NCBI GenBank assembly: GCA_902773895.1
Contig: CACYGB010000002.1
Location: 1-61,134, forward strand
Direction: 5' to 3'
Source of the DNA: an uncultured Eubacteriales bacterium
Lineage (GTDB): Bacteria > Bacillota > Clostridia > Christensenellales > Aristaeellaceae
DNA: 61,134 nucleotides
Part shown: positions 1 through 61,134 of the stretch, piece after piece
Position numbering within the stretch: position 1 is the first letter of the stretch
Layout: each line of letters opens with the position of its first letter
Notes under the pieces: generated by a model
What the model was told of the DNA's origin: nothing
What the model saw: only the letters and a program-made list of their open reading frames with translations
The model's database searches: none
Program-made: the position numbers and the translations under genes

Positions 1-1859
1 CTGACGCTGATGACGATATCGGGTCCGTTGCCGGCCACCACGGCCGTCAGGATGGCATTGGCATCCACCAGCTTCACATTCACTTTGATGCCGGTTTTGG
101 CGGTGAAGGTATCATCCACCATGGTTTTCAGCACCGTGCTCTGGTCGCGGCCGGTGGTGATCCAGATGTTCAGCACATCGTCGGTGTCTTCGTACTTATC
201 GCCCAGGGAGTTGTAATCCACAAAGAAGCTGCTGGCGCAGGAGCGGATTTCATGGATAAGGCTCTGGAAGAAGTTTTCGTGCACCGACGGGATCTTCGCG
301 TTTTCCCCGGTGATCATGATCAGGTCCACGTCCAGCTTGCTTTCGGACATGTTCTGCATGGCGGTGCCCAGGGAGGTGATATTGTCCTTGAAGTTGGTAA
401 AGGATTCGGTGATCTTTTCGTTGTTTTCCACGAACTGCTCCAGCTGCACAGCCAGGGTCTGGGCCACGGCCACCCGGTCGCTCTTTTCGCCGGTGATGGC
501 CACGGCGTCATCCACGATTTTGTACAGCCGCTTGCTTTCCAGGTCCATGGCCTGGATTACTTCCGGATATACGCCGCCCAGGTTGTAATCCCGGAAACGG
601 TCGGGGTTGGCGCCGGTGAGCACCAGGATTTTGCGGTAAATCTGGTTCAGGCGGAAAATACTGTCCTCCACCTGCTTGAGCACCTCGCCCATCTTGCCCA
701 TGGTCACTTCCATGCGGATGGTATGCGCGCCTTTGGTGAGGTAAAAGCGGAAAGGCTTGCCGTTCTCATCGCTCAGGGTGCGCATTTCCCAGCTGGTGTT
801 GTAGCTGAAGGTCACGGTGCTCAAATCTTCAAAGGGCACTTCCCCGTCAATGTATACGGTGCGGCCGCTCAGGGCGCCGCGCTGATACATCTGCCGCGCC
901 TTGATGGAAATGTTGTAATAGCCGTCTTCCGGCACTTCGAAATCCCACTGGATCCATTCGCCGGGATGCGTCCACGGGTCGCCGCCGATGTAGTTAAGCG
1001 CCGTATTGGTTACGCTGCCCGGCTCGGTCAGGCCGGAGGAACGGTCGTACCGGGCATAAAGGCTGGGGCTGGAGCGCAGCTGCGCGCTTTCCCCCTGCAC
1101 CTTCAGGGAGAAATTCTTGCCCGCGTCGCTCATCTCTTTTTCCGGCTGGCTTTCGGCGTACTGCTCATAGCTTGCGTACTGGAACCGGGGCATCAGCGTA
1201 ATTCCGCCGATGATCACAGGTTCATTGACCGCTTTCAAAGTCAGGGTATTTTCGCCCTGATGGAAATAGAAAGAATAGGGTTCCGTCTGATACCCCATGT
1301 CGTCCCGGCAGTAGGCGCGCTGCCAGTCAAAACACTCCACCTGGCTGGGGCGAATATCGTTGCCCTGATTGTCCTTGCGCACTTCCCCGCCGTCGGTCCA
1401 CAGGCGGCTGAAGCACAGCGTGGAAGCGCCGGCAAAAGGCACTTCCCCGTTGATCATCAATTCGCGTTCAATATCGACGCCGCGGGAAGCGGTCGTTAAA
1501 TAATCCAGCAGGATGTGGTACATGCCGGCCTTGGGGACATTCACTTTCCACGTCACGACGGAATCATCCGGCGTCAGTACGCAGGCTTTTCCATCCTCGG
1601 CGGAATACGCTTCGCCGTTTCCGTCAAACGACGTAAGGTCCACAGCGACGCTTTCCGTTCCGTCGGCAGCGTCGGCATGGGCAAGCAGATAGCTGCCGTA
1701 GGTGTTGCCCCGGCTGATGCCGCTGACGTCGGCTGTCAGATCAGCCGATTCGTATTTGTCGTGGAAATCCTGCTTGCCGCCGCCAAAGACAAGAAGCAGC
1801 ACGACCGCCACTGCCACGCAAAGAATTCCGATCCATGTTGCGCGATTTCTTTTCAGCAT
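1..1859 (-). CDS. ABC-type extracellular solute-binding protein with long N-terminal extension (C-terminus off window)
   Basis: My translation from the ATG at 1859 stays open for 619 codons to the window edge, so the C-terminus is missing. Residues 9-25 form a membrane or signal segment. Two beta-rich, carbohydrate-binding-like modules follow (about 30-200 and 205-340), then a mostly helical stretch. The start of a family-1 solute-binding fold lies at the end, with a motif reading GNGPDIVISV. Such lipoprotein or anchored receptors normally feed sugars to an ABC importer, but no permease gene is in view. Ordinary receptors begin directly with the binding fold; here roughly 500 residues precede it. 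The start has an upstream SD-like purine run and a consensus promoter. The receptor class is fairly sure; the ligand is unknown. Confidence 0.75.
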   Translation of the reverse strand, partial: MLKRNRATWIGILCVAVAVVLLLVFGGGKQDFHDKYESADLTADVSGISRGNTYGSYLLAHADAADGTESVAVDLTSFDGNGEAYSAEDGKACVLTPDDSVVTWKVNVPKAGMYHILLDYLTTASRGVDIERELMINGEVPFAGASTLCFSRLWTDGGEVRKDNQGNDIRPSQVECFDWQRAYCRDDMGYQTEPYSFYFHQGENTLTLKAVNEPVIIGGITLMPRFQYASYEQYAESQPEKEMSDAGKNFSLKVQGESAQLRSSPSLYARYDRSSGLTEPGSVTNTALNYIGGDPWTHPGEWIQWDFEVPEDGYYNISIKARQMYQRGALSGRTVYIDGEVPFEDLSTVTFSYNTSWEMRTLSDENGKPFRFYLTKGAHTIRMEVTMGKMGEVLKQVEDSIFRLNQIYRKILVLTGANPDRFRDYNLGGVYPEVIQAMDLESKRLYKIVDDAVAITGEKSDRVAVAQTLAVQLEQFVENNEKITESFTNFKDNITSLGTAMQNMSESKLDVDLIMITGENAKIPSVHENFFQSLIHEIRSCASSFFVDYNSLGDKYEDTDDVLNIWITTGRDQSTVLKTMVDDTFTAKTGIKVNVKLVDANAILTAVVAGNGPDIVISV

Positions 1860-1902
1860 GAAAAATCCGCCTCTCTGACAGCTTCCTTCCGGAGGGCCGC
1901 CT

Positions 1903-1937
1903 AATAATAAAGAATAAAACCTGATCACATTCAGGTT
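1903..1937 (-). promoter_or_regulatory. Leader hairpin with T-rich tail before the solute-binding protein gene
   Basis: On the minus strand AACCTGA and TCAGGTT form a 7-bp stem with a 6-base loop (1918-1937), followed by a T-rich run at 1903-1917. It lies between the promoter and the start codon, so it could be a transcription attenuator. The same 20-bp dyad could instead be a repressor operator just downstream of the transcription start. Confidence 0.5.
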
Positions 1938-1963
1938 TTTAAACGCGGGAAAATCATGGAATA

Positions 1964-1992
1964 ATTATATATCACATCTTCCAGAATGTCAA
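1964..1992 (-). promoter_or_regulatory. Consensus sigma-A promoter for the solute-binding protein gene
   Basis: On the minus strand TTGACA (1987-1992) and TATAAT (1964-1969) are separated by exactly 17 bp. This is a perfect consensus promoter directed at the gene starting at 1859, with a leader of roughly 100 nt. Confidence 0.85.
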
Positions 1993-2260
1993 TGCGGATT
2001 TTGTTTATTATTGATAGATCCGAGCAAAATTTAAGGTCAATTTGCACAACTCCATTATTTTTTGCACATTTGTTATTCTTTTTTAAGAATTTGAAATATT
2101 CCGCGCCAAATTCCAAAATTTATCTGTTTTTTTCCCTCAGCAAAACCAAAAACGATCTGAAATTTTACAAAAATATGAAGGAAATTCCGGCGATACGTGG
2201 AACATTTTCACTGTTTTTATCGTCTATATGAGTGAACAACGCGAAAGAAGGCGATTATGA
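1993..2260. other. AT-rich spacer without recognisable gene
   Basis: This stretch is far more AT-rich than its surroundings and carries long T runs on the plus strand. Short open frames on both strands look like composition artefacts. I see no convincing plus-strand promoter for the carboxypeptidase gene that follows, though one may be hidden here. Confidence 0.6.
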
Positions 2261-3007
2261 ATGCTGACTGATCCCGTAAAAAGTGTTCCCCAAGCGTCCA
2301 GGGAAACCCCGAAAAAGGACGTTCCATCCCTCTTTCAGGTGCTGGTGATCGGCGCTCTGATTCTGCTGTCGTTTGCTGCTTCCTTCTTACGGCCGGCATC
2401 TGCGGAAGAAACCGCTTTGCCTATCCTGGTCAACAAGTCCCATCCCCTGCCGGCGGACTACGATGTAACAGGCTTTATCCTGCTTAACACCGTGGAAACA
2501 GACCTGTTCACCGTTAAAAACAAGAACACCTATGCCGATCCGGAGGCCACCGAAGCGCTGCTATCCCTGCTGGCGGACGCCCGCAAGGATGGGCTGGACA
2601 AATGGCAAATCAGCGAAGCGTACCGTTCTGTGGACGCGCAGCAGAAAATCTGGGATAAAAACTATCAGAAATACCGGAACGTCAACGGTTTGTCCAAAAA
2701 GAAAGCCCTGCAGGCGGTGGAGCGGCGGGTGGCAAAGCCCGGCTGCAGCGAGCACCACACCGGCCTGGCCTTCGATATGACCGTGCCCGGCAAAGCATTC
2801 CGCCTTACGCCCCACGCCAAATGGCTGGCAACGCACTGCCAGGATTACGGCTTCATTATCCGGTACACCAAAGACAAAGAAAAATATACCGGCATCACGG
2901 AAGAACCTTGGCACATCCGTTATGTCGGCATTGAGCATGCCAGAAAAATGGTCGAAGAAAACCTATGCCTGGAAGAATACATTGAAAAATATCAGAATTC
3001 CCTGTAA
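2261..3007 (+). CDS. D-alanyl-D-alanine carboxypeptidase, VanY/M15B family
   Basis: This is a zinc peptidase that trims the terminal D-Ala from peptidoglycan stem peptides outside the membrane. Residues 24-47 form a signal or anchor segment. The M15 zinc motif S-x-H-x2-G-x3-D is visible as S163, H165, G168 and D172. The second motif EPWH supplies E215 and H218. The length of 248 residues is normal for the family. The start is placed at 2261 because AAGAAGG lies 9 bases upstream. The downstream sigma/anti-sigma genes are on the same strand after 47 bases, so an envelope-stress link is possible. No VanH, VanA or VanRS genes are nearby, so this looks like a housekeeping cell-wall enzyme, not a resistance cassette. 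Confidence 0.88.
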   Translation: MLTDPVKSVPQASRETPKKDVPSLFQVLVIGALILLSFAASFLRPASAEETALPILVNKSHPLPADYDVTGFILLNTVETDLFTVKNKNTYADPEATEALLSLLADARKDGLDKWQISEAYRSVDAQQKIWDKNYQKYRNVNGLSKKKALQAVERRVAKPGCSEHHTGLAFDMTVPGKAFRLTPHAKWLATHCQDYGFIIRYTKDKEKYTGITEEPWHIRYVGIEHARKMVEENLCLEEYIEKYQNSL

Positions 3008-3011
3008 CGTT

Positions 3012-3040
3012 TTTCATCCTTCAGCGTCTAAAGGATGAAA
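3012..3040 (+). repeat. 10-bp inverted repeat before the sigma factor gene
   Basis: TTTCATCCTT at 3012-3021 and AAGGATGAAA at 3031-3040 are perfect complements around a 9-base loop. There is no T-run, so it is not an obvious terminator. It lies just upstream of the sigma gene ribosome site and could be an mRNA hairpin or operator. Confidence 0.6.
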
Positions 3041-3054
3041 GGAAGTGAGCGAGG

Positions 3055-3546
3055 ATGGATTTTGAAGCGGTGTATACCCGCTATTTCCGCAAGGTCTATT
3101 CCTTCGCTTACTCCCTTTCCCGCGACGCCCATACGGCCGAGGAAATCACCCAGGAAACATTCTTCCGCGCGCTGAAAAGCCCCGGCCAGTTCGAAGGAAA
3201 ATCTTCCGTGGATACCTATCTTTGCTCTATCGCCCATAATCTGTTTGTTTTGATGCTGCGCAGGCAGGGCAAAAACGTTTCCGGCGCCGTGCCGGAAACG
3301 ATTCCCAGCAGTGAAAACATCGAACAGGGCTTTGAAAGCAGGGATACAGCCCGGCAATTGCATATGCTGCTGCACCGGCTGGAGGATCCGTACAAGGAGA
3401 TTTTCACCTTGCGGGTGTTTGGCGAACTGTCCTTTGCCGAGATCGGCGCCCTCTTTGGCAAGGGCGAAAGCTGGGCCCGGGTCATTTATTTCCGGGCCAG
3501 GCAGAAGCTGCAAGGCATGCTGAAGGAGGAAGAAAACCATGTCTGA
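3055..3546 (+). CDS. ECF-type RNA polymerase sigma factor
   Basis: The 163-residue protein has the two-domain layout of group 4 sigma factors. Residues 1-70 match region 2 (RYFRKVYSFAYSLSRD, then AEEITQETFFRAL), and residues 105-155 match region 4 with a helix-turn-helix around LSFAEIGALFGKGESW. Such factors direct RNA polymerase to stress promoters and are held at the membrane by an anti-sigma partner. The next gene overlaps by 8 bases and encodes exactly such a partner, so the two are translationally coupled. The inducing signal cannot be read from the sequence. Confidence 0.9.
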   Translation: MDFEAVYTRYFRKVYSFAYSLSRDAHTAEEITQETFFRALKSPGQFEGKSSVDTYLCSIAHNLFVLMLRRQGKNVSGAVPETIPSSENIEQGFESRDTARQLHMLLHRLEDPYKEIFTLRVFGELSFAEIGALFGKGESWARVIYFRARQKLQGMLKEEENHV

Positions 3547-4546
3547 ACTCAAAAACGATTGTCACATTATTCAGGACCTGATGCCCCTGGTGATCGACGA
3601 AGCGTGCAGTGAGGAAAGCCGGAAATGCGTGGAAGAGCACATCGCGTCCTGCCCCGAATGTGCCCAGATATATGAAAGCATGAAGGCCGCCGTTCCTGCC
3701 CCGGTGTTCGATGCGGAAGCTGACAGGAACGTGAAAAAAGCCATGAAAAAGGCGAGAAAAAAGTATCGTTGGGTTCGCATCGCTGCGGTTTGCCTGGGTG
3801 TGATCGTCCTGCTGACTTCTGTTTTCGTCCTTACGAATCCGTCGGTGCTTTACTACCCGCAAACCACCGCCCCGGCATCCTGGTTCATGAATGCGCATCT
3901 GCTGCGCACCCAGGACGGTATTTTACTCATGCGTTTTATCCCTGCTGCCCGGATGCGGAATTTTTATGGGGTCGCCACATTCAGCATCAGCGGGGAGCAA
4001 ATCAATACCCAGGGCGAAACGGTAGCGCCCGGCTCTGCGAAAATGGAATTTCAATATCCATGGATCGCCCGCTTATTCAGCAGTGCGGACGCAGTCCAGG
4101 TCGAAAACCGCTGGAACGATTTGATTTTCCGCCTGTCCGGCGGCGACTGGGTGCTGCCCTTTGCAGGCGGCTACAATTTCCGTTATGCAGACGGCGCTAT
4201 GCGGGAAGCTGGCTGGCGGCCCCTGACCGCGGAAGAAGTGAAAGAGCAGGTAGCCAAGGGTGTATCCGTCACAGGCCGTTCTATGATTTTCGACTTTATT
4301 GATACGTACGGATTCAAAGTGGAAAAAAACGACGAAGCTGTCCACGAAGAACGGCGGCAGATCACCATGGATGCCCTTGCGCTTCGTATTGCCGGGGGCG
4401 GCCAGGAAGTGACGGTCCACCAGCCTGGAGACGCGATTTCCCTCTGCGATGAAGAAACGGAAATCGAATTCCAGCGGTGGAAGCAGTCGTCGTATCACGC
4501 GCACCTGTTTCCCGAAATTGGCACTGTGATCCCGGAAGCCCCGTAA
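3539..4546 (+). CDS. Membrane anti-sigma factor with zinc-finger (ZAS) domain
   Basis: The N-terminal cytoplasmic part holds a zinc-binding anti-sigma motif with C30, H34, C38 and C41 (H-x3-C-x2-C). One membrane helix follows at residues 79-99, then an extracytoplasmic domain of about 230 residues that I do not recognise. The layout predicts that the N-terminus binds the sigma factor encoded just upstream and that the outer domain senses an envelope signal. The gene overlaps the sigma gene by 8 bases and ends at a strong terminator. The role is inferred from the motif, the membrane segment and the gene pairing. Confidence 0.85.
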   Translation: MSELKNDCHIIQDLMPLVIDEACSEESRKCVEEHIASCPECAQIYESMKAAVPAPVFDAEADRNVKKAMKKARKKYRWVRIAAVCLGVIVLLTSVFVLTNPSVLYYPQTTAPASWFMNAHLLRTQDGILLMRFIPAARMRNFYGVATFSISGEQINTQGETVAPGSAKMEFQYPWIARLFSSADAVQVENRWNDLIFRLSGGDWVLPFAGGYNFRYADGAMREAGWRPLTAEEVKEQVAKGVSVTGRSMIFDFIDTYGFKVEKNDEAVHEERRQITMDALALRIAGGGQEVTVHQPGDAISLCDEETEIEFQRWKQSSYHAHLFPEIGTVIPEAP

Positions 4547-4550
4547 AGAA

Positions 4551-4588
4551 AAGCCGGGCGGAGAATTTTTTCCGCCCGGCGTTTTCAT
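4551..4588. terminator. Bidirectional intrinsic terminator
   Basis: GCCGGGCGGA (4553-4562) and TCCGCCCGGC (4571-4580) make a perfect 10-bp stem. A T-rich run follows on the plus strand and an A-rich run precedes it. It can therefore stop both the anti-sigma gene and the convergent rnhA gene. Confidence 0.9.
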
Positions 4589-4611
4589 TTTTGCATTTGA
4601 CAGATTTCGCG

Positions 4612-5124
4612 TCATTCGTTGGAATGGCTGACGGTAAAATGCTCCGCATCCCCTACGTCAGGGTTATGGCTCAAATACTGTTTAATGGCTTCCCGGGCCA
4701 TGGCGTCACACCGGTTGTTTTCCGGATGGTCGCTGTGGCCTTTCACTTTTTTGAAGGTCATCACATGGCCCTTGCGGCTGATAGTCAGCAGCAGCAGACG
4801 CCACAGATCCTGGTTTTCCACGGGCTTCCCTTCGCTGTTTTTCCATCCGCGTTTTTGCCAGCCGTCGATCCAATGATCGTTGAAGGCGTTCACCAGGTAC
4901 GCAGAATCGGAGTAAACCGTAACGTTGCACCGGGTTTTCAGTTTCCCCAGGGCGCTGATGCAGGCGAATACTTCCATACGGTTGTTGGTGGTTTGCGGCA
5001 TGCTGCCGCTGATTTCCAATTCATGCTGCCCATAGCGCAGAATGGCCGCCCAGCCGCCGGGCCCCGGGTTGCCGGAACACGCGCCGTCGGTAAAAATGTC
5101 CACTGCTTTCAGGGCTTCACTCAT
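4612..5124 (-). CDS. rnhA: Ribonuclease HI
   Basis: RNase HI cleaves the RNA strand of RNA-DNA hybrids. The four catalytic acids are visible: D13 in the motif DGACSGNPG, E51 in NNRMEV, D73 in YSDSAYL, and D140 in NNRCDAMA. Its length of 170 residues is typical of the bacterial enzyme. The start is supported by GGAGGA about 8 bases upstream and by a good promoter. It faces the anti-sigma gene and shares a terminator with it. Confidence 0.95.
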   Translation of the reverse strand: MSEALKAVDIFTDGACSGNPGPGGWAAILRYGQHELEISGSMPQTTNNRMEVFACISALGKLKTRCNVTVYSDSAYLVNAFNDHWIDGWQKRGWKNSEGKPVENQDLWRLLLLTISRKGHVMTFKKVKGHSDHPENNRCDAMAREAIKQYLSHNPDVGDAEHFTVSHSNE

Positions 5125-5161
5125 GGTTTTCCGTCCTCCGTTCTGTACCCGTCACCCGGAT

Positions 5162-5190
5162 ACTATACCATATCTTGTGGGGAATTGCAA
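5162..5190 (-). promoter_or_regulatory. Promoter of rnhA
   Basis: On the minus strand TTGCAA (5185-5190) and TATAGT (5162-5167) are separated by 17 bp and point at the rnhA start at 5124. Confidence 0.7.
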
Positions 5191-5212
5191 TCGCTTCCAG
5201 CAAAGAATTTGG

Positions 5213-5241
5213 GCATAGTTCTCCGGGAAGATTCATACCCT
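5213..5241 (+). promoter_or_regulatory. Sigma-E-like promoter before spoIVFA
   Basis: GCATAGTT (5213-5220) and CATACCCT (5234-5241) are separated by 13 bases. They resemble the mother-cell sigma-E elements known from Bacillus (about KCATATT and CATACAAT). The site sits 23 bases upstream of the spoIVFA relic, and spoIVF genes are sigma-E-controlled in Bacillus. The match is by eye and partial. Confidence 0.45.
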
Positions 5242-5264
5242 GTTCTTGATGGGAGGCGGGACGC

Positions 5265-5923
5265 ATGATCAGAAAATTCACAGAAACAGACCGGATTTCA
5301 GTTCCTGATTTAGGCTCCGATCTTCTTTCATTGGAATTAAAAGCGGAAAAAACGCGTTTTGGCGACCATCTGGCCCGGAATATGGCCGCCGCTGCTTTGC
5401 TGGTATTGACGGTGGTCAGCGTTCGCAACGCGCAGCTGCCTGGCGGCAAAACCGTGATGACCGCCGTGCAGGAAATGGTGGATCCTGGAACAATCTGGGT
5501 AAAATCAGCTTTGTCAGTAAGCTGTTTCCGGAAACACTGGCGGTCTTTTTTGAAACTGACGAAACGTCTCTCCCGCTTGTCGCCCCCTGCATGAGTCGGG
5601 TGAGCCACGCTTGGAGCAGCCAGGAGCCGTACATCGGCTACAGCGCTCCGGGAGATGAAAAGGTTTATGCATTCGCCGCCGGCCAGGTCATGAGCATCGC
5701 CCACGGCCAGGATGAGGAACTGATCGTACGGCTCCGCCATGAAATCGGCATGGAAACGCTGTACTATAACCTGGCCGACGTTCTGACACAGGAGGGAGAC
5801 TCCGTTTCCTCCTCCACCTGCCTGGGTCATGTGATTCGGGGCAGCCAGGCCCTGCTGGAAGTGCGCATGGCCGGACGTTCCATGAATCCCTCCGCCTGGC
5901 TTTTCCCCAGAGACGAACCATGA
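5265..5923 (+). pseudogene. spoIVFA: spoIVFA relic, membrane M23-like sporulation protein, frameshifted
   Basis: The first frame encodes an N-terminal segment with one membrane helix (AAAALLVLTVVSV), then jumps frame near 5482-5490. Reading resumes one frame over with LGKISFVSKLFPE and an M23/LytM-like domain (motifs YAFAAGQV and HEIGMETLYYNL). The frame change needs one missing base or two extra. In Bacillus SpoIVFA anchors and restrains SpoIVFB in the outer forespore membrane until pro-sigma-K is cleaved. The identity rests on the M23-like domain plus the overlapping M50 peptidase gene downstream (4-base overlap). As written no full product can be made, unless the base loss is an assembly error. 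Confidence 0.75.
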
Positions 5924-6932
5924 AAAAAATATCGCTGGGAATCTTTCGCTTTCATCCGCTGCTGCCTGTATTTCTTTTCCTTTCCTGGTTATGGGCCGGT
6001 CCGTCGTTCAATTCAATGCAGTCCGCCCTGATCCTACACGAAAGCGGCCATTTGATGCTTGCCCGGCTGATGCATTTAACGGTAGATGAGATGGAATGGA
6101 CGACTTTTGGCGGTGTGATCCGCATTGAAAGCATCGAAAGTCTGCCCTGGTATTCCGTGTTCCTGCTTGCGGCAGGCGGCCCGGCAGCCAGTTTGCCGGG
6201 CTGCGTCCTGTGCCCGGTTTTGGGCAGCATTACCAGTATCTTCGCCCGTTTGCCAGGGTTAGCCTGACAATGCTGCTGGTGAACCTGGTACCCGCGCTTC
6301 CGCTGGACGGCGGACGCATGGTGCGGGCTATTCTTTGCCGCTTTATTTCCTATTCCGCCGCGACTAAGGGGCTGATCCGGATTGGATATGCCCTGGGTGC
6401 TGCGCTGATCGGGGTTTCGCTTCTGTCGGCCTGCCGGGGAGAATTGCATTTTGCACCAGCCTTTGCGGGCGTTTATTTACTCTACGCCGCTGCGCTGGAA
6501 GGAAAGCAGGGAAGCGCGCGGTACATAACGCAGCTGATTGGCCGGCGGGAGAAAATCAGCAAAAAGGAGATCCTGCCGGTGGAAATCTGGGACGGCGGCA
6601 GGCAGCTGCCGCTGACGCGGCTGATGCAAAAATTCAGCGCCGGGAAATACCACCTGGTCTGTGTTCTTTCCGACGATGGGCTGCGCCCGGACGCTGTGCT
6701 GGACGAAGAAGCGATCTGCCGCGCCGTACTGGACGATGGCTGCCGTTACCTTGGTGACTGCATACAAAAAAGCGAAGCGCAAGCCGCTTCGCATAAGAGC
6801 ATCGGAATGAATCACTTTTTCTTGTTGGTTGCCTTCACAAAAACGATGAAATTGCTGAACTTTGCCGCGCCGATGTCGGCATGCCGGATGGATACCAGCC
6901 CGGGCTGGATCACTGTCAGCTTGCTGCCCTGA
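5920..6932 (+). pseudogene. spoIVFB: spoIVFB relic, M50 intramembrane metalloprotease, frameshifted
   Basis: The first 115 codons contain the zinc motif HESGH inside a membrane segment. A frame change between about 6180 and 6255 (one base lost or two gained) separates this from the second half. That half carries the matching NLVPALPLDGGRM motif with the third zinc ligand and a C-terminal domain. The second frame then runs past the natural family length (about 285 residues) into the antisense of the next gene. The original stop is therefore probably also lost near 6765. SpoIVFB normally cleaves pro-sigma-K. It overlaps spoIVFA by 4 bases. Both halves look otherwise well preserved, so the damage appears recent. 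Confidence 0.8.
6766..6792 (-). terminator. Intrinsic terminator of the C39-like peptidase gene
   Basis: On the minus strand GCGAAGCG and CGCTTCGC (6785-6792 and 6772-6779) form an 8-bp stem followed by six Ts. Confidence 0.8.
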
Positions 6933-7678
6933 TTGTAATTGCTGTAGGTGGTGCGGCAAAGTGGATCCAGGATATACAGCTTTTCCTTGTCCGCAGCCGC
7001 CAGGAACAGGTAATGCCCCTGGCTGGTAAAAGCACCGCCGCTGCTGGCCAGGCCCACAACGGCCGTGTTCTTCTGCGCAAGGAATTTCTGCACCTTGGCG
7101 TAATCGGAAACGAAGGACATGGTGATGCCGTAGGGCTTCACCAGTTCTTTCAGATAGCCCGTGCCCGTGCCGGCGGCAATAGACCGGCTGACGCTGCCGG
7201 CGGTATTGTTCCCGGTGGCAAAATCCCCGAAAACAAGCGGCAGGAAACGGACGTAGTCCCTTTCCGACGTCAGCACATACCGGGCGTGATTGTTTTTGCA
7301 CCGTGCCTTGTTCAGCGAGCAGGAGCAAAGCGAATAATCCCGCTTGGCCGATTTGGAAATCAGGGAAAGCTGGTCGTCCGGCACCAGGGAAGCAATGGCC
7401 ATGGCCACTGCCGTGGGGCTGCAGCCGGAATCCTTGAAGGGGCGGCGCGTATCCGTATCCTCTTTTTCGTAGGCCAATCCGGCCCAAAGGGGATCGTTCT
7501 GGGCGTAATACCGCATTTTTCCTTTCCCGGGAACGTCCACCAGGCCGGAATACGTTTCCTGCCTGGCAAAAAACGCCTCGGTATCCGTCATTCCGTCGGC
7601 AAAAGAAACATGCGCGACTTCCAGCACAGACAGCATTACGCAGCAAAACTCCAATACTCTCCTGAAAAAATCGCGCAT
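6812..7678 (-). CDS. Secreted C39-like (papain-fold) cysteine peptidase
   Basis: An N-terminal signal segment (about residues 1-27) indicates export. The papain-like catalytic set is visible: Q60 before the core, C86 in the motif DSGCSPTAVAMAIASL, H222 in GHYLFLAAAD and D238 in ILDPL. This matches the peptidase_C39_2 group of stand-alone cysteine peptidases. There is no ABC-transporter domain, so it is not a bacteriocin exporter. A Cys-rich insertion (C118, C120, C127) may hold a disulfide or metal. It lies 36 bases downstream of yebC on the same strand and may be cotranscribed. The substrate is unknown. Confidence 0.75.
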   Translation of the reverse strand: MRDFFRRVLEFCCVMLSVLEVAHVSFADGMTDTEAFFARQETYSGLVDVPGKGKMRYYAQNDPLWAGLAYEKEDTDTRRPFKDSGCSPTAVAMAIASLVPDDQLSLISKSAKRDYSLCSCSLNKARCKNNHARYVLTSERDYVRFLPLVFGDFATGNNTAGSVSRSIAAGTGTGYLKELVKPYGITMSFVSDYAKVQKFLAQKNTAVVGLASSGGAFTSQGHYLFLAAADKEKLYILDPLCRTTYSNYNQGSKLTVIQPGLVSIRHADIGAAKFSNFIVFVKATNKKK

Positions 7679-7714
7679 GTGGTTTCTTCCTTTTCCCGCC
7701 GCACAGGGCGTGAT

Positions 7715-8461
7715 TTATTCTTCCTCTTCTTCCTCGGGAAGCTCCGCGTTGTGGTATACTTCCGTCACATCGTCGTTGTCATCCAGCATATCCAGCAGCT
7801 TTTGCACCTTGTTCAGGGTGTCCGGATCATCGATGGCTACGGTATTCTGAGGGATCATCTGCTTATCGGCGGACAGGAAAGCGTAGCCGGCCTTTTCCAA
7901 TTCTTCGCGGACGGTGGAAAAATCATTGGGCGCAGTGTAGATTTCGAACACATCGTCTTCCGCCTTCATATCCTCGGCGCCGGCGTCCAGGGCGGTCAAC
8001 ATCATTTCGTCCTCATCCATGCCGGGCTCGCGCTCGATGACGATCACGCCTTTGTTGTCGAACATATAACTGACGCTGCCGGGAGTGCCCAGGGAGCCGC
8101 CGTTCTTATCAAAGATGTGGCGCACATCGCTGGAGGTGCGGTTGCGGTTATCGGTCACGATCTGGCAAATGATGGCCACGCCGCCGGGAGCATAGCCTTC
8201 ATAGGTCATTTCTTCGTAGGTGGCGCCGGTGCCTTCGCCGGCAGCCTTCTTGATGCTGCGCTGAATGTTATCGTTGGGCATGTTGTTGGCCTTCGCCTTG
8301 GCGATAATATCCTTCAATTTGCTGTTGGACTCGGGATTGGCGCCGCCTTCCCGCACAGCGATGGCGATCTCACGGCCGATTTTGGTGAAAATCTTGCCGC
8401 GGGCAGCGTCCGTCTTGCCCTTTTTCGCTTGAATGTTGTGCCATTTGGAATGTCCAGACAT
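7715..8461 (-). CDS. yebC: YebC/PmpR family protein (TACO1-like)
   Basis: The N-terminus [15 protein letters not shown] and the segment [15 protein letters not shown] are hallmarks of the family. The 248-residue length fits. Members have been described as DNA-binding regulators and, more recently, as translation factors that relieve ribosome stalling. The start at 8461 is chosen because GGGAGGG lies 7 bases upstream; a longer reading adds 23 residues with no ribosome site. The acidic C-terminus ending in six Glu is notable but common in the family. A strong promoter lies directly upstream. Confidence 0.93.
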
Positions 8462-8506
8462 GAAAAATCCCTCCCATAGGAATAATAACATAATTTTGAG
8501 CGATTT

Positions 8507-8535
8507 ATTATAGCATAGAATGCTCCGCACGTCAA
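8507..8535 (-). promoter_or_regulatory. Promoter of yebC
   Basis: On the minus strand TTGACG (8530-8535) and TATAAT (8507-8512) are 17 bp apart. The -35 element overlaps the 3' end of the DinB-like gene. Confidence 0.8.
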
Positions 8536-9065
8536 ACCTGAGTTTCGTAAAAATTCGGCATGGGTGTTTCCGGATATGGCGCGTTCATATTCAGCACATA
8601 GGGCCATTTCCCCTCGTCCCGGATCAGGAAACCGTACACGATGCCCATATGCCTGTGCCAGTGCCGGAATTGCCCCAGGATCAGGCGAAGCCGGCTCATG
8701 CCGCATTTTTCCGGGCATTCGGCAAGCATGCTATCGTCCAGCGACGCAACGTAGCGCATCAGCTTTTGCGAAATCTGATCGAAATACGCCAGCAGTGTCT
8801 CCCGGGATATGCTTTCGCCGTCCGGCGGCACCTGATTCAAATCCGCCGCGTCCTCCCGGTGAAACGCAGGATCCCGGTAGTCCGGGTCGCAGGGATTGAT
8901 GAACCATCTGTCCATGGAATACAGCATATGATAGACGTATTTCCACACAGGCAGTTCATCATACCGGCGATCCCAGCCCTCCGGCGGAATGCAGCGCAGC
9001 AGATTTTCCGTTTCCCACAGCGCGCGTCCGGTCAGAAAGCAAATGTCATCACTTAATGCGGCCAT
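8532..9065 (-). CDS. DinB-like four-helix protein
   Basis: The 177-residue protein has the His pattern of the DinB/YfiT superfamily. An early helix carries [10 protein letters not shown] (about residues 46-55), and a late helix carries [15 protein letters not shown] (about 131-145), consistent with a three-His metal site. Family members are metal-dependent hydrolases or thiol transferases. Some are damage-inducible, but the substrate here is unknown. It follows proC by 21 bases on the same strand and is probably cotranscribed. The fold assignment is reasonably supported; the function is not. Confidence 0.65.
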
Positions 9066-9086
9066 ATCCGTTTCTTCCCTTCCGTT

Positions 9087-9887
9087 TCACTTAACTGAAC
9101 GGGATTTTTGGATAGCCGCTTCCACGGCCTCCATGACGGCATATCGGAAGCCGTTCTTTTCCAGGGCGGCAACGCCCTCGATGGTGGTGCCGGCCGGCGA
9201 CGTGACCATATCCTTCAATTGGCCCGGATGCAGCCCTGATTCCAGCGCCAGTTTGGCGCTGCCCAGCAGGGTCTGGGCGGCAAAGCGCTGGGCAGTGGCC
9301 CGCGGCAGTCCGCCCCGCACCCCGGCATCCGAAAGCGCTTCCAGGAACAGGAACACGAAAGCCGGCGAAGATCCGGACAGGCCGGTTACAGCATCCATCA
9401 TGGATTCCGTCACCTCCTCCGCCATTCCCATGGCGGAAAGCAGCTGCATGGCAAAGCGCCATTGCGCGTCGGTCACGCTTCCGCTCCTGCATGCCGCCAG
9501 GACGCCTTCCCCTACCATGGCCGGCGTGTTGGGCATCACGCGCACGATATGCGCATGCTGGTTGTTCAGGCCTTCGGTAAGCATATTCAGGCTGAAGCCC
9601 ATCACGATGGACAGGATCAGCGCGTCCGGTGCCACTGCACCGCGGATTTCTGTCATAACGTCCCGGATATACTGCGGCTTTACCGCCAGCAAAACGCAGG
9701 GCGCCGCCGCGGCCTGCCGGTTGCTTTCCGCAATCTTGACGCCCAGCTCTTTCTGGATTTTCTCCGTCAAAAGCTGGTTTTTATCGGAAACGACCACTTC
9801 ATCAGGCTTAAAGAAACCGGCCTTCAGCATTTGCCGGAGCATGGCGCCGCCCATGTTGCCGCAGCCAATGATACCGATGCGGATCAT
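9087..9887 (-). CDS. proC: Pyrroline-5-carboxylate reductase
   Basis: This enzyme makes the last step of proline synthesis, reducing pyrroline-5-carboxylate with NAD(P)H. The N-terminal Rossmann motif GIIGCGNMGGAM, the central RVMPNTPAMVGEG and the C-terminal dimer motif MVTSPAGTTIEGV are all present. The 266-residue length is normal. The start at 9887 matches the usual family N-terminus MIRIGIIGCG; upstream codons in frame are not family-like. A promoter-like element lies about 35 bases upstream. Confidence 0.95.
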   Translation of the reverse strand: MIRIGIIGCGNMGGAMLRQMLKAGFFKPDEVVVSDKNQLLTEKIQKELGVKIAESNRQAAAAPCVLLAVKPQYIRDVMTEIRGAVAPDALILSIVMGFSLNMLTEGLNNQHAHIVRVMPNTPAMVGEGVLAACRSGSVTDAQWRFAMQLLSAMGMAEEVTESMMDAVTGLSGSSPAFVFLFLEALSDAGVRGGLPRATAQRFAAQTLLGSAKLALESGLHPGQLKDMVTSPAGTTIEGVAALEKNGFRYAVMEAVEAAIQKSRSVK

Positions 9888-9920
9888 GCATTCACGCTTC
9901 CTTTCTTTCAGGGTTTTTTT

Positions 9921-9950
9921 ATTATACCGCAATCCCCTGTTCCTGCGCAA
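9921..9950 (-). promoter_or_regulatory. Probable promoter of proC
   Basis: On the minus strand TTGCGC (9945-9950) and TATAAT (9921-9926) are 18 bp apart, 34 bases before the proC start. Confidence 0.6.
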
Positions 9951-10015
9951 GAAAGGAACTGTTCCCGTTCTGTTTTTGCGCATTTGTTTTTGATCAATTC
10001 CCTTTTCAACTATTC

Positions 10016-10044
10016 TTTACTTTTTTCGACAAAAGCGTTATAAT
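10016..10044 (+). promoter_or_regulatory. Promoter before the XRE regulator and esterases
   Basis: TTTACT (10016-10021) and TATAAT (10039-10044) are 17 bp apart, pointing at the reading frame that starts at 10087. Confidence 0.65.
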
Positions 10045-10086
10045 AATTCCGAACAAAAAATGATACACAAAAGAGGGGCTGCGCCA

Positions 10087-10428
10087 ATGGTGGATTATAT
10101 CTCCATGGGAAAACGGATGCGTTTCAAATGACGGATGAAGAAGCTGTCACAGCAGGATGTGGCGAACGCCATCAATATCTCCCTGTCCTTTTACGGAAAT
10201 ATTGAACGCGGAACCCGCATTCCCAGTGTGGATACCCTGGTGGATATTGCCAATTTCCTGGGCGTCAGCACCGATTACCTGCTGGCGGAAAGCGTGGAAG
10301 TGGCCAAACGGCAGCACAGCGCGGAGGAACTGCGCATTCTGTCCCGCTATTTGCGGGATCAGATCGAAGAGCTGGATTACGGCGACCGGATAGAAAGCCC
10401 TGATGCCTTTCTTCCGGATCCCGAATGA
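10087..10428 (+). pseudogene. XRE-family helix-turn-helix regulator interrupted by an in-frame TGA
   Basis: A frame with a good ribosome site (GAGGGG) starts at 10087 with MVDYISMGKRMRFK. It hits TGA at 10129-10131 and continues in the same frame with RMKKLSQQDVANAIN. The two parts together make a normal XRE helix 1-2-3 arrangement, ending with SFYGNIERGTR and a short C-terminus. One C-to-T change (CGA to TGA) would explain it. An internal ATG at 10135 gives 97 residues but lacks a ribosome site and loses helix 1. Other genes here use TGA as a true stop, so recoding is unlikely. It sits 18 bases before the esterases and probably once regulated them. Confidence 0.7.
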
Positions 10429-10446
10429 AGAAAGGTGGAATTCTGA

Positions 10447-11241
10447 TTGGCATTGATTGACCTGACCATTTCCTCTCCCTTGCTGGAGCGGGAAGTGGAC
10501 CTGCTGGTGATTTTGCCGGAGGATACCCAAGGCATGATCGGCATGGGCGGCAGCAAGAAAGCGACCTGCCCCACGCTGTACCTGCTGCACGGCATGAGCG
10601 ATGACCATACCATCTGGCTTCGCCGCACGTCCATCGAGCGGTACGCCGCGGAAAAGGGCGTAGCCGTCGTAATGCCCTGCGCCGATTTGAGTTACTACAC
10701 AGACTGCAAAATGGGCGACCCGTTCTGGCAGTTCATCACCCGGGAACTGCCCGACACCTGCCGGTCTCTTTTCCCGCAGCTCAGCCCACGCCGGGAGGAT
10801 ACCTTCGTGGCCGGCCTTTCCATGGGCGGTTACGGCGCGCTGAAATGTGGTCTGCACGCCAGCGATACTTTTTCCTGGGCGGCCGGTTTGTCCTCTGTGG
10901 CCGACATCGCCGCTTCCGTTCAGGCCGCCGGCCTGGGCTCCCGGCATTACTGGGAAGATCTTTTTGGCAGTGCGGATGAATTGCCCGGCTCTTTTAACGA
11001 CCTGTTTGCCGCGGTGAAGGATTACGCCAAAGTTCAGGAAAAACAGCCCGTCCGTTTCTATATGTGGTGCGGAACGGAAGATTTTCTCTATGCGCAGAAT
11101 GTGAAGCTGCGGGATTATATGAAGAAGTGCGGCATCGACCTGACCTATGAGGAGTCCCCCGGCGTGCACAGCTGGGCCTGCTGGGACGAAAAAATCCAAA
11201 CCGTACTGAACTGGCTGCCCCTGGGAAAGGAGGAATCCTGA
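10447..11241 (+). CDS. Esterase D/tributyrin-esterase family alpha/beta hydrolase (copy 1)
   Basis: The nucleophile elbow GLSMGGYGA places the catalytic Ser at residue 125. The acid is likely D212, and the base H241 in the motif GVHSWACW. LLHGMSDDHTIW (46-57) forms the oxyanion region. This is the esterase D/S-formylglutathione hydrolase-like group, which includes acyl esterases acting on short-chain or plant-derived esters. It starts with TTG at 10447, backed by an AAAGGTGG ribosome site and by the shared MAL N-terminus of the next gene. A homologue follows after one base, so the two form an operon and a tandem duplication. Confidence 0.85.
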   Translation: MALIDLTISSPLLEREVDLLVILPEDTQGMIGMGGSKKATCPTLYLLHGMSDDHTIWLRRTSIERYAAEKGVAVVMPCADLSYYTDCKMGDPFWQFITRELPDTCRSLFPQLSPRREDTFVAGLSMGGYGALKCGLHASDTFSWAAGLSSVADIAASVQAAGLGSRHYWEDLFGSADELPGSFNDLFAAVKDYAKVQEKQPVRFYMWCGTEDFLYAQNVKLRDYMKKCGIDLTYEESPGVHSWACWDEKIQTVLNWLPLGKEES

Positions 11242-11242
11242 T

Positions 11243-12016
11243 ATGGCACTGGCAAAAATCCGCTTCTTTTCCAAGGCGCTGGGCATGTGCGTTACCTGCA
11301 ACGCGATCCTTCCCCAATACAAGGACCCATCCAAAGCGCGGCGCGTTCCCGTGCTGTGGCTGCTGCACGGCGCATACGGCAATTACAGCGACTGGGTACG
11401 GCGCACCAACATCGAACGCTATGTGAGCCCTTACGGCCTGGCAGTCATCATGCCATCGGCCCACAACAGTTCCTACACCGATATGGCGCACGGCATGAAT
11501 TTTTACACCTACATCGCGGAGGAGCTTCCTGCCGTACTGCCCGGGATGCTGAATCTTTCCACCCGCCGGGAAGACAACTTCATCGCTGGCCTGTCCATGG
11601 GCGGCGCAGGCAGCATGATGATCGGCCTGAGCAAGCCGGAGCAGTACGCGGCCATCGGCTGCCTGTCCGCCGGCGCGGTGAACACGCTGGGTTCTTTGCA
11701 TGAAGGACGAAATTTCGAGCTGACATTCGGAAAGGGCGAACGGAAGGGCACCTATCAGGATCCGTTCGGCAACGCGGAAAAGATCCTGAAAAACCATCTC
11801 CCCTGTCCCCGCATCTTCCACGCCTGCGGCGATGTGGATTTCCTGGTGAAGAATGCCCATGAAACCAGGGATTTCTTTACCGCGCTCCCGGGCAATCCCT
11901 TTGATTACACTTACGTGGAAGACCCCGGCGCCCATTCCTGGGATTTCTGGGATGCGCACATCAGGCAGTTCATTGAATTCCTGAACCTGCCCAGGACAAC
12001 CGAGGAATTATTCTGA
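11243..12016 (+). CDS. Esterase D/tributyrin-esterase family alpha/beta hydrolase (copy 2)
   Basis: This is a paralogue of the preceding gene with the same layout: LLHGAYGNYSDW near 40-51, S118 in GLSMGGAGS, an acid around D197-D199 and H231 in GAHSWDFW. It has no signal peptide, so it is cytoplasmic. The two copies share catalytic motifs but differ widely in the lid and substrate-side segments, which suggests an old duplication with different acyl preferences. It is likely cotranscribed with copy 1. Confidence 0.85.
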   Translation: MALAKIRFFSKALGMCVTCNAILPQYKDPSKARRVPVLWLLHGAYGNYSDWVRRTNIERYVSPYGLAVIMPSAHNSSYTDMAHGMNFYTYIAEELPAVLPGMLNLSTRREDNFIAGLSMGGAGSMMIGLSKPEQYAAIGCLSAGAVNTLGSLHEGRNFELTFGKGERKGTYQDPFGNAEKILKNHLPCPRIFHACGDVDFLVKNAHETRDFFTALPGNPFDYTYVEDPGAHSWDFWDAHIRQFIEFLNLPRTTEELF

Positions 12017-12024
12017 TTTTTTCC

Positions 12025-12053
12025 TTGCTTTTTTCATCCTTTTCCTGTATGAT
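12025..12053 (+). promoter_or_regulatory. Promoter of the ABC-F leader transcript
   Basis: TTGCTT (12025-12030) and TATGAT (12048-12053) are 17 bp apart. The predicted start near 12060 gives a leader of about 200 nt before the ABC-F gene. Confidence 0.65.
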
Positions 12054-12083
12054 AGCTGCAGAAGACATGGAAGGGGTGAAAGG

Positions 12084-12095
12084 ATGCGCAAATAA
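12084..12095 (+). CDS. Three-codon leader ORF (Met-Arg-Lys)
   Basis: A purine-rich ribosome site at 12069-12083, including GGGGTGA, is followed by ATG CGC AAA TAA. So short a frame behind such a strong site fits a regulatory leader peptide. ATGCGC within it is complementary to GCGCAT at 12123-12128, the 5' arm of the next hairpin, so ribosome position could control folding. Confidence 0.5.
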   Translation: MRK

Positions 12096-12124
12096 TCCAC
12101 CTGCCGTTTGATGTAACATCAGGC

Positions 12125-12156
12125 GCATGAAGCAGCGTTCATGCTTTGTTTTGTGT
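12125..12156 (+). promoter_or_regulatory. Terminator-like hairpin in the ABC-F leader
   Basis: GCATGAA (12125-12131) and TTCATGC (12138-12144) form a perfect 7-bp stem with a 6-base loop, followed by a T-rich run. This is a candidate attenuator. Further down, GGCAGGCC (12162-12169) pairs with GGCCTGCC (12224-12231) around an inner stem TGCGTG/CACGCA, giving a second large structure that ends just before the ABC-F ribosome site. Confidence 0.55.
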
Positions 12157-12249
12157 GCTTTGGCAGGCCGGATGATGCGCATCTTTTTTGCGTGTTTCTT
12201 TTCACGCATAATCCCCGCGTTTTGGCCTGCCTCCCATTCTTGGAGGTGA
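12127..12249 (+). CDS. Possible second leader ORF, 40 residues
   Basis: ATG at 12127 opens a 40-codon frame, rich in Phe, Arg and Cys, that stops at 12247-12249, inside the ABC-F ribosome site. Its own ribosome site is weak. It could be a second leader peptide, but it may simply be chance. Confidence 0.3.
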   Translation: MKQRSCFVLCALAGRMMRIFFACFFSRIIPAFWPASHSWR

Positions 12250-12257
12250 CATACCCT

Positions 12258-13766
12258 ATGGCTCGCATACAGGTTTCCCATTTGACATTTGCCTATGAAG
12301 GCAGCCCGGATTTGATTTTTGACGATGCATCCTTCCAACTGGATACAGATTGGAAATTGGGCTTTGTGGGCCGGAACGGCCGCGGAAAAACCACGCTGCT
12401 GCGGATTCTGTCCGGCGAACTGCCGGATCACGGCGCCGTTTCCGCGTCGGTTCCCTTCGACTACTTTCCGTTCCCGGTGGCCGATCCAGGAAAAACCCCG
12501 CTGGAAATCGCGCAAGACATGGACGCAGACGGGCAAATCTGGCGTTTTATGAAGGAAATTGCCCAGCTGGACGTGGCGGACGACGCGCTGTGCCGTCCCT
12601 TTTGCACCTTGTCCGGCGGCGAACAGGCCAAGGTCCTTTTGGCGATGCTGTTTGCCAGGGAGCATCATTTTCTATTGATTGACGAACCCACCAATCATCT
12701 GGATCTTTCCGGCCGCCAGACCATGAGCCGCTACCTGAACGGGAAAAAAGGCTTCATTCTGGTTTCCCACGACCGCGCTTTTCTGGACGGCTGCGTGGAT
12801 CATATCCTGTCCATCAACCGAGCGACGATCGACGTGCAAAAAGGCAATTTCTCCTCCTGGGAGGAAAACAAGCGCCGCCAGGACGCTTTTGAAATGGACG
12901 AAAACCAGAGGCTGAAAAAAGATATTGCGTCGCTTCAATCCGCCGCCCGTCAGGCGCGTGCCTGGGCAGACAAGGTGGAAAGCACAAAGATCGGCATTCA
13001 TCCGGGCGGCCGGGAAAAAAGCATGGACGCCCGTGCCTTTATCGGCGAAAAAAGCCGCCGGATGCAGCAGCGGCGCAAAAACCTTGAAGGCAGGATGAGC
13101 AAGGAAATCGAAGAAAAAGAAAAGCTGCTGAAGGATCTGGAAAAATCCGACGACCTGAAGCTGTTTCCCCTGACGAATCCATCCGGCCGTCTTGCCGAGC
13201 TGCGGGACGTGGCCATGGGTTACGGCGGCCGCATCCTATGGGAACATTTGAATCTGGAAATCCGGCAAGGCGATATTCTGGCGCTGACCGGGCCCAACGG
13301 CTGCGGAAAATCCAGCGTGCTGAAGCTGCTGACCGGGGAAGCATTACCCCTTTCCGGCACCGTTCACCTGGCCAGCGGACTGATTCTTTCCATCGTTCCC
13401 CAACAGGCAGAGCTGCAAGGAGTGCTGCGGGATTATGTGCAGAAAAACCGCATCGATGAAACGCTGTTCAAAACGATTCTGCGGAAGCTAGATTTCAAGC
13501 GGGAGCAATTTGATAAGGACATGCGTTCCTACAGCGCTGGGCAAAAGAAAAAAGTGCTGCTGGCCCGCAGCCTTTGCCAGCAGGCCCATCTGTATCTTTG
13601 GGATGAGCCGCTCAACTACATCGACGTCCTTTCCCGCATGCAATTGGAAAGGCTGATCACCCAGTTCCATCCGACCATGGTGCTGGTGGAGCACGATCAG
13701 GCGTTCATTGAGCATGTTTCCACCCGTATTCTTTCCCTGAAACAGGGAAATTTCGGGAAAATGTAA
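12258..13766 (+). CDS. ABC-F ribosomal protection ATPase, Lsa-like
   Basis: The 502-residue protein has two ABC domains and no membrane segment. The first has Walker A GRNGRGKT (38-45), signature LSGGEQ (118-123) and LLIDEP (139-144). The second has GPNGCGKS (345-352), a degenerate signature SAGQK (426-430) and WDEPLNYID (448-456). A charged, helical interdomain linker (about 200-300) is the region that reaches the ribosomal peptidyl-transferase centre in this family. Sequence style matches Lsa proteins, which protect against lincosamides, streptogramin A and pleuromutilins. The drug range here is not provable. The start at 12258 follows GGAGGTGA; an in-frame upstream ATG would lie within the leader. 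Confidence 0.85.
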   Translation: MARIQVSHLTFAYEGSPDLIFDDASFQLDTDWKLGFVGRNGRGKTTLLRILSGELPDHGAVSASVPFDYFPFPVADPGKTPLEIAQDMDADGQIWRFMKEIAQLDVADDALCRPFCTLSGGEQAKVLLAMLFAREHHFLLIDEPTNHLDLSGRQTMSRYLNGKKGFILVSHDRAFLDGCVDHILSINRATIDVQKGNFSSWEENKRRQDAFEMDENQRLKKDIASLQSAARQARAWADKVESTKIGIHPGGREKSMDARAFIGEKSRRMQQRRKNLEGRMSKEIEEKEKLLKDLEKSDDLKLFPLTNPSGRLAELRDVAMGYGGRILWEHLNLEIRQGDILALTGPNGCGKSSVLKLLTGEALPLSGTVHLASGLILSIVPQQAELQGVLRDYVQKNRIDETLFKTILRKLDFKREQFDKDMRSYSAGQKKKVLLARSLCQQAHLYLWDEPLNYIDVLSRMQLERLITQFHPTMVLVEHDQAFIEHVSTRILSLKQGNFGKM

Positions 13767-13795
13767 TGGACGAAACGGAGAAAATAGGATATAAT
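13767..13795 (+). promoter_or_regulatory. Probable promoter of the nucleotidyltransferase-kinase pair
   Basis: TGGACG (13767-13772) and TATAAT (13790-13795) are 17 bp apart, right after the ABC-F stop codon. Confidence 0.55.
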
Positions 13796-13807
13796 GAATC
13801 ATGCTGT

Positions 13808-13849
13808 GCTCTTTCCAATCCTGATTCTCTGTTCATTCCAGGAAAGAGC
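13808..13849 (+). repeat. 9-bp inverted repeat in the leader
   Basis: GCTCTTTCC (13808-13816) and GGAAAGAGC (13841-13849) are perfect complements with a 24-base loop. They sit between the predicted transcription start and the gene at 13865. It could be an mRNA hairpin or an operator. Confidence 0.5.
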
Positions 13850-13864
13850 AGGAAGGACAATTCC

Positions 13865-14785
13865 ATGAAAAAACCGCAATTGGTCATTATGGCGGCTGGT
13901 CTGGGAAGCCGTTTCGGCGGGCTGAAACAAATGGCGCCCGTGGACGAGCAGGGGCACTGGATTATCGACTTCTCCATTTACGACGCGCTTCGCGCCGGTT
14001 TTGGTGAAATCATTCTGATCGTCAAAGAGGAAAACGAACCGCTTTTCCGGGAAACGCTGGGCAAGCGGATCGGCAACCAGGCCGATCTGATCTATGTGCA
14101 TCAGAAGCCTGACATCCTGCCGGAGGGCTTTTCCATTCCGGAAGGACGCACCAAGCCCTGGGGCACCGCGCACGCCGTTCTGTGCGCCAAGGATGTGATT
14201 AACGCGCCCTTTGCCGCCGTCAATGCGGACGACTATTACGGCCCCGAAGCTTTCCGGGTCATTCACGATTTCCTGGTGTCAGATCATCCCGCATCCGAGC
14301 ATGCCATGGTCGGCTACCGGGTGGAAAACACGCTGACGGAAAACGGCTCCGTTTCCCGCGGCGTTTGCCAGGCGGACGCCAGCGGCCAGCACCTGACCGG
14401 CATCATTGAACGCACCCGCATTGAGCCCCGGGAAGGCGGCGCCGCCTTTACGGAGGACGACGGGAAAACCTGGACGTTCCTGCCGGCCGGCACCATTGTA
14501 TCCATGAATTTCTGGGGTTTCAACCTGAACATGATGGCCGAAATCGAGAATCGCTTCGCGCCGTTCCTGAAGGAGAACCTTCCGAAAAATCCCCTGAAAT
14601 GCGAATATTTCCTTCCCCTGATTCCCAATCAACTGATTGCCGAGGGAACCGGCCAGGTGAAAATCATTCCGACCCATGAAAAATGGTTCGGCATCACCTA
14701 TCACGATGATTTGCCGGCCCTGCAGCAGGCTATCGCACGAATGAAGGCTGATGGGCTGTATCCCGACGCCCTGTGGAGGAAATGA
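13865..14785 (+). CDS. Sugar-phosphate nucleotidyltransferase
   Basis: The N-terminal motif MAAGLGSRFGGLKQ (about 9-22) is the nucleotide-binding signature of NDP-sugar pyrophosphorylases. NADDYYGPEAF supplies the metal-binding Asp. Such enzymes join a sugar 1-phosphate to a nucleoside triphosphate. The start at 13865 is preferred because it begins directly at the fold; the upstream in-frame part overlaps the promoter and hairpin. The next gene is a sugar-kinase-like protein 2 bases away. The pair resembles a kinase plus pyrophosphorylase salvage unit for a free sugar. The sugar is not determined. Confidence 0.85.
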   Translation: MKKPQLVIMAAGLGSRFGGLKQMAPVDEQGHWIIDFSIYDALRAGFGEIILIVKEENEPLFRETLGKRIGNQADLIYVHQKPDILPEGFSIPEGRTKPWGTAHAVLCAKDVINAPFAAVNADDYYGPEAFRVIHDFLVSDHPASEHAMVGYRVENTLTENGSVSRGVCQADASGQHLTGIIERTRIEPREGGAAFTEDDGKTWTFLPAGTIVSMNFWGFNLNMMAEIENRFAPFLKENLPKNPLKCEYFLPLIPNQLIAEGTGQVKIIPTHEKWFGITYHDDLPALQQAIARMKADGLYPDALWRK

Positions 14786-14787
14786 GC

Positions 14788-15867
14788 ATGAAGGTGGATT
14801 CCATCGCTTCCGCTTTCCGCCTGGAAGGAACGCCTGTCACCTGCGCGCCCAGCGGCAACGGCCACATCAATAAAACCTTCACCGTGACCACGTCCACGGG
14901 CCATCGCTATATCCTGCAAACCATCAACCACCACGTATTCAAGGACGTGGAAGGCCTGATGAACAACGTGATCGCCGTCACGGCGCACCTGCACCTATGC
15001 AACGATCACGACCCGCGCCGGGTGCTGACGCTGATCCCCACGCTGGACGGAACCTACTACACAAAAACGAACGACGGAAATTACTACCGTATGTTCGAAT
15101 ATGTGGAAAACAGCGTGTGCCTGGAGCAGGCAACCACAGAGAACGACTTTTTCCAGAGCGCCGTGGCTTTCGGAGAATTCCAGAACCAGCTTGCCGATTT
15201 TCCTGCGGATACGCTGGTGGAAACCATCCCCCATTTTCACGACACCATTGACCGCTACCGCCTGTTCAGGGACGCGCTTCATCAAAACCTGGCCGGCCGC
15301 GCGGACAGCTGCCGGAAGGAAATTGAATTCGCCCTGGAGCGGGAAGAAGAAGCCGGCAAAATGGTGCGTATGCTGCAGGCGGGGAAGCTGCCGCTGCGGG
15401 TCACCCACAACGACACCAAGCTGAACAACGTGATGCTGGACGCCGAAACGCGCACGCCGCTTTGCGTCATTGATCTGGACACGGTGATGCCCGGGCTGGC
15501 CGGCAACGATTTCGGCGATTCCATCCGTTTCGGCGCCAGCACCGCATCGGAAGATGAACGGGACCTGAGCAAGGTGCATTTCTCCCTGCCGCTTTACCGG
15601 GCTTACGCCAAAGGCTTCCTGGGCGCCTGCGGAAAGACACTGACCCGGAATGAAATCGACACGCTGCCCCTGGGGGCCAAGCTGATGACGCTGGAATGCG
15701 GCGTACGGTTCCTGACAGACCATCTGAACGGCGACACCTATTTCAGTATTCAGCGGGAAAACCAGAATCTGGACCGCTGCCGCACTCAGTTCAAGCTGGT
15801 TTCCGAAATGGAAGAACAGTGGGAGGATATGGCCCGTGTGATCCGGGAAATCGTGAAAGAATTATAA
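14788..15867 (+). CDS. APH-family sugar kinase, N-acetylhexosamine 1-kinase (NahK)-like
   Basis: The 359-residue protein has the aminoglycoside-phosphotransferase fold. A glycine loop SGNGHINKTF lies at 22-31, the catalytic H207-N208-D209 in the motif HNDTKLNNVMLD, and metal-binding D229 and D231 in DLDTVMPG. This motif set resembles NahK, which phosphorylates GlcNAc or GalNAc at C1. The product would be the substrate of the nucleotidyltransferase encoded just upstream. The start at 14788 lies 8 bases after GGAGG, and the gene ends in a strong terminator. Substrate identity is an inference. Confidence 0.78.
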   Translation: MKVDSIASAFRLEGTPVTCAPSGNGHINKTFTVTTSTGHRYILQTINHHVFKDVEGLMNNVIAVTAHLHLCNDHDPRRVLTLIPTLDGTYYTKTNDGNYYRMFEYVENSVCLEQATTENDFFQSAVAFGEFQNQLADFPADTLVETIPHFHDTIDRYRLFRDALHQNLAGRADSCRKEIEFALEREEEAGKMVRMLQAGKLPLRVTHNDTKLNNVMLDAETRTPLCVIDLDTVMPGLAGNDFGDSIRFGASTASEDERDLSKVHFSLPLYRAYAKGFLGACGKTLTRNEIDTLPLGAKLMTLECGVRFLTDHLNGDTYFSIQRENQNLDRCRTQFKLVSEMEEQWEDMARVIREIVKEL

Positions 15868-15879
15868 TCCGCAATAAAA

Positions 15880-15916
15880 AATTGCCCCGCCGGTTTTGCT
15901 TGCCGACGGGGCTTTT
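15880..15916. terminator. Bidirectional terminator between the sugar kinase and rsmA
   Basis: GCCCCGCCGG (15884-15893) pairs with CCGACGGGGC (15903-15912) with one mismatch. TTTT follows on the plus strand and a run of As precedes it, so it works in both directions. Confidence 0.85.
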
Positions 15917-15940
15917 ATCTTCGCTTTCATGCAATTCAAG

Positions 15941-16756
15941 TTATCCGATCCTGTCGGCCAGATGAGCAAAGTCCGCAAGCGACAGGGTTTCGCCCCGGGC
16001 GCCGATTTCGATGCCGCATGCATCCAGCCATTGCCGCGCCTGATCCCGGGACACACGGAATGTGGCGATCAGATTGTTTTCCATGGTTTTCCGGCGCATG
16101 GCAAAGGCCGCGGAGGCTACCTTAAAAAACAGATTTTCATCCCGGACCTGTACAGCGGGCTCCCTGCGGCGGGGCATCACCACAAAAGCGCTGTCCACCT
16201 TGGGCGGCGGAGTAAACAGGCAGGCCGGCACATCCAGTGCGATTTCCGGCGCATAAAAATATTGCGCCCGGACGGCCAGCATGCCATAGCCGTCTTCCCC
16301 GGGTTTTGCCGTGATCCGCTCCGCCGCTTCCTTCTGCACCATCACGCTGATGGACTGAATGGGCATCGAGGAGGTCAGCAGCAGCGTCATCAGCTCCGTC
16401 GTCAGGTAATAGGGTATATTGGCAACCACATGAAACGGCCCCAGTGGCGCTGTTAATTCGGGAAGATTCAGCCGCAGCACGTCCCCGTGAACCAATTGCA
16501 CGTTGCTGCATTTTTCCAGCGCTACCCGCAGAATGGGCAGCAGGGTGCCGTCCACTTCAATGCTCATAACCTGGCGGCATGCTTTGGACAGCGACTTGGT
16601 CATGCCGCCGGCGCCGGCGCCGATTTCCAGCACCGCGTCCTCTTTCCCGACGCCGGAAAGGGAAACCAGCTGATCAAACAGCGCTTCATCTGTCAGGAAA
16701 TTTTGCCCCAGGCTTTTTTTCGGGCGGAACGCCTCGCTTTTTTGTTTCTGTTTCAT
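15941..16756 (-). CDS. rsmA: 16S rRNA dimethyladenosine transferase (KsgA)
   Basis: This methyltransferase dimethylates two adenosines near the 3' end of 16S rRNA. The family opening KKSLGQNFLTD, the SAM motif VLEIGAGAGGMT and the catalytic motif NIPYYLTT are all present. The length of 271 residues is normal. Its start overlaps the rpe stop by 4 bases, making it the last gene of the large minus-strand operon. Confidence 0.95.
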   Translation of the reverse strand: MKQKQKSEAFRPKKSLGQNFLTDEALFDQLVSLSGVGKEDAVLEIGAGAGGMTKSLSKACRQVMSIEVDGTLLPILRVALEKCSNVQLVHGDVLRLNLPELTAPLGPFHVVANIPYYLTTELMTLLLTSSMPIQSISVMVQKEAAERITAKPGEDGYGMLAVRAQYFYAPEIALDVPACLFTPPPKVDSAFVVMPRRREPAVQVRDENLFFKVASAAFAMRRKTMENNLIATFRVSRDQARQWLDACGIEIGARGETLSLADFAHLADRIG

Positions 16757-17394
16757 CCCAATGCCCTGATGGCCTGCGCGACGGCCATCGGATCCTTTGC
16801 TTTGAAATATGCCGTTCCCATCACCAGCTGCGTAGCGCCTGCTTCCGCCAGCAAGGGAGCGTTTTCCAGGTTCACGCCGCCATCCACGGAAATGACCCCG
16901 CGGTACCCGGCAGCGCGAAGATAGCGGATTTTCTCCACCTGCTCCGGCATGAATTTTTGCCCGCCAAAGCCCGGCTCCACCGTCATGATCAGCACCGCGT
17001 CCAACCGGTCCAGGTAAGGCAGCAGCGATTCCGCCGGCGTTCCCGGTTTAACGGACAGGCCGCAGCGAACGCCCGCCTGCCGGATCCCGTCCAATACCGG
17101 GCCCACATCTTTTGCAATTTCCCGGTGCACAGTGATGGTTTCAGCTCCGGCATCGGCAAAAACCTGCACATACTTTTCCGGCTGATCCATCATCAGGTGC
17201 ACATCCAGATGGCACTGCGGGAAATGCTGATGCACCGCTTTGCACAGGGACGGGCCGAAGGAAAGGTTGGGAACAAAATGCGCGTCCATCACGTCAAAAT
17301 GCAGCAAATCAACGCCGGTATCCAGCATACGGTCAATTTCTTCGCCCAGCTTCATCCAATCGGCTGCCAGCAGGGAAGGCGCAAGCTCAATCAT
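16753..17394 (-). CDS. rpe: Ribulose-phosphate 3-epimerase
   Basis: This TIM-barrel enzyme of the pentose phosphate pathway interconverts ribulose 5-phosphate and xylulose 5-phosphate. It shows the expected start IELAPSLLAADW, the metal motif LHFDVMDAHFVPNLS, the central VEPGFGGQKF and the C-terminal VDGGVN. The start at 17394 gives 213 residues and an 8-base overlap with rsgA. The rsgA-rpe order is conserved in many Firmicutes. Confidence 0.95.
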   Translation of the reverse strand: MIELAPSLLAADWMKLGEEIDRMLDTGVDLLHFDVMDAHFVPNLSFGPSLCKAVHQHFPQCHLDVHLMMDQPEKYVQVFADAGAETITVHREIAKDVGPVLDGIRQAGVRCGLSVKPGTPAESLLPYLDRLDAVLIMTVEPGFGGQKFMPEQVEKIRYLRAAGYRGVISVDGGVNLENAPLLAEAGATQLVMGTAYFKAKDPMAVAQAIRALG

Positions 17395-18274
17395 AACGTT
17401 CCCTCCATTTTTGACGGCAATCCGCCAGCAATTCGTGGTATCTTTCGATTCGCCGGGGATGGATCGCTCCATCCTTCGCTGCTTTCAATACGGCACAGCC
17501 CGGTTCGCTTCCGTGATAGCAGGGCGAAAAACGGCACATGCCCTCGTACGGCTGGAATTCGGGATAATAATCCCGCAGCAAAACCGGATCGAACACCTCG
17601 TCCATTTCCAGCAAACTGAAGCCCGGCGTGTCGATCACCTGAATTTCGCCGAAGGAAAACAGCTGCGCGTGACGGGTGGTATTTTTTCCCCGCAGGATTC
17701 TCTGGCTGATGTCCCCCGTTTCCTGCTTTAATCCAAAAAGCGCGTTCAGCAGCGTGGATTTTCCCACGCCGGACTGCCCGGAAAAACAGCAGGTTTCGTT
17801 TCGTAAACGCCGGCGAATTTCGTCAAGACCTGTCTTTTGCGCAGCGCAGACGGAATAAACTTCCGTTTCCGCTTTTTCATACATGGCCTTGGCCAGCTCC
17901 GCCACGGCGTCGTCCTTGTCCAGATCGGTTTTGTTTACGATCAGAATGGGCATCAAGCCCTGCTTCCGGGCAAAGATCAGCAGCTTATCCACCAGCAGCC
18001 AATCGGGAGAAGGCTGCGGGGAAACCAGAATGCCCAGCAGCGTGGCATTGGCCACGGGAGGCCGCAGGCACTGGCTGATACGCGGATGGATTTCTTCGAT
18101 CCAGCCATGCTCGTCGCTGATACTGCCCGGCGTAAAATCAATGCGGTCGCCCACCAGGGGCGACATGCCCTGACGGCGGAATTTCTTCTTTGCGCGAAGG
18201 ATGTATTCATTTCCTTCAGCGTCCCGAACCGTGTAGAGTCCGCCGCGGCCCTGAACGATGACGCCTTCCATCAT
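17387..18274 (-). CDS. rsgA: Small-subunit ribosome assembly GTPase RsgA
   Basis: RsgA is a circularly permuted GTPase that checks late 30S maturation. An N-terminal OB fold is followed by NKTD, then the P-loop SGQSGVGKST and the switch motif DTPGF. The C-terminal zinc knuckle C-x5-C-x-H-x5-C is seen in CRFSPCYHGSEPGC. The 295-residue length is normal. It overlaps prkC by 4 bases. Confidence 0.95.
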   Translation of the reverse strand: MMEGVIVQGRGGLYTVRDAEGNEYILRAKKKFRRQGMSPLVGDRIDFTPGSISDEHGWIEEIHPRISQCLRPPVANATLLGILVSPQPSPDWLLVDKLLIFARKQGLMPILIVNKTDLDKDDAVAELAKAMYEKAETEVYSVCAAQKTGLDEIRRRLRNETCCFSGQSGVGKSTLLNALFGLKQETGDISQRILRGKNTTRHAQLFSFGEIQVIDTPGFSLLEMDEVFDPVLLRDYYPEFQPYEGMCRFSPCYHGSEPGCAVLKAAKDGAIHPRRIERYHELLADCRQKWRERYD

Positions 18275-20004
18275 GTGTCCTGTTCCTCCGGAATGGCCGT
18301 TTCTTCCGGATTCTGGTCCGTTGTTTCCCGGTTTTCGTCTGTCATTTCTTCTTCCAGCGTTTTTCTGGAAATGTATTCAAGCAGCGTTACTTTTGTTCCC
18401 TGCATAGCCTGCTGCCCCACTTCCAGCGCATTGCCGTTTTCGTCCACGTACCGCTGGGCAGCGATCCGCTCAAACTGCGCTTCGTCATCCACCGGGGTAC
18501 GCTGCAGTTCTTCCAGCTGCAGGTTCAGCGTTTTGATGATCTGTTTGGCTTCGTCATATGTCTTTCCGACCAGGTCAGGCAGCGTCACGCTGCCGCCGCT
18601 GAGGATCACCTGCACGATACCGCCGTTGGGCAGCATCTCTCCTTCTTCCGGCGATTGGGCCAGTACCGTGTCCCAATCCGTGGGCGACAGCACCCTATCC
18701 GGCAAAGCAAGCAGGGTAAAACCCATCTGCTCCAGCACCGCCCGGGCTTCGCTGACCGGCATTCCCGCCACCCGGGGCACCGCCTGCTCCGCAGGGCCCG
18801 TGGATATGGTCAGGAAAACCGTCTCATTCCTGCGCATGCTGGTGCCGTATTCCGGAGATTGAAGCGATACCGTACCGGCCGCTTTCTGCGGGTCGCTGAC
18901 CCGGGAAATTTCATATTTTAGCCCTGCCTTATTGATCAAACGAACCGCTTCGGCTTCCGTTTCATCCAGGCAATAGGGAACGTCGACAGTGTTCACTACC
19001 TGATCGTAAATCCGAATTCCTCCGGCTATCAGTACCGCCATGACCAGCAATCCGCTGCCGATGATACCGATTCGGGTCCACAGCCATTTCCGGGAGTGAA
19101 CCGGCTTTTGCTTTGTGGTGGTGTTGCTTGTAATGCCAGGACCGCTTTGCGGTTTGTCCGGCAGCCGCTCCAGCCAGCTTCCATCCGGTTCCTGCAGGGC
19201 GCGCTGCAAATCCTGCGCCATTTCCAACGCACTTTGATAGCGGTTTTCAGGCCGCTTCTCCATGGCCTTGGACACTACGCGCTCCATAGCCGGCGGCACA
19301 GTGGGGTTGATTTCGCTCATGGGCCTGGGTTTGGCGTTGATATGCTGCAGCGCCACGGAAACCGGCGTTTCACCGTCAAAAGGCGGCTGGCCGGTCATCA
19401 TTTCGTACAGGCAAACGCCCACGCTGTACAGGTCGCTGGCAAAGGTAACGTTCTCCCCCTTGGCCTGCTCCGGGGAAAAATAATGCACCGACCCCATCAC
19501 GCTGTCTTCCTGACTGATGGTATTGCTGCCGGCCACCCGGGCGATGCCGAAATCAGCCACTTTAATGTGGCCGTCCGCATGCACCAGCACATTCTGCGGC
19601 TTGATGTCACGGTGAATAATGCCGTTGTTGTGGGCATGCTGCAGGGCGGACAGGATCCGGATGCCGATCTGCGCCGCCACGGAAGGCGGCAGGGCACCCT
19701 TTTGGCGAATGACTTCCTTCAGGGTCTGGCCTTTTACGTATTCCATCACCAGATAACGGATATCGCCGTCCTGGCCCACGTCCAGCAGGTTCACGATATT
19801 GTGGTGGCTCATTTTGCTGGCCGTGGTGGCTTCCCTTTCAAAGCGTGCGGAAAACTCGGCGTCCTGATTGAATTCAGGGCGCAGAATCTTGACGGCGACG
19901 GAGTGGCCGGTGCGGTGGTCAATGGCCCGGTACACCAGCGCCATGCCGCCCTTTCCCACAAATTCCACCAGCTCATAGCGGTTATCCAGCAACCTGCCTA
20001 TCAT
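18271..20004 (-). CDS. prkC: PASTA-domain Ser/Thr protein kinase
   Basis: This membrane kinase senses peptidoglycan fragments or lipid II and controls growth and cell-wall synthesis. The kinase domain covers residues 1-270 with K39, HRDIKPQN (D133) and DFG (D151). One membrane helix lies near 311-331, followed by three PASTA repeats outside the cell (about 340-405, 408-475, 476-550). Its overlap with the phosphatase gene upstream and rsgA downstream is the classic arrangement. In Bacillus PrkC can also trigger spore germination, a role that may be moot here given the sporulation relics. Confidence 0.95.
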   Translation of the reverse strand: MIGRLLDNRYELVEFVGKGGMALVYRAIDHRTGHSVAVKILRPEFNQDAEFSARFEREATTASKMSHHNIVNLLDVGQDGDIRYLVMEYVKGQTLKEVIRQKGALPPSVAAQIGIRILSALQHAHNNGIIHRDIKPQNVLVHADGHIKVADFGIARVAGSNTISQEDSVMGSVHYFSPEQAKGENVTFASDLYSVGVCLYEMMTGQPPFDGETPVSVALQHINAKPRPMSEINPTVPPAMERVVSKAMEKRPENRYQSALEMAQDLQRALQEPDGSWLERLPDKPQSGPGITSNTTTKQKPVHSRKWLWTRIGIIGSGLLVMAVLIAGGIRIYDQVVNTVDVPYCLDETEAEAVRLINKAGLKYEISRVSDPQKAAGTVSLQSPEYGTSMRRNETVFLTISTGPAEQAVPRVAGMPVSEARAVLEQMGFTLLALPDRVLSPTDWDTVLAQSPEEGEMLPNGGIVQVILSGGSVTLPDLVGKTYDEAKQIIKTLNLQLEELQRTPVDDEAQFERIAAQRYVDENGNALEVGQQAMQGTKVTLLEYISRKTLEEEMTDENRETTDQNPEETAIPEEQDT

Positions 20005-20708
20005 GCTGTCACCTCCGCGATGACCAGGGAAATATTATCCCGTCCGCCGCTTTGCAGCGCCAGGTTCAGCATCAGGTCCGCCGCCTGCTCCTTGACCATA
20101 TGCAGCAGGATTTCCTCCATCTGCTCCGGCATCACATAGTCCGACAGGCCGTCAGAGCAGATCAGATACAGATCCCCGCGCTGCTTGTCCAATACCGTCA
20201 CGTCCACTTCCACGCTTTCGCTGGAGCCGATGGCCCGGGTGATGATATTGCGGTAGGGATGGTGCATGGCCTGCTCCCGGGTAATCAGTCCGTCCCGCAG
20301 CATTTCGCCCACCATGGAATGGTCCTGGCTGACCTGCCGGATGTGTCCGTCCCGCACCAGATAGGCCCGACTGTCGCCCACATGGCCCAGCAGGATGCGG
20401 TCCTCGTCCTCCCAGATGACGGTGAACGTGGTACCCATACCGCTTAAATCGACATTGTTTTTCTGCTCTTCAAACAGAATCCTGTTTGCTTCCTCCATGC
20501 CGTTTCGCAGCAGTTTTTCATCCGGTTTTTTTCCGTCCAGCGCCCGGGAAAGGTGTGCCACAGCCATCTGGCTGGCCACGTCGCCGGCCTTATGGCCGCC
20601 CATGCCGTCCGCCACGCCAAATAAGCCGTACAATCCCGGCTGAATCAGCAGCGTATCCTGGTTGGAAGGGCGCACATTGCCCACATGGGTCCTGGATACA
20701 ACATTCAT
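20001..20708 (-). CDS. prpC: PP2C-family Ser/Thr phosphatase
   Basis: This Mn-dependent phosphatase reverses PrkC phosphorylation. The metal-binding motifs are visible: VADGMGGHKAGDVAS, GMGTTFTV, LLGHVGDSRAYL, CSDGLSDYV and GRDNISLV. The 235-residue length is standard. It overlaps the rlmN and prkC genes by 4 bases each, which couples their translation. Confidence 0.95.
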   Translation of the reverse strand: MNVVSRTHVGNVRPSNQDTLLIQPGLYGLFGVADGMGGHKAGDVASQMAVAHLSRALDGKKPDEKLLRNGMEEANRILFEEQKNNVDLSGMGTTFTVIWEDEDRILLGHVGDSRAYLVRDGHIRQVSQDHSMVGEMLRDGLITREQAMHHPYRNIITRAIGSSESVEVDVTVLDKQRGDLYLICSDGLSDYVMPEQMEEILLHMVKEQAADLMLNLALQSGGRDNISLVIAEVTA

Positions 20709-21739
20709 GGCTGTGCCTCCCTTAATACTTTTTTCCTCAGCTGTCCGCAGGCGCCTTCAATGTCATCGCCCATTTCCCGCCGGCGCGTGGCGGAAATGTG
20801 GCGCTTTTCCAGCACCTCCAGAAAATCGCGCACCTGCTTTTCGCTGACGCCGTAAAGGTTTCTTTCCTTTACCGTGTTCAGCGGGATCAAGTTCACGTGG
20901 CACTGCATTCCGCGGAGCTTTGCGGCCAGTTCCTCCGCGCAGGCCGGGGATGCGTTCACCTGGTCGATCAGCGCGTATTCAAACACCACGCGGCGTCCCG
21001 TTTTTTCGATGTAGTACCGGCACGCGTCCAGGGTTTCATCCATGGAATAGCGATGAGCGACGGGCATGATCTGCCGGCGGATTTCATCGTTGGGCGCATG
21101 CAAGGACAAAGACAGCGTCACCGGCAGGCCCTCCTGGGCAAAACGCCGCATCTGCGGCACCAGCCCGCAGGTGCTGACCGAGATGTGCCTGAGCCCGATG
21201 TTCAGCCCTTCGGGATGGGAAACCAGACGAAGGAAACGAACCACATTGTCGTAATTATCCATGGGTTCGCCGCTGCCCATCAGCACAATATTGTGCACCT
21301 TTTCGTTTTCAAGCACGCTGTTGGCGCACTGTACCTGGCCCAGCATTTCCGCCGCCGTCAGGCCGCGGACACAGCCGTCCAGCGTGCTGGCACAGAAACG
21401 GCAGCCCATTTTGCAGCCCACCTGGGTGGAAATGCACAGCGTGGCGCCGTAATGGTAATGCATCAGCACCCCTTCGATACACTGGCCGTCCCGCAGGGAA
21501 AACAGGAATTTTTTCGTGCCGTCCAGCTTTGAAACCCGGGTCTGCCGGATTTCCACCGGCTGATCCACCCCGGCGGCGGCCAGTTTTTCCCGAAGTGCCA
21601 AAGACAGGTTGGTCATTTCGGAAAAACGCGCGCCCCGATGCAGCCAGGAAAAAATCTGCCCGGCCCGAAACGGCTTTTCCCCCATTTCAGCCAATGCCTG
21701 CTTCAATTCCTCGGGATACATTCCCATCCATTCCAGCAT
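20705..21739 (-). CDS. rlmN: 23S rRNA/tRNA adenine C2-methyltransferase RlmN
   Basis: This radical-SAM enzyme methylates A2503 of 23S rRNA and A37 of some tRNAs. The cluster-binding motif C109-x3-C113-x2-C116 (GCKMGCRFC) and a catalytic C-terminal Cys near residue 331 are present. The length of 344 is typical. It is not marked by sequence as Cfr, and it sits in the standard rsmB-rlmN-prpC order. Confidence 0.95.
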   Translation of the reverse strand: MLEWMGMYPEELKQALAEMGEKPFRAGQIFSWLHRGARFSEMTNLSLALREKLAAAGVDQPVEIRQTRVSKLDGTKKFLFSLRDGQCIEGVLMHYHYGATLCISTQVGCKMGCRFCASTLDGCVRGLTAAEMLGQVQCANSVLENEKVHNIVLMGSGEPMDNYDNVVRFLRLVSHPEGLNIGLRHISVSTCGLVPQMRRFAQEGLPVTLSLSLHAPNDEIRRQIMPVAHRYSMDETLDACRYYIEKTGRRVVFEYALIDQVNASPACAEELAAKLRGMQCHVNLIPLNTVKERNLYGVSEKQVRDFLEVLEKRHISATRRREMGDDIEGACGQLRKKVLREAQP

Positions 21740-21740
21740 G

Positions 21741-23270
21741 TTATTTCACCCTGCGCATCCGCGCGATAAAGAACCCTTCCACGCCGTCGCGGTAAGGCAG
21801 CAATTGCAGTCCGTATTCTGTGGTGCGGGCTTTCCATTGTTCATCAAAATTCTGAGGCATAGGAGCAATTTCAAATTCCGGATGCCTGGCCAGGAATTTT
21901 TTCACCTGTTCCGTATTTTCCTGGGGCAATAGGCTGCAGGTGGAGTACACCAGCGTGCCATTTCTTTTCACGTACTGGCAGCAAACGTCCAGCAGCTTTT
22001 CCTGCAGCGCGGAAAGCTCCTTCACTGATTCTTCACTGGCCCGATACTTGATGTCCGGCTTATTGTCCATAACGCCCAGACCGGAACAGGGAGCGTCCAG
22101 CAGCACGGCGTCCATGGTGCCGGCAAGGTCTTCCTTGAACACCGCGGCATCCCGGACCACCGGGCGGATATTGTCGATTTTCAGCCGCCGCATCTGCGCG
22201 CGGATCAGGTTCACCCGGTGATCATGCACGTCCCAGGCGTACACCCGGCCCGTGCCCTGCATCTGCTCCGCCAGATAGGCTGTTTTTCCGCCCGGCGCAG
22301 CACAGCAATCCAGCACCTGCATGCCCCGTTTCACATCCAGTGCCTGAACCGCCAGCATGCTGCTTTCCCCCTGAATGGAGAAATTGCCGCCCAGATAATC
22401 CGCGTCCCGGCCAATGTCCGAAGCCATACGAATCCGGAAGGCGTGTGGAACCGCGCCTTTTTCGTGGGCCCACACTTTTTTGTCCAGCAGCTTTTCGAAT
22501 TCCTCGTCCGAAAAGCGCGTCAGATTGGGGCGGATCACCGTGTAATGGTTTTCGTTCCGATAAGCGCAGATTTTCTCCGCTTCTTCCGCGCTGTACGCGT
22601 CCATCAGCGTTTTTGCCAGCCATTCCGGCACGGAATACAGGATGGACAGATAATGCGCCCCTTCTTCCTTACCGGGCCATTGAATCTTATCCGGTTCCCG
22701 CACCATGGACCGCAGCACCGCGTTGGTCAGCCCTGTCAGCCCTTCCATGCCCAGGGCCCTGGTCAGCTTGACTGCTTCATCCACCACCGCGTTATCGGGA
22801 ATCCGATCATGGAAAAGCAACTGGCAGGCGCTGATGCGCAGAATATCCCGCACCTTGGGATCCAGGGCGTCGGCATCCTTGAGGTAAAAGCTCAGGGCGT
22901 AGTCGATGCGGATCAGGTTTTCAATGGTCCTGTACACAATGCTGGCGCAAAAGCGCTTGTCCAGCTGGGACAAATTGGCGTTGCGCATCCGCTCGTCCAG
23001 GGACAGGGAGGCATACGCGTCCTTACGGATCACATCCTCAAAAATTTCCAGCGCAACCCGGCGGGAATTGGAGGAAGGAGCTTCCGGCGCGGGTTTCCTG
23101 TCCGCATACTTCCGGCCGGGGGCCGGTTTCCGCGTTCCGGGCCTTGCCGTACCGGAATGAGAAAACCGCTGATTATTTCCTGCCGGACGGGAAAAGTTTT
23201 TACCGTTCTGGGGCTTGAAACCGGTCTTTTTCCCATCGAAGCTGCTCTTCCGATCTGGCTTTTTTTCCAT
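21741..23270 (-). CDS. rsmB: 16S rRNA (cytosine-967-C5)-methyltransferase RsmB
   Basis: A NusB-like domain (about residues 80-220) is followed by a SAM methyltransferase domain with VLDCCAAPGGKTAYLAEQM. The two catalytic cysteines lie in LLDAPCSGLGVM and VYSTCSLLPQENTEQV. The first roughly 75 residues are a basic, low-complexity tail rich in Lys, Arg, Pro and Gly, which is longer than usual. The start at 23270 lies directly after the fmt stop codon; longer readings would run antisense-like through fmt. Confidence 0.93.
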   Translation of the reverse strand: MEKKPDRKSSFDGKKTGFKPQNGKNFSRPAGNNQRFSHSGTARPGTRKPAPGRKYADRKPAPEAPSSNSRRVALEIFEDVIRKDAYASLSLDERMRNANLSQLDKRFCASIVYRTIENLIRIDYALSFYLKDADALDPKVRDILRISACQLLFHDRIPDNAVVDEAVKLTRALGMEGLTGLTNAVLRSMVREPDKIQWPGKEEGAHYLSILYSVPEWLAKTLMDAYSAEEAEKICAYRNENHYTVIRPNLTRFSDEEFEKLLDKKVWAHEKGAVPHAFRIRMASDIGRDADYLGGNFSIQGESSMLAVQALDVKRGMQVLDCCAAPGGKTAYLAEQMQGTGRVYAWDVHDHRVNLIRAQMRRLKIDNIRPVVRDAAVFKEDLAGTMDAVLLDAPCSGLGVMDNKPDIKYRASEESVKELSALQEKLLDVCCQYVKRNGTLVYSTCSLLPQENTEQVKKFLARHPEFEIAPMPQNFDEQWKARTTEYGLQLLPYRDGVEGFFIARMRRVK

Positions 23271-23272
23271 TT

Positions 23273-24217
23273 TTACGCTTCCTCCGTCACGATGCAGGAT
23301 GCAAAGGACACCGGATGCCCCCGCAGATAATCTTTCGTGTTCATTCGTTTGCCGCCCTGAGCCTGCACTTCCAGTATGCGTACAGCGCCATGACCGGCGG
23401 CAATAACAAGGCCTTCCTTGGCGTCGGCGGCCAGGATCTGTCCGGGCAAAGCGCCCTCGCTGTTTTCCGCTTCCTCCGCCTTCCATACCTTGATGCTTTC
23501 CTGGTTTCCCCACAAAAAGCTCGTTCCCGGCCACGGTGTCAGCCCGCGGACGCGGCAAACGATCTCCCGCGCCGTCATGCGCCAGTCGATGTTTCCCATT
23601 TCCTTTTTCAGCATCGGGAAATAGCTCATATCCGCTTCATTTTGCCGGCGTCGGGGGCAAGCGCCCTGCTCCAGCAAACGGATCGTTTCAATCAGCAGCT
23701 CCGCGCCGGCGGGAGCCATGCGCCGGATCAGCTCTTCCGCTGTTTCTCCAGGAAGGATCGCCATTTCCTTCTGCAGCAGGATGTCGCCGGTATCCAGGCC
23801 TTTATCCGTCATCATGGTGGTGATGCCCGTCACCGTCTCCCCCTGGATGATCGCCCAGTTCACGGGCGCCGAGCCGCGGTATTTGGGCAGCAGGGAGGAG
23901 TGAACATTCACAGTGCCGATGGTAGGAATATCCAGGATTTCCTGGGACAGGATCTGGCCAAAGGCCGCCGTGACACACAGATCAGGCCGCAGCGCGCGCA
24001 GGTCGTCCACTCCGTCTGCCCGGATCTTCACCGGCTGATAAACCGGGATGCCCAACTGCATCGCCCGTTCCTTGACGGGACTGGGCAGCATTTTATTGCC
24101 GCGGCCCTTGGGCTTGTCCGGCTGGGTGAACACGCCGACAACTTCGTAGCCCGCGTCCGCCAGCGCCTGCAGGGACGGCACGCCGAAATCCGGCGTTCCC
24201 AGAAAAACGATCCGCAT
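23273..24217 (-). CDS. fmt: Methionyl-tRNA formyltransferase
   Basis: Fmt formylates initiator Met-tRNA. The formyl-binding motif SSLLPKYRGSAPVNWAI and the catalytic Asn/His/Asp region are present, with a C-terminal OB fold. The 314-residue length is normal. It overlaps def by one base, the usual def-fmt pairing. Confidence 0.95.
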   Translation of the reverse strand: MRIVFLGTPDFGVPSLQALADAGYEVVGVFTQPDKPKGRGNKMLPSPVKERAMQLGIPVYQPVKIRADGVDDLRALRPDLCVTAAFGQILSQEILDIPTIGTVNVHSSLLPKYRGSAPVNWAIIQGETVTGITTMMTDKGLDTGDILLQKEMAILPGETAEELIRRMAPAGAELLIETIRLLEQGACPRRRQNEADMSYFPMLKKEMGNIDWRMTAREIVCRVRGLTPWPGTSFLWGNQESIKVWKAEEAENSEGALPGQILAADAKEGLVIAAGHGAVRILEVQAQGGKRMNTKDYLRGHPVSFASCIVTEEA

Positions 24218-24687
24218 CAGGCATTCTCCTCGTCGTCAAAAATTTCGTGATCCATCTTGTCCACATACATGATGCCGTCCAAGTGATCGATTTCGTGGCA
24301 CAGCGCCCGGGCCAGCAATTCTTCCCCTGTGATTTCAAAGAATTTCCCATTCCGGTCCTGGGCACGAACGGTAACCTTGTTGGGCCGCACCACATACCCC
24401 CGGCGGCCGGGAACGCTCAGGCACCCCTCGCTGCCAGCTTGTTCCCCTTCCATGGCAATGATTTCCGGGTTGACCAGTTCGATCAGGCCGTGCTCATCCT
24501 GCACGTCGATCACTACCACCCGGCGCAGAATGCCGATTTGCGGGGCGGCCAGGCCTACGCCGTCCGCCTTGTACATGGTATCCGCCATGTCCCGCAGCAG
24601 CAGCCACAGCCGCAGGTCAAATTTCTGCATGGGCTTGCTGATTTTCCGCAGGGTTTCATCCCCCAGCTTGATAATGTTCCTGACCAT
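24217..24687 (-). CDS. def: Peptide deformylase
   Basis: This metalloenzyme removes the formyl group from nascent proteins. All three family motifs are visible: GVGLAAPQIG, EGCLSVPG and HEIDHLDG. At 156 residues it is a type 1-like enzyme. It lies 9 bases downstream of priA. Confidence 0.96.
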   Translation of the reverse strand: MVRNIIKLGDETLRKISKPMQKFDLRLWLLLRDMADTMYKADGVGLAAPQIGILRRVVVIDVQDEHGLIELVNPEIIAMEGEQAGSEGCLSVPGRRGYVVRPNKVTVRAQDRNGKFFEITGEELLARALCHEIDHLDGIMYVDKMDHEIFDDEENA

Positions 24688-24696
24688 GATTTCCTC

Positions 24697-26919
24697 CTAC
24701 GCCAGCGAAGCGGGATTGATTTCCAACTGCACTTTCGCTGGATATTCTTCCCCGGCCATTTCCTGGAACCGGGCCAGCAGCCGGTCCGTATCCGGGTGAT
24801 TCAGCAATTTCATCAAAACATGCGCCCGGGCGCGGTCCTGGATCCGGGTGATGGGCGCTTCATCCGCGCGAATAAAAAAGATACGCCGCGCCAGGGGCGT
24901 ATGGCCAAATTCCGCCAGGATCCGCTTCCGGATGTCTTCGGCCGTCTGCAGCGCTGTTTCCATTTCCCTGGCTTCGCAAAGAAAACGGGCCATCATGGTG
25001 AACGGCGGGTACAAGTCCGCCTTCCGGCGTCCAAATTCCCTGGCAAAAAACGCCCGGTAATCCTGCGTGGCCGCTCCGGCGATGGCATAATGGTCCGGCT
25101 GATAGGTCTGGATCACAACTTCCCCGCTCTTCTCCCCGCGGCCGGCGCGGCCGGCCACCTGCACCAGCAGCTGGAAGGTGCGCTCCGCCGAACGGTAATC
25201 CGGAAAATTCAGCGTCAGATCCGCCATCACCGCGCCAACCAGCGTCACCTGGGGAAAATCCAGGCCCTTGGCGATCATCTGGGTTCCCAGCAAAATCTGG
25301 GCCTGGCCAGCGCGGAACCGGTCCACCAGTTCAAAATGCGCGTTTTTCCCGGTGGTGGTATCCACGTCCATCCGGATCACCCCGGCGCCGGGAAAACGCT
25401 TGTTCAATTCTTCCTCCACCTTCTGGGTGCCTGTGCCCATCGGACGGATATACGGGCTTTGGCAGGCGGGACACACCTTGGGCATGGGATGCACCGCGCC
25501 GCAGTAATGGCAGCGCAGGGTATGATCCACGCTGTGATACGTCATTGACACGTCGCAGCGTTCGCACTTGATGGTTTCCCCGCATTTGCGGCAGTTGACC
25601 GAGCTGGCGTAGCCCCGCCGGTTGATAAACAGCATGGCCTGCTGCCCGCGGGAAATGCAGTCGTCCAGCTTTTGCTGCAAAAGAGCGGAAAACATGCTGT
25701 GGTTTCCCAAACGGAGTTCCTCCCGCATATCCACAACATGGACGGTGGGCAGCGGACGGTTCAGCACGCGATGGGGCATCTCGATCAGCGTATAGTCGCC
25801 GCGTCTTGCCATGGCATAGGAATAAACGCTGGGCGTAGCACTGGACAGGAGCACCACTGCCTTTTCCCTTTTCCCGCGGGACGCGGCAACGTCCCGGGCG
25901 TCATACTGCGGAAAGCGGTCGGAAAGATAGGTTTGCTCGTGCTCCTCATCCACAATGACCGCGCCCAGATTTTCCACCGGCGCGAACACCGCCGACCGGG
26001 CGCCGATCACGATCCGCGCATCCCCCATGCGGATCCGCCGCCACTCGTCAAACCGCTCGCCGGCCGAAAGACGGGAATGCAGCACGGCCATGGAATTGCC
26101 AAAACGCGAACGGAACCAGTTGATCATCTGCGGCGTCAGCACGATTTCCGGTACCAGAATGATGGCGCCTTTTCCCTGCTTCAGGGCTTCCCGAACCAGA
26201 CGGATATACACTTCCGTTTTCCCGGAACCAGTCACGCCGTGAAGCAGAAACGGCTTCTGCGGCCGGCTCAGCGCCGGAATCAGTTCCGAAAGGGCTTCCT
26301 GCTGCTCGTCGGTCAATTCGGGGTCCGGCGGCGCGTCCATCCGTCCGTAGTACGGCGAACGGAGCGCTTCCTTTTCGAAAACCTCCGCCATTTCCCGGCT
26401 CACCAAATCATTCAGCGGCTCCCGCACGTTGCTGATCATTCCCCGCAGTTCCTCCAGGGAATGTTCCCGGCCGTCCGAAAGAATGGAAATGAGCAGTTTC
26501 TTTTTCTTTGATCGCCCCTGGGCCTGGATAGCTTCGTCGATCCGCTCCGCCGGGATCAGCAAACGCACAAAGGTTTCCGTTTTCACCTTCACCCGGCCGC
26601 CGCGCATTTCCGCGGGGATCATCAGCCGCAGGGCTTCGCAAAGCGGACAATGGGATTTTTCCTTGATTTCCCACGCAAGATCCATCAAATGCGGCAAAAG
26701 CGCCGGATAACTCTCCATCGTTTCCCGGATATCCTTGATTTTGTTTTCATCGTAATCCGGCTGTTCCTTCAGCCGGATCACGAACCCCTCTTTTTCCCTC
26801 GGGCCGAAAGGAACCACCACCCGCATGCCGGGCTGCACTTTCATACCATCCGGCACACGGTACGTAAATACGCGGTCCACCTGTTCAGAGGCGATGTCCA
26901 CAATGATTTCCGCGTACAC
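24697..26919 (-). CDS. priA: Primosomal replication restart helicase PriA
   Basis: PriA restarts stalled replication forks. An N-terminal DNA-binding domain precedes a superfamily 2 helicase core with Walker A GVTGSGKTEVY and the box VDEEHEQTY. The zinc-binding Cys clusters CRKCGETIKCERCD, CHYCG and CPAC lie between the motor domains. The 740-residue length is standard. It sits between coaBC and def as in Bacillus. Confidence 0.96.
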   Translation of the reverse strand: MYAEIIVDIASEQVDRVFTYRVPDGMKVQPGMRVVVPFGPREKEGFVIRLKEQPDYDENKIKDIRETMESYPALLPHLMDLAWEIKEKSHCPLCEALRLMIPAEMRGGRVKVKTETFVRLLIPAERIDEAIQAQGRSKKKKLLISILSDGREHSLEELRGMISNVREPLNDLVSREMAEVFEKEALRSPYYGRMDAPPDPELTDEQQEALSELIPALSRPQKPFLLHGVTGSGKTEVYIRLVREALKQGKGAIILVPEIVLTPQMINWFRSRFGNSMAVLHSRLSAGERFDEWRRIRMGDARIVIGARSAVFAPVENLGAVIVDEEHEQTYLSDRFPQYDARDVAASRGKREKAVVLLSSATPSVYSYAMARRGDYTLIEMPHRVLNRPLPTVHVVDMREELRLGNHSMFSALLQQKLDDCISRGQQAMLFINRRGYASSVNCRKCGETIKCERCDVSMTYHSVDHTLRCHYCGAVHPMPKVCPACQSPYIRPMGTGTQKVEEELNKRFPGAGVIRMDVDTTTGKNAHFELVDRFRAGQAQILLGTQMIAKGLDFPQVTLVGAVMADLTLNFPDYRSAERTFQLLVQVAGRAGRGEKSGEVVIQTYQPDHYAIAGAATQDYRAFFAREFGRRKADLYPPFTMMARFLCEAREMETALQTAEDIRKRILAEFGHTPLARRIFFIRADEAPITRIQDRARAHVLMKLLNHPDTDRLLARFQEMAGEEYPAKVQLEINPASLA

Positions 26920-26932
26920 GCGAAGTTCCTCC

Positions 26933-28138
26933 TCAGCGTTTTTGCATCAGTTTCAGCGCCCGGTCCAGCAATTCATCCGCCACCTGGGTTTTAGGCAGGC
27001 ATGGAAGCGTTTCTTTTTTCTCTGCCGTTACAAAGGTGACGATGTTGGTGTCCACGTCAAACCCGGCGCCCGGGGCGGTCACGTCGTTGGCCACGATCAT
27101 GTCCAGGTTCTTCTTTTTCAGCTTTGCCCCGGCGTTTTTCATCACGTCGTTGGTTTCGGCGGCAAAGCCGATCAGCACCTGGCCGGGCCGCTTGTTTTTT
27201 CCGACGGCAGCCGCCACATCCGGCGTCTGGCGGAAGGAAAGGGTCAGCATCCCGTCGCCCAGCTTCTTGATTTTCTGCTCCGCTACCGTGTCCGGCGTAA
27301 AGTCCGCCGGCGCAGCGGCCTGAATCACGATGTCCGCCTGCGGCGCATGCACCATCATGGCCTGGTACAGGTCCTGAGTGGATACGATATCCACTTTCTC
27401 CACACCCTGCGGCGTTTGCAGCTGGGTCGGCCCCGATACCAAGGTCACCCTGGCCCCGCGCATCTGCGCGGCTCGGGCAATAGCGTAGCCCATTTTGCCG
27501 CTGGAACGGTTAGTGATATAGCGGACAGGATCAATTTTCTCCTGAGTCGGCCCGGCCGTCACCAGAACGGAAAGCCCTTCCAGATCGCGTCTGGGATGCA
27601 GCAGAGCGTCAATGGCCTCGGCAATGGCCGCCGGTTCGCTCATCCGCCCGGCGCCGCTGTCGCCGCAGGCCAGGTAGCCGCCGTCGGGGCCGATGAAGTG
27701 AACGCCGCGCTGTTTCAGCGTTTCCACGTTCCTCTGCGTCGCCGCATTCTCCCACATGCCGGTATTCATGGCCGGGGCAACCAGCACCGGCGCTCGGGTG
27801 GCCAGCACGGTGGTGGACAGCATATCGTCCGCAATACCGCAGGCCATTTTGGCCAGGATATTGGCTGTTGCCGGGGCGATCACAAACAGATCCGCCTTTT
27901 TGGCCAGCGCGACATGCTCCACTTCCCAGGTTTCCGGCCGGGCAAAGGTATCGGTCACCGCCGGATGATTGGACAGCGTTTCAAACGTCAGCGGCGAAAC
28001 GAACTGGCAGGCGTTTTTCGTCAGGATGACGTACACCTGGGCCCCCGCTTTTTTCAGCCGGGACGTCAGGTCGCACGCCTTGTAGGCCGCAATGCCGCCC
28101 GTAACGCCCAGCACGATCTGTTTTCCGTCCAGATTCAT
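26933..28138 (-). CDS. coaBC: Bifunctional phosphopantothenoylcysteine synthetase/decarboxylase
   Basis: CoaBC carries two steps of coenzyme A synthesis. The N-terminal flavin decarboxylase domain (about 1-185) has GGIAAYKACDL and APAMNTGMW. The C-terminal CTP-dependent synthetase domain has TAGPTQEKIDPVRYITNRSS. The 401-residue length is typical. Pantothenate kinase CoaX and the transporter PanT are encoded elsewhere in this window. Confidence 0.95.
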   Translation of the reverse strand: MNLDGKQIVLGVTGGIAAYKACDLTSRLKKAGAQVYVILTKNACQFVSPLTFETLSNHPAVTDTFARPETWEVEHVALAKKADLFVIAPATANILAKMACGIADDMLSTTVLATRAPVLVAPAMNTGMWENAATQRNVETLKQRGVHFIGPDGGYLACGDSGAGRMSEPAAIAEAIDALLHPRRDLEGLSVLVTAGPTQEKIDPVRYITNRSSGKMGYAIARAAQMRGARVTLVSGPTQLQTPQGVEKVDIVSTQDLYQAMMVHAPQADIVIQAAAPADFTPDTVAEQKIKKLGDGMLTLSFRQTPDVAAAVGKNKRPGQVLIGFAAETNDVMKNAGAKLKKKNLDMIVANDVTAPGAGFDVDTNIVTFVTAEKKETLPCLPKTQVADELLDRALKLMQKR

Positions 28139-28143
28139 GGTTT

Positions 28144-28359
28144 TCAGCCTTCTTCGTCTTCCAGGTTGCGGCGGTAAGTCAGCAGGCCCCGGTTGATTTC
28201 ATCCACGGCAATGGAAACCGGCTTCATATCCTTGGGGTCGATCAGGGGCTGCGCGCCGCCCACCAGTTCCCGGGCCCGCTTGGCCGATTCCACCACCAGA
28301 GTATAGCGGCAATCCACTTTTTTGCACAGTTCGTCAATGGCAGGTTTGTTCACAGGCAT
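28144..28359 (-). CDS. rpoZ: RNA polymerase omega subunit
   Basis: The 71-residue protein has the omega pattern CRYTLVVESAKRARELVGG and lies in the conserved gmk-rpoZ-coaBC order. It helps assemble RNA polymerase. Confidence 0.92.
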   Translation of the reverse strand: MPVNKPAIDELCKKVDCRYTLVVESAKRARELVGGAQPLIDPKDMKPVSIAVDEINRGLLTYRRNLEDEEG

Positions 28360-28377
28360 GTTTCTTTTCCTCCTCTA

Positions 28378-28977
28378 TCATTCAACCACGGGAAAATACC
28401 GGGTTGTACGCTGTTTTTCCGCGGCGATGATGCTGGACACCTGGCTGTACGCCAGCTCCAGATCGTCATTCACCACGGCGTATTGGTACAGATGCATCTG
28501 CTCGATTTCGCCCCGGGCGTTGCCCAGACGGCGTTCGATTTCAACAGGGTCATCCGTGTTCCTTGTATGCAGCCGCACGCGAAGCGCGGCGTAGGACGGC
28601 GGCAGGATGAAAATGGAAACGCAGTCCGGGCGCTGCCGCATGACCTCTTTGGCGCCCTGGGGATCAATATCCAGCACCACGTTTTTCCCCTGCTCCATCA
28701 GCTGCTCCACCTGGCTTTTCAGCGTGCCGTAGCGGTGGCCGTGCACGGTAGCATGCTCCAGGAAGGCATCCTGGGCCAGCAGTCGGTCGTATTTTTCTTC
28801 CGTCAGAAAGAAGTAGTGCACCCCTTCGATTTCCGTCTCACGGGGCGCGCGGGTGGTGGCGCTGACGGAAAACGTCAGGCTGGGGTCGTCCGCCAGCAGC
28901 CTTTCGCAGATGGTGCCTTTTCCCGTGCCGGAAGGCCCGGAAATCACGATCAGCATTCCTTTTCTTTCTTCCGTCAT
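28378..28977 (-). CDS. gmk: Guanylate kinase
   Basis: Gmk converts GMP to GDP with ATP. The P-loop GPSGTGKGT, the GMP-binding segment [19 protein letters not shown] and LDIDPQGA are all present. The 199-residue length is normal. It overlaps remA by 4 bases. Confidence 0.96.
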
Positions 28978-29231
28978 TTGTCCTTACCCTCCTCTGTATC
29001 CTGCTGCAGCCGGCCGGCAATGGTTTCCGGCTGCACCGCCGACAGCACCACATGCCCGTCGTCCATCATCAGCACTGCACGGGTACGGCGGCCTGCGGTG
29101 CCGTCCACCAGCCGTCCGGCGTCCCGGGCTTCCTGCACCAGTCTTTTCACCGGCGCGGAGTCGGATGCCACCACTGCGATGATCCGGCCGGCGGCCACCA
29201 TATTGCCAAAGCCGATGTTCAATAGCCTCAT
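28974..29231 (-). CDS. remA: RemA-like DNA-binding regulator (DUF370)
   Basis: The 85-residue protein starts with [19 protein letters not shown], characteristic of RemA, a ring-forming DNA-binding protein that controls matrix genes in Bacillus. The segment [20 protein letters not shown] also fits. It is located between yicC and gmk, as in other Firmicutes. Confidence 0.92.
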
Positions 29232-29237
29232 GGCTGC

Positions 29238-30122
29238 TCACTCCACATTCTGCACTTGCTCCCGCAGTTTTTCGATTTCGCTTTTGGCCGTCACCACCAG
29301 CCGGGTGATTTCGGCGTCCGACGCTTTGGAGCCGATGGTGTTTACCTCCCGGTTCAATTCCTGCGTCAAAAAGTCCAGCCGCCGCCCGATTTCATCCTTG
29401 GCCGCCAGCGCGGCGCGCATCTGCGCGATGTGGGAAACCAGCCGGGACAGCTCTTCGTCAATGGCGCAGCGGTCGGCCATGATGGCCACTTCCTGGGCCA
29501 GCCGCTGGGGATCGATTTCGCTGACGCCCAGTTCCTTCAATCTGCTTTGCAGCTTATCCCGATAGATCAACGGCACTTTGGGCGCGATCGATTCAATTTC
29601 GCCGCGCAAACGGGCAACCTCGTCCAGGTGCAGCGTCAGATCCTTCTGCAGGGCGTCCCCTTCCTTTTCCCGCATGGCGCAAACATCCTGCAGCGCCAGC
29701 GCGGCGGTGTCGGACAGAAGGGACAATACGGCTTCCTGATCCTCTTCCTTGACCGTCAAAAGCATCACATCCGGCTGCTGCAAAATCCAGTCCACGTTCT
29801 CATCCCGGATGGAGGAACGCTCCCCTCTGACAAGCTGCCGGGCGCTGAGCAGCGCTTCTTTATACTGCATCAGCAGTCCTTCGTCCAGGCGTACTTCCCT
29901 TGCGTCCTGACGCAGGTTCACGTAAGTCACCGACACATCGGCGTGGCCACGGCGAAGCGACGCGCCGATCTGCTTGCGCAAAGCGTCCTCCGCAAAGGAC
30001 AAAGCCCGAGGCAAACGAAAGGAAAGATCCAGAAAACGGTGATTCACCGTTTTGATTTCCACCGTCATTTCGCGGCCGTCCCGGCTGATTTGCCGGCGTC
30101 CATAGCCCGTCATGCTCCGCAC
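29238..30122 (-). CDS. yicC: YicC/YloC family endoribonuclease-like protein
   Basis: The N-terminus RSMTGYGRRQ and the C-terminal KSEIEKLREQVQNVE are family signatures. Homologues in E. coli and Bacillus are reported to be RNases affecting small-RNA turnover. I place the start at GTG 30122 because AGGAGG lies 8 bases upstream, giving 294 residues that begin VRSMTGYG. It is the first gene of the large operon. Confidence 0.92.
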   Translation of the reverse strand: MRSMTGYGRRQISRDGREMTVEIKTVNHRFLDLSFRLPRALSFAEDALRKQIGASLRRGHADVSVTYVNLRQDAREVRLDEGLLMQYKEALLSARQLVRGERSSIRDENVDWILQQPDVMLLTVKEEDQEAVLSLLSDTAALALQDVCAMREKEGDALQKDLTLHLDEVARLRGEIESIAPKVPLIYRDKLQSRLKELGVSEIDPQRLAQEVAIMADRCAIDEELSRLVSHIAQMRAALAAKDEIGRRLDFLTQELNREVNTIGSKASDAEITRLVVTAKSEIEKLREQVQNVE

Positions 30123-30150
30123 AGGCAGCACCTCCTCTTTTAACTGAATA

Positions 30151-30179
30151 ATTATATCACAAAACCCGAAAGCTTGAAA
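30151..30179 (-). promoter_or_regulatory. Probable promoter of the yicC-rsmA operon
   Basis: On the minus strand TATAAT (30151-30156) is preceded by TTTCAA with a 17-bp spacer. The -10 element is perfect and the -35 weak. Confidence 0.55.
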
Positions 30180-30217
30180 GACCAAATTTGGATTTTTCCG
30201 TTTTTGATTTTTCAAAT

Positions 30218-30249
30218 GAAAAAGCCCGGACAAATCTTTCTTGTCCGGA
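30218..30249 (-). terminator. Intrinsic terminator after the small basic protein gene
   Basis: On the minus strand CCGGACAA and TTGTCCGG form an 8-bp stem, followed by CTTTTTC. Confidence 0.8.
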
Positions 30250-30257
30250 CCATTTCG

Positions 30258-30377
30258 TCAGCGGTGGAAAACGGAATGCCAGAATCGGTTTTTCCTGAAC
30301 CACGGGCTTTGCCATCCATTCCTTGCATACGCCCGGAAGGCCGCGTTCCGCCGCAGCACACTGCGTATCCTGTCCAT
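30258..30377 (-). CDS. Small basic protein of 39 residues, unknown function
   Basis: ATG at 30377 follows a near-perfect AAGGAGG ribosome site, and the frame ends just before a strong terminator. The product starts MDRIRSVLRRNAAFRAY and is rich in Arg, Trp and Phe, with a high positive charge and no membrane segment. It lies 43 bases after the MATE gene and may be cotranscribed. The combination of ribosome site and terminator makes a real gene likely. I do not recognise the family. Confidence 0.6.
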   Translation of the reverse strand: MDRIRSVLRRNAAFRAYARNGWQSPWFRKNRFWHSVFHR

Positions 30378-30420
30378 GCTTTTCCTCCTTGGGGGGAAGC
30401 ATGCCCGTACAAACGAATTC

Positions 30421-31866
30421 TTATACCTTTTTGTCCTTCCATTTTCCGCTGGCAAAGCGGGGATAAAAGAAGGCAAACCGCAGAACGATTTCAGCCAGGC
30501 CAAAGATCCACGTTCCCATCAGGTCCAGATGCAGCACATGCACGGCAAAAACCGTCAGCACCGGCCGCACTACGCTGACGCAGATGGTGGCGATCAGCGC
30601 GACATACAGATTATCCCCCGCGCCGCGCAGCGATCCGGACAGCACCACGCTGCTGGTCTGGAAAGGCTGCACCAGCGCCAATACGATCATGGTGCGCGCC
30701 GCGTGGTAAATCACCTGGTCCGCGTCCGGCGTATTCATCCCGATAAACCAGGCGGACAATTGGTAACGGAACGCCAGGATCAAACCGCCCAGCACAATGG
30801 AGATCAGCACGGCGTAGCGCTGGCAGATCTTGCCGTACAGCATGGAAAGATCCGCCCTTTTCCGCCCCAGGTTTTGCCCCACCAGGGCTGTGCCGGCCAC
30901 GCCCAGGCCGTCGCCGAATGTGAACGTGATATTCAGCAGCTGCATGCAGATCTGATGCGCGGCATACATGGTCGTGCCCAGGGAAAACAGGATCCTGGCA
31001 TACACGAAAAAGCCGAAGCGGATGCCCAGCTGCTCAATGGCCGCGTTTCCGCCTACCCGGATGATGGACTGCATGCTTTCTTTTTCAAAACGCCATTTGT
31101 CCCGGATCGACAAATGCAGGTACCCTTTCCGCTTGCCGCCCGCCACCACCGTGGCAAGCGCCATCAGAAATCCAACGAACATGCCAATGACCGACGCGAT
31201 GGCGGCGCCCCGCACTTCCAGCCGCGGAAAGCCCAGGTTGCCGCCGATCATGCAGTAATTGAAGAACACATTAGTCAGGTTGCTGGTCACGTTCACCCAC
31301 ATGGTGATCCTGGTTTTTCCGATGCCGCGCTGGGCGGCGCAAATGCACATCGACAGGGCGTTGATGGGCAGGGCATAGGTCATGATGCGGAAATAATCCA
31401 CCGCATCCTGAAAGATCTGATCCGTCTCTGCGGAATCGCCGCCGGCCAGGCGCATCAGCGGTTCCGCAAACACAATGGCCGCGGCAGCCAGCACCAGGGA
31501 CAGCCCCAGCGCCAGCATCAATGCGTTGCGCAGGGTAGTGTTGGCGTCCTCCTGCCTTTCTTCTCCCTTCCGGCGGGCCACAATGGCCGTAACGCCAACA
31601 TTCAGGGCAAAAAACATGCACAATTGCAGCATACGCGGCTGCGTGGGAAGGCCGACAGAGGATAAAGCGCCGGCGCCCAGATAATTGCCCACCATCATGG
31701 TGTCCACCGAACCGATCAGGCTCATCAGCACCATTTCCACAATGGATGGCAGCGCGATCCGCATCACATCCCGGTAAGCCGTTTTCCCGTCCGGCATATC
31801 CCCCAGCCGGTGTGCGGACGGAACCAGGCTCTCCGGAGCAAAAAACCGTTCAATCAGCCGGTTCAA
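30421..31866 (-). CDS. MATE-family multidrug/sodium antiporter
   Basis: The 481-residue protein has about 12 membrane helices and the MATE pattern: ALPSIVEMVLMSLIGSVDTMMVGNYLGAGALSSVGL near the start, AQRGIGKTRITMW in the middle and SGSLRGAGDN near the end. Such carriers export drugs or metabolites using Na+ or H+. The start is TTG at 31866, 9 bases after AAAGGAG; a much longer upstream reading would run antisense through the neighbouring gene. A promoter lies at 31901-31929. Confidence 0.9.
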   Translation of the reverse strand: MNRLIERFFAPESLVPSAHRLGDMPDGKTAYRDVMRIALPSIVEMVLMSLIGSVDTMMVGNYLGAGALSSVGLPTQPRMLQLCMFFALNVGVTAIVARRKGEERQEDANTTLRNALMLALGLSLVLAAAAIVFAEPLMRLAGGDSAETDQIFQDAVDYFRIMTYALPINALSMCICAAQRGIGKTRITMWVNVTSNLTNVFFNYCMIGGNLGFPRLEVRGAAIASVIGMFVGFLMALATVVAGGKRKGYLHLSIRDKWRFEKESMQSIIRVGGNAAIEQLGIRFGFFVYARILFSLGTTMYAAHQICMQLLNITFTFGDGLGVAGTALVGQNLGRKRADLSMLYGKICQRYAVLISIVLGGLILAFRYQLSAWFIGMNTPDADQVIYHAARTMIVLALVQPFQTSSVVLSGSLRGAGDNLYVALIATICVSVVRPVLTVFAVHVLHLDLMGTWIFGLAEIVLRFAFFYPRFASGKWKDKKV

Positions 31867-31900
31867 AACATTTTTCTCCTTTCGGGAACTCCGCATGGCC

Positions 31901-31929
31901 ATTCTAACATGATTCCCTGATTTTGTAAA
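31901..31929 (-). promoter_or_regulatory. Promoter of the MATE gene
   Basis: On the minus strand TTTACA (31924-31929) and TAGAAT (31901-31906) are 17 bp apart. It is divergent from the next promoter. Confidence 0.7.
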
Positions 31930-31953
31930 TTCTTCCCCTGGGAAAAGTTTGCG

Positions 31954-31982
31954 TTGGCATTTTGCTGTTTTTCCGATATAAT
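31954..31982 (+). promoter_or_regulatory. Promoter of the C39-like gene
   Basis: TTGGCA (31954-31959) and TATAAT (31977-31982) are 17 bp apart. This places transcription start near 31989 and rules out the earlier in-frame TTG start. Confidence 0.8.
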
Positions 31983-32016
31983 AAAGCTGTTCAGGCTGAA
32001 AAGGATGTGTATATTT

Positions 32017-32667
32017 GTGAAACTGACCGGAAAATATAGAATTGTCCCGTTGAACGGGAAAAGGTTTATCCTGTACAACCAGCGCTGCCCGGCATGGACG
32101 CACCCCTATGCCTACCAGGCGGACGGCGGCACGCTCAGCAGCGCCGGCTGCGGTATTTTCTCTCTGCTGCATGCCTCCCAATTCCTGGGCGGAAAGCCCG
32201 GCACCCCGGAAGCGCTGGCTGACTTTTCCTGCAATTGCGGCGGCCGCGGGGATGACGGAACCGATCGTCCCGCGCTGCTGAGCGCCATGCAGCGTCAGGG
32301 GCTGGCGCGGCGTTTGGGGTTTTCCTATGATTTTGACGGGCTTCGAAACGACCGGGATTCCTTGTACCGGCATTTGATAAGCGGCGGCGCTGCCCTGTGC
32401 AATCTTCGCGTCGGCCATATTGTGGCGCTGATCGGCGCCCGGAATGCCGAAGGAGATCGCCAGGTGCTGGCGGTGGATTCCTACAGCGAAAGCGCCGATC
32501 CCCGGGTGCGGGACAATGTGCGGGAATGCATGCCCGGCAGTGAGATCGTGTCCGAAGTGAGAAACAACAGCGGCCTTTCCTGCGGTATACAGCAAAGCAA
32601 CGGCATTTACTGGGCGGATCTGTCCGCCGTGCGGGACTTTAATTTGCTCCATCCCATCCGTCCCTGA
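32017..32667 (+). CDS. C39-like cysteine peptidase-fold protein, apparently cytoplasmic
   Basis: The Cys motif DGGTLSSAGCGIFSLLHASQ, the His motif VGHIVALIG and the Asp in AVDSYSES form a plausible papain-like triad. There is no signal peptide. I chose GTG 32017 because AAAGGA lies 11 bases upstream; an ATG at 32005 abuts the same purines and is the alternative. The region between has several Cys (NCGG). The role is unknown. It is followed 24 bases later by an exported SpoIID/LytB protein and may share its transcript. Confidence 0.65.
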   Translation: MKLTGKYRIVPLNGKRFILYNQRCPAWTHPYAYQADGGTLSSAGCGIFSLLHASQFLGGKPGTPEALADFSCNCGGRGDDGTDRPALLSAMQRQGLARRLGFSYDFDGLRNDRDSLYRHLISGGAALCNLRVGHIVALIGARNAEGDRQVLAVDSYSESADPRVRDNVRECMPGSEIVSEVRNNSGLSCGIQQSNGIYWADLSAVRDFNLLHPIRP

Positions 32668-32691
32668 ATTTGCTTCCAGGAAGGAGATTCT

Positions 32692-34407
32692 ATGAAGAAG
32701 CTGAAAAGAATTTTGATTTTTCTTGCCGTTTTGGTGCTGGCGTTTCCCTTTCTGCCTGCCAGGGCGGAAAAAAACACCGGCGTGGTGCGGGTGCTGCTGA
32801 CCAGGCTGAACCTGGCCGACCGGCTGGAAATCACGTTGGACGGAAGCTACACCCTCAACGGCCTTTCCTTTCAGCGCGGCAGCCGCCTGACGGCACAGCT
32901 CGCCGACGGAACCATCTTTGTGTACTATGAAGGCATGTCCTTTGACGCCGGAAAGGAACTGACGCTGGTCCGCCATGCCGTGAACAGCGGCAAGGAAAAC
33001 GGCCTGCGGTTCAGCGGCGCCTATGAGCTGCATCCCGGCGATCTTGTTCTGTCCGTTCGGGACGGAAAGCTGCGCGCCGTGCTTCACGCCCCGGTGGAGG
33101 AATACCTGCTGGGCGTGGTTCCCTATGAAATGAGCGATTCCTACCCCCTGGAGGCGCTGAAAGCCCAGGCCGTCGCCGCCCGTACCTATGTGCTGCGAAG
33201 GGCCGACGCCAACAAAAAGCAGGATTACGACGTGGTGGACAACACCAACGACCAGGCGTATTATGGGGTCAAAAAAGAGCACGACAACGCGGCCAAAGCC
33301 GTGCGCGAAACAGCGGGCCTATGCGGCATCTACAAAGGAAGCCTGGCCGACTGCTATTATTCCGCCAGCAACGGCGGTCAAACCGAACTGCCGTCCCACG
33401 TTTGGAGCAAAGGCAACGACGGCTGCTTTGCCATGACGGACGACCCATACGACCTGGAAAACAAGGAGAGCGTCGTCAAAAGCGCCTTTTTCCCGAAATT
33501 CATGGTTTCCAACGAGGAATTGGGCGGCCTGAAAGATACGATTCTCAGCCTCCTGTCCGAATCGGTGGAAGCGCTGGGTTACGACGGGGATATGGAGCAG
33601 ATCCGAGTTACAGGCGTTGAAAACGCCGAAGTGTCATCGCCCATGTTCCAGGATTCCCCGTCCAAAGTCATGACCCTGTTCAGGCTTTCCCTGCGCGTCA
33701 GCGCCAGGCGGCTTGTGGAGCCTGACGACGAGGAGGATATTTCCATTTTTTCATACCCAATCGTTACCACGCCGGAGCCCAGGAAAACGGAGAAAAAGGA
33801 AGTCTGGTCCGACCCGCAGCCGCTGCCGCAGGCGCTGACGGTATCGCTGGATTTGTTCCCTTTGGTGGAAAAAGCGCTGGGCCTGTCCATCAATGCCGGC
33901 AGCAACGAAATCATGTCGGTCCGGGAAACGGACAAAGGCTTCTTCCTGGAATCCAGGCGGTACGGCCACGGCGTCGGCATGAGCCAGCGGGGTGCCCAGC
34001 GAATGGCCGGCGCATATCAATGGACATACAGGCAGATCCTGCGTTTCTATTATCCCGGCATGGAGCTGAAAAAAACGGAGTATTCCTTTACGATGCCGCC
34101 CGCCGTTGCAAGCCGTTTCCTGTCCACGCCTGCGCCCGCGGCTTCCCCCACGCCACGGCCTACCCTGATGCCCGTTTCCGCAACGCCGGGCCCAGGGCAG
34201 TATCTGGTTCGTGTCTCCAATATCGGGGTCAATTCGTACCTGAATTTGCGGGAGCAGCCCAACACCCAGGCCACCGTGCTCCGGCAATTGTATTTCGGCC
34301 AGGATTTGCTGGTAATCAAAGAACTGGGCGAATGGCTGATGGTGCGGACGGACGACGCGGAAGGCTACGTGATGGAGCAGTTTGTGTCCAAAGTGTCAGA
34401 CAAATAA
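32692..34407 (+). CDS. Secreted SpoIID/LytB-domain protein with C-terminal SH3 domain
   Basis: A signal peptide (about 1-25) precedes a SpoIID/LytB domain with VEEYLLGVVPYEMSDSYPLEALKAQAVAARTYV-type motifs (shown in part: EEYLLGVVPYEMS at about 137-149). It ends with YGHGVGMSQRGAQRMA. A Pro/Thr/Ala linker (about 470-505) leads to an SH3-like module ending LVIKELGEWLMVRTDD. SpoIID itself is a lytic transglycosylase acting on denuded glycans. LytB-type relatives act in vegetative cells, so this gene need not be sporulation-related. A terminator follows. Confidence 0.82.
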   Translation: MKKLKRILIFLAVLVLAFPFLPARAEKNTGVVRVLLTRLNLADRLEITLDGSYTLNGLSFQRGSRLTAQLADGTIFVYYEGMSFDAGKELTLVRHAVNSGKENGLRFSGAYELHPGDLVLSVRDGKLRAVLHAPVEEYLLGVVPYEMSDSYPLEALKAQAVAARTYVLRRADANKKQDYDVVDNTNDQAYYGVKKEHDNAAKAVRETAGLCGIYKGSLADCYYSASNGGQTELPSHVWSKGNDGCFAMTDDPYDLENKESVVKSAFFPKFMVSNEELGGLKDTILSLLSESVEALGYDGDMEQIRVTGVENAEVSSPMFQDSPSKVMTLFRLSLRVSARRLVEPDDEEDISIFSYPIVTTPEPRKTEKKEVWSDPQPLPQALTVSLDLFPLVEKALGLSINAGSNEIMSVRETDKGFFLESRRYGHGVGMSQRGAQRMAGAYQWTYRQILRFYYPGMELKKTEYSFTMPPAVASRFLSTPAPAASPTPRPTLMPVSATPGPGQYLVRVSNIGVNSYLNLREQPNTQATVLRQLYFGQDLLVIKELGEWLMVRTDDAEGYVMEQFVSKVSDK

Positions 34408-34412
34408 GAGCC

Positions 34413-34453
34413 GGACGGCGAAAGGATTCCGAAAATCCATCCGCCGTCCTTTC
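34413..34453 (+). terminator. Intrinsic terminator
   Basis: GGACGGCG (34413-34420) pairs with CGCCGTCC (34442-34449), with an inner GGAT/ATCC helix, followed by T-rich sequence. Confidence 0.75.
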
Positions 34454-34533
34454 CTTCGTTTTTCTCAATTCCGGCATTGACATTCATCCCCGGCCGCCTT
34501 ATCATGAAAAGGCGGAAACAAGGAGGTACAGCC

Positions 34534-35064
34534 ATGTATGAGGGGCAATGGGTCCGCCTGCGGGCCATGGACAACAGCGATTTGATGAAACTGCAGGAAT
34601 ACAGCAATGATTTCCGAATAATGCGCAGCGCCAGCGGCGGAATCCTGTACCCATCCACCGTCGATGACGCCGCCCGTTCCATGCAGAAGAACACCAGCTT
34701 TACGTCTGGAGAATATCAATTCGCTGTCGAAGCAAAAACGAACCGGATTCTGATCGGCCAATGCGGCTTTATCCATGTCAATTGGAAAAACCGAACGGGC
34801 GAAATCGCCATCCTGATCGGCGAAAAGGATTACCAGAACAAGGGCTATGGCACAGACGCTGTTCAGGTTCTTTGCTCCTTCGGTTTTAACGAGATGAACC
34901 TGCGCAAAATCAAAGCCACAGTGTTTGATTTCAATACCCCCGCGCTTCGCTGCTACGAAAAATGCGGATTCCGGAAGGAAGGAAGCCTGAAACAGGAAAT
35001 CTACCGGGAAGGCGCTTATCACGACGTGATCCAGCTGTGCCTGTTCCGGCCTACGGAGGAATAA
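34534..35064 (+). CDS. GNAT acetyltransferase, RimJ/RimL-like
   Basis: The 176-residue protein has the GNAT acetyl-CoA motif IGEKDYQNKGYGTDAVQVLC and the RimJ/RimL-like ending FNTPALRCYEKCGFRKEGS. Such enzymes acetylate protein N-termini or small molecules. The start at 34534 follows AGGAGG. It lies 4 bases before prmA and is likely cotranscribed, which would fit a ribosomal-protein target, but that is inference. Confidence 0.8.
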   Translation: MYEGQWVRLRAMDNSDLMKLQEYSNDFRIMRSASGGILYPSTVDDAARSMQKNTSFTSGEYQFAVEAKTNRILIGQCGFIHVNWKNRTGEIAILIGEKDYQNKGYGTDAVQVLCSFGFNEMNLRKIKATVFDFNTPALRCYEKCGFRKEGSLKQEIYREGAYHDVIQLCLFRPTEE

Positions 35065-35068
35065 AAGA

Positions 35069-35992
35069 ATGGACTATACAGAAGTGACCGTTTCCACCAG
35101 CACGCAGGGTTCGGAAATCGTTTCCGATCTGTTGATGCGCCTGGGCGCCGCCGGCACCCAGATCCTGGACAGGGCCGATCTGCCCGATCCCAGCAAGCCC
35201 ACCGCCATGTGGGAACTGATGGATCAATCGGTGATCGACGCCATGCCGGAGGATGTGCAGGTCAAGGCCTGGTTCGATGAAGACGCGCTGAAAAAGGTGC
35301 TGGGCTCTCTGAAAGAGCAATTGTCTCTGCTCTCCAGCCCGGATATGGGCACGCTGGCCGTCACGCTGCAGGGTGTGAAGGAAGAGGACTGGAGTGAAAA
35401 CTGGAAGCAGTATTACAAGCCCTTCCGGCTGGGCGAGCACATGGTCATCAAGCCCACCTGGGAGCCCTGGGACACCCAGGAAGGCGATCTGGTGATTGAA
35501 ATCGACCCCGGTATGGCCTTTGGCACCGGCACCCACGAAACCACAGCCATGTGCGTGGGCCTGATTGAAAAATACTATCACGGCGGCACGCTGCTGGACG
35601 TCGGCACCGGCAGCGGCATCCTGGCCATTGCCGCCGCGCGGCTGGGTGCGCAGGGCATCGTCGCTGTGGATATTGATCCTGATGCTGTAAGGGTAGCCAA
35701 AGAAAATGTGGAACACAACGGCTTAAGCGGCGCCATCGACGTGCGCAAAGGCGATCTTCTGCAAGGCCTGTCCCAGCAGTTTGATTTCGCCGTGGCCAAC
35801 ATCCTGGCGCCGGTAATCTGCATGCTGGCCGCGCCGCTGAAAACGCATTTGCGGCCCGGCGGCATCTTCGTCTGCTCCGGCATCATTGCCGAAGCGGAGC
35901 AGGAAGTGAATGACGCGCTGCTGAAAGCCGGTTACTGCATCGACGAAATCCGTCATCAGGGCGATTGGGCGGCTTTCGCTTGCCACATCTGA
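35069..35992 (+). CDS. prmA: Ribosomal protein L11 methyltransferase
   Basis: PrmA trimethylates ribosomal protein L11. The SAM motif LLDVGTGSGILAIAAARLG, the segment DPGMAFGTGTHETTAMC and the catalytic-site motif VANILAPV are present. The 307-residue length is typical. A bidirectional terminator follows. Confidence 0.94.
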   Translation: MDYTEVTVSTSTQGSEIVSDLLMRLGAAGTQILDRADLPDPSKPTAMWELMDQSVIDAMPEDVQVKAWFDEDALKKVLGSLKEQLSLLSSPDMGTLAVTLQGVKEEDWSENWKQYYKPFRLGEHMVIKPTWEPWDTQEGDLVIEIDPGMAFGTGTHETTAMCVGLIEKYYHGGTLLDVGTGSGILAIAAARLGAQGIVAVDIDPDAVRVAKENVEHNGLSGAIDVRKGDLLQGLSQQFDFAVANILAPVICMLAAPLKTHLRPGGIFVCSGIIAEAEQEVNDALLKAGYCIDEIRHQGDWAAFACHI

Positions 35993-36041
35993 CGCTGCGA
36001 TTGCAAAGCGGCGCAATCCATCTTCTTGGTTTTCCCCATGC

Positions 36042-36079
36042 AAAAAAAACGGCGCAGCCATTCCGCTGCGCCGATTTTT
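36042..36079. terminator. Bidirectional terminator
   Basis: CGGCGCAGC (36050-36058) and GCTGCGCCG (36065-36073) form a perfect 9-bp stem. Eight As precede it and ATTTTTG follows, serving prmA and the convergent PHP gene. Confidence 0.88.
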
Positions 36080-36086
36080 GTTTTCG

Positions 36087-36785
36087 TTATTTCTTCGGTT
36101 TATGAACAACAAAGGCTTTTCCGTCCCGGATCGCCTGGCAGAAAGCGGCGTAATCGGCCGGATCTTCCTCAAACTGGATGTAATCCGTGGCCGTCGTATC
36201 CACGTGATGGGTGTCGCTGCCCGCCACCAGGGGCTTGTCCTCCTTCAGTGCCAGCTCCAACGCCCGGATGTTGTAAACCTCCCGCTTGTTCCCGCCGTTG
36301 AAGCCCTCAATGGCGTCGATGTTCAGCCCGGGACGCATGATGCAGCTTTCCCGGATGTAATCATCTTCCCGGAAAGGATGGGCCCGTACCACGATGCCGC
36401 CCAAAGCATGCACTGTTTCAATCATTCGTTCGATGGGCCATTGATCGCAGTCCACCAAATCCGTATACAGGTTTTCCGGAGACAGGCCCAACACCAGGTA
36501 ATCTTCCCCGTTGTTGCCGTCGTTGGTATATTCGAACCCGAAATACACCTTGATCCCCAGCTGATCTCCCGCTTCTTTGGCGGCCCGGTAGCCCTTCACG
36601 AAGGCGTCCATCTTTCCTTTCCAGGTTTCAGGGAAGGCGGAATAGGAATAGCCGTTCACGAAATGATCGGTGATGACGACCCCGGCAAAGCCCTTCCGGT
36701 GATAGGCGGCCACCATGTCTGCCGCGGCGCTTTTCCCGCAACGGCTGGTTTCCGCCGTGTGGCAATGAATTTCATAGCTGTACAT
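36087..36785 (-). CDS. PHP-domain metal-dependent phosphoesterase
   Basis: The 232-residue protein begins YEIHCHTAETSRCG, the first PHP metal motif, and continues with GVVITDHFVNGY, VVRAHPFRE and AGSDTHHVDTT. These are the standard metal ligands. Such proteins hydrolyse phosphate esters, but the substrate is unknown. The start at 36785 gives the canonical N-terminus. It lies 19 bases after pmbA, so the two may share a transcript. Confidence 0.85.
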   Translation of the reverse strand: MYSYEIHCHTAETSRCGKSAAADMVAAYHRKGFAGVVITDHFVNGYSYSAFPETWKGKMDAFVKGYRAAKEAGDQLGIKVYFGFEYTNDGNNGEDYLVLGLSPENLYTDLVDCDQWPIERMIETVHALGGIVVRAHPFREDDYIRESCIMRPGLNIDAIEGFNGGNKREVYNIRALELALKEDKPLVAGSDTHHVDTTATDYIQFEEDPADYAAFCQAIRDGKAFVVHKPKK

Positions 36786-36804
36786 ACAATCGTCTCTCTG
36801 TTCG

Positions 36805-38160
36805 TTATTTTCCGGCCACAGCGATTTCGCCCACGTCAACAGAGGGGCTGCCCATGCCGCTGCCCGGGAAGCACAGATCGCTGCCCACGGCGCGGATGTT
36901 TTTCAGCAGTTCAAAGAAGTTGCCCGCCACAGTGATTTGCTCCACAGGCGCGTCCTTTTTGCCATCCTTGACAGTGTAGCCCTGGGCGATCAGCGAAAAA
37001 TCGCCGCTGATGGGATTGGCGCCGGCATGCAGGCCGCTGACCTCGGTGATGACCAGGCCATCCTTCATATCGGCCAGCAGTTCATCCTTGCTCCTGTCGC
37101 CGGGTTTCAGGTAGAAATTGCTGGGGCTGATATCCACCGCTCCCGCGTAGCCAAGCCTGGCGGCGTTGCCCGTGCTTTTGGTTCCCGCTTTCCGGGCGGT
37201 TTTCAGGTTGTGCAGCAGGGTCTTCAGCACGCCGTTTTCAATCACAGCCTTTGTATAGGTCGCTACGCCCTCATCGTCAAAGGGCCGGCTTTCCAGCCCG
37301 CCGGGCAGCAGCGGATCGTCCATCAGGGTCACCACGCCGGAAGCGATGGTCTGCCCTTCCTTTCCGGCCAGCAGGCTCATGCCCTTCTGCGCGTTCTCCG
37401 CGGAAAACACGCCGGAGAACACGCCCAGCAGATCCGGCATGCACTTGGCGTCGATCACGGCCCGATAGGTGCCGCTGGCCACGGGCGCGGCATGGAGCAT
37501 GAACAACGCTTCCCCCACCACTTCCTTTGCAATCTCCTCAGGCACCAGTTCCTTGAAATTTCTGGTCACCTTGAGCCCGGAGCCGGTGGACACTCGTTCG
37601 CCCTCCTTGGCCGTGGCGCTGACATAGCATACGGCCATATTGTCCCGGTAACACAGATCCAGGCCCTTTGTGTCCCCGATCCGGTTCACAATGCGCGTTT
37701 CGCCGCTGCTGGTGGAAATCATGTTGTAATTCAGCGCCGTGATCCGCGGATCCATTTCCAGCGCTTTCTTTTCAACAGCCTGAATCAGGGCCAGCTTTTC
37801 CTGCTCTTCCACCTGATCCAGCGCAGGCTGGTAATTGTCGATTTGGGGATATTCCGGATCCCCGGCGTAAATCTCCTGCACGTCGTCGTCTTCCGTCAGT
37901 TCGGCGCTTTCCTTCACGGCCTGCACCAGCTGCCTGACGGCCTCCTCATCAAAAGCCTCCGTGGCGGCGTAGCCCATTTTCCCCTGATAAAGCCCCCGCA
38001 GAGAAAGGCCGCGGGTGGAGTGAACGGTATAATTGGCAATTTGGCCCTGAACGCACATGGCGCGGAAGCTGTCGCCGGAGGAAAGATAAATCTCCGCCGA
38101 CTGGATGCCTTCCTTCCGGGCTTCATCCAGCAGAGCCTGAATAAACTGTTCCACAGTCAT
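36805..38160 (-). CDS. pmbA: TldD/PmbA-family protein, TldE-like subunit
   Basis: PmbA (TldE) pairs with TldD to form a metalloprotease that matures or degrades small peptides. This 451-residue protein has the PmbA fold with the C-terminal segment GLHAGANPISGDFSLIAQGYTVKDGKK and lacks the HExxxH motif, as expected for the non-catalytic partner. It lies 16 bases after tldD. Confidence 0.92.
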   Translation of the reverse strand: MTVEQFIQALLDEARKEGIQSAEIYLSSGDSFRAMCVQGQIANYTVHSTRGLSLRGLYQGKMGYAATEAFDEEAVRQLVQAVKESAELTEDDDVQEIYAGDPEYPQIDNYQPALDQVEEQEKLALIQAVEKKALEMDPRITALNYNMISTSSGETRIVNRIGDTKGLDLCYRDNMAVCYVSATAKEGERVSTGSGLKVTRNFKELVPEEIAKEVVGEALFMLHAAPVASGTYRAVIDAKCMPDLLGVFSGVFSAENAQKGMSLLAGKEGQTIASGVVTLMDDPLLPGGLESRPFDDEGVATYTKAVIENGVLKTLLHNLKTARKAGTKSTGNAARLGYAGAVDISPSNFYLKPGDRSKDELLADMKDGLVITEVSGLHAGANPISGDFSLIAQGYTVKDGKKDAPVEQITVAGNFFELLKNIRAVGSDLCFPGSGMGSPSVDVGEIAVAGK

Positions 38161-38176
38161 TGTCTTTTCTCCTTTC

Positions 38177-39556
38177 TCATCGTCCGCCCACGGTCAGTTC
38201 AGCAACGCGGATCATCGGCTGCCCCACATTGGTGGGAATGGAGCCGCTGAGGGAGCCGCACATACCCTGGGCCATGCGCATATCCTTGCCGACCCGGTCG
38301 ATCTTGGGCAGGATTTCGCTGCCACGGCCGATCAGGCTGGCGCCGCGGACAGGATGAACGATTTTGCCGTCCTTGACCAGGTAGCCTTCCTGCACGGAGA
38401 AATTGAATTTTCCGGTGGTGGGCTCCACGCTGCCGCCGCCCATGCGCCGGGCGTACAGGCCGTCGCCCATGGTGGCGATGATTTCATCGTTGTCGTCCTT
38501 GCCCGCCGCAATATAAGTATTGCGCATCCGGGATGTGGGCGCGAACATGTAGCCCTGGCGCCGGCCGCTGCCGGTCACGGGCATCTGCATCCGCCGGGCG
38601 TTCAGCTTGTCGATCATATAGTTTTTCAGGATGCCGTTTTCAATCAGCACCAGCTTGGTGGTGGGCGTGCCTTCATCGTCAATATTCAGGCTGCCCCACT
38701 CGTTGGGGATGGTACCGTCGTCAACGGCCGTCACGCAATCCGCAGCGATCTTCTGCCCCAATTTGCCGCAGAATTCGCTGTTTCCCACCGCCACGGAGGT
38801 GGCTTCCAGGCTGTGGCCGCAGGCTTCATGGAAAATCACGCCGCCGAACCCGTTGTCGATGACCACCGGCATCACGCCGCTGGGGCAAACGGGGGCATGC
38901 AGCATCAGCACCGCCTGACGGGCCGCTTCCCTGGCGACCGCTTCCGGATCGATGCGCTGATCAAAAATCTCAAAGCCCTGCATGGCGCCGGGGCCTTCGT
39001 ATCCAGTCTGGTTTTCCGTACCGTTGGAAGCGATGGCGCTGACCATGAAGCGGGTGTACACCCGGGTGTCGGAGGTGAACAGGCCTTCGCTGTTGGCGAT
39101 CCAGACCCGCTGTACGCTGTCCAGATACCCCACGCTGGCCTGCGCCACTTCCTTTTCCTGCTTCAGCACCGCGCCTGCCATTTTCATTTTCTCCACTTTC
39201 CGGGCGGTTTTCACCCGGTCCGGCATTTCGCGAATGGCATGAATGGTGGGAGTCTCCTGCCACATCAACGGAGCGGCAGTGTGCTTCTTCTGCGCTTCCA
39301 CGGCCGAGGCTGCCCTGCGGGCGCAGGCAAGCAGCCCTTCCAGGCTTGTGTCGTTGGTGTACACATAAACGCCCTGGAAACCATTGAATACGCGGACACC
39401 GGCGCCGTGAAGCCGCCGGCTGTTCACGCTTTCAATTTTTCCGGACAGCATGGATAAATTGTGGTTTTGCCGGTCCTCCAAAAAGATTTCGGCAAAGTCT
39501 CCCCCGGTTTTCAGCACTTCGGCGATAACCGCCTGCGCCACATCCTGTTTCAGCAT
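38177..39556 (-). CDS. tldD: Metalloprotease TldD
   Basis: The zinc motif HEACGH (in GVIFHEACGHSLEATSVA) and the C-terminal AGKDDNDEIIATMGDGL mark the catalytic subunit of the TldD/E protease. Its length is 459 residues. AAAGGAGG lies upstream of the ATG at 39556. TldD/E processes some ribosomal peptides elsewhere; no such precursor is visible nearby. Confidence 0.94.
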   Translation of the reverse strand: MLKQDVAQAVIAEVLKTGGDFAEIFLEDRQNHNLSMLSGKIESVNSRRLHGAGVRVFNGFQGVYVYTNDTSLEGLLACARRAASAVEAQKKHTAAPLMWQETPTIHAIREMPDRVKTARKVEKMKMAGAVLKQEKEVAQASVGYLDSVQRVWIANSEGLFTSDTRVYTRFMVSAIASNGTENQTGYEGPGAMQGFEIFDQRIDPEAVAREAARQAVLMLHAPVCPSGVMPVVIDNGFGGVIFHEACGHSLEATSVAVGNSEFCGKLGQKIAADCVTAVDDGTIPNEWGSLNIDDEGTPTTKLVLIENGILKNYMIDKLNARRMQMPVTGSGRRQGYMFAPTSRMRNTYIAAGKDDNDEIIATMGDGLYARRMGGGSVEPTTGKFNFSVQEGYLVKDGKIVHPVRGASLIGRGSEILPKIDRVGKDMRMAQGMCGSLSGSIPTNVGQPMIRVAELTVGGR

Positions 39557-39574
39557 GCGCGTCCTCCTTTTTCG

Positions 39575-40261
39575 TTATTCTTCCGTTATTGTTTCTGTTT
39601 CCCGGGATCGTATGTAGTCCCGCTCGATCAGCCCGGGAAGGTCGGCCTTTTTCAGATTATCCGCCCAATAATCCGCATTGAAATCGTGCAGGCCGTCACC
39701 GATGGCCAGCAATTGCATCCTGCAGCGCCTGGCCGCTTCCGCGCCGGCGCGTCCGTCTTCCACCACCAGGCAATTATCCGGCGGCACCTGCAGCTGCTCC
39801 GCAGCCAGCAAAAACACCTCCGGGTCCGGCTTTCCCTTCCGGATCTGCCCACCGTCCACAACGGTGTCAAACAGATCGTACATTTTCATTTGCCGCAGGA
39901 TTCCGGGCGCGTTTTCGCTGCAGGAGCCTACGGCTGTTTTGATTCCCATGGAGCGCAATGTTTTTACCGTTTCCACCGCGCCGGGGCAAATGTTTTCCTG
40001 TCCCAGGGACAGCAGCATATCGTTGAAAATGTCGTTCTTCCGCGCGGCCAGCGCGTACATTTCCCCGATGGAATAGCGCCTCTCCGCTTTTCTAAGCAGC
40101 ACCCGCAGGCTGTCCATGCGCCGCATCCCCTGCAGCGTTCCGTTGATCTTGTCATCAAAGGGCAGGCCCTGTTCCCGGGCCATTTGTTTCCAAGCCAGGT
40201 AATGGCATTCGTCCGTGTTCACCAGAACGCCGTCCAGGTTGAAAATGACTGCCTGTATCAA
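39575..40261 (-). CDS. HAD-superfamily protein, beta-phosphoglucomutase-like, with Asn at the nucleophile position
   Basis: The protein has the beta-PGM subfamily layout: motif I near residue 8, a helical cap (about 15-80), motif II in GIKTAVGSCSENA and motif III with GKPDPEVF and VVEDGRAG. Motif I reads FNLDGVL, where the family has FDLDG, so the nucleophilic Asp8 is Asn (codon AAC, 40238-40240). This would abolish or greatly alter phosphoryl transfer unless the residue deamidates. The start is TTG at 40261 with AGGAGG 7-8 bases upstream. It precedes tldD by 18 bases. Confidence 0.8.
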   Translation of the reverse strand: MIQAVIFNLDGVLVNTDECHYLAWKQMAREQGLPFDDKINGTLQGMRRMDSLRVLLRKAERRYSIGEMYALAARKNDIFNDMLLSLGQENICPGAVETVKTLRSMGIKTAVGSCSENAPGILRQMKMYDLFDTVVDGGQIRKGKPDPEVFLLAAEQLQVPPDNCLVVEDGRAGAEAARRCRMQLLAIGDGLHDFNADYWADNLKKADLPGLIERDYIRSRETETITEE

Positions 40262-40293
40262 CTTTCGTCCTCCTTTCGCAAGAGGCTTAGTTG

Positions 40294-40322
40294 ATTATAC
40301 CACTTTTCCCATTTTCTGTACA
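40294..40322 (-). promoter_or_regulatory. Probable promoter of the HAD-tldD-pmbA-PHP group
   Basis: On the minus strand TGTACA (40317-40322) and TATAAT (40294-40299) are 17 bp apart, 33 bases before the HAD start. Confidence 0.6.
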
Positions 40323-40394
40323 GAGCTTATCGTATATTTCCATCTGATCCGGGCATGCTATGCAGGACAAGAAATCCAAAACGAGGAGGAAACC

Positions 40395-41237
40395 ATGTCC
40401 ATCAGTCTGATTCTCCTTTCCGTCGTTTCCGCCCTGTTACTGTTCGGCGCAGCGCAGCGGGTGCTGGACCGCATGCAGCTCACCGACCGGGCCGTCCTGG
40501 TCATCGCCGCCCTGATTTTTTTCGGCGGGCTGATCCCGGATATCCGGCTCGGAAACGTGGTTTTCAACATCGGCGGCTTTGTTGTTCCCCTGGGCGTGTG
40601 CATCTGGCTGCTTGTAAAAACAGACACCCGAACGGAAGTGCGCCGTTCGCTTTTTGGCAGCGTTCTGACGGGCGCCGCCGTATATCTTCTGGGCCGTCTT
40701 TTGCCCAGTGAACCGGAAAAAATGCTGATCGACCCCAACTACCTGTACGGCATCGCCGGCGGGATCATCGCCTATGTGCTGGGCCGCAGCCGCAGGGCCG
40801 CATTCATCTGCGGGATCCTGGGCGTGATCCTGGCCGATACGGCGGTGGCGCTGATCAACTGGCGGCAAGGAATCCGCGCCAAGCTCTTCCTGGGCGTCAC
40901 CGGGGCGATGGATACCATCGTTATTTCCGGGCTGCTGGCCGTGCTGCTGGAATTCGGCACCTACACCAATGACAAAGAGGACGTGCTCGCCTCCACCGGC
41001 TACATGGCCGATGTGATGAACAAGACGCTGTATGGCGGGGTCAAAGGCGCCGCCGAAGGAAAAGCCAAAGAGAACGCCGGTGCGTGGAAAGGGATCGGCT
41101 GGCTCCTCACCGCCCTGGTGATCGGCGCGCTGATCTTCGCCTTCGTCGCCACCGGCAGCGGAAAGGAAGCGTTTTCCAAATGGAAACGCACCTTCCGGGA
41201 AATGACCGCCATGCCCGAAAACAAAGAAAAGAAATAA
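40395..41237 (+). CDS. DUF1614-like integral membrane protein
   Basis: The 280-residue protein has about seven hydrophobic segments. The N-terminal pattern LLFGAAQRVLDRMQLTDRA and the following GGFVVPLGVCIWLL resemble DUF1614 proteins of Clostridia. AGGAGG precedes the ATG at 40395. The function is unknown. The family is common in spore formers, but I cannot tie it to sporulation from sequence. It ends at a terminator shared with the convergent tRNA. Confidence 0.65.
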   Translation: MSISLILLSVVSALLLFGAAQRVLDRMQLTDRAVLVIAALIFFGGLIPDIRLGNVVFNIGGFVVPLGVCIWLLVKTDTRTEVRRSLFGSVLTGAAVYLLGRLLPSEPEKMLIDPNYLYGIAGGIIAYVLGRSRRAAFICGILGVILADTAVALINWRQGIRAKLFLGVTGAMDTIVISGLLAVLLEFGTYTNDKEDVLASTGYMADVMNKTLYGGVKGAAEGKAKENAGAWKGIGWLLTALVIGALIFAFVATGSGKEAFSKWKRTFREMTAMPENKEKK

Positions 41238-41238
41238 G

Positions 41239-41275
41239 AAAAACCCTTGCAAAGCAGATGCTCTGCAAGGGTTTC
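41239..41275. terminator. Bidirectional terminator between the DUF1614-like gene and tRNA-Arg
   Basis: AACCCTTGCA (41242-41251) pairs with TGCAAGGGTT (41264-41273), with Ts after it on the plus strand and TTTTTC on the minus strand. Confidence 0.8.
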
Positions 41276-41352
41276 TGGCGCGCCCTGGGGGATTCGAACC
41301 CACGACCTTTTGATTCGTAGTCAAACACTCTATCCAGCTGAGCTAAGGGCGC
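41276..41352 (-). tRNA. tRNA-Arg (anticodon ACG)
   Basis: The minus strand folds as a full cloverleaf with acceptor GCGCCCT/AGGGCGC. The anticodon stem and loop read TTTGA-CTACGAA-TCAAA, which gives anticodon ACG. The T-loop reads GGTTCGAATCC, and CCA is encoded. The first anticodon A is expected to be inosine, reading CGN codons. Confidence 0.95.
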
Positions 41353-41383
41353 AATTTCCGCTGCTCATCGAAGCAGCTTATGT

Positions 41384-41412
41384 AGTATAGCAAAAGAAGC
41401 GGAAAAATGCAA
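41384..41412 (-). promoter_or_regulatory. Promoter of tRNA-Arg
   Basis: On the minus strand TTGCAT (41407-41412) and TATACT (41384-41389) are 17 bp apart. Confidence 0.75.
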
Positions 41413-41499
41413 GAGGTATTTTCAACTTTTTTTGAAAAATATTTTGCGTCCTTCCGGAATTGTTTGCCACGAAACATATGTCCACTGCAAACAATGACG

Positions 41500-41526
41500 A
41501 AAAAACCGCCCAAAAGGCGGCTTTTT
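41500..41526. terminator. Terminator of the E2-like gene
   Basis: CCGCC and GGCGG (41506-41520) flank a short loop, with Ts on both outer sides in the respective strands. Confidence 0.8.
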
Positions 41527-41530
41527 CGTC

Positions 41531-42457
41531 TTATCCTTCCACGCTGCGCTGTTTATTCTTCCGCAGCTTTTTCGCTTTGGTTTCCGGAAGCGAATAAACA
41601 TTGTTTTCTTCAAAGCGCACATTTTCCGGCGGCGTTTCCAGCAACGCCGGATTGCTCAGGTAATACATGAAACGGTTCACCATCTTGGCGTAAACGGCGC
41701 CGGCGCAGATACGTTCATCCGCCGTGATGCCCACGGGCAGCAGGCGCTTGCGCACAGGCTTTCCGTCGGCGCCCATCTGGATGGTCCGCTCCACATTGCC
41801 GATGGAAACGAACAAAGACGTTGTTCCGAAATTATAAATATGATGGTTGACCGCCGGCATGCCGATGGAAGCCATGTTGGTCAAAAACATACTGGTATGG
41901 AACGGGGAAGCGTCCAGGACGTAGTTGGGCATGATCCCGTAGCGATCCAGGAACCGGGCCAGGGCGACTACCGTGTTGGCCAGAATGGGACGCAGCAGCA
42001 GCTTGGCCAGCTTCATGGTGGAATTGTCTGCCTCTTCACTGCGGTTCTTTTCGATGGCGTCGCTGACGCGCTCCGCCACGTCGAAGAGCGTATCCTGCGG
42101 GTCGAAATAGCATTTCACCGTGTTTTCTTCAATAGCATCCACCTTGGACGTTTCCTTCAGCAAAGCAAAGGAAACCGTCAACTGGGTGCGGGCGTACAGG
42201 CGCTTGTTGGCCACGAAGCGGTTCACTTCCGGCAGTTCGGACACTACCCGGATGTAAGCCGCGATGATCAATTCCATAAAAGTGAAGCGGTTGCCGTTGG
42301 CGCCCTGCTCCACGATATACCGGGCAAGTTTTTCATAGTCCAGCTTATATCCCAGCATGACCTGCGCGTCGCAGCGCATGGGCATCAGGTAAGGCGTCAA
42401 CGCGATGATCGGATCAATTTCCTTCAACAAACGGCCGTCGGCCCTGTGTCCGAACAT
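41531..42457 (-). CDS. Stand-alone E2-like (CAT-fold) acyltransferase domain without the catalytic His
   Basis: The 308-residue protein resembles the catalytic core of 2-oxoacid dehydrogenase E2 proteins, with TPYLMPMRCDAQVML early and FGTTSLFVSIGNVERT late. It has no lipoyl or peripheral-binding domain. Where E2 has DHRxxDG, this protein has DERICAGA, so both the catalytic His and the Asp are replaced. No E1 or E3 genes are nearby. It is therefore probably not a dehydrogenase-complex enzyme. The start at 42457 follows GGAGGG, and a consensus promoter precedes it. Confidence 0.75.
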   Translation of the reverse strand: MFGHRADGRLLKEIDPIIALTPYLMPMRCDAQVMLGYKLDYEKLARYIVEQGANGNRFTFMELIIAAYIRVVSELPEVNRFVANKRLYARTQLTVSFALLKETSKVDAIEENTVKCYFDPQDTLFDVAERVSDAIEKNRSEEADNSTMKLAKLLLRPILANTVVALARFLDRYGIMPNYVLDASPFHTSMFLTNMASIGMPAVNHHIYNFGTTSLFVSIGNVERTIQMGADGKPVRKRLLPVGITADERICAGAVYAKMVNRFMYYLSNPALLETPPENVRFEENNVYSLPETKAKKLRKNKQRSVEG

Positions 42458-42491
42458 GAAAATCCCTCCAGTAAGGTTCAAATGATTCTTA

Positions 42492-42520
42492 ATTATAATC
42501 TTTTTTTCCAGGCGCGTCAA
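42492..42520 (-). promoter_or_regulatory. Promoter of the E2-like gene
   Basis: On the minus strand TTGACG (42515-42520) and TATAAT (42492-42497) are 17 bp apart. Confidence 0.8.
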
Positions 42521-42532
42521 TCCCGACAGCAA

Positions 42533-43731
42533 TTACTGATGAAGCGCTTCATATAAATGCGTCAGCATCGGATACTGCTCACCATCTCCGCCGCTTTTCC
42601 AAACAATGACGCCTCCCAAGTTCTTGCGGAGGACATATTCCGCCTTGGCAGTCAAGGAACGACGGTTTTCATAGGTCAGGAAGGTGCGGTAATCGCCGGA
42701 AGCGGGATCATCATTCCACAAGAAAGCGGCCTGTGCCTGTTCATCATAACCGGCATGCCAGCCCGGCGTTCCGGATGGCACGGCCGCCGCTTCCAGCCTG
42801 TTCACGTTTTTCCACGTCCGGGTGCAGTCCCTGCGACCTCTTTTCCGGAACGCCCACGGCATTTTTATACTCGGCGTCCCGCCATCCATGGCTGTAAAGC
42901 GGCGACCCGATGGCAATCTTCCGCTCCGGCACGCCGCACTTTTCCAGATACCGAACAGCGCTGTCTGCGGAAGGATCGCCGTACAGCGGCGCGTGATGCC
43001 CCGTGATCCGGGATTCAGCCAGGTCATAGGTCATCAACTTGATCCTGTCCACATAGGGATGCAGGGCAGCATAGTCCTGATGGCTCAAGATCCGTTCCGA
43101 CGCGCCGGCGCAGATGGTCAGGCGCTTGTTCCCTTCTCCGAACTGACGGTCCAGGGCCTGGCGCAATTCCTTCAAAAGCAGCGTGAAGTTGGTCCTGTCG
43201 TCTCCCAGCACAGGATTCCCTTCGTCGTTTTCTCCCCTGTTTCTGGCGACGCCCGGGTATTCCCAATCCAGATCAAGGCCGGTCAGGAAGGGGTATGCCG
43301 TCAGCGTGTCCAGGCAGCTGCGGATGAAGGAGGCGCGGCTTTCCGCCGTCAGGCACATGTCAGAAAACTGTCCGCTGCACGTCCATCCGCCGATGGACAG
43401 GAAAACATCCGTATTCGGATACTTCTTCACCATGTCGGCGTATTGCGGAAAATGCGCCTTCGGATTCCCGGGATCGGTGTCCACCCAGGCATCCGTGGGC
43501 ACGATGGAAAACTGTCCGTCCTGATTGTGAATTTTCCAAAACGCGTGATTGATGCAGTCCAGCCGATCCCAGGGAAGCATCTTCACCTGGGCATCCGGAT
43601 CCGAATAAACATCCCAATTGGCAAAATACACGGTCACTGCCGCTTCCTCCCGGGCCTGTCCCGGGCAGGCGGCCAGGATCAGGGGAACCGCGAAAAGCAG
43701 CATTACCGGCAAAAGAAGATACAGCAGATTC
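42533..43731 (-). pseudogene. Secreted GH18 chitinase-like gene, frameshifted and without a standard start
   Basis: A hydrophobic export segment is followed by a GH18 barrel with YFANWDVYSD, FLSIGGWTCSGQF and the catalytic motif GLDLDWEYPG. The frame breaks around 42790-42850, with one extra base, before the last strands (GWHAGYDEQAQAAFLWND, later GGVIVWKSGGDGE). At the 5' end an AGGAGG site is followed by ATT where ATG would be expected; a TTG at 43712 is the first ordinary start. The promoter still looks intact. It probably once hydrolysed chitin or related glycans. Confidence 0.75.
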
Positions 43732-43774
43732 TGAATGAAAATCCTCCTCCTTTCCTCCCGTTCAGAATGCCTGT

Positions 43775-43804
43775 ATTATATCATTTCCGGTTTTTCAGAA
43801 TCAA
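43775..43804 (-). promoter_or_regulatory. Probable promoter of the GH18 relic
   Basis: On the minus strand TTGATT (43799-43804) and TATAAT (43775-43780) are 18 bp apart. Confidence 0.6.
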
Positions 43805-43885
43805 TGGAAATGATCGTTAAACCATCCAAGCCCGCGCAAGCGCATTCCCCTGCTGTTCTTGTCCTGTTTTTCCGCGCCGGATTTT

Positions 43886-43914
43886 TTGACAATCCTTCCC
43901 TTGTTTGCTATAAT
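43886..43914 (+). promoter_or_regulatory. Consensus promoter of panT-coaX-hom
   Basis: TTGACA (43886-43891) and TATAAT (43909-43914) are exactly 17 bp apart. Confidence 0.85.
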
Positions 43915-43920
43915 AGCCCT

Positions 43921-43960
43921 GCGTTCCATCGCCGGCACCCGATCGGGGCCGGACAAACGC
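43921..43960 (+). promoter_or_regulatory. Structured leader before panT
   Basis: GCGTT pairs with AACGC, CCGGC with GCCGG and CCC with GGG around GATC, giving a three-part hairpin at the very start of the transcript. The leader continues about 60 nt to the panT ribosome site. I recognise no known riboswitch class. Confidence 0.5.
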
Positions 43961-44023
43961 AAAACGGTTTCCCAACATGGAATCGTCAGGTATCTTTCAT
44001 GAACTTGAACGGAGGAAAGAACA

Positions 44024-44632
44024 ATGAAAAACAATCGTCGTCTGTCTGTATCCAACCTGGTGCTCCTGGCCCTGCTGACCGCCCTGCTGATCGTGCTGGG
44101 CATGGTGAATATCCCCCAGCCCGCGGGCCTGTCGATCACTTTCAATATGATCCCCGTTGCGATTGCCGCGATCGCCATGGGCGTGCCGGGCGGCGCCTTC
44201 ATCGGCGGTGTATTCGGCCTGATCAGCTTCCTGCAGTGCTTTGGCATCGTGGGTTACAGCGGCATGGGGGCCGCCCTGGTCAACATCAGCCCCTGGCTGT
44301 CATTTATTCAGCGGTTCGTCAGCCGTCTGCTGGTGGGCATTCTGACCGCGCTGGTATATAAAGCCGTTCGTAAAACGCATATGCCTGAGGGGCTGCGCTG
44401 CCTGATTACAGGCTTCAGCGCTGCTTTTTTGAACACCCTGTTTTTTATGTCCATGCTGGTTTTGCTCTTTGGCAACACGGAATATATGCAGAACCTGATG
44501 GCGGGCCGGGGCGTGATCGCCTTCATCGTGGCGTCGGTAGGCATCAACGCCGTGGTGGAAATGGCGGTAGCTGCCCTGGTGACCAGCGCCGTTGGCGTAG
44601 CGCTTCGCAAAGCGCGCCTGATCAAATCGTAA
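44024..44632 (+). CDS. panT: ECF transporter S component, probably pantothenate-specific (PanT)
   Basis: The 202-residue membrane protein has about six helices and the S-component pattern SVSNLVLLALLTALLIVLGMV near the start, with a conserved FGLISFLQ loop. S components capture vitamins and join a shared energising module. Pantothenate is inferred because the next gene, 15 bases on, is pantothenate kinase. GGAGG lies upstream. Confidence 0.82.
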   Translation: MKNNRRLSVSNLVLLALLTALLIVLGMVNIPQPAGLSITFNMIPVAIAAIAMGVPGGAFIGGVFGLISFLQCFGIVGYSGMGAALVNISPWLSFIQRFVSRLLVGILTALVYKAVRKTHMPEGLRCLITGFSAAFLNTLFFMSMLVLLFGNTEYMQNLMAGRGVIAFIVASVGINAVVEMAVAALVTSAVGVALRKARLIKS

Positions 44633-44647
44633 GGAGATAAGGCGATT

Positions 44648-45424
44648 ATGCTGTTTACCATCGACATCGGCAACACCAATATCAAAACCGCCCTGTTTGA
44701 CGGGCCAGAAATGGTGCATTACTGGCGGCTTTCCACCACCCGGAAGTACACCAGCGACGAAATGGGCGTGATGATTTCCCAGCTGTTTGACCATGAAGGC
44801 ATCGACCGGAAACGGGTGACAGGGATCATCATGTCCTCCGTGGTGCCGACGGTGAACTTCACTGTGGAGCATATGTGCCGGGACTATTTCGGCATCGACC
44901 CCATGGCCGTGGGGCCCGGCGTCAAAACGGGGATCAACATCAAGTACGAAAATCCCCGGGAATTGGGCAGCGACCGGATCTGCAACGCCGTGGCAGCCTA
45001 TTCGCTCTACGGCGGACCCTGCATTTACATTGATTTCGGCACAGCCACCACCTTTGGCGCGCTGGATCAGAACGGGGTGTTCCTGGGCGGCGCCATCTGC
45101 CCCGGCATCAAGCTGACCAGCGAAGCGCTGGTTTCCGGCACGGCCAAGCTGCCCCACTTTGAATTGGTGATGCCGGAAAAGGTGATCGGCAAAACCACGG
45201 TGGGCAACCTGCAGTCCGGCGTGATCAACGGTTACGTGGGGCAGGTGATTTACCTGGTCAATGAAATGCGCAGGGAAATGGGCTGTCCGCACGCTAAGGT
45301 GATCGCCACCGGCGGCATGGCGCGGCTGATCGCCTCCAAATCCGGCGTGATCGATCACATCGACGGCGTGCTGACGCTGAAGGGACTCAGGCTGATTTAC
45401 GAAAGGAATCAAGACAAAGCATAA
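44648..45424 (+). CDS. coaX: Type III pantothenate kinase
   Basis: CoaX makes the first committed step of coenzyme A synthesis. The ASKHA motifs are visible: LFTIDIGNTNIKTALFDG, ELGSDRICNAVAAY and YIDFGTATTFGALD. The 258-residue length is standard. It stands between its likely transporter and hom. Confidence 0.95.
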   Translation: MLFTIDIGNTNIKTALFDGPEMVHYWRLSTTRKYTSDEMGVMISQLFDHEGIDRKRVTGIIMSSVVPTVNFTVEHMCRDYFGIDPMAVGPGVKTGINIKYENPRELGSDRICNAVAAYSLYGGPCIYIDFGTATTFGALDQNGVFLGGAICPGIKLTSEALVSGTAKLPHFELVMPEKVIGKTTVGNLQSGVINGYVGQVIYLVNEMRREMGCPHAKVIATGGMARLIASKSGVIDHIDGVLTLKGLRLIYERNQDKA

Positions 45425-45443
45425 TCGGAGGAGGGCCAATACC

Positions 45444-46721
45444 GTGCGCACGATCACTGTTGGTTTTCTGGGCTGCGGCAACATCGGCTGCGGCGTATGG
45501 AAACTGCTGCACGAATTCAAAAACGATCTTGTCCACCGCAGCCAGGTGGATTTTGAAATCAAAAAAATCCTGGTGCGGGACAAGGCAAAAAAGCGGGACG
45601 AAGTGGTGCCCCAGGAATTGCTGACCACCAACCCGGCGGATATTACCGATGATCCGGCCATCGAAATGGTGCTGGAATTCATGGGCGGCGAAACGCCGGC
45701 CACCCAGTATATGCTCCGCGCGCTGGAAATGGGCAAAACAGTGGTGACAGCCAACAAAATGGCCCTGGCCCTGAACTGGCATCTTTTGCAGGAAGCGGCG
45801 GAAAAGCACCATGCCGGCTTGTATTACGAGGCCGCGGTCTGCGGCGCGATTCCGGTGATCCGCACCATCATTGATTCCCTACAATCCAACCGGATCGAGG
45901 AAATGATGGGCATCGTAAACGGCACCACCAATTATATTCTGACCCGGATGAGCAAAGAGGGCAGCAACTATGCCGACGTGCTTCGGGACGCCCAGCGCCT
46001 GGGCCTGGCGGAGCCGGACCCCACCAGCGACGTGGAAGGCTACGACGCGGCGTACAAGCTCTCGATCCTCTCCTCCCTGGCGTTCCACGCCCGGGTTCCT
46101 TTTGATGTGATTTACCGCCAGGGCATTTCCCGAATCGAAGCGGTGGACATCGCCTATGGCAAGGAGCTGGGCTACACGCTGAAGCTGCTGGCCATCGCCA
46201 AACGGCGCGGCAACGTGATTGACGCCCGGGTCCATCCCACTTTCATTCCCGACTCGCATCCCCTGGCGTCCGTCAGCGGCTCCTTCAACGCCATTTTCCT
46301 GCACGGCCACGCCTGTGACGACATGATGCTCTTTGGCCGCGGCGCCGGCAGCGCGCCGACCGCCAGCGCGGTGGTCAGCGACATGCTGTACGCCGCTTCC
46401 CGGGAGACGCCCCGGCATCCCACTTTCCACAACAGCAACGAGCTGGCTGCGGGGCTTACCGTAACGGACGACTGGCACTGCAGCTTCTACCTGCGTCTGA
46501 GCGCCAGCGACCGCCCCGGCGTCATGGCCCACATCACCACCTGCCTGGGTAATGAAGGCATCAGTATCCGCAACCTGATGCAGCGCGACGCCGTGAACAA
46601 CCGGGCCCAGATCGTGCTGATCACCCACGACGCCGGCGAATGCTCTGTTCGCAAGGCCATCGACGCCATTGATTCCAACGACGTACGGGTCGAAAGCATG
46701 ATCCGGGTGGAAGGAAAATAA
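45444..46721 (+). CDS. hom: Homoserine dehydrogenase
   Basis: This enzyme reduces aspartate semialdehyde to homoserine on the way to threonine and methionine. The NAD(P) motif FLGCGNIGCGVW, the catalytic segment VNGTTNYILTRM and EPDPTSDVEGYDAAYK are present. A C-terminal ACT domain (about 345-425) suggests feedback control, usually by threonine. The start is GTG at 45444 after GGAGGAGGG. It is the third gene of the panT operon. Confidence 0.95.
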   Translation: MRTITVGFLGCGNIGCGVWKLLHEFKNDLVHRSQVDFEIKKILVRDKAKKRDEVVPQELLTTNPADITDDPAIEMVLEFMGGETPATQYMLRALEMGKTVVTANKMALALNWHLLQEAAEKHHAGLYYEAAVCGAIPVIRTIIDSLQSNRIEEMMGIVNGTTNYILTRMSKEGSNYADVLRDAQRLGLAEPDPTSDVEGYDAAYKLSILSSLAFHARVPFDVIYRQGISRIEAVDIAYGKELGYTLKLLAIAKRRGNVIDARVHPTFIPDSHPLASVSGSFNAIFLHGHACDDMMLFGRGAGSAPTASAVVSDMLYAASRETPRHPTFHNSNELAAGLTVTDDWHCSFYLRLSASDRPGVMAHITTCLGNEGISIRNLMQRDAVNNRAQIVLITHDAGECSVRKAIDAIDSNDVRVESMIRVEGK

Positions 46722-46723
46722 TC

Positions 46724-48031
46724 ATGCGGGGAAAACGCGGGGTTTCATTTGGAACGATCCTGACTCTGCTTTTGACGGCCGCGGTCATCGCCGGCTGCGT
46801 GGTTGTGTTTGCCAAAATTGAAACGGGAAATCCCCGCGCGCACATGAGCGCCCAGAAGGTGTTCGGCCTGATGGGCGATGCGCTGAACGGCACCACCCCG
46901 GTCCCGGTTCCCGAAGCCACTGTGCGCACTGTTACGGTAACGCTGGCCCCGGCGCCGTCGCCCACCGCAGCGCCCCATAAAACCACACAGGCGCCAAAGA
47001 AAAAAACCGACGCCCATTCGTTCACACTCACCGTAGGCGGTCTGGTGGCTTTTGAAAGCGAGATTTCCGACTCCGTATACAACAAAAGCCAAAAGACCTT
47101 CAACTATAAAGATATTCTTTCGCTGATCCGGGAGAAAATGGACGGCGACATGAACCTGATTTCCCTGGGTCAGGTCATCAACACGGAAGACCAGAAATAC
47201 GGCGACGTCCTGGCGCCCCAGTCTATCGTTGCCGGCATCAAGGCGGCCGGGATCGACGACGTGCTGCTGAACACCAGCCACGTGCTGGATCAGGATATTC
47301 AGGGTGTGAACGGCACCGTGTCCTCCCTGACCAAGGAAGGGCTTTCCTGCGGCGGCGTTACCGCCGGCAGCGCCCAGCAAAACCGCATGATCCAGCTCAA
47401 CGGGGCAAAAATTGCCCTGCTGGCCTATACGGAAAGCCTGACGGCCAAGGGCAAGATCAACCGGGAAAAGCAGCCTAAGGTGATGACGCTGTATTCCCAG
47501 CAGCAGGCGCAAAAGGATCTGGCCGCCGCCCGGAAGAACGGCGCAGACTTCATCATCGTCAGCATGTACTGGGGAAAAAAGGATACCACCGGCATTACCA
47601 GCGCCATGCGCAGCACCGCCGCTTTTCTGGCCGAAAACGGCGCTGACCTGGTTCTGGGGTATCAGCCCAGCCGGGTGCTGCCCATGGAAACCATGTCCGT
47701 TCCCGATGAAAACGGCATCCAGCGGCAATGCCTGATCGCCTATTCCATGGGCACGCTGCTGGGCGAGTCCCGGGAAAAGTACGACATTTCCGGCATCTTG
47801 CTGCATCTGAAAGTCTCCTGCAGCAGCAACGGAGCTGAATATGATCTGATGGAATACACACCCACCTACATCTGCCGACAGAAAATCAGCAGCAAGATCC
47901 AGTACCGGGTCGTCAGCGCCCTGGACGCGCCACCGGACTTCATGGAAGCCAAGCAGAAGGAATACATGGCCAACGCCCTCAAGCGCATCCGCACCACGCT
48001 GGAAAGCAGCCCGGTGACCGAACGGAAATAA
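46724..48031 (+). CDS. Membrane-anchored CapA-like protein lacking the metal-ligand motifs
   Basis: An N-terminal membrane segment (about 8-30) and a Pro/Thr/Ala linker precede a CapA/metallophosphoesterase-like domain. The family ligand motifs are altered: GG where GD is expected, NTSH for NNH, MYWGKKDT for the usual LHGGxEY and GYQPSRV for GHHPHV. The fold may remain while metal catalysis is lost. It starts 2 bases after hom. A second, intact CapA-like gene lies at 54949. The role is unknown. Confidence 0.72.
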   Translation: MRGKRGVSFGTILTLLLTAAVIAGCVVVFAKIETGNPRAHMSAQKVFGLMGDALNGTTPVPVPEATVRTVTVTLAPAPSPTAAPHKTTQAPKKKTDAHSFTLTVGGLVAFESEISDSVYNKSQKTFNYKDILSLIREKMDGDMNLISLGQVINTEDQKYGDVLAPQSIVAGIKAAGIDDVLLNTSHVLDQDIQGVNGTVSSLTKEGLSCGGVTAGSAQQNRMIQLNGAKIALLAYTESLTAKGKINREKQPKVMTLYSQQQAQKDLAAARKNGADFIIVSMYWGKKDTTGITSAMRSTAAFLAENGADLVLGYQPSRVLPMETMSVPDENGIQRQCLIAYSMGTLLGESREKYDISGILLHLKVSCSSNGAEYDLMEYTPTYICRQKISSKIQYRVVSALDAPPDFMEAKQKEYMANALKRIRTTLESSPVTERK

Positions 48032-48080
48032 AAAAACAGACTGCCTCTTCGCTTTCCGGCGGACAGGCAGTCTGTTTCTT
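48032..48080. terminator. Bidirectional terminator
   Basis: AAACAGACTGCCT (48034-48046) and AGGCAGTCTGTTT (48065-48077) form a 13-bp perfect stem between convergent genes. Confidence 0.9.
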
Positions 48081-48921
48081 ATTTGGTAATGAACAATACG
48101 CCCAGGGTGCCCGGTCCGCAGTGGCAGGCCACGGTGCAGCCCACATAGGTTTCGTGGATTTCCTGGAAATCCGCGTATTTTTTAATGGTCTCCCTGGCCA
48201 GCTCCACAATGGCCGGATCGCTGACGCTGTGGGTGATGAAAATACGGTCCAGGCGCAGATCCTTCCGGTCCTTCAATTGGTCCTTGATGTACTTTTCCAC
48301 ACACTTATCGTATTTTCCCCGGTATTTGTCCACCATGCCCATGGCGCCGTCCCGCACGGCGATACAGGGCTTGATCTTCAGCAGCTTTCCGCCCAGGGCC
48401 ATTACGGACGAGCACCGGCCGCCTTTTTGCATATAGTCCAGCCGGTCCATAATGAAGCTGGACTGCACCCGGTTTCGCATGGCGTTGAGCTGGGAGCAGA
48501 TTTCCATGGCGCTCAGGCCCAATTTCCCCAGCTCCACCGCTTCGATCACCAGATGCGCCTGGCCGGTGGAAAGGTTCATGCTGTCCACCACATGCACATT
48601 GGGAAAACCCGCCGCCGCGATGGAAGCATTCTGATAACAAGCGGAAAACAGAGAGCCGATGGTGATGTGGATCACTTCATCGTACTGCGCGGAATATTCC
48701 GAAAACAGCTTCCGGTAGCTGTCCACATTCACCGCGGAGGTGGAACACAGCGCGCCGCCATGATCCACGAAAGAGAAAATTTCCTGGGGCGTGATTTCTT
48801 TGCCGTCCAGATAAGGCTTTCCGTTTTTGATTACGGTCAGCGGAGCCAGGGTGATCTGGTACCGCTCCAGCAATTCAGGGGAAAGATCGCAGGTGCTGTC
48901 TGCCGTCACTTTGATTCGCAT
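48079..48921 (-). CDS. DegV-family fatty-acid-binding protein
   Basis: The protein begins IKVTADSTCDLSPELL and has SSFIMDRLDYMQKGGRCSS in the middle, both typical of DegV. Related FakB proteins present fatty acids to the kinase FakA. No fakA gene is in the window. The start at 48921 gives 280 residues. A promoter lies just upstream, overlapping the murI end. Confidence 0.9.
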   Translation of the reverse strand: MRIKVTADSTCDLSPELLERYQITLAPLTVIKNGKPYLDGKEITPQEIFSFVDHGGALCSTSAVNVDSYRKLFSEYSAQYDEVIHITIGSLFSACYQNASIAAAGFPNVHVVDSMNLSTGQAHLVIEAVELGKLGLSAMEICSQLNAMRNRVQSSFIMDRLDYMQKGGRCSSVMALGGKLLKIKPCIAVRDGAMGMVDKYRGKYDKCVEKYIKDQLKDRKDLRLDRIFITHSVSDPAIVELARETIKKYADFQEIHETYVGCTVACHCGPGTLGVLFITK

Positions 48922-48965
48922 AATGCGGCTCCTTTGTTTCATGATCCGGCACAAAGGCCGGAAAG

Positions 48966-48994
48966 ATTATAGCACGGTTTGTCCGCGCTGTCAC
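48966..48994 (-). promoter_or_regulatory. Promoter of the DegV gene
   Basis: On the minus strand GTGACA (48989-48994) and TATAAT (48966-48971) are 17 bp apart. Confidence 0.7.
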
Positions 48995-49755
48995 GCGTTT
49001 TCCGGCGCTTGCAGCAGGGTTCGCATGATTTCCGCATTTCCCCCGCTGCTGATCAGCTCCGTGCCGCCGATTGCTTCCTCAGGCGCCAGCAAGCCCCTTT
49101 CTTCCAGTCTTCTTTTCAGCTGCCTGACGGTGCCTTCGTTTCCGTCAATCAGGGGAACCTGAGGAAAGAAACGGGCAACAGCACTTTTCAGGAAAACGTA
49201 ATGGGTGCAGCCCAGCACGATGGCTTCCACCTTTCCGCCCCGATACGGCGCGAACAGGCGATCCAGATATGCGTTCAGGCATTCTCCGCCCAGTTCCCCC
49301 CGCTCCACGAATTCCATCAGACCGGGGCACGGCAGAGAGACGACGCCTTCCCCGTACAGGGAATACAGATGAGCGTACTTTTCCCCGGCGATGGTGCCCG
49401 GCGTAGCCAAAGACAGCACGATGCCGTCCCGGTGCAGCTTCTGCGCCGGCTTCAGGGCTGGCTCCATGCCGATGATCGGCAAATCGGGATACTGCGCCCG
49501 AAGGGCGGCGGCAGCGGCGCTGGTGGCGGTATTGCAGGCGATCACAATGGCCTTTGCTCCCCTGGCCAGCAGCGTTTCCACCACCTGACGGGAAAGGCGC
49601 AGCACCTCCGCCTTGTCCTTCGTTCCGTACGGCGCGTGGGCCGTATCGCCATAGAACAAAAAACGCTCGTGCGGCAGCAGCCGTACCGCTTCCCGCAATA
49701 CGCTGATGCCGCCCACGCCGCTGTCAAACATCCCAATCGGGGCTTGCCGGTTCAT
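48991..49755 (-). CDS. murI: Glutamate racemase
   Basis: MurI supplies D-glutamate for peptidoglycan. The motifs IGMFDSGVGGISVLRE, VIACNTATSAAAAAL (with the first catalytic Cys) and VLGCTHYVFL (with the second) are all present. The 254-residue length fits. The ATG at 49755 overlaps the previous stop as ATGA; an in-frame ATG at 49764 with GGGAGA upstream is an alternative. Confidence 0.94.
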   Translation of the reverse strand: MNRQAPIGMFDSGVGGISVLREAVRLLPHERFLFYGDTAHAPYGTKDKAEVLRLSRQVVETLLARGAKAIVIACNTATSAAAAALRAQYPDLPIIGMEPALKPAQKLHRDGIVLSLATPGTIAGEKYAHLYSLYGEGVVSLPCPGLMEFVERGELGGECLNAYLDRLFAPYRGGKVEAIVLGCTHYVFLKSAVARFFPQVPLIDGNEGTVRQLKRRLEERGLLAPEEAIGGTELISSGGNAEIMRTLLQAPENA

Positions 49756-50336
49756 TTGGTCCATATCGCATTGATCTCCCGTGCTTGCATCCATTGTACG
49801 GCGGCGTTCCAATCCTCCGCCTGCTGAAACAGCGCTTCCCCCAGGCAAACATCGCCGCGGAAAAAGCGCATACAACATCCGTTTTTCCCCTTGCTTAAAA
49901 CAGCCTTTTCCACATCGCATATCCGGATCAGCACAGCGCAGACCCTGCGCGGTTTGCCGCTTTCGGAAAACAGGATCACATAACTGGGCAGCAGCAAAGC
50001 GCTGCCGGCCATCTCTGCATCCAGGGCTTCTTCATTGATTTGCCGGACGGCCTGATCCGTATGGCCAAGATCATGCAGTGCCTTTCCAAACATCGTGTGC
50101 CGAAGCAGCCAGCCGTCGCCCGTCACCACCAGGTAAAAACCCAGCAGCAGAGCGCACACCGCCAGCGGCAGGCAGACGAAAAACCAGACGTCCTCAGCGG
50201 TATGCGTTCCTTTCCGGATGTACAGGATCCAGAAAAAGATCACCGCCGCGCCGAAGGAGGACAGCAGCAGCACTTTGATCGTGCGCAGCGATTCGGCATA
50301 TTCCCGCAGCATCTGTCTGCGGCAAAAATCCTTCAT
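49752..50336 (-). CDS. Two-helix membrane protein of unknown function
   Basis: The 194-residue protein has two hydrophobic segments (about 24-42 and 53-75) and a cytoplasmic domain of about 120 residues, resembling small bacterial PH-like or YcxB-like folds. I do not recognise it firmly. The start at 50336 leaves AGGAGGG 7 bases upstream; the next ATG upstream abuts the ribosome site. It is coupled to murI by an ATGA overlap. Confidence 0.6.
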   Translation of the reverse strand: MKDFCRRQMLREYAESLRTIKVLLLSSFGAAVIFFWILYIRKGTHTAEDVWFFVCLPLAVCALLLGFYLVVTGDGWLLRHTMFGKALHDLGHTDQAVRQINEEALDAEMAGSALLLPSYVILFSESGKPRRVCAVLIRICDVEKAVLSKGKNGCCMRFFRGDVCLGEALFQQAEDWNAAVQWMQAREINAIWTK

Positions 50337-50361
50337 GCCCATGCCCTCCTTTTCAATTTTC

Positions 50362-50390
50362 AGTATACCACAGCGGAAGGGAAAACGCAA
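50362..50390 (-). promoter_or_regulatory. Promoter of the membrane protein-murI pair
   Basis: On the minus strand TTGCGT (50385-50390) and TATACT (50362-50367) are 17 bp apart. Confidence 0.7.
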
Positions 50391-50394
50391 TTGA

Positions 50395-50658
50395 TCATTC
50401 CTCAAAGTACCGGCAAATGGCCCTGGCCAGCGGCTCCATGGCCGCCAGGGCTTGGGGCAGGGTGTTCTGGTTGTTGCCAACTTCGATGAGCATGCTGGGG
50501 GTCGCCGCCTGCTGATTATACCGTCCCGATTTCAGTGAAATCCCGCGGCACAGGCCCTCCGACCGCTGGTCCAGCTCCTCTGCGATCTGCCTGGCGGCCT
50601 TTTCATTGGCTTCCCAATCCGGCTTATCGTCCAGACTGGACCCAAGTGCTTTTGCCAA
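50395..50658 (-). pseudogene. spoIIP: spoIIP 3' remnant
   Basis: The last 75 or so residues of SpoIIP are recognisable: DWEANEKAARQIAEELD, GISLKSGRYNQQAATPSMLIEV and NTLPQALAAMEPLA. SpoIIP is the amidase/endopeptidase that digests septal peptidoglycan during engulfment. The N-terminal two thirds, including the membrane segment and the catalytic His regions, are absent. The fragment joins directly onto gpr-like sequence in another frame. Confidence 0.78.
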
Positions 50659-50942
50659 TCAGGATCAAAAGCCTGGCGCAATCCGCGCCGTTCGCCGGCA
50701 GAACCGTATGCAAAATGGCGGCCATCTCCCGGGACAGAAGCACCTTTCCTCCGGTTCGGCGTGGATCAGCTTCGGATGACACAGCGTCCAATATTGGCCT
50801 GCCGGCTTTTCCAGGATGCTTCCTCCGTCTGGATGATCACGGCGGTTTCCTCCACCCGGCCCAGCATTCGCGTGCGGTGGATGACGCCTGGCGCCTGCCT
50901 GTTTCCGCTGCTTTCCAGGGCAAGATCCGTTCGAATCTGCAT
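50645..50942 (-). pseudogene. gpr: gpr 5' remnant (spore germination protease), frameshifted and truncated
   Basis: From ATG 50942 the frame reads MQIRTDLALESSGN, the typical GPR start. It continues in a second frame (EKPAGQYWTL) and a third (MAAILHTVLP, then ARLLILIGKS), so there are at least two frameshifts. The GPR catalytic half is missing; spoIIP sequence follows at about 50650. GPR degrades small acid-soluble proteins in germinating spores. In Bacillus gpr lies directly upstream of spoIIP, so one deletion of an ancestral pair explains the junction. Confidence 0.7.
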
Positions 50943-51006
50943 AAAAATACCCCCATCCTGGTTCTGCTTTGAGCGGAAACGCGCCGTTTTATACCCAGGA
51001 TGAGGG
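50943..51006 (-). terminator. Terminator of the ZorAB-like/VanX operon
   Basis: On the minus strand CCCTCATCCTGG and CCAGGATGGGGG (51006-50995 and 50961-50950) form a 12-bp stem with one G-U pair, followed by TATTTTTAT. The stem also holds the ribosome site of the gpr relic. Confidence 0.65.
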
Positions 51007-51012
51007 AATGAT

Positions 51013-51714
51013 TTATTTTACCGGAAAGTTGAAGCCTTTTTTCGGAAAGGGTTCCTTGATCAATTTGTAGTGCCACCACTCGTGCTCAAAGCACCGGAAG
51101 CCGTGATGCTCCATAGCGTTTTTGAGAATCAAACGGTTGGCTTCCTGCAGAGGCGTGATACCCTTGGCTCCGTGCCAGGCCAGTTTCCCGAAATAATCAA
51201 ATCCGGTTCCCATGTCCAGCTCGTTGCCGTCCAGATCGGTGATGGTCAAATCCACAGCGCTGCCCCGGCAATGGCTGGAATTCCGGGCAATATAGCCCTG
51301 GTCCACCAGCAGGGATTTCCGGGCATATTCAGGATAGAACTCCGCCTGCATCCGCATGTCGTCAGCGTCCTGGCTCCAGCGGACGAAATGCCGCACGGCG
51401 GACTGGGGTCGGTAGGCGTCGAAAATCTTGAGCCTGTACCCCATGGCGCGCAGTTCATCCGCAGCTTCTTTCAGGGCATCCGCAGCCTTTTCCGTCATGA
51501 CCGCGTACGGCGCTTCGTATCCGTCGATTACATCCCCGACAAAGTTGTGCGTTCCGGCATAGCGAATATCCAGGATCACATCCGGGATAACCTCATGCAC
51601 ATAGCAGAATCCATCCGGCAATTCTTGTGCAGGCGCCGTTTCCGCCTGCGCCGCCGTCAGCAGCGAAATCATCATGATCAACGTCATCATCATCCCTTTA
51701 GCCCGCGTATTCAT
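51013..51714 (-). CDS. Exported D-Ala-D-Ala dipeptidase, VanX-like (M15D)
   Basis: A signal peptide (about 1-24) precedes an M15D zinc domain. The motif S-x-H-x2-G-x3-D is seen in SSHCRGSAVDLTI, the second His and acid in EHEWWHYKL, and the early FDAYRPQSAV matches VanX. VanX cleaves the dipeptide D-Ala-D-Ala in the cytoplasm, but this exported version would act on wall-derived peptides, as in some DdpX-like enzymes. Its start overlaps the preceding gene by 17 bases, with GAGGTGA upstream, so it is part of the ZorAB-like operon. Confidence 0.85.
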   Translation of the reverse strand: MNTRAKGMMMTLIMMISLLTAAQAETAPAQELPDGFCYVHEVIPDVILDIRYAGTHNFVGDVIDGYEAPYAVMTEKAADALKEAADELRAMGYRLKIFDAYRPQSAVRHFVRWSQDADDMRMQAEFYPEYARKSLLVDQGYIARNSSHCRGSAVDLTITDLDGNELDMGTGFDYFGKLAWHGAKGITPLQEANRLILKNAMEHHGFRCFEHEWWHYKLIKEPFPKKGFNFPVK

Positions 51715-52195
51715 AGGTATATTTCACCTCGTGCGGATGCCCCCACAAATAATACGTTACACGCAGATCCCGTACCGGATGGGGCGTTCCCTTCGTCAGC
51801 AGCACGCACCAGATGTCCCTGGTTTCCCCCGGCGCAATTTTGACTTCGCCCGTTTCCCCGTAAAACAGCACGTCGCTGCTCATGGGCGCGATTTGAACCT
51901 CCACCATTTCCGCCTGCACCAGTCCCTGGTTTTTCAGGCGCAGCGTATAGATATAGTAGCTGTATTCTTCGCTGCCGCCCAGATCCCCTTTTTTCAGCAC
52001 AGTGCCCAGCAGGCTTTGCTTTTGCACGGCCTCCCGCAGCGCGGCAAACTCCGCCGCGCGCTCTGTTGCCGGCACCATCTGCACGCTTTTTCCGATTACC
52101 TTCAGGTCAGTGTTGAAAAGCCCGTACCCGACCACGCCGGCCAGAGCTATCAGCAGCAGCATCAGCAAGATCGCCGCTTTTTTCAATCTTTTCAA
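51698..52195 (-). CDS. Membrane-anchored protein of unknown function
   Basis: One N-terminal membrane helix (about 6-25) is followed by a domain of about 140 residues that looks like a beta-sandwich, with segments EYSYYIYTLRLKNQGLVQAE and VKIAPGETRDIWCVLL resembling CARD-B or DUF4352-type folds. It is expected to face outside. It starts 7 bases after the ZorB-like stop and overlaps the dipeptidase gene, so it is likely part of the same assembly. No family is claimed. Confidence 0.6.
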   Translation of the reverse strand: MKRLKKAAILLMLLLIALAGVVGYGLFNTDLKVIGKSVQMVPATERAAEFAALREAVQKQSLLGTVLKKGDLGGSEEYSYYIYTLRLKNQGLVQAEMVEVQIAPMSSDVLFYGETGEVKIAPGETRDIWCVLLTKGTPHPVRDLRVTYYLWGHPHEVKYTYEYAG

Positions 52196-52202
52196 GCCTC
52201 CA

Positions 52203-53198
52203 TCACTGCATCTGGGACAGTATCCGGTTCATTTCCTGAATCATTTCCGTATCCTTCAGGCGGAACTTGAATTCCACCCGGCGGGATGCATCCCGGTTTA
52301 CCGTACCGTTCTTGTTGTAAATCAGGTCGGAAAAGCTGCGGCCTTTCGCGGTCAGAAGATCCTGGAATTTATCCACCTGGTTGCTTCTGAGAATGCTCAG
52401 ACAGTATTCGGCCACGGAAAGCGCGCGGTTCTGGCTCAGCTTCAGGTTGGTCATGTAGGTTCCCTGATCGTCTGTGTGCCCTTCGATGATGATTTCGCCC
52501 ACATAATCCACGTATTCGGGCTGCATCAGCACGCCCAGGTACACCGGCAGGAAACGGCTGAGCAGCTGCCTGCCTTCATCCTTGATGGTACTGGAATTGG
52601 ATTCGAAAAATACGGTGCTCTGCAGCACGATGTCGCCGGTGGTCTTGTCCACATCCGCCTTCAGGTTGGCTTTTTTCAAGGCCTGGCTCAGTTCCTGAAT
52701 AATTTTGGTCCGGATGCCGATCATATCGTCAATGCGCTTCTGATACGTCAGCATTTCGGCTTTCTGCGCGTCCAGCACCGTCTGCATGGCGGCCAGTTTG
52801 TCCGCCTGCTCCTGCAGGGCAAGCTGCAACAGGGCCTGTTCTTCTTCCTTGGTTTTCAGGGCGGATTGGGCAGCATGCAGGTCATTTTCCTGCTGGTCCA
52901 GCTGGATCTGAATGGCGGCCAGTTCTTCCTGCTTGCCCATCAGCGTCACGTTGGCGGCTTCCAGTTCTTCTTCGCGCTGCACCAGGGTAATGGTGGCCCG
53001 GTCCAGCTCGGCCTTTTGCTCGTTCAGCTGCTGGGTTTTGATTTCCAGCATGCTGTAATATTGATATACGCTGTAAACCACGGCCAGCACGAATACCAGC
53101 AGCAGCGACGCCATCATGTCCGAATAAGAAATCCAGTGGGAGCCGCTGTCGCCGCTGCGGGGGCCGCGGCCGCTGCGTCTGCGGGATAGACTGCTCAT
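52203..53198 (-). CDS. MotB/ZorB-like stator protein with OmpA peptidoglycan-binding domain
   Basis: A basic N-terminus leads to the motif SYSDMMASLLLVFVLA (about 24-39), where the Asp of the single membrane helix is the expected ion-carrying residue. A long coiled coil follows (about 52-155). The OmpA-like domain then shows VFFESNSSTIKDEG, IIIEGHTDDQGTY and the arginine pair in DASRRVEF. This is the MotB/ZorB plan, but with a longer coiled coil than MotB. The gene starts one base after the ZorA-like stop. Confidence 0.85.
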   Translation of the reverse strand: MSSLSRRRSGRGPRSGDSGSHWISYSDMMASLLLVFVLAVVYSVYQYYSMLEIKTQQLNEQKAELDRATITLVQREEELEAANVTLMGKQEELAAIQIQLDQQENDLHAAQSALKTKEEEQALLQLALQEQADKLAAMQTVLDAQKAEMLTYQKRIDDMIGIRTKIIQELSQALKKANLKADVDKTTGDIVLQSTVFFESNSSTIKDEGRQLLSRFLPVYLGVLMQPEYVDYVGEIIIEGHTDDQGTYMTNLKLSQNRALSVAEYCLSILRSNQVDKFQDLLTAKGRSFSDLIYNKNGTVNRDASRRVEFKFRLKDTEMIQEMNRILSQMQ

Positions 53199-53199
53199 A

Positions 53200-54750
53200 T
53201 CAATCGGCCTCCGTCGGATCCGTCTTTCCGATGGCTGCGGTCATACCGGTCAGGGCGCGCTGCAGCTGGGAAATGGCAGTGATGCAGTTCTCGGTTTCCT
53301 GACGGTACTGGGCCGCCTGATCCGGCATGCTGCCGGAAATCGTTTTCAGGTCATCCAGCTTTTCATTCATGGCGCTCAGCACGCTGTGGATGTTCTCGTC
53401 AAACATGCCCAGCGCCCGGGAGAACCCGCCGGTAATATCCTTCACAAAACTGGTGTACGTATCCGACAGTTCCTTGGCGGATGCGTCCATCTGCCCGGCG
53501 ATGCGGCCGGCAGTGTTGATGGAGCCTTCGTTCTGCTCCCGCACCGTGTTCAGCACGCCTGTGCTCCACACCGCGTAATCCTGCATGGTCTTTTGCAATT
53601 CTATTTGGGCGTCCTTCAGCTTCTGGAGGAAGTCCGCCTGTTCCTGAGAGGCGGTCATGATGCCGGACAGCACCTGGGAGCCGTGGGTCAGGAACGCGCC
53701 GCTGCTGTCCTGCGCCTGTTCGATGGTGCCAATGTAGTTTTCAAAGCGTTCCATCACCCGCTGGGTCACGCTCTGCACCTGGGCCATGCCGGTCAGGATC
53801 TGATCCGCGGCAGCCATGGTCCGCTCCAGGGAATCATAGGAAACGGACTGCGCCTGGTTGATGGCAGACAGGGTCTGGCCCAGCTGCACAAACTGGTTGC
53901 CCAGGGAACGGTTCATCTGGGCGATAAACTGGTTGGCAATGTTGTTGACGCCGTCGATCTGTGCCTGGGTCTGGCCCAGGATAAACTGGTTCATGCTCTG
54001 GGCCACCGGCACCAGGGACTGCTCCACCGAAGACAGGATGCCCTCGCTGACGCGCGCGCTCAGATCGCCGCTCATCCGGCGCAGCATCGCCGCCCGGTCC
54101 TCCTGCTGGCAGATCAACTGCACCGTATCCTCCAGGGGCTTTTGCATCACCAGATCGGAAAAAGCGTCGTTAAAATCGTCAATGGCGCGGGTGGCGCTTC
54201 CGTAAGCCATCCGGTTGAGCATATTAAACACCAGGGAGCACGCCACGCCGGCGATGGACGTGGTAAACGCGTACGTCATGCCGCCGATCAGCTGGGGAAT
54301 GCTTTCCATGGTTTTGGCCGCGTCCGTCATATCCAGTCCGCCCAGGCCCCGCATCAGGCCGATGAAGGTGCCCAGGATGCCCAGACTGGTCAACAGGCTG
54401 GGAACCACCTCGGCCAGCTGCGCGTGGCCCACCGCATAAATCACCGTATCATCGTTAACGTAGTCTTCCACGTTGCAGTTCAGCCCCCGGGCATCCAGCT
54501 GCTCCGCGTTCACCAGGAACCGCCGCCACGGCCCCTGCATTTCCCGGCCCAGGAACAGGGCGTCCTGCCATACAGGCCGGCCGTCGCCGCTGTTGGTTTC
54601 CAGCGAGCGGATGCCGCGCCGAAGCTTCCCGGCGGCGCGGCGCACCGGCAGCACACATTTGGCAATCCCGATAACAGCTACCAGCGCGATAGCCAGATAA
54701 ATCAAAAAATCCGTTACATTCGCAGCGAGGCTTCTTAAAATATCATTCAC
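53200..54750 (-). CDS. MotA/ExbB/ZorA-like stator protein with long helical tail
   Basis: A first membrane helix (about 14-33), then a pair at about 110-135 and 150-175 with the signature LTSLGILGTFIGLMRGL and YAFTTSIAGVACSLVF, define the MotA/TolQ/ExbB channel family. The final 330 residues are predicted helical and rich in Gln, Asn and Ala, the hallmark of ZorA-type proteins, not MotA. GTG 54750 follows AAGGAG by 8 bases. Flagellar genes are absent. The combination predicts a proton- or sodium-driven complex with a cytoplasmic stalk. Confidence 0.85.
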   Translation of the reverse strand: MNDILRSLAANVTDFLIYLAIALVAVIGIAKCVLPVRRAAGKLRRGIRSLETNSGDGRPVWQDALFLGREMQGPWRRFLVNAEQLDARGLNCNVEDYVNDDTVIYAVGHAQLAEVVPSLLTSLGILGTFIGLMRGLGGLDMTDAAKTMESIPQLIGGMTYAFTTSIAGVACSLVFNMLNRMAYGSATRAIDDFNDAFSDLVMQKPLEDTVQLICQQEDRAAMLRRMSGDLSARVSEGILSSVEQSLVPVAQSMNQFILGQTQAQIDGVNNIANQFIAQMNRSLGNQFVQLGQTLSAINQAQSVSYDSLERTMAAADQILTGMAQVQSVTQRVMERFENYIGTIEQAQDSSGAFLTHGSQVLSGIMTASQEQADFLQKLKDAQIELQKTMQDYAVWSTGVLNTVREQNEGSINTAGRIAGQMDASAKELSDTYTSFVKDITGGFSRALGMFDENIHSVLSAMNEKLDDLKTISGSMPDQAAQYRQETENCITAISQLQRALTGMTAAIGKTDPTEAD

Positions 54751-54789
54751 AGGCCCCACTCCTTTCCACACGGGTATGATCTCCTTCTT

Positions 54790-54818
54790 ATTGTAACGGA
54801 TTTCTACTTAAAAAGCAA
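54790..54818 (-). promoter_or_regulatory. Promoter of the ZorAB-like operon
   Basis: On the minus strand TTGCTT (54813-54818) and TACAAT (54790-54795) are 17 bp apart. Confidence 0.75.
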
Positions 54819-54885
54819 TAAATTTGTAATAAATAATTCCTTTTCAACAGAAAAATTTACGATTCGTCACGTTTTCTCCATGAAT

Positions 54886-54914
54886 TTGCATTTCCATGTG
54901 GAATATGGTATGCT
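54886..54914 (+). promoter_or_regulatory. Promoter of the CapA-like gene
   Basis: TTGCAT (54886-54891) and TATGCT (54909-54914) are 17 bp apart, divergent from the ZorAB-like promoter. Confidence 0.65.
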
Positions 54915-54948
54915 ACCAACAGCCCGGATTCCTGTCAAGGAGGTTTTT

Positions 54949-56046
54949 ATGCGCCGTTTTTACCTGCTGTTTTCCCTGCTGATGCTTTTATTTTCCGTCT
55001 TTTCCGCCGCTTGTGCCGAAGTGAAGCCCGCCAAAGTTTATGAAGCCCCCAAACAGATCGTGATCACCTTTGCCGGGGATTGCACCATCGGCTGCACCCC
55101 CACCCAGCGGAACAGCGCATCGGGGTTTGAAGCGGTGGTAAAAAAGGAAGGGTATCAGTATCCCTTCGCCCGCATGAAACGGTTGTTCAGCGGTGACGAC
55201 CTGACAGTGGTCAATCTGGAAGGCGTATTCTATAATCACGAAGCCAACCGTGTCCGGAAAACCTATAATTTCCGGGCGCCCACCAGTTTTGTCAAGGTGC
55301 TGCAGCTGGGCAGCATCGAAGCCGTTTCCATCGCCAACAACCATATTTACGATTACGGGATCCGCGGCCAGCAGGTCACGGTGGAAACGCTGAACAAGGC
55401 TAAAATCGGCTGGTTCGGCACCACGGAAAACACCCGGAAAACCTTTGTTTACAAAAAGGACGGCATCAAAATCGGCTTCATGGCCGTCTATGACCGTTTC
55501 TATAACGGGGCCAACAATCGCGAATTTGCCCTGAATGCCGTCAAAAAGCTGAAAAGGGACGGCTGCCAGGTGGTCATTGCCTGTCTGCACGGCGGCGTGG
55601 AATACCAGCTGTGGCACGACAGGAGCCAGGAAAACATTGCCCACGCCCTGACGGCAGCCGGCGCGGACATCGTGATCGGCCATCATCCCCACGTGATCGA
55701 AGGAATTGAAGTGAAAAACGGCCGCACCATCCTGTGGAGCCTGGGCAATTTCGTCTTCGGCGGCAATCCGCGGATCAAAACCCCGGAAACCCAGCATACG
55801 TACGTGGCCCGCTTCACCTTCTCCTTTGACGAAAAGAGCACCTATCTGGGCCATCAGCTGAACATCATTCCGTGCCATATGTCCGGCGAAATGGACTACA
55901 ACAATTACCAGCCCCACATGGTACAGGCCCGGTACGCCCGGGAGGTGCTGCAGCAGATTCAGGACGACACCAAAGGGCTGAAACTCAAGCCGTATATCAA
56001 AGGCGTGGGCGCCATTCAGGAATTTGTGAAAGCGCCGAAAAAATAA
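54949..56046 (+). CDS. Exported CapA-family metallophosphatase-like protein
   Basis: A signal peptide (about 1-23) precedes the CapA domain with its ligand motifs intact: ITFAGDCTIGCT, VVNLEGVF, IANNHIYDYG, CLHGGVEYQLWHD and GHHPHVIEG. The CapA/PgsA family is linked to poly-gamma-glutamate or other envelope polymers. Many stand-alone members have unknown substrates. The 365-residue length is typical. AAGGAGG precedes the ATG. No PgsB or PgsC genes are nearby. Confidence 0.85.
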   Translation: MRRFYLLFSLLMLLFSVFSAACAEVKPAKVYEAPKQIVITFAGDCTIGCTPTQRNSASGFEAVVKKEGYQYPFARMKRLFSGDDLTVVNLEGVFYNHEANRVRKTYNFRAPTSFVKVLQLGSIEAVSIANNHIYDYGIRGQQVTVETLNKAKIGWFGTTENTRKTFVYKKDGIKIGFMAVYDRFYNGANNREFALNAVKKLKRDGCQVVIACLHGGVEYQLWHDRSQENIAHALTAAGADIVIGHHPHVIEGIEVKNGRTILWSLGNFVFGGNPRIKTPETQHTYVARFTFSFDEKSTYLGHQLNIIPCHMSGEMDYNNYQPHMVQARYAREVLQQIQDDTKGLKLKPYIKGVGAIQEFVKAPKK

Positions 56047-56056
56047 CCGTTTTATC

Positions 56057-56085
56057 TTGTCAAGCAGAAGAAAACGCTGTAAAAT
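56057..56085 (+). promoter_or_regulatory. Probable promoter of hprK
   Basis: TTGTCA (56057-56062) and TAAAAT (56080-56085) are 17 bp apart. Confidence 0.65.
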
Positions 56086-56121
56086 ACAGGATAGTCATAC
56101 CATGCTATCTGGAGGCTGCCC

Positions 56122-57048
56122 ATGATCAACGCTGAAGATTTCATCCAGGCCCTGTCCCTGCAGGTGCTGTCCCCTACCAGCCGAAAAAACTGGGACATCC
56201 ATTCTGCGGAACTGAACCGGCCCGGATTGCAGTTTGTCGGGTTTTACGAGCACTTTGCCTATGACCGGCCCCAGGTCGTCGGCCTGACGGAAATGAGCTA
56301 CCTGGAATCTCTGCCCGACACCGTGCGCAGGGATCGTCTGGAAACCTTTTTTTCCAGCAATCTTTGCTGCGTAATCCTGTGCCGCGGCATGTTGCCCACC
56401 GACGATATGATCGAGCTGGCCGCCGCCCACGACGTGGCGCTGCTGCGCACCGAACAGGTGACCACCAAATTTGTGGTGGCCGCCATGCATTACCTGAACC
56501 ACTGCCTGGCGCCCCGGGCCACCCTGCACGGCGTGCTGGTGGATGTGTACGGCGTGGGCGTGCTGATCACCGGCGAAAGCGGCGTGGGCAAAAGCGAAGC
56601 TGCGCTGGAGCTGGTCAAGCGCGGGCATCAGCTGGTGGCCGACGACGTGGTGGACGTATGCCGGGTCACGGAAAGCCGCCTGATCGGCGAATCGCCTGAA
56701 ACGGTGCGGCATTTTATGGAAATTCGCGGCATCGGCATCATTGATATCAAGGCCATGTACGGCATCAGCGCCGTTCTCTCCAGCAAATCCATCGACCTGG
56801 TGATTCATCTGGAAGCATGGAAGGAAAAGAAAGCGTATGACCGGCTGGGCCTCACCGATGATTTCACCACCATCATGGACGTACGGGTGCCCCAAATCGT
56901 GCTGCCTGTGCGGCCCGGCAGGAACCTGGCGGTGGTCATCGAAGTGGCGGCCCGGAACTTCTCCCTGAAGCAGATGGGCTATTCCGCCGCGCAGGAGCTG
57001 GACCGCCGGCTGACGGAAATGATGATGAACGGAAAGAAAGACAATTAA
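56122..57048 (+). CDS. hprK: HPr kinase/phosphorylase
   Basis: HprK phosphorylates HPr on Ser46 and drives carbon catabolite control. The P-loop GESGVGKSE (about 153-161), the preceding H of the CAP-like segment and the signature MEIRGIGIIDIKAMYG are present. The 308-residue length is typical. It lies 28 bases before a ROK glucokinase, which fits a sugar-control unit. Confidence 0.95.
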   Translation: MINAEDFIQALSLQVLSPTSRKNWDIHSAELNRPGLQFVGFYEHFAYDRPQVVGLTEMSYLESLPDTVRRDRLETFFSSNLCCVILCRGMLPTDDMIELAAAHDVALLRTEQVTTKFVVAAMHYLNHCLAPRATLHGVLVDVYGVGVLITGESGVGKSEAALELVKRGHQLVADDVVDVCRVTESRLIGESPETVRHFMEIRGIGIIDIKAMYGISAVLSSKSIDLVIHLEAWKEKKAYDRLGLTDDFTTIMDVRVPQIVLPVRPGRNLAVVIEVAARNFSLKQMGYSAAQELDRRLTEMMMNGKKDN

Positions 57049-57076
57049 TCCAAGGATTTCAGAAAGGATGATCCGT

Positions 57077-58024
57077 ATGGCGTACAATATCGGCATTGAT
57101 CTGGGCGGAACCAACATCGCCGTTGGCGTTGTGGACGAGCAGGGCAATATCCTTTCCCAGACCAGCACCCCCACCCTGGCCGCCCGGCCGTTTGCCGAAC
57201 TGGTAAAGGATATGGCCCGGTGCATCACCGAGGTGCTGACTCAGGCGAACCTGGAAGAAAAAGACATTGAATCCGTGGGCATCGGCATTCCCGGCGTGGC
57301 CGATCAAAAGCTGGGCAAGGTGATTTTCTGCACCAACCTGGGCTGGCACGACATCCCGCTGCGGGAAGAACTGCAGAAGTATTTCAATAAGCCCGTATAC
57401 ATCGACAACGACGCCACGGTGGCCGGCCTGGCGGAAAGCTATGCCGGCATCAGCAAGGGCTGCCAGAGCAGCGTTTTCCTGACCCTGGGCACCGGCGTCG
57501 GTGCCGGCATCACCATCAACGGCAAGCCCTGGAGCGGCGCCCATGGCGTGGGCAGCGAATTGGGCCACATGACGCTGGTGGTGGACGGTGTTCCCTGCAC
57601 CTGCGGCAACGACGGCTGCGTGGAGCGCTACTGCTCTGCCACCGCCATCATCCGCATGGCCCGTCAGGCCTGCCTGGGCTATCCCGAATCGCTGATCATG
57701 AAACTGGCCGGCAACGATCCGGACAAGATCGACGCCCGCATCGTCATTGACGCGGCCAAGGCCGGCGATAATACCGCCGTGCAGGTGTTCAACCGCTTTT
57801 CCAAGTATCTGGCCATTACGGTGAATAACATCACTGCGTTCCTGGATCCTGAAATGATCGTGCTGGGCGGCGGCGTCAGCAAAGCAGGGCAATTCCTGCT
57901 GGATAACGTGCGGGCACAGCTGCCCCGGTACCTGATGTACAAGAATCTGCCTTCCCCCAAGCTGGAATTGGCCCGGCTGGGCAACGAGGCCGGCATCATC
58001 GGCGCGGCTATGCTGGGCCGGTAA
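57077..58024 (+). CDS. ROK-family glucokinase
   Basis: The ATP motif [16 protein letters not shown], the ROK signature with C-x-C-G-x2-G-C ([10 protein letters not shown]) and [10 protein letters not shown] are visible. ROK kinases phosphorylate glucose or related sugars in the cytoplasm. The ATG at 57077 has AAAGG upstream at good spacing; an ATG at 57068 abuts it and is less likely. Confidence 0.9.
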
Positions 58025-58074
58025 ACCACCTTTCGAAAACGCTTCAAATCCACTTCTTTCCCGGTTTCTATCAC

Positions 58075-58099
58075 TTGCTTCTTTGCGAAGCAATTATTT
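58075..58099 (+). terminator. Weak terminator-like hairpin before asnS
   Basis: TTGCTTC (58075-58081) and GAAGCAA (58087-58093) form a 7-bp stem with a 5-base loop and a short T-rich tail. It may limit read-through from the glucokinase gene. Confidence 0.4.
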
Positions 58100-58112
58100 G
58101 GAGGTCACCGCC

Positions 58113-59501
58113 ATGGAATATGATGTTCGCCAGCTTTTCCGCCAAACCCCTGCGGATCAAAGCCAGGTCACTGTGTCCGGCTGGGTGCGCACCCTGCGCG
58201 ACAGCAAGGCTTTTGCTTTCATCGAATTAAACGACGGTACGTTTTTCAAGAACGTACAGATCGTGTGCGAAGAGGAAAATCTGGCCAATTTCAAGGAAGT
58301 GACAAAAATCACCCTGGGCAGCGCCATCACCGTCACCGGCATCCTGGCCCTGACCCCCGAAATGAAGCAGCCCTTTGAAATCAAAGCCTCCCAGGTGGAT
58401 ATCGTGGGGCTCAGCGATCCCGATTATCCGCTCCAGAAAAAGCGCCACACGTTTGAATACCTGCGCACCCAGGCGCATCTGCGGCCCCGCACCAACACCT
58501 TCAGCGCCGTGTTCCGCATCCGTTCCCTGGCGGCCCAGGCCATTCACGCCTTCTTTGCCAGCCGGAATTTCGTCTATGTGCACACGCCCATCATCACCAC
58601 CTCCGACGCTGAAGGCGCCGGCGAAATGTTCCGCGCCACCACGCTGGATCTGAACAACCTGCCCCGGGATGAGCACGGCAAGGTGCTGGATAAGGAAGAT
58701 TTCTTCGGCCGTCCGGCCAACCTGAGCGTGTCCGGCCAGCTGAACGTGGAATGCTACGCCCAGGCCTTCCGGAACGTGTACACCTTCGGGCCCACCTTCC
58801 GGGCGGAAAAATCCTATACGCCCCGGCATGCCGCCGAGTTCTGGATGATCGAACCGGAAATCGCCTTTGCCGACCTGGAAGACGATATGGTGCTGGCGGA
58901 AGACATGCTCAAATATGTCATCGCCGACGTGATGGCCAAAGCGCCGGAGGAAATGGCGTTCCTGAACCAGTTCGTGGACAAGGGCCTCATCGAACGGCTG
59001 AACCACGTGGTCAGCAGCAAATTCGCCCGGGTCAGCTACACCGACGCCATCGACATCCTGCAAAAAGCCGACAAGAAATTCGATTACCCCGTTCATTGGG
59101 GCATGGATATTCAAACCGAGCACGAACGTTACCTGGCGGAAGAGCATTTCGGCTGCCCGGTGTGCGTATTCAATTACCCCAAGGACATCAAGGCCTTCTA
59201 TATGCGCCAGAACGATGACGGCAAAACAGTAGCCGAGGTGGACGTGCTGGTGCCCGGCATCGGCGAACTGATCGGCGGCAGCCAGCGCGAAGAGAGGCTG
59301 GACGTGCTGGAAGCCCGGATCAAGGAGCTGGGCCTGGACATGAATTCCTACTGGTGGTACCTGGAACTGCGGAAATACGGCACCACGCCCCATGCCGGCT
59401 TCGGCCTGGGCTTTGAGCGCCTGATCATGTACCTCACCGGCATCTCCAACATCCGAGACGTGCTGCCCTTCCCCCGCACCACCGGCAGCGCCGAATTCTG
59501 A
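58113..59501 (+). CDS. asnS: Asparaginyl-tRNA synthetase
   Basis: An N-terminal OB anticodon-binding domain ([18 protein letters not shown]) is followed by class II motifs, including [19 protein letters not shown] and the C-terminal [15 protein letters not shown]. The 462-residue length is normal. The presence of AsnRS means Asn-tRNA can be charged directly. GGAGG precedes ATG 58113. There is no T-box in the 88-base spacer. Confidence 0.96.
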
Positions 59502-59601
59502 TCAATTGTCTGCTGACGCTTGAAAGACCGCTCTTTGCAGGATTCCCGTTTCTTCCTTTCCCTTTTCGACCGTGATGGAAAGCCCATAAGGAGGAATCCG
59601 C

Positions 59602-60507
59602 ATGAAAGCATCCCTTCGGTTCCTGTCGGTCCTTCTGGCCCTGCTGCTTGCGTCTGTTCCGGTGTGCTTCGCCGCTGAAACACCCGATACGGAATACAAG
59701 CCGGGCCTTCAAAGAACGGAAGCGCAGTTTGGCTGCGACACGGCTGCCAATGTAGCCAAAGCGTACCAAATCAAGCTGAAAAGCGGCGTGCCGCTGTACA
59801 AGCCCAAAAGCGCCCAGCCGCTGAATGCTTACCTCGTTACCCACAACGACTGCCAGGTGGGGATCGACGGGGATGATATGTACAAGGTCAGCGCGAAAGG
59901 CCTGGTTTCCAGCATCACCTCGTATCTGCGGGATTGGGCGGACGCCATTGAAACGGAAGCGGACGGCGTGATCCGCTTTGTGGAGAATCCTGACGATGCG
60001 GATCTGCTGATTTCCGCCTGCCAAACCTTCCGCTATGTGGGTAAATACAAAGAGCAGGGCAGCAGCAACAGAGCCAAAGTCTATTCCTGCACAGTGAAAA
60101 TAGACGCCTATCAATTGTCCAATACCTCCCATCACACCAGCATGAGCCTGACGAACAAGCCTGGAAAATCCGTTTCCGCCGCCGTTGGCACCACAACGAT
60201 CTGGATGCGCGCCCCGGAAGTGAAGGACAATAAAAAGCTGACCAGCTTTGTGGACGCCATTCTGAAATGGTACGGCATGGGAGCCAAGAAAGGCTCCGCA
60301 AGCAAGCTGGTCAAGCCGGTTCAAACAGCGCTGGTCCAGCGCGGGTATCTGGACAGCAAAATCGACGGAAAATTCGGTGCGAAAACGGAAACCGCCCTGA
60401 AGCTGCTGCAGAAAGACTACGGGCTGAAGGAAACCGGAAAGGTGGACCGCGCCACGTTGCTGGCCCTGTATTACGATCAGGAAAGCGCCAAATACGTCGG
60501 CAAGTAG
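59602..60507 (+). CDS. Secreted protein with C-terminal peptidoglycan-binding domain
   Basis: A signal peptide (about 1-24) is followed by an unrecognised domain of about 200 residues, then a PG_binding_1 module (about 235-295: PVQTALVQRGYLDSKIDGKFGAKTE). It is likely retained in the cell wall. No catalytic motif is visible in the middle. AAGGAGG lies upstream, and a terminator follows. Confidence 0.75.
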   Translation: MKASLRFLSVLLALLLASVPVCFAAETPDTEYKPGLQRTEAQFGCDTAANVAKAYQIKLKSGVPLYKPKSAQPLNAYLVTHNDCQVGIDGDDMYKVSAKGLVSSITSYLRDWADAIETEADGVIRFVENPDDADLLISACQTFRYVGKYKEQGSSNRAKVYSCTVKIDAYQLSNTSHHTSMSLTNKPGKSVSAAVGTTTIWMRAPEVKDNKKLTSFVDAILKWYGMGAKKGSASKLVKPVQTALVQRGYLDSKIDGKFGAKTETALKLLQKDYGLKETGKVDRATLLALYYDQESAKYVGK

Positions 60508-61010
60508 TTTTCCCGCACGCTTCTTCACGAGAAGTCCTGGTGCCTGTTCCGGCAACCCACCGCATCAACGCATGTAGCGGAGCTTCCCCTCTCCAGGGGA
60601 AGCTTTCATTTACCCTCCTTCCCTCAGGGTAGAAGGCGTCCGGCGAACAGAATGGATGAAGCGGCCGATGAACAGAATACCCTGCCAACGATGGGACCAT
60701 CCATAAAACGAAGGCTCGGAAACCGGGCAAAACTGGAATGTAAGCATCAGCGGAGACACAAAGATAAACATTCTGGAATTGCTGGCAAAATTCAAGATTT
60801 CACTGAAGCAGTTCCTCGGTCAGGAGCAATCCTGATCGGGGTTATTTGCAGGATTATCAGGATATGTAACGAATAATCACTTTCAAAAGGCCATGTTTTC
60901 TGGTACATTGATTGTGCCATAAAACATAGTCGTTTTGGATTTGGCAGTAGCGACTTAACTTTTGAGTTATATAGCGATCGACAAATCGGGATTTGCGGAG
61001 GTGTAAGCAA
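60508..61010. other. Hairpin-rich spacer turning AT-rich
   Basis: The first part carries several inverted repeats, including a perfect 10-bp terminator stem, and no convincing gene. From about 60860 the base composition becomes clearly AT-richer up to the next gene. A 74-codon open frame at 60652 has no ribosome site, and I do not annotate it. Confidence 0.5.
60579..60611 (+). terminator. Intrinsic terminator after the peptidoglycan-binding protein gene
   Basis: AGCTTCCCCT (60581-60590) and AGGGGAAGCT (60595-60604) form a perfect 10-bp stem with a 4-base loop, followed by a short T-rich tail. Confidence 0.7.
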
Positions 61011-61134
61011 ATGGAATACAGGATCGAGAACTTGTCAAAGGAAGAAGCCGATTATATTGGCGAAAAGATAAATGAGATCGTGCCGTGTGAAGTGGATGCG
61101 GACGAAGAAAAATTTGTGCTCAAAATCGATAACG
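61011..61134 (+). CDS. Start of a GNAT-like acetyltransferase (C-terminus off window)
   Basis: ATG 61011 follows GGAGGTG and opens 41 codons to the window end, beginning MEYRIENLSKEEADYIGEKI. The opening resembles GNAT-family proteins, but too little is visible to be sure. The local sequence is AT-richer than the rest of the window. Confidence 0.45.
   Translation, partial: MEYRIENLSKEEADYIGEKINEIVPCEVDADEEKFVLKIDN

Follow-up and report, generated by a model that had tools for sequence, protein, structure and literature searches.

Background

The 5:2 motors described so far, according to the accessible portions of PMC11890865 and PMC12505986, serve flagella, gliding, type 9 secretion, Ton/Tol transport and Zorya defence. 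For Zorya, the accessible text of PMC11890865 states that the motor Asp and the OmpA residues are needed, and that of PMC12505986 describes an extra beta-sheet in the cytoplasmic domain of ZorA. The diversity of Zorya and of stators is treated in these two papers and in PMC8565338; the family clade presented in this work is absent from their accessible sections. Here we describe a ZorAB-like gene pair carried as a core element by one family of Clostridia, and weigh whether it works at the cell envelope.

Organization of the locus

The stretch of DNA analyzed, hereafter the window, comprises 61,134 nt of contig CACYGB010000002.1 (assembly GCA_902773895.1) from an uncultured Eubacteriales bacterium, placed by GTDB in Bacillota; Clostridia; Christensenellales; Aristaeellaceae. 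By their names, the close relatives are MAGs of rumen, gut and other Clostridia, and the label Christensenella or Christensenellaceae is attached to some of them. The region 50943-54818 of the minus strand holds a promoter, four packed co-directional genes and a terminator-like hairpin, in the following order:

54790..54818, minus strand: sigma-70-type promoter TTGCTT-17-TACAAT (read directly; pattern in 24/24 loci of the genus)
53200..54771, minus strand: ZorA-like putative channel subunit of a 5:2 motor, with a long helical cytoplasmic tail (PADLOC, sequence and fold)
52203..53198, minus strand: ZorB-like subunit with a transmembrane segment, Asp27, a coiled-coil stalk and an OmpA-type domain (PADLOC, PF00691)
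51698..52195, minus strand: P3, an N-terminal transmembrane anchor followed by an Ig-like beta-sandwich (AlphaFold2, family distribution)
51013..51714, minus strand: VanX-like M15 peptidase with a predicted signal peptide (PF01427, 1r44, motif check)
50943..51006, minus strand: terminator-like hairpin and T tract (fold energy, z -3.9)

The ZorA-like and ZorB-like genes are separated by 1 base and the ZorB-like gene and P3 by 7 bases, while P3 and the VanX-like gene overlap by 17 bases. The promoter (54818-54790) is absent from a simple consensus-site scan of the window; a loose pattern TTG..-TA..AT is found at the same alignment position upstream of ZorA in all 24 loci of the genus, and an ATTACA element farther upstream is also conserved within the genus. 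The hairpin (51006-50943) has a loop of 33 bases on a 12-bp stem and a folding energy of -27 kcal/mol, with z at -3.9, or at -3.4 when the folded stretch is lengthened slightly; it is absent from a simple scan with a loop limit of 8. The genus-conserved promoter pattern, the open reading frames and the hairpin fold thus agree with the earlier note, made from the letters alone, which had proposed one promoter, four tight genes and a terminator.

Boxes resembling the WalR consensus (TGTWAH-N5-TGTWAH in the accessible part of PMC9210968) occur, with at most one mismatch, in 41 of 119 regions upstream of ZorA vs 10 of 373 controls. The N5 spacing is clearly kept in genus g1 (17/24) and is seen in 24/95 regions outside it; N8 is also raised (13/24 in g1, 20/95 outside), and when the spacing was varied with one locus per genome, N5 was found in 7/39 and N3 in 8/39. 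As the box spacing is not specific, WalR-type control of ZorA is not claimed.

Analysis of the gene products

The ZorA-like open reading frame encodes 523 aa from the GTG at 54771, or 516 aa from an alternative GTG at 54750; the latter is suggested as the genuine start, since the ribosome-binding site there is conserved in relatives. The profile analysis identified a relationship to PF01618 (E-value 4e-5) and to PADLOC ZorA1 (5e-23), and the nearest solved chain by sequence is the type I ZorA (8vvn, 1e-13). Apart from two weak and unrelated families, all NCBIfam matches (E up to 1) are to ZorA families, with none to MotA, TolQ or ExbB; the best Zorya score is 66.4, below the cut-off of 100. 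The nearest folds are all ZorA (8qyk, 8qyd, 8qyh, 8qyy and 8vvn, E-values from 6e-8 to 3e-5), with TolQ and ExbB structures ranking behind them (7e-3 or worse). T135, T171 and S172 are invariant in all 31 family rows. The AlphaFold2 model contains no strands in the cytoplasmic domain, but its mean pLDDT is only 72, with residues 21-210 at 81-96 by blocks.

The ZorB-like protein (331 aa) matches PADLOC ZorB1 (4e-70) and the OmpA domain PF00691 (8e-10), with a MotB_plug match that falls below its cut-off. ZorB1 is also its best match in NCBIfam (score 63, below the cut-off of 400), followed by weaker MotB-type and OmpA matches. The membrane Asp, residue 27, is invariant in 27/27 rows, and so are D243, N251 and R258 of the OmpA domain. 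The stalk between the transmembrane segment and the OmpA domain measures 109 residues in the window and 88-186 residues in 20 family rows vs 7-25 residues in 13 Zorya-type rows (6 with partners scanned, 3 annotated and 4 unchecked). Two rows of the order that belong to other families have a stalk of 91 residues, and a family paralogue reaches 274 residues.

P3 (165 aa, TTG start) yields nothing in searches of Pfam and PADLOC at E up to 1, and a single NCBIfam match, at 0.1. Its AlphaFold2 model (from a 56-row alignment, pLDDT 94.5) shows one transmembrane helix and an Ig-like sandwich, and from the charges at the N-terminus this domain is predicted to face outside.

The VanX-like protein (233 aa) begins with a hydrophobic leader and is related to PF01427 (2e-39) and, along its whole length, to the structure 1r44 (5e-45); its NCBIfam VanX score of 203.6 is below the cut-off of 320. 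In the window copy the catalytic motifs and the YRP motif are intact. The metal-site and YRP motifs, which we take to be marks of a VanX/M15D dipeptidase, were found with loose patterns in 43 of 44 copies, linked to the motor or not.

Neither P3 nor the VanX-like protein has a hit to any of the partners ZorC-ZorG in PADLOC at E up to 1, and the four flanking genes have no hit to a Zorya partner at E up to 0.001. These results uphold most of what the earlier note had read from the letters: the ZorAB-like identity of the pair is supported by profile, sequence and fold matches, the MotB-type protein with a membrane Asp and an OmpA domain by Asp27 and PF00691, and the exported VanX-like peptidase by PF01427, 1r44 and a signal peptide from which export is predicted; the statement that ZorC, ZorD and ZorE are missing holds for the locus.

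FliF was found in none of the 120 family genomes, with control rings found in 4/14, and therefore the pair is not a flagellar stator. Its placement inside flagellar MotAB, an outcome the earlier note had named, is not what we see: whether by profile, sequence or fold, the ZorA-like protein matches ZorA best.

Composition of the operon across the family

We compared 41 family loci, namely the window and 40 others, for which mostly a single locus was chosen from each genus. The gene after ZorB is P3 in 25 of them and P3b, which encodes another anchored protein, in 11, while 5 have neither; VanX is present in 6 of the P3 loci and absent from the operon in 35/41. The 80 named loci comprise 45 with P3, 21 with P3 and VanX, 2 with a P3-VanX fusion, 8 with neither and 4 without ZorB. 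The 4 loci that lack ZorB and 5 of the 8 with neither stop at a contig end, and the remaining 3 (L126, L132, L133) were matched to genus g10. In genus g1, 18/19 named loci carry P3 (read from the listing). ZorA and ZorB thus make up the shared core, to which P3 is usually added. The set of four genes proposed in the earlier note fails as a conserved unit across the family, which that note had itself named as a refutation, but it holds in g1 and three more genera.

At a threshold of E up to 0.001, P3 was found in 109/120 family genomes and P3b in 113/120. Among 187 genomes from the rest of the order, 65 contain P3b, without ZorAB, and P3 was found in none; hence P3, unlike P3b, has the same family boundary as the motor. 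P3b was accordingly rejected as the true third partner, and its order-wide occurrence without ZorAB makes adjacency alone a weak proof of partnership. P3 was not found in 8 of the 114 ZorB-bearing genomes, including all four of genus g10; it is present in 3 of the 6 family genomes without ZorB, and in many genomes it is located away from ZorAB.

A VanX-like gene exists somewhere in 80/120 family genomes (E up to 1e-5). A comparison of coordinates places it next to the motor genes in 12 of the 114 ZorB-bearing genomes, from four genera (g1, 5/5; g16, 2/2; g5, 1/1; g7, 4/4). In two g7 genomes, which are independent MAGs (L156 and L158, also numbered L200 and L201), P3 and VanX are encoded in one frame, and in the other two g7 genomes a leaderless VanX adjoins P3. 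Outside g7, 12/13 non-fused operonic copies possess the hydrophobic leader. Three non-fused operonic copies lack it (L061, L073 and L178, of which L061 belongs to g1), and such copies might be cytoplasmic. That the peptidase is part of the module is best supported by the fusions.

Distribution and descent

A sporadic distribution is typical of defence systems. The ZorB-like gene is present in 114 of 120 family genomes and 47 of 50 genera (E up to 0.001), and ZorA in 28 of 29 genomes of the genus. In the sample of 248 genomes of the order, 18 belong to the family (read from the listing), and among the 230 others ZorB was found in 5 (E up to 1e-10) and ZorA in 2 (E up to 1e-8); ZorA was detected in 12 of 397 other genomes of the phylum. 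The pair is therefore a family-core gene and not a sporadic defence island, and the label "orphan" given by the earlier note says too little about a ZorAB that forms a distinct type across the whole family. Ten neighbourhoods from the phylum were fetched and six were scanned, all six carrying ZorC, ZorD or ZorE: outside the family, the relatives checked belong to Zorya systems of patchy occurrence, in contrast to the core gene of the family. No ZorA relatives were found on viral contigs.

In a tree of ZorA and ZorB together (36 rows, the others being Zorya-type), the family rows are set apart from all others by a branch supported at 93/100, which is below 95 in a tree that is unrooted. An earlier, badly aligned tree of ZorA alone, with E. 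coli MotA, TolQ and ExbB, did not recover the family as one clade; an end branch with a length of 7.4 makes that tree unusable. In 5 of the 40 loci fetched, from five genera, ZorA has HPrK, ROK or AsnS genes nearby, at most a few genes away, as it does in the window, and these shared neighbours hint at vertical descent. The family motor would be either repurposed from a defence motor or sister to it, with Zorya as its donor or its descendant.

Functional interpretation

We propose, with about even confidence, that a Zorya-related motor has been repurposed as a chromosomal machine of the envelope or wall, to which a peptidase was added in some lineages. This fits the data because the peptidoglycan-binding residues are kept, P3 is restricted to the family and predicted to face outward, and the peptidase can be fused to P3. 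ZorA5B2 would be a 5:2 ion-driven motor, fixed as a house-keeping envelope machine in gut Clostridia without flagella. Ions flowing past the Asp of ZorB and the Ser/Thr ring of ZorA would turn or flex ZorA around ZorB, which would span to the wall by its coiled-coil stalk and grip peptidoglycan with the OmpA domain, and the cytoplasm would be coupled through the tail of ZorA. In most genera P3 may assist the motor or act as its adaptor, and in four genera an operonic VanX-like peptidase, either exported or joined to P3 by fusion, would cleave peptides in or near the wall at the motor. We infer the 5:2 assembly, the ion flow, the grip on peptidoglycan, and both the adaptor role and the orientation of P3; the substrate would presumably be D-Ala-D-Ala or a wall stem peptide, and the role one of wall remodelling or wall sensing. 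The cell-wall sensing or remodelling imagined in the earlier note gains plausibility from the P3-VanX fusions.

In a stricter version, the ZorAB motor would act via P3 to position or drive the VanX-like peptidase on the gripped wall, with ion flow coupled to peptide trimming. This would be a new class of cell-wall machine, and Zorya would have its motor in common with a house-keeping wall system. We regard this version as rather unlikely; it is weakened by genus g10, which is without P3, and by the third leaderless operonic copy of the peptidase.

According to the strongest rival explanation, the motor, alone or together with P3, acts as a sensor or ion channel of the envelope that responds to tension or wall integrity, and VanX is a passenger on the same transcript, recycling D-Ala-D-Ala with no contact with the motor. 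The absence of VanX from most operons argues for it, as do the VanX-like genes that are common in the family but linked to the motor in only 12 genomes, and the three operonic copies without a leader. Against it stand the in-frame fusions in two independent MAGs, the overlap of VanX with P3 in the window, and loci L312-L315, where P3 and VanX are convergent neighbours away from ZorAB. On balance we consider it possible, though rather unlikely.

The system could also be a Zorya-derived anti-phage system that has shed ZorC and ZorD and has for its effector P3, VanX or some partner encoded at another site in the genome. The family-core distribution, unlike that of sporadic defence systems, and the lack of a Zorya partner among P3, VanX and the four flanking genes make this highly improbable, although the nearest relatives outside the family are Zorya systems and the motor Asp and OmpA residues that Zorya needs, according to the accessible text of PMC11890865, are conserved. 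A role in defence is hence unlikely, and the same distribution disfavours the defence acting through wall damage that the earlier note had suggested. Least probable of all is a surface-motility motor for AglRQS-like gliding in bacteria without flagella: FliF is missing and related 5:2 motors do power gliding (accessible part of PMC11890865), but no adhesin or track gene was found in the operon and a peptidase partner fits badly.

If the proposal of an envelope or wall machine is true, a family-core ZorAB, without FliF and with a link to a fused peptidase, would represent a further use of the 5:2 motor. ZorAB profile hits alone would then not mark phage defence, as the PADLOC profiles hit the family form strongly. 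The family ZorAB also makes it possible to test directly whether peptidoglycan is something that the Zorya motor senses or acts on.

Comparison with known systems

A literature search, covering mostly titles and the beginnings of abstracts and with subscription papers largely outside its scope, retrieved no description of an operon of ZorAB, P3 and VanX, nor, within the same scope, of a MotA-EAL stator.

The closest described system is Zorya type I (8qyd, 8vvn), with which the family pair shares the channel fold, the Ser/Thr and Asp residues, the OmpA domain, the long helical tail of ZorA and the gene order A-B. It differs in having no ZorC or ZorD alongside, in its family-core distribution, in the long stalk of ZorB, in P3 with or without VanX downstream, and in scores below the NCBIfam Zorya cut-offs. 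With Zorya types II and III it has the ZorAB motor in common, whereas ZorE, ZorF and ZorG are absent at the family locus. Flagellar MotAB and Tol/Exb belong to the same 5:2 channel superfamily (accessible part of PMC12505986), and ZorB matches MotB-type and OmpA families as well; unlike in those systems, the best matches of the ZorA-like protein are ZorA, and the family genomes carry no detectable FliF. Finally, the VanX-like protein shares whole-length homology and the catalytic motifs with VanX (1r44), but most of its operonic copies have a predicted signal peptide or a fusion to P3, and its score lies below the VanX cut-off.

Promoter region and a PGA_cap-type neighbour

The region of the operon promoter (window 54790-54835) contains a repeated RTTRCAAT-like element, which overlaps the -35 box, is kept across the genus and is perhaps an operator for a response regulator. 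Two further features of the window are:

54880-56046, divergent from the ZorA operon, gene of a PGA_cap-type protein (PF09587)
46724-48031, second ORF, resembling this gene by eye alone

P3b outside the operon

The window's own genome also encodes P3b, the anchored protein that replaces P3 at some family loci, away from the window:

G000:C56:10635-11171, P3b, ~180 aa, anchored, found order-wide

At six of the ten family loci of this non-operon kind, P3b is followed by a gene of one cluster, the scanned member of which is a tRNA-dihydrouridine synthase.

Further ZorAB-like loci in related genomes

At locus L199 (4484-6652) a single open frame of 722 aa spans both ZorA and ZorB, with P3 and VanX after it. 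Some family genomes possess second ZorAB-like pairs (L195, 15305-18765; L196; L197) or, in L198, a lone ZorB-like protein; the ZorB frames of these four copies are much longer (545-809 aa).

A second stator with an EAL domain

Some genomes of the window's genus carry a second stator locus (L192, 6072-12886; also L191, L193 and L194). Our literature search, covering mostly titles and abstract openings, found no description of a MotA-EAL stator. The profile scan, carried out for L192 alone, identified its channel protein as MotA/ZorA-like with a fused EAL c-di-GMP phosphodiesterase domain (PF00563, 2e-53), and the EAL part exhibits 74-98% identity to those of the three other fetched loci. Downstream of the channel-EAL gene, L192 encodes further proteins: one ZorB-like, carrying SpaA prealbumin-like domains in place of OmpA, one ParA/BcsQ-like ATPase and one that is VanZ-like.
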